Shown here: positions 1-12,550 of the stretch, piece after piece | Numbering within the stretch: the stretch's first letter is position 1 | Layout: every line of letters begins with the position of its first letter | The notes under the pieces: generated by a model | Database searches by the model: none | What the model was told of the DNA's origin: nothing | Seen by the model: the letters and a program-made list of their open reading frames with translations, nothing else | Program-made: the position numbers and the translations under genes | Source of the DNA: Methylotetracoccus sp. | Lineage (GTDB): Bacteria; Pseudomonadota; Gammaproteobacteria; Methylococcales; Methylococcaceae | Assembly (NCBI GenBank): GCA_025458755.1 | Contig: JALORT010000110.1 | Location: 1 to 12,550, forward strand | Direction of reading: 5' to 3' | Length of the DNA stretch: 12,550 nt

Positions 1-149
1 TTGGTCCAAACTGGGAGCTCGGAGCTCGGCGATCGTCGAAACGTCAAGAAAGCGCAGGGGCTGTGCGGTGCTGTTCCCTCGCATTCCGCTTCGGTGTGGT
101 GCTTCTTGCTGATGTCCGCGACGATCACGATGGGTAGCTGCCGCGATAA

Positions 150-165
150 GAGCGGCCGCCCGCTC
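150..165 (-). terminator. Weak hairpin downstream of the SmbP-like gene
   Basis: A GC-only 6-bp stem (GAGCGG/CCGCTC, 4-base loop) lies about 100 bases past the stop codon of the minus-strand SmbP-like gene. On the minus strand it is followed by TTAT, which is a poor U tract. It could end that transcript, but the distance and the short T run make this weak. No gene is recognisable from position 1 to 265. Confidence 0.2.
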
Positions 166-265
166 CTTTCATTCCGCCTTAGCCGCCGCGCGACAGCAGG
201 AGCAGTCCGCAGAGGTCACCGCAAGCGGCGCCCCTGCGCCCCCGTCCCAGCTCCCTAACGGGCAG

Positions 266-574
266 TCATTGCGCGGCCTTCAGGTGGGTGACGGCCTCGT
301 CGGCAGCCTTCTTGGCCAGATCCGCATGCCCCATCTTTCCATGTTCGATCGCACCCTCCAGACTTTTCAGGCCGGCATCCAGATGCTCGTCTGCAATCTT
401 CGCATGGTTTGCCGCGGCTCCCGCATGCTCGGCGATGCCGGCGGCATCCGCGGCAGCGACCGCCGCCTCGGCGTGTTTCAGAGCCTCGGCCATATGGCTT
501 TCCGCGGCGTGGGTCGCCACGGAAGCTGAAGCCAGCATCAATCCCGCCGCGTATCGGATCACTTTTGCGTTCAT
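266..574 (-). CDS. SmbP-like small His-rich periplasmic protein
   Basis: A 102-residue protein. Residues 1-24 form a typical Sec signal peptide: a Lys/Arg start, the hydrophobic stretch GLMLASASVA, and a likely cut after THA. The mature part is almost all Ala, His, Glu and Lys in repeated helical units such as ALKHAEAAV, AIEHGKMGHADL and AADEAVTHLK, with His at about 27, 34, 50, 57, 64, 78, 83 and 97. This pattern matches the small metal-binding protein SmbP known from Nitrosomonas, a four-helix bundle that binds copper and other divalent metals in the periplasm. The start at 574 is chosen over an in-frame ATG at 598 because GGAGG sits 8 bases upstream of it and the signal peptide then begins cleanly. 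It appears to be monocistronic. Metal binding is inferred from family resemblance and His content. Confidence 0.8.
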   Translation of the reverse strand: MNAKVIRYAAGLMLASASVATHAAESHMAEALKHAEAAVAAADAAGIAEHAGAAANHAKIADEHLDAGLKSLEGAIEHGKMGHADLAKKAADEAVTHLKAAQ

Positions 575-582
575 ACCTCTAA

Positions 583-587
583 CCTCC
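583..587 (-). promoter_or_regulatory. Shine-Dalgarno site of the SmbP-like gene
   Basis: GGAGG on the minus strand, within GAGGAGG, 8 bases before the ATG at 574. It decides that start and excludes the upstream in-frame ATG at 598. Confidence 0.75.
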
Positions 588-825
588 TCGAAAATCACTG
601 ATCGTTCTTGTTGCCGCCGTCGATGTGCCGTTCATCCATCCACTTTACGCATCACCGACATCCGACTTCGGCGCCGAGTACGCTACGCCGGAAATTGGGA
701 ATCGTCTATCGGTACTGCTACGGATTGACGGCGGCCGACTCGCGAGCTTCAGCAGACCAGCCGCCACGAAGAAGATGGGCAGATTCCAGGCCTGGATCAG
801 CACGTCAAGCTCATCCTCTTGATCA

Positions 826-857
826 CCTGGATTCCGTTGCACTTCATCCAGGCTACG
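826..857. repeat. REP-like palindrome, copy 1
   Basis: A 32-base element with 7-bp arms CCTGGAT (826-832) and ATCCAGG (846-852) around a 13-base loop, followed by CTACG. It matches the element at 2057-2088 at about 24 of 32 positions, counted by eye and in the same orientation. The pattern (CC-GGATT...CTTCATCCAGGC) resembles dispersed REP-type palindromes common in proteobacterial intergenic DNA. It ends nine bases before the first codon of the truncated HU-like gene. Confidence 0.6.
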
Positions 858-865
858 ACTCGGAG

Positions 866-1102
866 ATGTCCGGCGACAAACAGACAACCGTGAAGGGTGT
901 GCTCGCGGCGATGAGCACCCTTACCTGCGAGGCGTCGACCCGTGGCGGTGAACTGCCACTGCCGGGAATCGGCGAGGTCATGGTCAAGGACCGGCCCGCT
1001 CGGACCGGAAGGAACCCGGCCACCGGCGAAGCGATCGAGATCCCGGCCAAGCGGGCAGTTCATCTGGTGCCGGCGAACATGTTGCAGGAGGCGCCGGTTT
1101 AG
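866..1102 (+). pseudogene. HU/IHF-family DNA-binding protein, N-terminally truncated
   Basis: The reading frame gives 78 residues ending in the HU beta-arm signature RPARTGRNPATGEAIEIPAK, preceded by ELPLPGIGEVMVKD and followed by a short C-terminal helix. HU proteins are about 90 residues and dimerise on DNA. This product aligns with HU only from about residue 15, so helix 1 (the xKxELIxxIA segment) is missing. A REP-like palindrome occupies 826-857, just where the missing codons should be. The ATG at 866 is the first plausible start, but the only Shine-Dalgarno-like bases (GGAG, 862-865) touch the start codon. The upstream in-frame sequence does not look like HU. Also odd: the middle helix carries Thr/Cys where HU has Ala/Leu. 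Probably a decaying paralogue, though a short expressed variant is possible. Confidence 0.65.
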
Positions 1103-1141
1103 CCGGTGAGCACGACCGAATTCATCGCTGGCTTGGCCGAC

Positions 1142-1160
1142 CGGTTTCCGCCGGAAACCG
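1142..1160 (+). terminator. Hairpin after the HU-like gene
   Basis: A perfect 8-bp stem CGGTTTCC/GGAAACCG with a 3-base loop, 39 bases after the HU-like stop codon and followed by ACTCTTTAG. The stem is strong but the T run is short. It also separates the HU-like remnant from the membrane-protein gene downstream. Confidence 0.45.
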
Positions 1161-1232
1161 ACTCTTTAGAATTAGCTCATGCCACCCGACGAGGCCGTAT
1201 ACTGGAGAAGAAATGAAACGACGGAGTCATGT

Positions 1233-1757
1233 ATGGGCGTCTTTGTGGGCAATTTCCTGGGTCTAATCGTCGTGCTGATCGCTACGGGGGTGGGATACCC
1301 TTCCCTTAGGACATCGACGCTGGTGTTTCTGGCGGTTACCTACAGTCTTTGGCTTATCGTCCTGGTCATCGACATAGCGACCCGGCCTAAAGCCGACTCG
1401 CCCTTCTGCCTTAGCCTCGAACTAGAGGAGCGAGGGGCTTACCGGCGTTACCACGAGGCCATCGACTTTCCGCTCGCGGGTCATGTCTATTCCGGCTGGC
1501 TCAATTTCTTGCGGGTCGCCGGCTTGGTCTTTGCGGGCCTGTGTGCCTGGAAAGGCTTGTATGAACTGGCCGGCGCGGCCTTTCTGCTGTTTCTGGTAAC
1601 CGCCAGTTTGATACACCGGAACAACCCATGGTTTTACCTGGGGCGGCAAGCCGCGCAAGGCCATGCCAAGGCCAGCGCGGAGCTGGCACTGATTCAGCGG
1701 GTATTTAGCCTGCGGCATACGGATCGGCAATCGGGCGAAGGTCCGGAACTGCCTTGA
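1233..1757 (+). CDS. Uncharacterised inner-membrane protein
   Basis: 174 residues, family not recognised. Four hydrophobic segments can be read. One pair lies near the N-terminus (about 5-22 and 28-48). A polar, charged loop follows (about 50-85, containing LELEERGAYRRYHEAIDFPL). A second pair lies at about 88-108 and 110-128, and the C-terminus is basic and soluble. The two-plus-two hairpin layout suggests a small integral membrane protein, but no catalytic motif is visible. The ATG at 1233 is preferred over an in-frame ATG at 1179 because GGAG lies at 1223-1226 and the membrane segment then starts at once. TATACT at 1198-1203 could be a -10 box without a clear -35. A separate 17-codon frame (1213-1266) with its own GGAG overlaps this start. 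No operon partner is visible on either side. Confidence 0.6.
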   Translation: MGVFVGNFLGLIVVLIATGVGYPSLRTSTLVFLAVTYSLWLIVLVIDIATRPKADSPFCLSLELEERGAYRRYHEAIDFPLAGHVYSGWLNFLRVAGLVFAGLCAWKGLYELAGAAFLLFLVTASLIHRNNPWFYLGRQAAQGHAKASAELALIQRVFSLRHTDRQSGEGPELP

Positions 1758-1852
1758 TGTTGGATTGCCGGGAGAGCCTAGAGTTTGCCTGCTTTGAGCC
1801 GATGGACTAAACCGTTCACGGGTCAGGGGGGTTCGATCAAGGGTGGGGTGGT

Positions 1853-1999
1853 TCAGGGAAGCCCTCGATCGTCTTCGTACTGGTAGTATGCAGCGGTCGC
1901 AGAGCTCGGGAAACCGACGCCGCCGCTCGCCACGTAACCTCCATCGCAAGCGCCTCGAATGCATGACGATGAAATCGCGGCACTCCGTGCATCGATCAT
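1853..1999 (-). CDS. Possible 48-residue small protein
   Basis: A short minus-strand frame beginning MIDARSAAIS and ending YEDDRGLP. The support is a good ribosome site: GGGAGG lies four bases before the ATG at 1999. The product has two Cys, a Gly-rich middle and no membrane segment, and I do not recognise it. Region 1758-2056 holds nothing else that I can interpret. Chance is a real alternative in this GC-rich DNA. Confidence 0.22.
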   Translation of the reverse strand: MIDARSAAISSSCIRGACDGGYVASGGVGFPSSATAAYYQYEDDRGLP

Positions 2000-2056
2000 G
2001 AGGCCTCCCTTTCCCTCTTAAAATTGCCGCATTACGGCATTCCATTTCCACGGCAT

Positions 2057-2088
2057 CCCCGGATTACCCTACGCTTCATCCAGGCGAC
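2057..2088. repeat. REP-like palindrome, copy 2
   Basis: Second copy of the element at 826-857, in the same orientation, with imperfect arms (CCGGAT/ATCCAGG) and the shared core CTTCATCCAGGC. On the minus strand the transposase-like frame runs into this element and stops inside it, so the element marks the end of the recognisable coding remnant. Confidence 0.55.
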
Positions 2089-2224
2089 TTGCTTCGATCC
2101 CCGGATAGCGCCGCCGATCCTTCTCCGACAGCGTCGCAAACAGCCGCTGCGTCTCGGGTTCAATGTCCCGCCCGCCCGTAACCGAGCACGGGCAGTCCTG
2201 ATTGTCCGTCCACCACTGGTTGCG
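2072..2224 (-). pseudogene. Probable transposase N-terminal remnant
   Basis: An open stretch of about 50 codons on the minus strand with no plausible start. It contains DIEPETQRLFATLSEKDRRR, then YPGIEASRL, then reads into the REP-like palindrome and ends at TAG (2069-2071). The pattern (LFATLSEKDRRRYxxIEAxxL) resembles the N-terminal region of ISAzo13-type transposases as I remember them. The conserved continuation is absent, and an in-frame TAA lies just upstream (2225-2227). It is best read as a leftover piece of an insertion sequence. The family name is uncertain, and no terminal inverted repeats or target duplication were found. Confidence 0.35.
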
Positions 2225-2617
2225 TTATCCCTCAGCCGCACTCGGTCCGCAGACATCATCGCGGGACGTTGTTTTCGGCCATGTTTCCACAACAAAACAC
2301 TATCCGCCTCGTTTTCTAATGTGGCCTGCCGGAATAGACTCCAGCGCGTCGCCTGACGCTATCCGCGATAGGCCGCTTGTTCCCAAACCCTGGCGGGCAC
2401 GGCACACCGGCAGCCGCGCAAAACCAACCTCGCTTGATACGCCGCTCGACGGTGACAGCGACGCCCCCTCCAGGGCACGGGATGCTCGCGAACACACTCG
2501 TCGGGAAGCCAATCGGCTGGTCCCAGACCGCCGAGCCTCCCGAAACCATCCTTCAAGCCCTGAGCCTCGTTAGCTATGGACTCCAGCCGATGTACAAGGA
2601 TGAAGAGCGAATTTTGA
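2225..2617. other. Gene-poor stretch, nothing recognised
   Basis: Several overlapping open frames occur on both strands, as expected for GC-rich DNA. None has a convincing ribosome site, a protein-like composition or a recognisable motif. No RNA gene or extended repeat was seen. Confidence 0.5.
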
Positions 2618-2635
2618 CTGGGCGTGAAAGCCCAG
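2618..2635 (-). terminator. Hairpin downstream of the 40-residue membrane protein
   Basis: A 6-bp perfect stem CTGGGC/GCCCAG with a 6-base loop, 42 bases past the stop codon of the minus-strand miniprotein gene. On that strand it is followed by TCAAAATTC, so it lacks a proper U tract. A plausible but weak transcript end. Confidence 0.3.
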
Positions 2636-2676
2636 CGGTTTCTCGCTCGGAACAGGAGGCCATCGATTGATCCGAT

Positions 2677-2799
2677 TCAAACCAGCACGATCAGCGCCAG
2701 GACGGCCATGAGTCCGGTCAGGACTGCGGTCGCCAGGGTGTCGGAATCATCTCTCGCGACGTCGCTCAACCGACTCAACATTGAAGTGAAAGAATTCAT
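2677..2799 (-). CDS. 40-residue single-pass membrane miniprotein
   Basis: A minus-strand frame of 40 codons plus stop. Residues 1-20 (MNSFTSMLSRLSDVARDDSD) are polar and could form an amphipathic helix. Residues 21-40 (TLATAVLTGLMAVLALIVLV) form one clean transmembrane helix that runs to the C-terminus. GAGGA lies 7 bases before the ATG, and a sigma-54-like promoter followed by a perfect inverted repeat lies just upstream. The combination of good ribosome site, credible protein layout and promoter-like DNA is why I accept so short a gene. I do not recognise the family. Small one-helix proteins of this size often act as accessory subunits or regulators of membrane complexes, but nothing here shows a partner. 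The nearest large complex is the divergent Hyf-like operon starting 564 bases away. Confidence 0.55.
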   Translation of the reverse strand: MNSFTSMLSRLSDVARDDSDTLATAVLTGLMAVLALIVLV

Positions 2800-2843
2800 G
2801 ATCTGGTCCTCAGGAAGACGGGTTAAAAAAGCAAGCAGTCGTA

Positions 2844-2859
2844 AGCGAACTTCGTGCCA
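2844..2859 (-). promoter_or_regulatory. Candidate sigma-54 promoter for the 40-residue protein
   Basis: Minus-strand TGGCACGAAGTTCGCT matches TGGCAC-N5-TTGCW with one mismatch (C for T in the -12 element) and the correct GG-to-GC spacing. Transcription would begin near 2832, about 33 bases before the start codon. One-mismatch matches arise by chance at roughly one per window of this size. Confidence 0.35.
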
Positions 2860-2860
2860 C

Positions 2861-2899
2861 GATGCCGTTTAACGCAAATTCAATGGGTTAAACGGCATC
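2861..2899. repeat. Perfect 13-bp inverted repeat
   Basis: Arms GATGCCGTTTAAC (2861-2873) and GTTAAACGGCATC (2887-2899) are perfect complements separated by 13 bases. No T run follows on either strand, so this is unlikely to be a simple terminator. On the minus strand it sits directly upstream of the sigma-54-like promoter, where it could be a binding site for a dimeric regulator. It could also be a remnant of a mobile element end. Confidence 0.6.
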
Positions 2900-3154
2900 T
2901 GTCCGGGAATCTCCGAATGATTCGTTGAAAACAACCGCGCGTGCACCGGACACCGCCAAGCGTTCGCATTTAGAACAGGCCAAGCTCGTGCGGCGTGGTG
3001 CCCTTCCTCGTGGAGCCTGCTCTGGATGTCACCCCCGAAGCACCGGTGGGTCCGGTTCCTAACCACCGTTAGCACCGCCACGCCGGTTACTACGGTGGAC
3101 CGGTCAAGACAAAAATCACTTGCAAAACATATCGGCAGCCCTTTCTTTCAGGAA
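2900..3154. other. Upstream region of the hyf operon, no gene recognised
   Basis: No convincing coding sequence. A 7-bp inverted repeat CCACCGT (3063-3069) / ACGGTGG (3092-3098), with overlapping copies of a CGGTGG-CCGG motif, lies 57-92 bases before the sigma-54-like site at 3155. That is a possible activator-binding position, but the repeat is short and could be chance. Confidence 0.3.
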
Positions 3155-3170
3155 TGGCACGCTCCATGCC
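3155..3170 (+). promoter_or_regulatory. Candidate sigma-54 promoter upstream of hyfB
   Basis: TGGCACgctccATGCC keeps the GG and GC dinucleotides at the required spacing, with one mismatch in the TGGCAC-N5-TTGC core. Transcription would start near 3180, leaving a leader of about 180 bases before hyfB. Hydrogenase-4 and formate hydrogenlyase operons in E. coli are sigma-54 dependent, which makes the position attractive. No activator gene of the FhlA/HyfR type lies in the window. Confidence 0.3.
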
Positions 3171-3362
3171 TTGACTGGCTGCACTCGCGGGGTTCCCGTA
3201 CGCGGGCACACTCCTTAGCACTGCCGACAAGCCATGAATACCTGCTCCTCGCTCACCAGCCCACCCGATCATTCCCCACTTTCCCGCGCAGTCCGGTCGG
3301 GGTACCCGATCGCCACGGCATCGCGTGTGTGATGTGACCGAGACGCTATCCATCCTCAACAT

Positions 3363-5477
3363 ATGATTGTTCTCTGCTACTTCGGTCTCATCGCTGCACT
3401 GCTCTCCGGCGCCGTTTCTCTGGTGCTGATCGCCCCCGAATGGAGCCAGCGTGGGTTGGCCAGGCTTTCCGGCCACATCAGGCTGCAATCCTGGTCACTC
3501 CAGCTCACTCGGACCGATCCGAAGCGCTTCCATCGAGCGGTCGACTATGGGGCATTCGGCTTGCTCGGCTTATCGGGCGCGGCGGTGATCGCGTCAGGCC
3601 TCGGAGCCCTCCTCGCTGACAACGCGATGTTCGATCAACTTCCGCTGGGCCTCCCCTGGCTGCGGTGGCATATTCGCCTGGATGCGCTCTCCGGCTTCTT
3701 TCTGATGGTGATCGGCGTCGCGACGCTCGCGGTCAGCCTCTACGGGCCGGGCTATGTCCGCAGTTTTCGGCACGGCGGCTATTCCCTCGCGGCTTTGGGA
3801 TTTTGCACCGCCTGGTTCATTGCCGGCATGGAACTGGTCGTCATCAGCGACGATGCGTTCATGTTCATGGTCGCGTGGGAGCTGATGTCGGTTGCCAGCT
3901 ATTTCCTGGTTGCCTTTCAGCATGAGCATGCGGCGAACCGCCGCGCGTCGTTCCTGTACCTATTGATGGCGGTCGTCGGAGCGATCCACCTGATTCTGGC
4001 GTTCGGCGTCGTCGCCGCATTTGCGAACGGATTTACTTTCGATGCCTTGCGCGCCACCCATCTGTCCCCGCTGTGGGCCAGCATCGCCTTTGGACTCGCA
4101 CTGATCGGTTTCGGCATGAAGGCGGGTCTGGTGCCTCTGCACGCCTGGCTGCCGGAAGCTCACCCGGTCGCACCGTCACATATCTCCGCATTAATGAGCG
4201 GCGTGATGTTGAAGGTCGCCGTTTACGGGTTCATCCGCTTTGTTTTCGACATCCTCGGCGACGGCCATTGGGAATGGGGGGTCTGCACACTGGTGCTCGG
4301 AACGGCATCGGCCGCACTCGGGGCGATGTACGCGTTTCAACAGAACAACATCAAACGTCTGCTCGCCTACTCGTCGATCGAGAACATCGGCATCGTGTTC
4401 ATGGGACTGGGTTTGTCGATGATCTTCTTCGCCCAGGGCCACCGTGAGCTGGGCGTGATCGGGCTGATCGCGGCGCTGTACCATGTCGTCAATCACGCGG
4501 TCTTCAAGACTCTGCTGTTCCTGCAGGCAGGAACGGTCCTGCATCAGACCCACGAGGGCAACCTGGAGCAGCTGGGCGGGCTGGTCAAACGCTTGCCCCG
4601 GACATCGATCATCGTGTTGGTCGGCTGCGTGGCCATTTCCGGGTTGCCGCCGTTGAACGGTTTCGTGTCGGAATGGCTCACCTTTCAAACCGCATTGCAG
4701 GTGTCCGCTCTCGACAGCGGCATCCTCCGCAGCGTGATTCCAGTCGCCGCGGCACTGATGGCCTTGACCGGCGCGGTGACCGCGGCCGCGTTCGTCAAAG
4801 TTTACGGCGTCGGCTTCCTCGGCCAGCCGCGCAGCCGCCACGCGGCCCATGCCCGCGAAACCCGGCATCTCGGAATGATGGCCGGCCCCGCTTTTCTGGC
4901 CGCGCTGTGCGTGCTGTTGGGAGTGTTTCCGGGAGTGGTGATCGCGGCGCTCGGGCACGTCAGCGATGAACTCCTGGGCGAGACACTGGCCAGCGCCTAT
5001 GCCAACGGTTGGCTCTGGCTGACGCCGGTATCGCAGAACGTCGCTTCCTACTCCGCGCCCATCGTGTTCCTGGCCTGCGTGGCCGCAGCGTCGATCGGCT
5101 ATCGGCTGCTGACTTCGCCGAAGGCCGTCCCTGCCGTGCGAGTGCCGCGCTGGGACTGCGGCTTCGGTGGGCTCAGTGCCCGCATGCAGTACACCTCGAG
5201 CGCATTCAGTCAGCCGCTCCGCCGCGTATTCCACCCATTGTTCGAACTGCGAGAACAAACGGTCACGACGCCGCGCGGCCATCTGCTCGGCACCCCGGCC
5301 CGTCTGGATTTTCGCCTGGAGATTCAGGACCGTTCCTGGCGTCACCTCTACGAACCGCTGGTTCGCTGGATCGAAGCGGCAGCGCGCCAGATCGGCCGGA
5401 TCCAGACCGGGAACATCCGGACCTATATCGCTTATTCCTTCTTCACTCTGTTGGCGCTCTTGGCGGTGGTAAGTTGA
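3363..5477 (+). CDS. hyfB: HyfB-like proton-channel subunit of a hydrogenase-4-type complex
   Basis: A 704-residue polytopic membrane protein of the complex I NuoL/M/N and Mrp antiporter superfamily. Its residues match those thought to carry protons: Glu173 in FMVAWELMSVASY, Lys252 in GFGMKAGLVPLHAWLPEAHP, Lys283 in MSGVMLKVAVYG, the YSSIEN motif near 335-340, and Lys381 in YHVVNHAVFKTLLFLQAG. The C-terminal 110 residues, from VPRWDCGFGG to GRIQTGNIRTYIAYSF, form the extension typical of HyfB/HycC, ending in a last membrane helix. Length is close to the family value of about 670. It is the first gene of the operon. An in-frame TGA at 3330 and the absence of an alternative start fix the ATG at 3363, although no clear Shine-Dalgarno precedes it. 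The stop overlaps the hyfC start (TGATG). Expected role: coupling redox chemistry to ion translocation across the inner membrane. Confidence 0.93.
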   Translation: MIVLCYFGLIAALLSGAVSLVLIAPEWSQRGLARLSGHIRLQSWSLQLTRTDPKRFHRAVDYGAFGLLGLSGAAVIASGLGALLADNAMFDQLPLGLPWLRWHIRLDALSGFFLMVIGVATLAVSLYGPGYVRSFRHGGYSLAALGFCTAWFIAGMELVVISDDAFMFMVAWELMSVASYFLVAFQHEHAANRRASFLYLLMAVVGAIHLILAFGVVAAFANGFTFDALRATHLSPLWASIAFGLALIGFGMKAGLVPLHAWLPEAHPVAPSHISALMSGVMLKVAVYGFIRFVFDILGDGHWEWGVCTLVLGTASAALGAMYAFQQNNIKRLLAYSSIENIGIVFMGLGLSMIFFAQGHRELGVIGLIAALYHVVNHAVFKTLLFLQAGTVLHQTHEGNLEQLGGLVKRLPRTSIIVLVGCVAISGLPPLNGFVSEWLTFQTALQVSALDSGILRSVIPVAAALMALTGAVTAAAFVKVYGVGFLGQPRSRHAAHARETRHLGMMAGPAFLAALCVLLGVFPGVVIAALGHVSDELLGETLASAYANGWLWLTPVSQNVASYSAPIVFLACVAAASIGYRLLTSPKAVPAVRVPRWDCGFGGLSARMQYTSSAFSQPLRRVFHPLFELREQTVTTPRGHLLGTPARLDFRLEIQDRSWRHLYEPLVRWIEAAARQIGRIQTGNIRTYIAYSFFTLLALLAVVS

Positions 5478-6418
5478 TGGCCTGGTTGATTTCCTTTTTC
5501 GAAACGGCGCTATTCATCGCGCTGGCACCCCTTTTCTGCGGCTGGGTGAAGTGGGTGAAGTGCTTGCTGCAAAACCGGCGTCCACCTTCCGTGCTGCAGC
5601 CGTATCGCGATCTGATCAAGCTGTTCCGGAAGCGCCCGGTGATCGCCGCCGAGGCGTCCTGGGTATTCGAGGCCGCACCCTACGTCGTGTTCGTGACCGC
5701 CGTTTTCGCGGCCGGGATCGTACCGTTCGCGGCTCACCACTTGCCCACGGCGAAAGTCGCAGATCTGATCGTTCTGGTCGGCTTTTTTGCGCTGGGCCGC
5801 TTTTTCCTGACGCTGGCCGGCATGGATCTCGGGACCGCGTTCGGCGGGATGGGTTCGTCGCGCGAGATGATGATCGCATCGCTGGCCGAACCGGCCATGC
5901 TGATGGCGGTCTTCACGCTGGCCATCAGCGCTTCCACGACCAACCTGTCCGAGGCGATCCATTGGGTTCTGGAAACCGGACTGGTTCTGCGGCCCTCGTT
6001 CGTGTTCGCACTGGGCGGCCTGACCTTGGTCGCAATCGCAGAAACCGGGAGGATTCCGGTCGACAATCCGGCCACCCACCTCGAACTGACAATGGTGCAC
6101 GAAGCGATGATCCTGGAGTACAGCGGCAAGTATCTCGCGCTGCTGGAATGGGGCAGCCAGATCAAGCTCATGCTGTACGGTGTCTTGATCTCCAACATCT
6201 TCCTGCCGTGGGGTATCGCCGAAGATTTCGAGATAAGCCACCTCGGTTTCGGTCTTGCCGCGATCGTGGCCAAGCTGGCGGTGCTGGGCATCGCCCTGCC
6301 TACCGGCGAAACGCTGGTCGCCAAGATGCGCGTGTTCCGCTATCAGGAGTTCCTCGGCTTCGCCTACCTGTTGAGCCTGCTCGGGATGCTGAGCCACGTG
6401 ATCTTGGAGGTGAACTGA
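5477..6418 (+). CDS. hyfC: HyfC-like (NuoH-type) membrane anchor subunit
   Basis: 313 residues with about eight membrane helices; homologue of HyfC/HycD and complex I NuoH. This subunit joins the membrane arm to the peripheral iron-sulfur/large-subunit pair and lines the site where electron transfer meets ion pumping. Visible signatures are QPYRDLIKLFRK (41-52), the GGMGSSREMM loop (123-132), and AETGRIPVDNPATHLELTMV (188-207) followed by HEAMILEYSGKY (208-219), which is the conserved acidic loop of the family. The start at 5477 overlaps the hyfB stop by one base, indicating translational coupling. The frame is open upstream of that point, but the upstream part is only hyfB read in another frame. 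Length agrees with the family. Confidence 0.92.
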   Translation: MAWLISFFETALFIALAPLFCGWVKWVKCLLQNRRPPSVLQPYRDLIKLFRKRPVIAAEASWVFEAAPYVVFVTAVFAAGIVPFAAHHLPTAKVADLIVLVGFFALGRFFLTLAGMDLGTAFGGMGSSREMMIASLAEPAMLMAVFTLAISASTTNLSEAIHWVLETGLVLRPSFVFALGGLTLVAIAETGRIPVDNPATHLELTMVHEAMILEYSGKYLALLEWGSQIKLMLYGVLISNIFLPWGIAEDFEISHLGFGLAAIVAKLAVLGIALPTGETLVAKMRVFRYQEFLGFAYLLSLLGMLSHVILEVN

Positions 6419-6419
6419 C

Positions 6420-6962
6420 ATGGGTCTGATGCAGCAGACGATTTTCGAGCAGGCGGTGTTGTTCCTCGCTGCCTTGGTCGTATTCACCTCCTTCTTGATG
6501 CTGGCGCAGCGGCGGCTGTTCCCGCTGATCGGCCTGTTCGCCTGGCAGGGGCTGCTGCTCGCAGCAACGACAGCTCTGGTGGCCTACAACCGCGATTATT
6601 CTCACCTCTACATCTCCGCACTGATCACGTTGGCCATCAAAACCTTGGTCATTCCATGGATGCTGCGGCGCTGGATCATCCAGCTGGATGTGCACCGCGA
6701 GGTGGAATCGCTGCTGTACCCGTCCTACGTGATGACCGCTGCATCGTCCCTGGTGCTGTTTAGCTACTATGTGGTATTGCCGATCGAGCAGCTCTCGGCC
6801 CTGGCATCACGCAACGCGATCGCGGTCAGCTTGGCGGTGGTGCTGTTGGGGATGCTGCTGATGATCACCCGCCGGCAGGCGGTCACGCACGTGATCGGTT
6901 TCATGTCGATCGAAAACGGGCTGTTCTTCGCAGTATCGATTCGCTGGATGTGGACCAACTGA
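6420..6962 (+). CDS. hyfE: HyfE-like (NuoK-type) subunit with aberrant C-terminus
   Basis: 180 residues with five membrane helices; homologue of HyfE and related to NuoK/MrpC, a small ion-channel subunit of the membrane arm. Conserved features are AIKTLVIPW (Lys74), the QLDVHREVES loop (88-97), and VIGFMSIENGLFF (158-170), whose Glu-Asn pair is typical. HyfE proteins are normally about 215 residues and continue after ENG with one more membrane helix and a short LDV-type tail. Here the frame instead ends AVSIRWMWTN. The expected tail is present in another frame immediately downstream (6932-6991), so about 40 residues appear deleted out of frame. GGAGG at 6406-6410 gives a firm start, one base after the hyfC stop. 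The product probably lacks its last helix, so its function is doubtful unless this is an assembly error. Confidence 0.85.
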   Translation: MGLMQQTIFEQAVLFLAALVVFTSFLMLAQRRLFPLIGLFAWQGLLLAATTALVAYNRDYSHLYISALITLAIKTLVIPWMLRRWIIQLDVHREVESLLYPSYVMTAASSLVLFSYYVVLPIEQLSALASRNAIAVSLAVVLLGMLLMITRRQAVTHVIGFMSIENGLFFAVSIRWMWTN

Positions 6963-6991
6963 ACCGGCTCCACGAGGTGGAACCCTCATGA
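6929..6991 (+). pseudogene. hyfE: Out-of-frame remnant of the hyfE C-terminus
   Basis: In the +2 frame relative to hyfE, the DNA reads R-SIDSLDVDQLNRLHEVEPS and then TGA. This resembles the normal HyfE end, where a basic residue after the last helix is followed by a LDVxxL segment. The TGA (6989-6991) overlaps the hyfF ATG (6988-6990) as ATGA, the classic coupling between adjacent operon genes. This is strong evidence that the frame was once the true hyfE end. No start codon of its own is expected. Confidence 0.65.
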
Positions 6992-8448
6992 TCTCCCTGC
7001 TCCTTTGGGTTCCGCTGCTGGGCATGATCGCGCTGGCGGTGTTGGGCCATCGCATCAAAGCTGGCCGAATCAACGTCTATACCAACGGGGCCATGCTGGC
7101 GATCAGTCTGCTGCTGGCCTGGCAGGTCTGGCGGCGAGGCGCGTTGGAAAGCGCCAACGAGGTGCTGCGGGTTGACGCGTTCAATGTCTACCTGATCGTG
7201 CTGACGGCCTTTGTCGGTTTCACCACGTCCTTGTTCTCCTCGCCGTACATGGAGAATGAATTGCGTCATGGCCGCGTCACCGCCGGAAGCCTCCGGCTGT
7301 ATCACGCGATGTACCAGGGCTTCATGCTGGCGATGTTCCTGGTGCTCACCACCAACAACATGGGACTGATGTGGGTAGCGATGGAAGGAGCGACGCTGGC
7401 TACGGTCCTTTTGGTCGGCCTGTACCGTACGCCGGAATCGATCGAAGCGGCATGGAAGTATTTCATCCTTTGCGGTCTGGGCATCGCCCAGGCGCTGTTC
7501 GGAACCGTGTTGCTCTACTTCGCCGCGGAACAGCTGCCGCAAGCCGGCGAGCATGCGTTGACCTGGTCCTGGCTGTACCAGCATGCAGCCGAACTGAATC
7601 CGGACGTACTGACGCTGGCTTTTGTGTTCCTGCTGGTCGGCTACGGTACCAAGGCCGGCCTGGTGCCGCTGCACAACTGGCTGCCGGATGCCCATTCCGA
7701 AGGTCCGACGCCGATGTCGGCGATTCTTTCCGGGTTGCTGTTAAACGATGCGCTATACGCCATCGTACGGTGCAAGATGCTGGTCGACGGCGCGACGCAG
7801 GGACCTATCGCCGGACACATGATGATGGGCTTCGGCTTGCTGTCGTTCCTGGTCGCCGTGCTGTTCCTGCACCGGCAGCGGGACATCAAGCGGCTGTACA
7901 GTTATTCCTCGATCGAGCACATGGGCGCGATGACCTTCGCGTTCGGCGTCGGCGGCCCGCTGGCCACCTTCGCCGCGCTGCTGCACATGACCGTCCATTC
8001 GCTGACCAAATCCGCCATTTTCGTCACCGTCGGGCACGCCGCCCAAATCGCGAAAACACAGCAGATCGAGCACATCCGCGGCTTGATCCGCACCCAACCG
8101 GCGATCGGCTGGGGACTGCTGATCGGCACTCTGGCGATCGCGGGTTTTCCGCCGTTCGGCGTCTTCACCAGCGAATTTCTGCTGCTGCTGGCCACCATGC
8201 AAAGCTATCCGTGGTTGACCCCGCTGCTCCTGCTCGGCATCGGCATCGCCTTCGCCGGCCTGTTCCGGCATCTGCACCCGATGGTCTATGGACCTGCACC
8301 CGAGGGGCAGGTCGCGGTGAGTGCGAACCTGTGGCCAGTGTTCGCGCATCTCGCGCTGGTTCTCTGGCTGGGGCTCGCGATTCCCTCGGGGCTGTCGGAT
8401 TGGTTCAACCAAGCCACGGCGCTGATCGCCGGCAGTGCTCCGTTGTGA
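6988..8448 (+). CDS. hyfF: HyfF-like proton-channel subunit
   Basis: 486 residues, about 13-14 membrane helices; second antiporter-type subunit of the complex, related to HyfF, NuoM/N and MrpD. It carries the superfamily charge pattern: Glu133 in MWVAMEGATLATV, Lys222 in VGYGTKAGLVPLHNWLPDAH, YSYSSIEHMG (305-313) and Lys341 in TVHSLTKSAIF. In the helix after the Lys222 motif it has Asn253 (SGLLLNDALY) where HyfB has Lys. Length is near the family value of about 500-520. GAGG at 6974-6977 is 10 bases upstream. The ATG overlaps the stop of the ancestral, now out-of-frame, hyfE tail. Reinitiation after the present hyfE stop at 6962 would have to bridge 25 bases. Confidence 0.92.
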   Translation: MISLLLWVPLLGMIALAVLGHRIKAGRINVYTNGAMLAISLLLAWQVWRRGALESANEVLRVDAFNVYLIVLTAFVGFTTSLFSSPYMENELRHGRVTAGSLRLYHAMYQGFMLAMFLVLTTNNMGLMWVAMEGATLATVLLVGLYRTPESIEAAWKYFILCGLGIAQALFGTVLLYFAAEQLPQAGEHALTWSWLYQHAAELNPDVLTLAFVFLLVGYGTKAGLVPLHNWLPDAHSEGPTPMSAILSGLLLNDALYAIVRCKMLVDGATQGPIAGHMMMGFGLLSFLVAVLFLHRQRDIKRLYSYSSIEHMGAMTFAFGVGGPLATFAALLHMTVHSLTKSAIFVTVGHAAQIAKTQQIEHIRGLIRTQPAIGWGLLIGTLAIAGFPPFGVFTSEFLLLLATMQSYPWLTPLLLLGIGIAFAGLFRHLHPMVYGPAPEGQVAVSANLWPVFAHLALVLWLGLAIPSGLSDWFNQATALIAGSAPL

Positions 8449-8498
8449 GTGCTGCCGGCGCCCCCCGAGACCTGGAAACACGCCGTTTACTGCACGCC

Positions 8499-8504
8499 AG
8501 AGGA
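8499..8504 (+). promoter_or_regulatory. Shine-Dalgarno site that sets the hyfG start
   Basis: AGAGGA four bases before the ATG at 8509, and seven before the adjacent in-frame ATG at 8512. The alternative GTG at 8449, directly after the hyfF stop, has no comparable site, and the extra 20 residues it would add do not look like family sequence. Confidence 0.6.
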
Positions 8505-8508
8505 CAAC

Positions 8509-10125
8509 ATGATGGATAGTAGGGCACCGCTCAGTGATCTGCACAGCGCCTGGATCACGGACCTCCGGCAAACGCTGGCCGCGCAGGGCGTCGAAAGCCA
8601 GGATCTGACCGGAATGACTTTGTTGCCGGCCGCGGTGTGGCAGGTCAAGCCCGATGATTGGGGTCTGATCGCGCGCGAGGCCCAGCTCGTACAATGCCGC
8701 TGGGCCGGTTTGTGGCTAGACGATCTGGGCGGTCAGGGTTTCCGGGCGAACGTCGCTTTGGTGAAGCATGGCGGCTTTCTAGTCGTCCGGACTGAGTTGG
8801 AGGCATCGACACTGAAGCTCGCATCGCATGCCCGGTATTTCCCGGCCGCGGATCGGGTGGAACGGCATGCGGCCGACCTTTATGGCGTTCGCTTCGAAGG
8901 TCATCCGGACCCGCGGCGCTGGGTCCGGCACCAGGCGTGGCCGGAGGATCAGTATCCGTTGCGCAAAACGTTTCCTGCCGCAGGGAGGCCGGAGGACCGG
9001 ACGCGCCCTGATTCCGAATATCCCTTCCTCGGGAGCGCGGCACCCGAGGTCTACGAGATCCCGGTGGGCCCGGTCCATGCTGGAATCATCGAACCGGGGC
9101 ATTTCCGTTTTCTGGCAGTCGGCGAAACGGTGTTGAATCTGGAGGAACGGCTGGGCTACGTGCACAAAGGCATCGAGAAGATCGCCGAAGGCCGCGATGC
9201 GGACGGTCTGGCACGGTTGGCGGGTCGGGTGTCCGGTGATTCCACCGTCGCGCATGCCTGGGCGGCCTGCATGGCAATGGAACGCGCCTACGCGCTGGTC
9301 ATCCCCAGTCGCGGATACCGACTTCGTGGCATCCTGGCCGAACGCGAGCGGATCGGGAACCATCTCGGTGACATCGGCGCGATCTGCAACGACGTGGGAT
9401 TCCCATTCGCCAACTATCAATTGACCCGGCTGCGTGAAGGCTGGCTGCGCGACAATGCAGCCTGGTTCGGACACCGCTTGCTGATGGACCGAATCGTTCC
9501 CGGCGGCGTCGCGACCGACCTCAGGAACGAACATGTGGAGCCGATGCGGCGCCGGCTTTCAGAACTCGCAACCGAACTCGATGAACTGCGCCCGATACTC
9601 GACACCAACCATTCATTGCAGGATCGACTGGTCGGCGCGGGGATGCTGAGCCTAGAGGACGCCACGAGCTTGGGCTGTCTGGGCTATGTGGGCCGTGGCA
9701 GCGGCTTCGACTGTGATCTTCGCCGGGACCGGCCGTACGCGCCTTACGACGAGCTGGAGGTCGATGCGGCCTCACGGCGGGAAGGCGATGTCGCGGCCCG
9801 GCTGAATGTCCGCTTCGACGAGATCGGTGCATCGCTGAAAGTGCTGGACCAATTGCTGACCAAGCTGGATTCGGGGCCGATCCGAAACCCGTGGCCGGGA
9901 GAGGCCCGCGTCTCGGAGGGACTGGGCGTTGTCGAGGGTTGGCGGGGAGAAATCCTCGCATACGTTCGTTTCGACGGCCGCGGCCTGGTCGCCCGGTACT
10001 ATCCGCGCGATCCCAGCGTGTTCAATTGGCCCGCGCTGGAACAGCTGATCCACGGCAACATCGTCCCGGACTTTCCGATGTGCAACAAGTCGGTGAACGG
10101 CTCGTATGCCGGTCACGACCTTTGA
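8509..10125 (+). CDS. hyfG: HyfG-like large subunit lacking [NiFe] ligands (Ehr type)
   Basis: 538 residues: a NuoC-like N-terminal domain (about 35-155, with ERHAADLYGVRFEGHPDPRR) fused to a NuoD/[NiFe]-large-subunit-like domain (about 180-538). The fold markers EIPVGPVHAGIIEPGHFRF (183-201) and GYVHKGIEKIAEGRD (216-230) are intact. In true group 4 hydrogenases the next segment is RxCGxC; here residues 240-245 read RVSGDS, with both cysteines replaced by Ser. The C-terminal motif, normally DPCxxC, is DFPMCNKSVN (521-530), leaving one cysteine. No [NiFe] centre can form by the known chemistry, and no post-ligand protease cleavage tail is evident. The protein fits energy-converting-hydrogenase-related (Ehr) complexes, whose electron partner is unsettled. 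It stands directly before hyfI, its expected partner. Confidence 0.92.
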   Translation: MMDSRAPLSDLHSAWITDLRQTLAAQGVESQDLTGMTLLPAAVWQVKPDDWGLIAREAQLVQCRWAGLWLDDLGGQGFRANVALVKHGGFLVVRTELEASTLKLASHARYFPAADRVERHAADLYGVRFEGHPDPRRWVRHQAWPEDQYPLRKTFPAAGRPEDRTRPDSEYPFLGSAAPEVYEIPVGPVHAGIIEPGHFRFLAVGETVLNLEERLGYVHKGIEKIAEGRDADGLARLAGRVSGDSTVAHAWAACMAMERAYALVIPSRGYRLRGILAERERIGNHLGDIGAICNDVGFPFANYQLTRLREGWLRDNAAWFGHRLLMDRIVPGGVATDLRNEHVEPMRRRLSELATELDELRPILDTNHSLQDRLVGAGMLSLEDATSLGCLGYVGRGSGFDCDLRRDRPYAPYDELEVDAASRREGDVAARLNVRFDEIGASLKVLDQLLTKLDSGPIRNPWPGEARVSEGLGVVEGWRGEILAYVRFDGRGLVARYYPRDPSVFNWPALEQLIHGNIVPDFPMCNKSVNGSYAGHDL

Positions 10126-10137
10126 GATCCAACAGCC

Positions 10138-10653
10138 ATGATAGCGACCCTGAGCAAGATTGCCCGTGTCGGGGTGATCACCGAGCCGGCTCGTCCGAGC
10201 AGCGATGCGGAACTGGAAAAGGTCGGCACCGAGATCCGCGGCGTGATCGACCGCAGATTCAGGGGCAGCCTGGCGATTCGCCAGGTGGATGCCGGTTCCT
10301 GCAACGGCTGCGAGCTGGAAATTCATGCCCTGAACAATGCCTTTTATGACATCGAGCGCTTCGGCATCCACTTCGTGGCATCCCCGCGCCATGCCGACAT
10401 TCTGTTGGTGACGGGACCCGTCTCGCGCCACATGCAGCACGCATTGCTGACCACTTATCAGTCGACGCCGGATCCGAAATGGGTGATCGCGGTGGGCACC
10501 TGCGCCGCGGACGGCGGCGAGTTCGGCGTGTCCTATGCCAGTTGCGGGGCGGTCAGCAACGTGGTGCCAGTCGATGCCGTGATCCCCGGCTGTCCGCCGA
10601 AGCCGCTGCATCTGCTTGAAGGAATTATGTCTCTGATCAGCCGGAGTGTTTAA
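10138..10653 (+). CDS. hyfI: HyfI-like (NuoB-type) [4Fe-4S] small subunit
   Basis: 171 residues; homologue of HyfI/HycG and NuoB, the small subunit that binds one [4Fe-4S] cluster next to the large subunit. The four expected ligands are present: Cys55 and Cys58 in AGSCNGCELEI, Cys122 in VGTCAADGG, and Cys152 in IPGCPPKP. The segment YDIERFGIHFVASPRHADIL (70-89) is also characteristic. So the proximal cluster is kept although the neighbouring HyfG has lost its metal site. The gene follows hyfG by 12 bases without a strong ribosome site, suggesting coupling. It is the last gene of the operon. A separate ferredoxin-like subunit (HyfH/NuoI type), which usually neighbours this gene in hydrogenase-4 operons, is absent. 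Confidence 0.93.
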   Translation: MIATLSKIARVGVITEPARPSSDAELEKVGTEIRGVIDRRFRGSLAIRQVDAGSCNGCELEIHALNNAFYDIERFGIHFVASPRHADILLVTGPVSRHMQHALLTTYQSTPDPKWVIAVGTCAADGGEFGVSYASCGAVSNVVPVDAVIPGCPPKPLHLLEGIMSLISRSV

Positions 10654-10673
10654 TTTCTTGATATGACGATAGG

Positions 10674-10686
10674 CCCTCTAAGAGGG
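10674..10686 (+). terminator. Short hairpin after hyfI
   Basis: Stem CCCTC/GAGGG with a 3-base loop, 21 bases past the hyfI stop codon, at the expected end of the operon. The stem is short and no T run follows, so intrinsic termination is uncertain. The gap 10654-11094 holds no other recognisable gene beyond the fragment noted at 10966-11040. Confidence 0.3.
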
Positions 10687-10943
10687 ATGCCGCGGGCTTT
10701 CCGCTTGCGCCACCGGGCAGGGCCGTGAGTCTTCGGAGCATCGCTTGCACGCGCGGTTGATGACCTTGGACGGCAGTTCCGAAAGCTTGCTCCGACGACG
10801 TGACGATGCACCATCGCGGAGCGTGATCAGAGATTTATTAACCACTTTGGATCAACGGCTGGGGACACGCAAACCCTGAAACAGTCCGTATTAGCTCGAA
10901 CGTCTTGATTCCGTAGCGCGTAGCAGCTCAGATCTTGGGGGCT

Positions 10944-10959
10944 TGGCACGAGTTCTGCC
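10944..10959 (+). promoter_or_regulatory. Sigma-54-like site upstream of the histidine kinase
   Basis: TGGCACgagttCTGCC has the GG and GC dinucleotides at the correct spacing and one mismatch in the TGGCAC-N5-TTGC core. It lies about 150 bases before the kinase start. Chance is a serious alternative, and no activator site was found. Confidence 0.22.
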
Positions 10960-10965
10960 CATCCC

Positions 10966-11040
10966 TCAGCGGAGTTCATCACGCATACCCAGCAATAACG
11001 CGTGGTCGTCCGACAACCCGACCCGAAAGGGTTCTTTGCC
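10966..11040 (-). pseudogene. Possible response-regulator N-terminal fragment
   Basis: On the minus strand the DNA reads GKEPFRVGLSDDHALLLGMR, then DELR and a stop. This resembles the first strand and helix of NarL/LuxR-type receiver domains (xIRVLLxDDHxLxRxGLRxLL), including the paired acidic residues. Nothing receiver-like follows the stop. It lies beside a NarX-type kinase, the usual partner of such regulators, but in the opposite orientation. The match covers only about 20 residues, so it may be chance. Confidence 0.25.
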
Positions 11041-11094
11041 GATTAGTGCCGTCGGCTGCGAGAAATGCCGAATCGGTGAGCCGTCCGGAAGCGG

Positions 11095-12550
11095 ATGGCT
11101 GATCAGAGATCCACCAAAACGCCGTTTCGTCAGAGCCAGTGGAACCGAGGTGTTCAACGTTTGCGCGCGGATGAAAGCACCGGCTGGCGGCGGGTTGGCC
11201 TGATCGCGCTGACCGCGGCTGTCTATTTCGCCACCGCTCGTGTTGGGCTCGAGTATGCGGTGGTCGCCGGCGTTGTCACACTGACTTGGCTCCCGAGTGG
11301 CTTGGCGCTGGCATTCTTACTCACACTGGGAACCGGCGTTTGGCCCGGTATCGCGGCGGGAGCTTTTCTGGTCAACGCATCGATCGGCATTCCGCTTCCC
11401 GTCGTCGCTGGAATAAGTAACTGCTGGGAACACACTCGAGGCAGTCACCGCGGCTGCCCTTTTCACCTCGTCAGCGAAACCCAACGCGTCGCTCCGGAAT
11501 GTTCGAGGTGTAGTGGCGCTTGTCGGTGCCACAGCCATCAGCGCGATGATCAGCGCTTCAGCAGGCGTGGTCAGTCTGACGTTGGGCGGTGTCGTTCCCT
11601 CCGACAATGGTCTGTGGGCTTGGCTGATATGGTGGATGGGAGACACGACGGGCATCCTGATTGGGACCCCGCTGCTGATGTGTTTGCCGCAAAGGCACCG
11701 TGCGATGCGGCTCTCCCGGATCCTGGTTTTTGAGGCGATAACGCTCGTAGGCTTCCTCGGAATAGCGACCTGGATCGTTTTTCGCGTCTCCGAATTCAGC
11801 AATGCCGGTCACTATCCAACTGCATTTGCTGTCTATCCCTTCGTGATCTGGGGAGCGTTGCGTTTCGGGGTGCCGGGGGCCGGGACCATCACGTTGATCA
11901 TCGCCTTCGCATCGATGCTGACCACGACGCATGAAGCAGGGCCATTCGTCGTCAGTCTCCCGACCTACAGCCTGATTCGCTGGTGGATTTTCAACACCAT
12001 TGTGGCCACGAGCGGGCTGCTGTTGGGTGCTTCAAGCGAAGAGCGGCGCGCCGCTCAAGGAGCCCTCGTCCGCGCGAAGGAGGAACTCGAACACCGGGTC
12101 GAAAAACGAACCCGCGCGCTGACCATGACCAATCGCCATTTGCGAGAGCAAATTGCTCTAAGCCAGCGTCTGGAGAACGAAGTCATCCATGTCAGCGAGG
12201 GAAAACAGCGAAAAATCGGTCAAGAGTTACACGATGGCTTGGGCCAACATCTCACCGGCCTCGCCTACCTGAGTAAGGCGCTGGCCGAGGAACTGAGACC
12301 AAGGATCCCCGATTTGGCCAGTGCGGCTCAGCAGATCGCCGAGCGCGTCAATGAATCCATTGCGATGACTCGAGCAATTGCCAGGGGCTTATACCCCGTC
12401 TCACTCGAGTCAGGTGGCCTGGCTGGTGGCTTGAAACAGCTGGCCAGCCAGGCGCGTGAACGGCACGGGATCGACTGTCGGTATCTCCGGGAGGTGGACG
12501 TCGAGATCCCCGACGGTCTTTGCGCCATCAACCTGTTTCGTATCGCTCAG
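11095..12550 (+). pseudogene. MASE1 sensor histidine kinase (HisKA_3/NarX type), frameshifted, runs off window
   Basis: The first frame (from 11095) gives a MASE1 membrane sensor start: TAAVYFATARVGLEYAVVAG, then LTWLPSGLALAFLLTLGTGV and WPGIAAGAFLVN. It degenerates after VVAGIS near 11415. The MASE1 sequence resumes one base later in the next frame as GNTLEAVTAAALF, which is then open without a stop to 12550. That frame encodes the remaining MASE1 helices (WLIWWMGDTTGILIGTPLL, FVIWGALRFGVPGAGT), a coiled-coil linker (about 12060-12200) and a HisKA_3 dimerisation domain, QELHDGLGQHLTGLAYL, with the phospho-acceptor His at 12230-12232. The window ends at the start of the ATPase domain (NLFRIAQ). 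Removing one A at 11415-11416 would restore a single frame. Expected role: membrane-bound sensing and phosphotransfer to a NarL-type regulator. Either a true pseudogene or a sequencing error. Confidence 0.8.

Follow-up and report, generated by a model that had tools for sequence, protein, structure and literature searches.

Relatives of the group 4 [NiFe] hydrogenases that lack the metal ligands have been described under the name Ehr. Passages of the literature report such complexes in comammox Nitrospira, where the CxxC is missing and the function is called unknown (PMC10284858), in about half of the Nitrospirales genomes (PMC12342949), and in other bacteria, for which a link with formate dehydrogenase was proposed (PMC6349859). 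According to the accessible part of one report, Ehr expression in N. moscoviensis is not raised by H2 (PMC12342949). Excerpts on Acidithiobacillus ferrooxidans state that its hyfBCEFGI genes were judged non-hydrogenase with HydDB and went undetected during growth on H2 (PMC7735108). Elsewhere, such clusters were read as formate hydrogenlyase, as far as the available sections go: the Nitrospira hyfBCEFGI set, which adjoins a CO dehydrogenase in one genome (PMC5596200), and the hyfBCEFG cluster of Acidithiobacillus caldus, which adjoins a beta-carbonic anhydrase (PMC3826726). Two further papers, also available in part, belong to this literature (PMC10974252; PMC3578206). Ehr is common, being found in 34 of 274 genomes of a class sample and, by similarity alone, in 62 of 398 genomes of a phylum sample.

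The window, i.e., the whole stretch of 12,550 nucleotides of Methylotetracoccus sp. that was analysed, carries six co-directional genes between positions 3363 and 10653, in the order hyfB-hyfC-hyfE-hyfF-hyfG-hyfI (Table 1). Antiporter-like, NuoH-like, NuoB-like and NuoCD-like subunits, which make up the Ehr gene set, are all encoded in the operon. HyfG is numbered from an ATG at 8509, a start chosen by the analyst; a GTG at 8449 is the longer alternative. The sequence-only reading had set its feature at 9226 to 10125, and these coordinates are right, the first being the first base of codon R240 and the second the end of the stop codon. Among profiles, HyfG scores best with Complex1_49kDa (140.6 bits), and the NiFe hydrogenase model gives 28.7 against a cut-off of 25.8. 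Both hyfB and hyfF pass the NCBIfam "hydrogenase 4" cut-offs, so automatic annotation would name the complex a hydrogenase, a danger of which the same reading had rightly warned. No match to hyfA, hyfH or hycI was found in the window with phmmer. Outside the operon, the window holds a small metal-binding protein of the SMBP family (PF16785; 266-598, minus strand) and a MASE1 histidine kinase split over the overlapping frames 11095-11733 and 11513-12550, with its N-terminal part in one frame and the remainder in the other, owing to a frameshift or an assembly error.

Table 1 Features of the Ehr operon in the window, and SulP-linked loci of the neighbour survey
Feature	Position	Strand	Details
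hyfB-like antiporter subunit	3363..5477	+	704 aa; PF00361, NCBIfam hydrogenase 4 subunit B above cut-off
hyfC-like (NuoH-like) subunit	5477..6418	+	313 aa; PF00146; TMH5-6 loop DNPATHLELTMVHE
hyfE-like subunit, broken	6420..6962	+	NCBIfam hydrogenase 4 membrane subunit, below cut-off
hyfF-like antiporter subunit	6988..8448	+	486 aa; PF00361, NCBIfam hydrogenase 4 subunit F above cut-off
hyfG / Ehr large subunit (NuoC-NuoD fusion)	8509..10125	+	538 aa; PF00329, PF00346, PF00374
Former first ligand motif RVSGDS	9226..9243	+	S242 and S245 in place of both Cys
Former second ligand motif NGSYAG, with HDL and stop codon	10096..10125	+	both Cys lost
hyfI (NuoB-like small subunit)	10138..10653	+	171 aa; PF01058; cluster Cys C55, C58, C122, C152
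SulP-linked loci (1)			L054, L066, L077, L079, L081, L082, L083, L085, L090
SulP-linked loci (2)			L096, L100, L101, L102, L116, L133, L138, L141

The main feature of the locus is the loss of all four [NiFe] ligands. HyfG reads RVSGDS where E. coli HycE has RVCGIC (phmmer against PDB 7z0s_E, 210.7 bits), and S242 and S245 face HycE C241 and C244 in both the phmmer and the MAFFT alignment, in agreement with what had been read from the sequence. The second motif is NGSYAG. It pairs with HycE DPCYSC, so that C531 falls on Ser532 and C534 on Gly535; the printed phmmer alignment ends after YA, and the MAFFT alignment of 127 proteins continues through the motif, giving S/S/S/G in HyfG for C241/C244/C531/C534. 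One surviving ligand Cys had been assigned to DFPMCNKS. This was mistaken, as C525 faces an Ile of HycE, in a column where 78 of the 127 rows have C and 42 have I. The error only strengthens the earlier conclusion that the [NiFe] site is lost: an alignment with four Cys at these positions would speak against it, and the 127-protein alignment shows 0/4 there in HyfG.

The doubt whether codons 242 and 245 hold a sequence error was settled with the 117 Ehr rows, i.e., the 127 minus three E. coli proteins, six from L049-L053 and one four-Cys row (L135). At the ligand positions, SSSG is found in 70 of these rows and STSG in 26. No Cys is left in 110 rows (one of them cut before the last two ligand positions), one Cys in seven, and two or more in none. 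As the loss recurs throughout the family, it is no sequencing error. After removal of rows at least 98% identical, 108 of 115 have no Cys and seven have one; the same contigs had been sampled twice in L069/L095 and L073/L092. The second hyfG copy of the host genome keeps one Cys, at the second ligand position. D244, flanked in the first motif by the positions of the two missing Cys, is invariant (Asp in 117/117 Ehr rows), and 25 of the 62 columns conserved to at least 99% lie within the site segments 186-201, 240-246 and 519-538, which were picked by hand and comprise 43 of 538 columns. Judging from this conservation, the metal site is remodelled, not decayed, and the pocket is under constraint. 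Hydrogen is almost certainly neither produced nor consumed by the complex. N526 and K527 were considered as marks of [NiFe] loss and rejected, both being present in the four-Cys protein of L135's genome.

The placement in the Ehr group, suggested by the sequence-only reading, agrees with a quick tree of 116 rows, which lacks author-labelled Ehr sequences, contains a long NuoCD branch and carries no claim on deep order. In this tree, 106 Ehr rows, including Nitrospirae and proteobacterial relatives, form one clade (SH-aLRT 100), from which E. coli HycE and HyfG, the L135 four-Cys protein and a six-row clade from L049-L053 are excluded. The window HyfG pairs with that of G136, a genome of the same family. 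The operon belongs with the Ehr complexes already published, whose missing CxxC is in print. Two other lineages were noted. The large subunit at L135 1773-3551 has four Cys and no tail (...CYSCTDR). It is the closest four-Cys relative among those examined, and its genome also has Ehr and an Ehr-type HyfC loop (L160). The L049-L053 proteins form a second clade without the four Cys, with ends SNAECDR, SVAENDR, SIAGADR or TVAGCDR and HyfC loop variants of their own.

The C-terminus and the maturation genes were considered as well. HycE has 35 residues beyond its last Cys and is presumably cleaved by HycI after R537, whose numbering was checked against the sequence; HyfG ends at this very cut point. 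In 124 of the 127 rows, the protein ends three residues past the last ligand column, at the place of R537; these include NuoCD, the six L049-L053 rows, the four-Cys row and 116 of the 117 Ehr rows. The remaining rows are the two E. coli hydrogenases, with their 35 residues, and one row cut short. Since the four-Cys protein of L135's genome is also tail-less, a missing tail alone is no proof of a lost site. HypD was sought in the even class sample of 274 genomes. Thirty-five match HyfG at 1e-40, and 34 were kept as Ehr genomes after G148, with a 35% relative only, was dropped. HypD is present in 16 of the 34 and missing from 18. Of the latter, 17 are at least 90% complete (one with 7% contamination), and the 18th is the host, at 72%. 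By the known route, those hosts are unable to build an Fe(CN)2CO centre; Ehr is kept nonetheless. HypD and Ehr are not associated in either direction (16/34 vs 92/240, p 0.35).

Neighbouring genes were surveyed in 121 sequences, i.e., 40 class-sample loci, the best 80 of at least 580 relatives, and the window. With phmmer, none of these 121 (80 being the best of at least 580) contained HycI or NuoE/F/G, a HyfA-like protein was found in L141 and L050 only, and a ferredoxin-type relay (HyfH/HycF/NuoI-like) in L050, L052 and L135 only.

In contrast to the [NiFe] ligands, the residues of electron and ion transfer are retained. The four cluster Cys of HyfI are present in 111/111 sequences at each position. 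At the proton-path positions, which we take to be those of the E. coli proteins, E173, K253 and E437 of HyfB are conserved in 95/95 and K284 in 93/95, and E133, K222 and E396 of HyfF in 109/109 each; N253 of HyfF replaces the NuoM Lys in 108/109, and E. coli HyfF has the same replacement. In HyfC, the loop DNPxTHLELTMxHE hardly varies, with H197, E199, H204 and E205 in 99/99 each. Where E. coli NuoH, HycD and HyfC have E-x-E-x-E, this loop mostly reads A/S/T-x-H-x-E and also contains three inserted residues and a further His. As a covarying second site this loop was rejected, because the L160 HyfC, upstream of the four-Cys subunit, has the same one.

An AlphaFold2 model of HyfG from 55 sequences (pLDDT 89.8, pTM 0.92) has its best Foldseek match in the PDB with 7z0s_E (TM 0.90), and complex I NuoCD reaches up to 0.87. 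Definition is poor at two places of the old active site, loop 189-193 and the five C-terminal residues. Ile194, which is I in 100% (rounded) of the 117 rows, aligns with the quinone-site His of NuoCD in the beta1-beta2 loop, which we take to be His38 of Thermus. This gives no support to a quinone site of the usual type. Complex I is matched at Tyr217 and Asp295, but neither residue discriminates, since Tyr217 is also found in HycE and Asp295 in Mbh.

With the proton-channel residues and the four [4Fe-4S] Cys intact, a redox-driven ion pump is the best reading. Ehr, a non-hydrogenase of the complex I/group 4 superfamily, probably pumps ions with the help of a small-molecule partner. A soluble reduced carrier would hand electrons to the single [4Fe-4S] cluster of HyfI, and a small molecule, be it a quinone or another polar substrate, might accept them in the Cys-free pocket of HyfG, or the electrons might run in reverse. 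The resulting change would drive H+ or Na+ through HyfC, HyfF and HyfB. Such a complex would work as complex I does, on another substrate and without the NADH arm.

The rival that survives best, itself unlikely, holds that Ehr is a transport module, instead of or besides a redox enzyme, which together with SulP would drive or exchange an anion, most plausibly bicarbonate. It draws by analogy on the DAB complex, presumably with a NuoL-like part, and on the NDH-1 CO2-uptake complexes, both of which use complex I parts. The recurrent neighbours of Ehr are a small XRE-type regulator, SulP and a spermidine-synthase-like gene. SulP neighbours the Ehr genes in 17 of the 121 sequences (80 of them the best of at least 580), and in 12 of these 17 it is on the same strand without an intervening ORF, according to the analyst's gene calls. 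It is on the opposite strand in L100 and L141, is separated by one ORF in L085, L100 and L138, and occupies a frame between hyfF and hyfG in L101. The host's second Ehr copy (L054, contig C187, 2-4065) reads SulP-hyfG-hyfI, followed by a spermidine-synthase-like gene, and its SulP ends 16 bases before hyfG. Against the reading, nine of the 17 loci belong to Methylococcales, SulP is not in the window, and it adjoins Ehr in only three of the 93 Ehr genomes of the even samples (34 of the class and 59 of the phylum sample), namely the host G000 (second copy), G177 and G449. A rough chance estimate gives 0.12 expected against these three (Poisson 0.0003), with a guessed two or so SulP per 3000 genes and relatedness ignored.

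The Ehr-linked SulPs fall into three groups, 20-35% identical to each other. Subfamily A comprises 13 proteins in the tree, all from Ehr loci, as a 100/100 clade whose nearest outsider, on a long branch, is another host SulP. In the tree, the other two groups do not separate from SulPs that stand alone, and the one tested, L116, has a plant sulfate transporter as by far its closest match; both points speak against the transport reading. In the reverse search, the L079 SulP (subfamily A) matched 36 of 398 genomes, and identity of at least 50% was reached at five loci only, in G000, G449 and G454, all Ehr-bearing (as are 62 of the 398 by similarity). Three of the five abut Ehr or a hyfB-like gene on the same strand (G000 C187, G449 C2, G454 C135); G000 C375 is a contig-edge fragment, and G449 C6 stands alone. 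At L187 (G454 C135, 2765-6343), the subfamily A SulP is followed by a same-strand hyfB-like gene cut by the contig end.

The statement that subfamily A has no stand-alone SulP (tree: 23 rows, 20 loci, mostly higher-scoring PF00916) was refuted by G136. This Ehr-bearing family mate of the host has a subfamily A SulP, 67% identical, flanked by about 7 kb free of Ehr genes; it emerged from a check of 20 further PF00916 places, of which the other 19 share no more than 39% identity with members of subfamily A. Because of this stand-alone member, the anion-transport reading was rated lower. Among the genomes examined, subfamily A occurs in those that bear Ehr, though not always next to the Ehr genes. 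Small XRE regulators can accompany SulP genes. An XRE-type gene was detected by HMM, anywhere in the stretch, in 26 of the 121 sequences (80 being the best of at least 580). It is missing from the 20 stand-alone SulP loci and hence gives no independent SulP-Ehr link. In many loci, a small XRE-type HTH gene is found upstream of hyfB (e.g., L041 3583-3876) and is a likely Ehr regulator.

As for the anion, the best solved relative of the L079 SulP is 6ki1 (88 bits vs 74 for the next), labelled low affinity sulfate transporter and taken here to be BicA. The host SulP that is the nearest outsider to subfamily A lies in a one-strand run of carbonic anhydrase, molybdopterin formate dehydrogenase, SulP and PEP carboxylase (L182, G000 C103, 4959-13619), which suits a transport role; among solved structures, this SulP matches 5da0 best, at 84.6 bits, with 6ki1 at 68.9. 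The beta-carbonic anhydrase beside the A. caldus hyf cluster, described in the accessible part of its source, fits as well (PMC3826726). On the other hand, phmmer with Can and CynT as queries found no E. coli-type beta-carbonic anhydrase in the 121 sequences (80 the best of at least 580), and RuBisCO is no commoner in Ehr genomes (19/34 vs 122/240). Bicarbonate is a lead, not a result. The available portions of two papers on SulP and inorganic carbon do not contain the term hyf (PMC10880623; PMC6458275), and no publication on a SulP-Ehr link was found among the matches listed, a search covering few subscription papers and preprints. SulP beside Ehr is one new clue, and it provides a concrete first test for the question of Ehr's role. 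The fuller proposal, in which Ehr and the SulP subfamily form an energised anion uptake system, probably for bicarbonate, with the hydrogen site turned into a substrate pocket, is more doubtful still. If true, it would add a third complex-I-derived kind of carbon acquisition to NDH-1 CO2 uptake and DAB.

A formate-linked reading appears improbable. It states that a formate dehydrogenase feeds HyfI and that the complex pumps ions while reducing quinone, as proposed in the consulted part of PMC6349859. Formate dehydrogenase (TIGR01591, above cut-off) is indeed present in 15 of the 34 Ehr genomes compared with 56 of 240 others (Fisher p 0.02, relatedness ignored), the host among its carriers. Nevertheless, 19 of the 34 have none above the cut-off, an fdhF-like gene is found in only one of the 121 sequences, L141 (80 the best of at least 580), and the operon has no ferredoxin-type relay subunit.

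The idea that the window operon is decaying and that its function falls to the second copy, on contig C187, is about as improbable. The hyfE gene (window 6900-6990) has an out-of-frame internal deletion of roughly 107 bases, according to an alignment with six relatives and a frame check; its last membrane segment of about 36 aa, kept by all six, is missing. Because of the broken hyfE, this copy may not assemble. The host genome does hold a second hyfG-hyfI pair, whose hyfG pairs with Methylocaldum in the tree. However, the other five frames are open and near the medians of their relatives (704/673, 313/324, 486/487, 538/532 and 171/174), and in an assembly of 521 contigs that is 72% complete, a small assembly error is as likely. 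The deletion may be real or such an error. In either case, the state of the window copy says nothing about the family. In the same host genome, a search for AMO gave no match; as the controls were also blank, methanotrophy is not shown either way.

That the complex is still a true hydrogenase, in which Ser or other residues serve as ligands, can practically be dismissed: the fold and the nearby Glu195 and His198 are as in HycE, but all four thiolates and the processing peptide are missing from HyfG and 18 of the 34 host genomes have no HypD.

The redox-driven ion pump without hydrogen chemistry remains the preferred reading of Ehr. With no ligand, no processing tail and about half of the hosts devoid of HypD, hydrogen metabolism by Ehr should be dropped from genome models, including those of clusters read as formate hydrogenlyase in the available passages of earlier work (PMC5596200; PMC3826726).

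Compared with complex I (NuoCD, NuoB, NuoH, NuoL/M), the fold and the channel residues are alike, and both are without [NiFe]. In contrast, NuoE/F/G/I are absent from the window, the quinone His is Ile194 in HyfG, and the HyfC loop differs from NuoH by H197, H204 and the three-residue insertion. E. coli formate hydrogenlyase and hydrogenase 4 have in common with the operon the fold (TM 0.90), the NuoC-NuoD fusion and the antiporter- and NuoH-like subunits. However, HycE and HyfG of E. coli have four Cys and 35 residues after the last one, and the window HyfG has neither; the FeS subunits of the HyfH/HycF and HyfA type are missing from the window, and hyf has three antiporter-type genes (hyfB, hyfD, hyfF), whereas the window has two. 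With group 4 [NiFe] hydrogenases in general, HyfI has the proximal [4Fe-4S] ligands in common, and HyfG lacks the four Ni-Fe Cys. The DAB or DIC-accumulating complexes are, in the part of the source available, likewise membrane complexes tied to inorganic carbon (PMC13144422), whereas the link of Ehr to carbon comes from the SulP neighbours only. The closest system is the published Ehr itself. Both are group 4 relatives without [NiFe] ligands, and no essential difference was seen from the accessible passages of these reports (PMC10284858; PMC12342949; PMC6349859); the host genome stands apart in having two copies, one of them directly behind a SulP gene.
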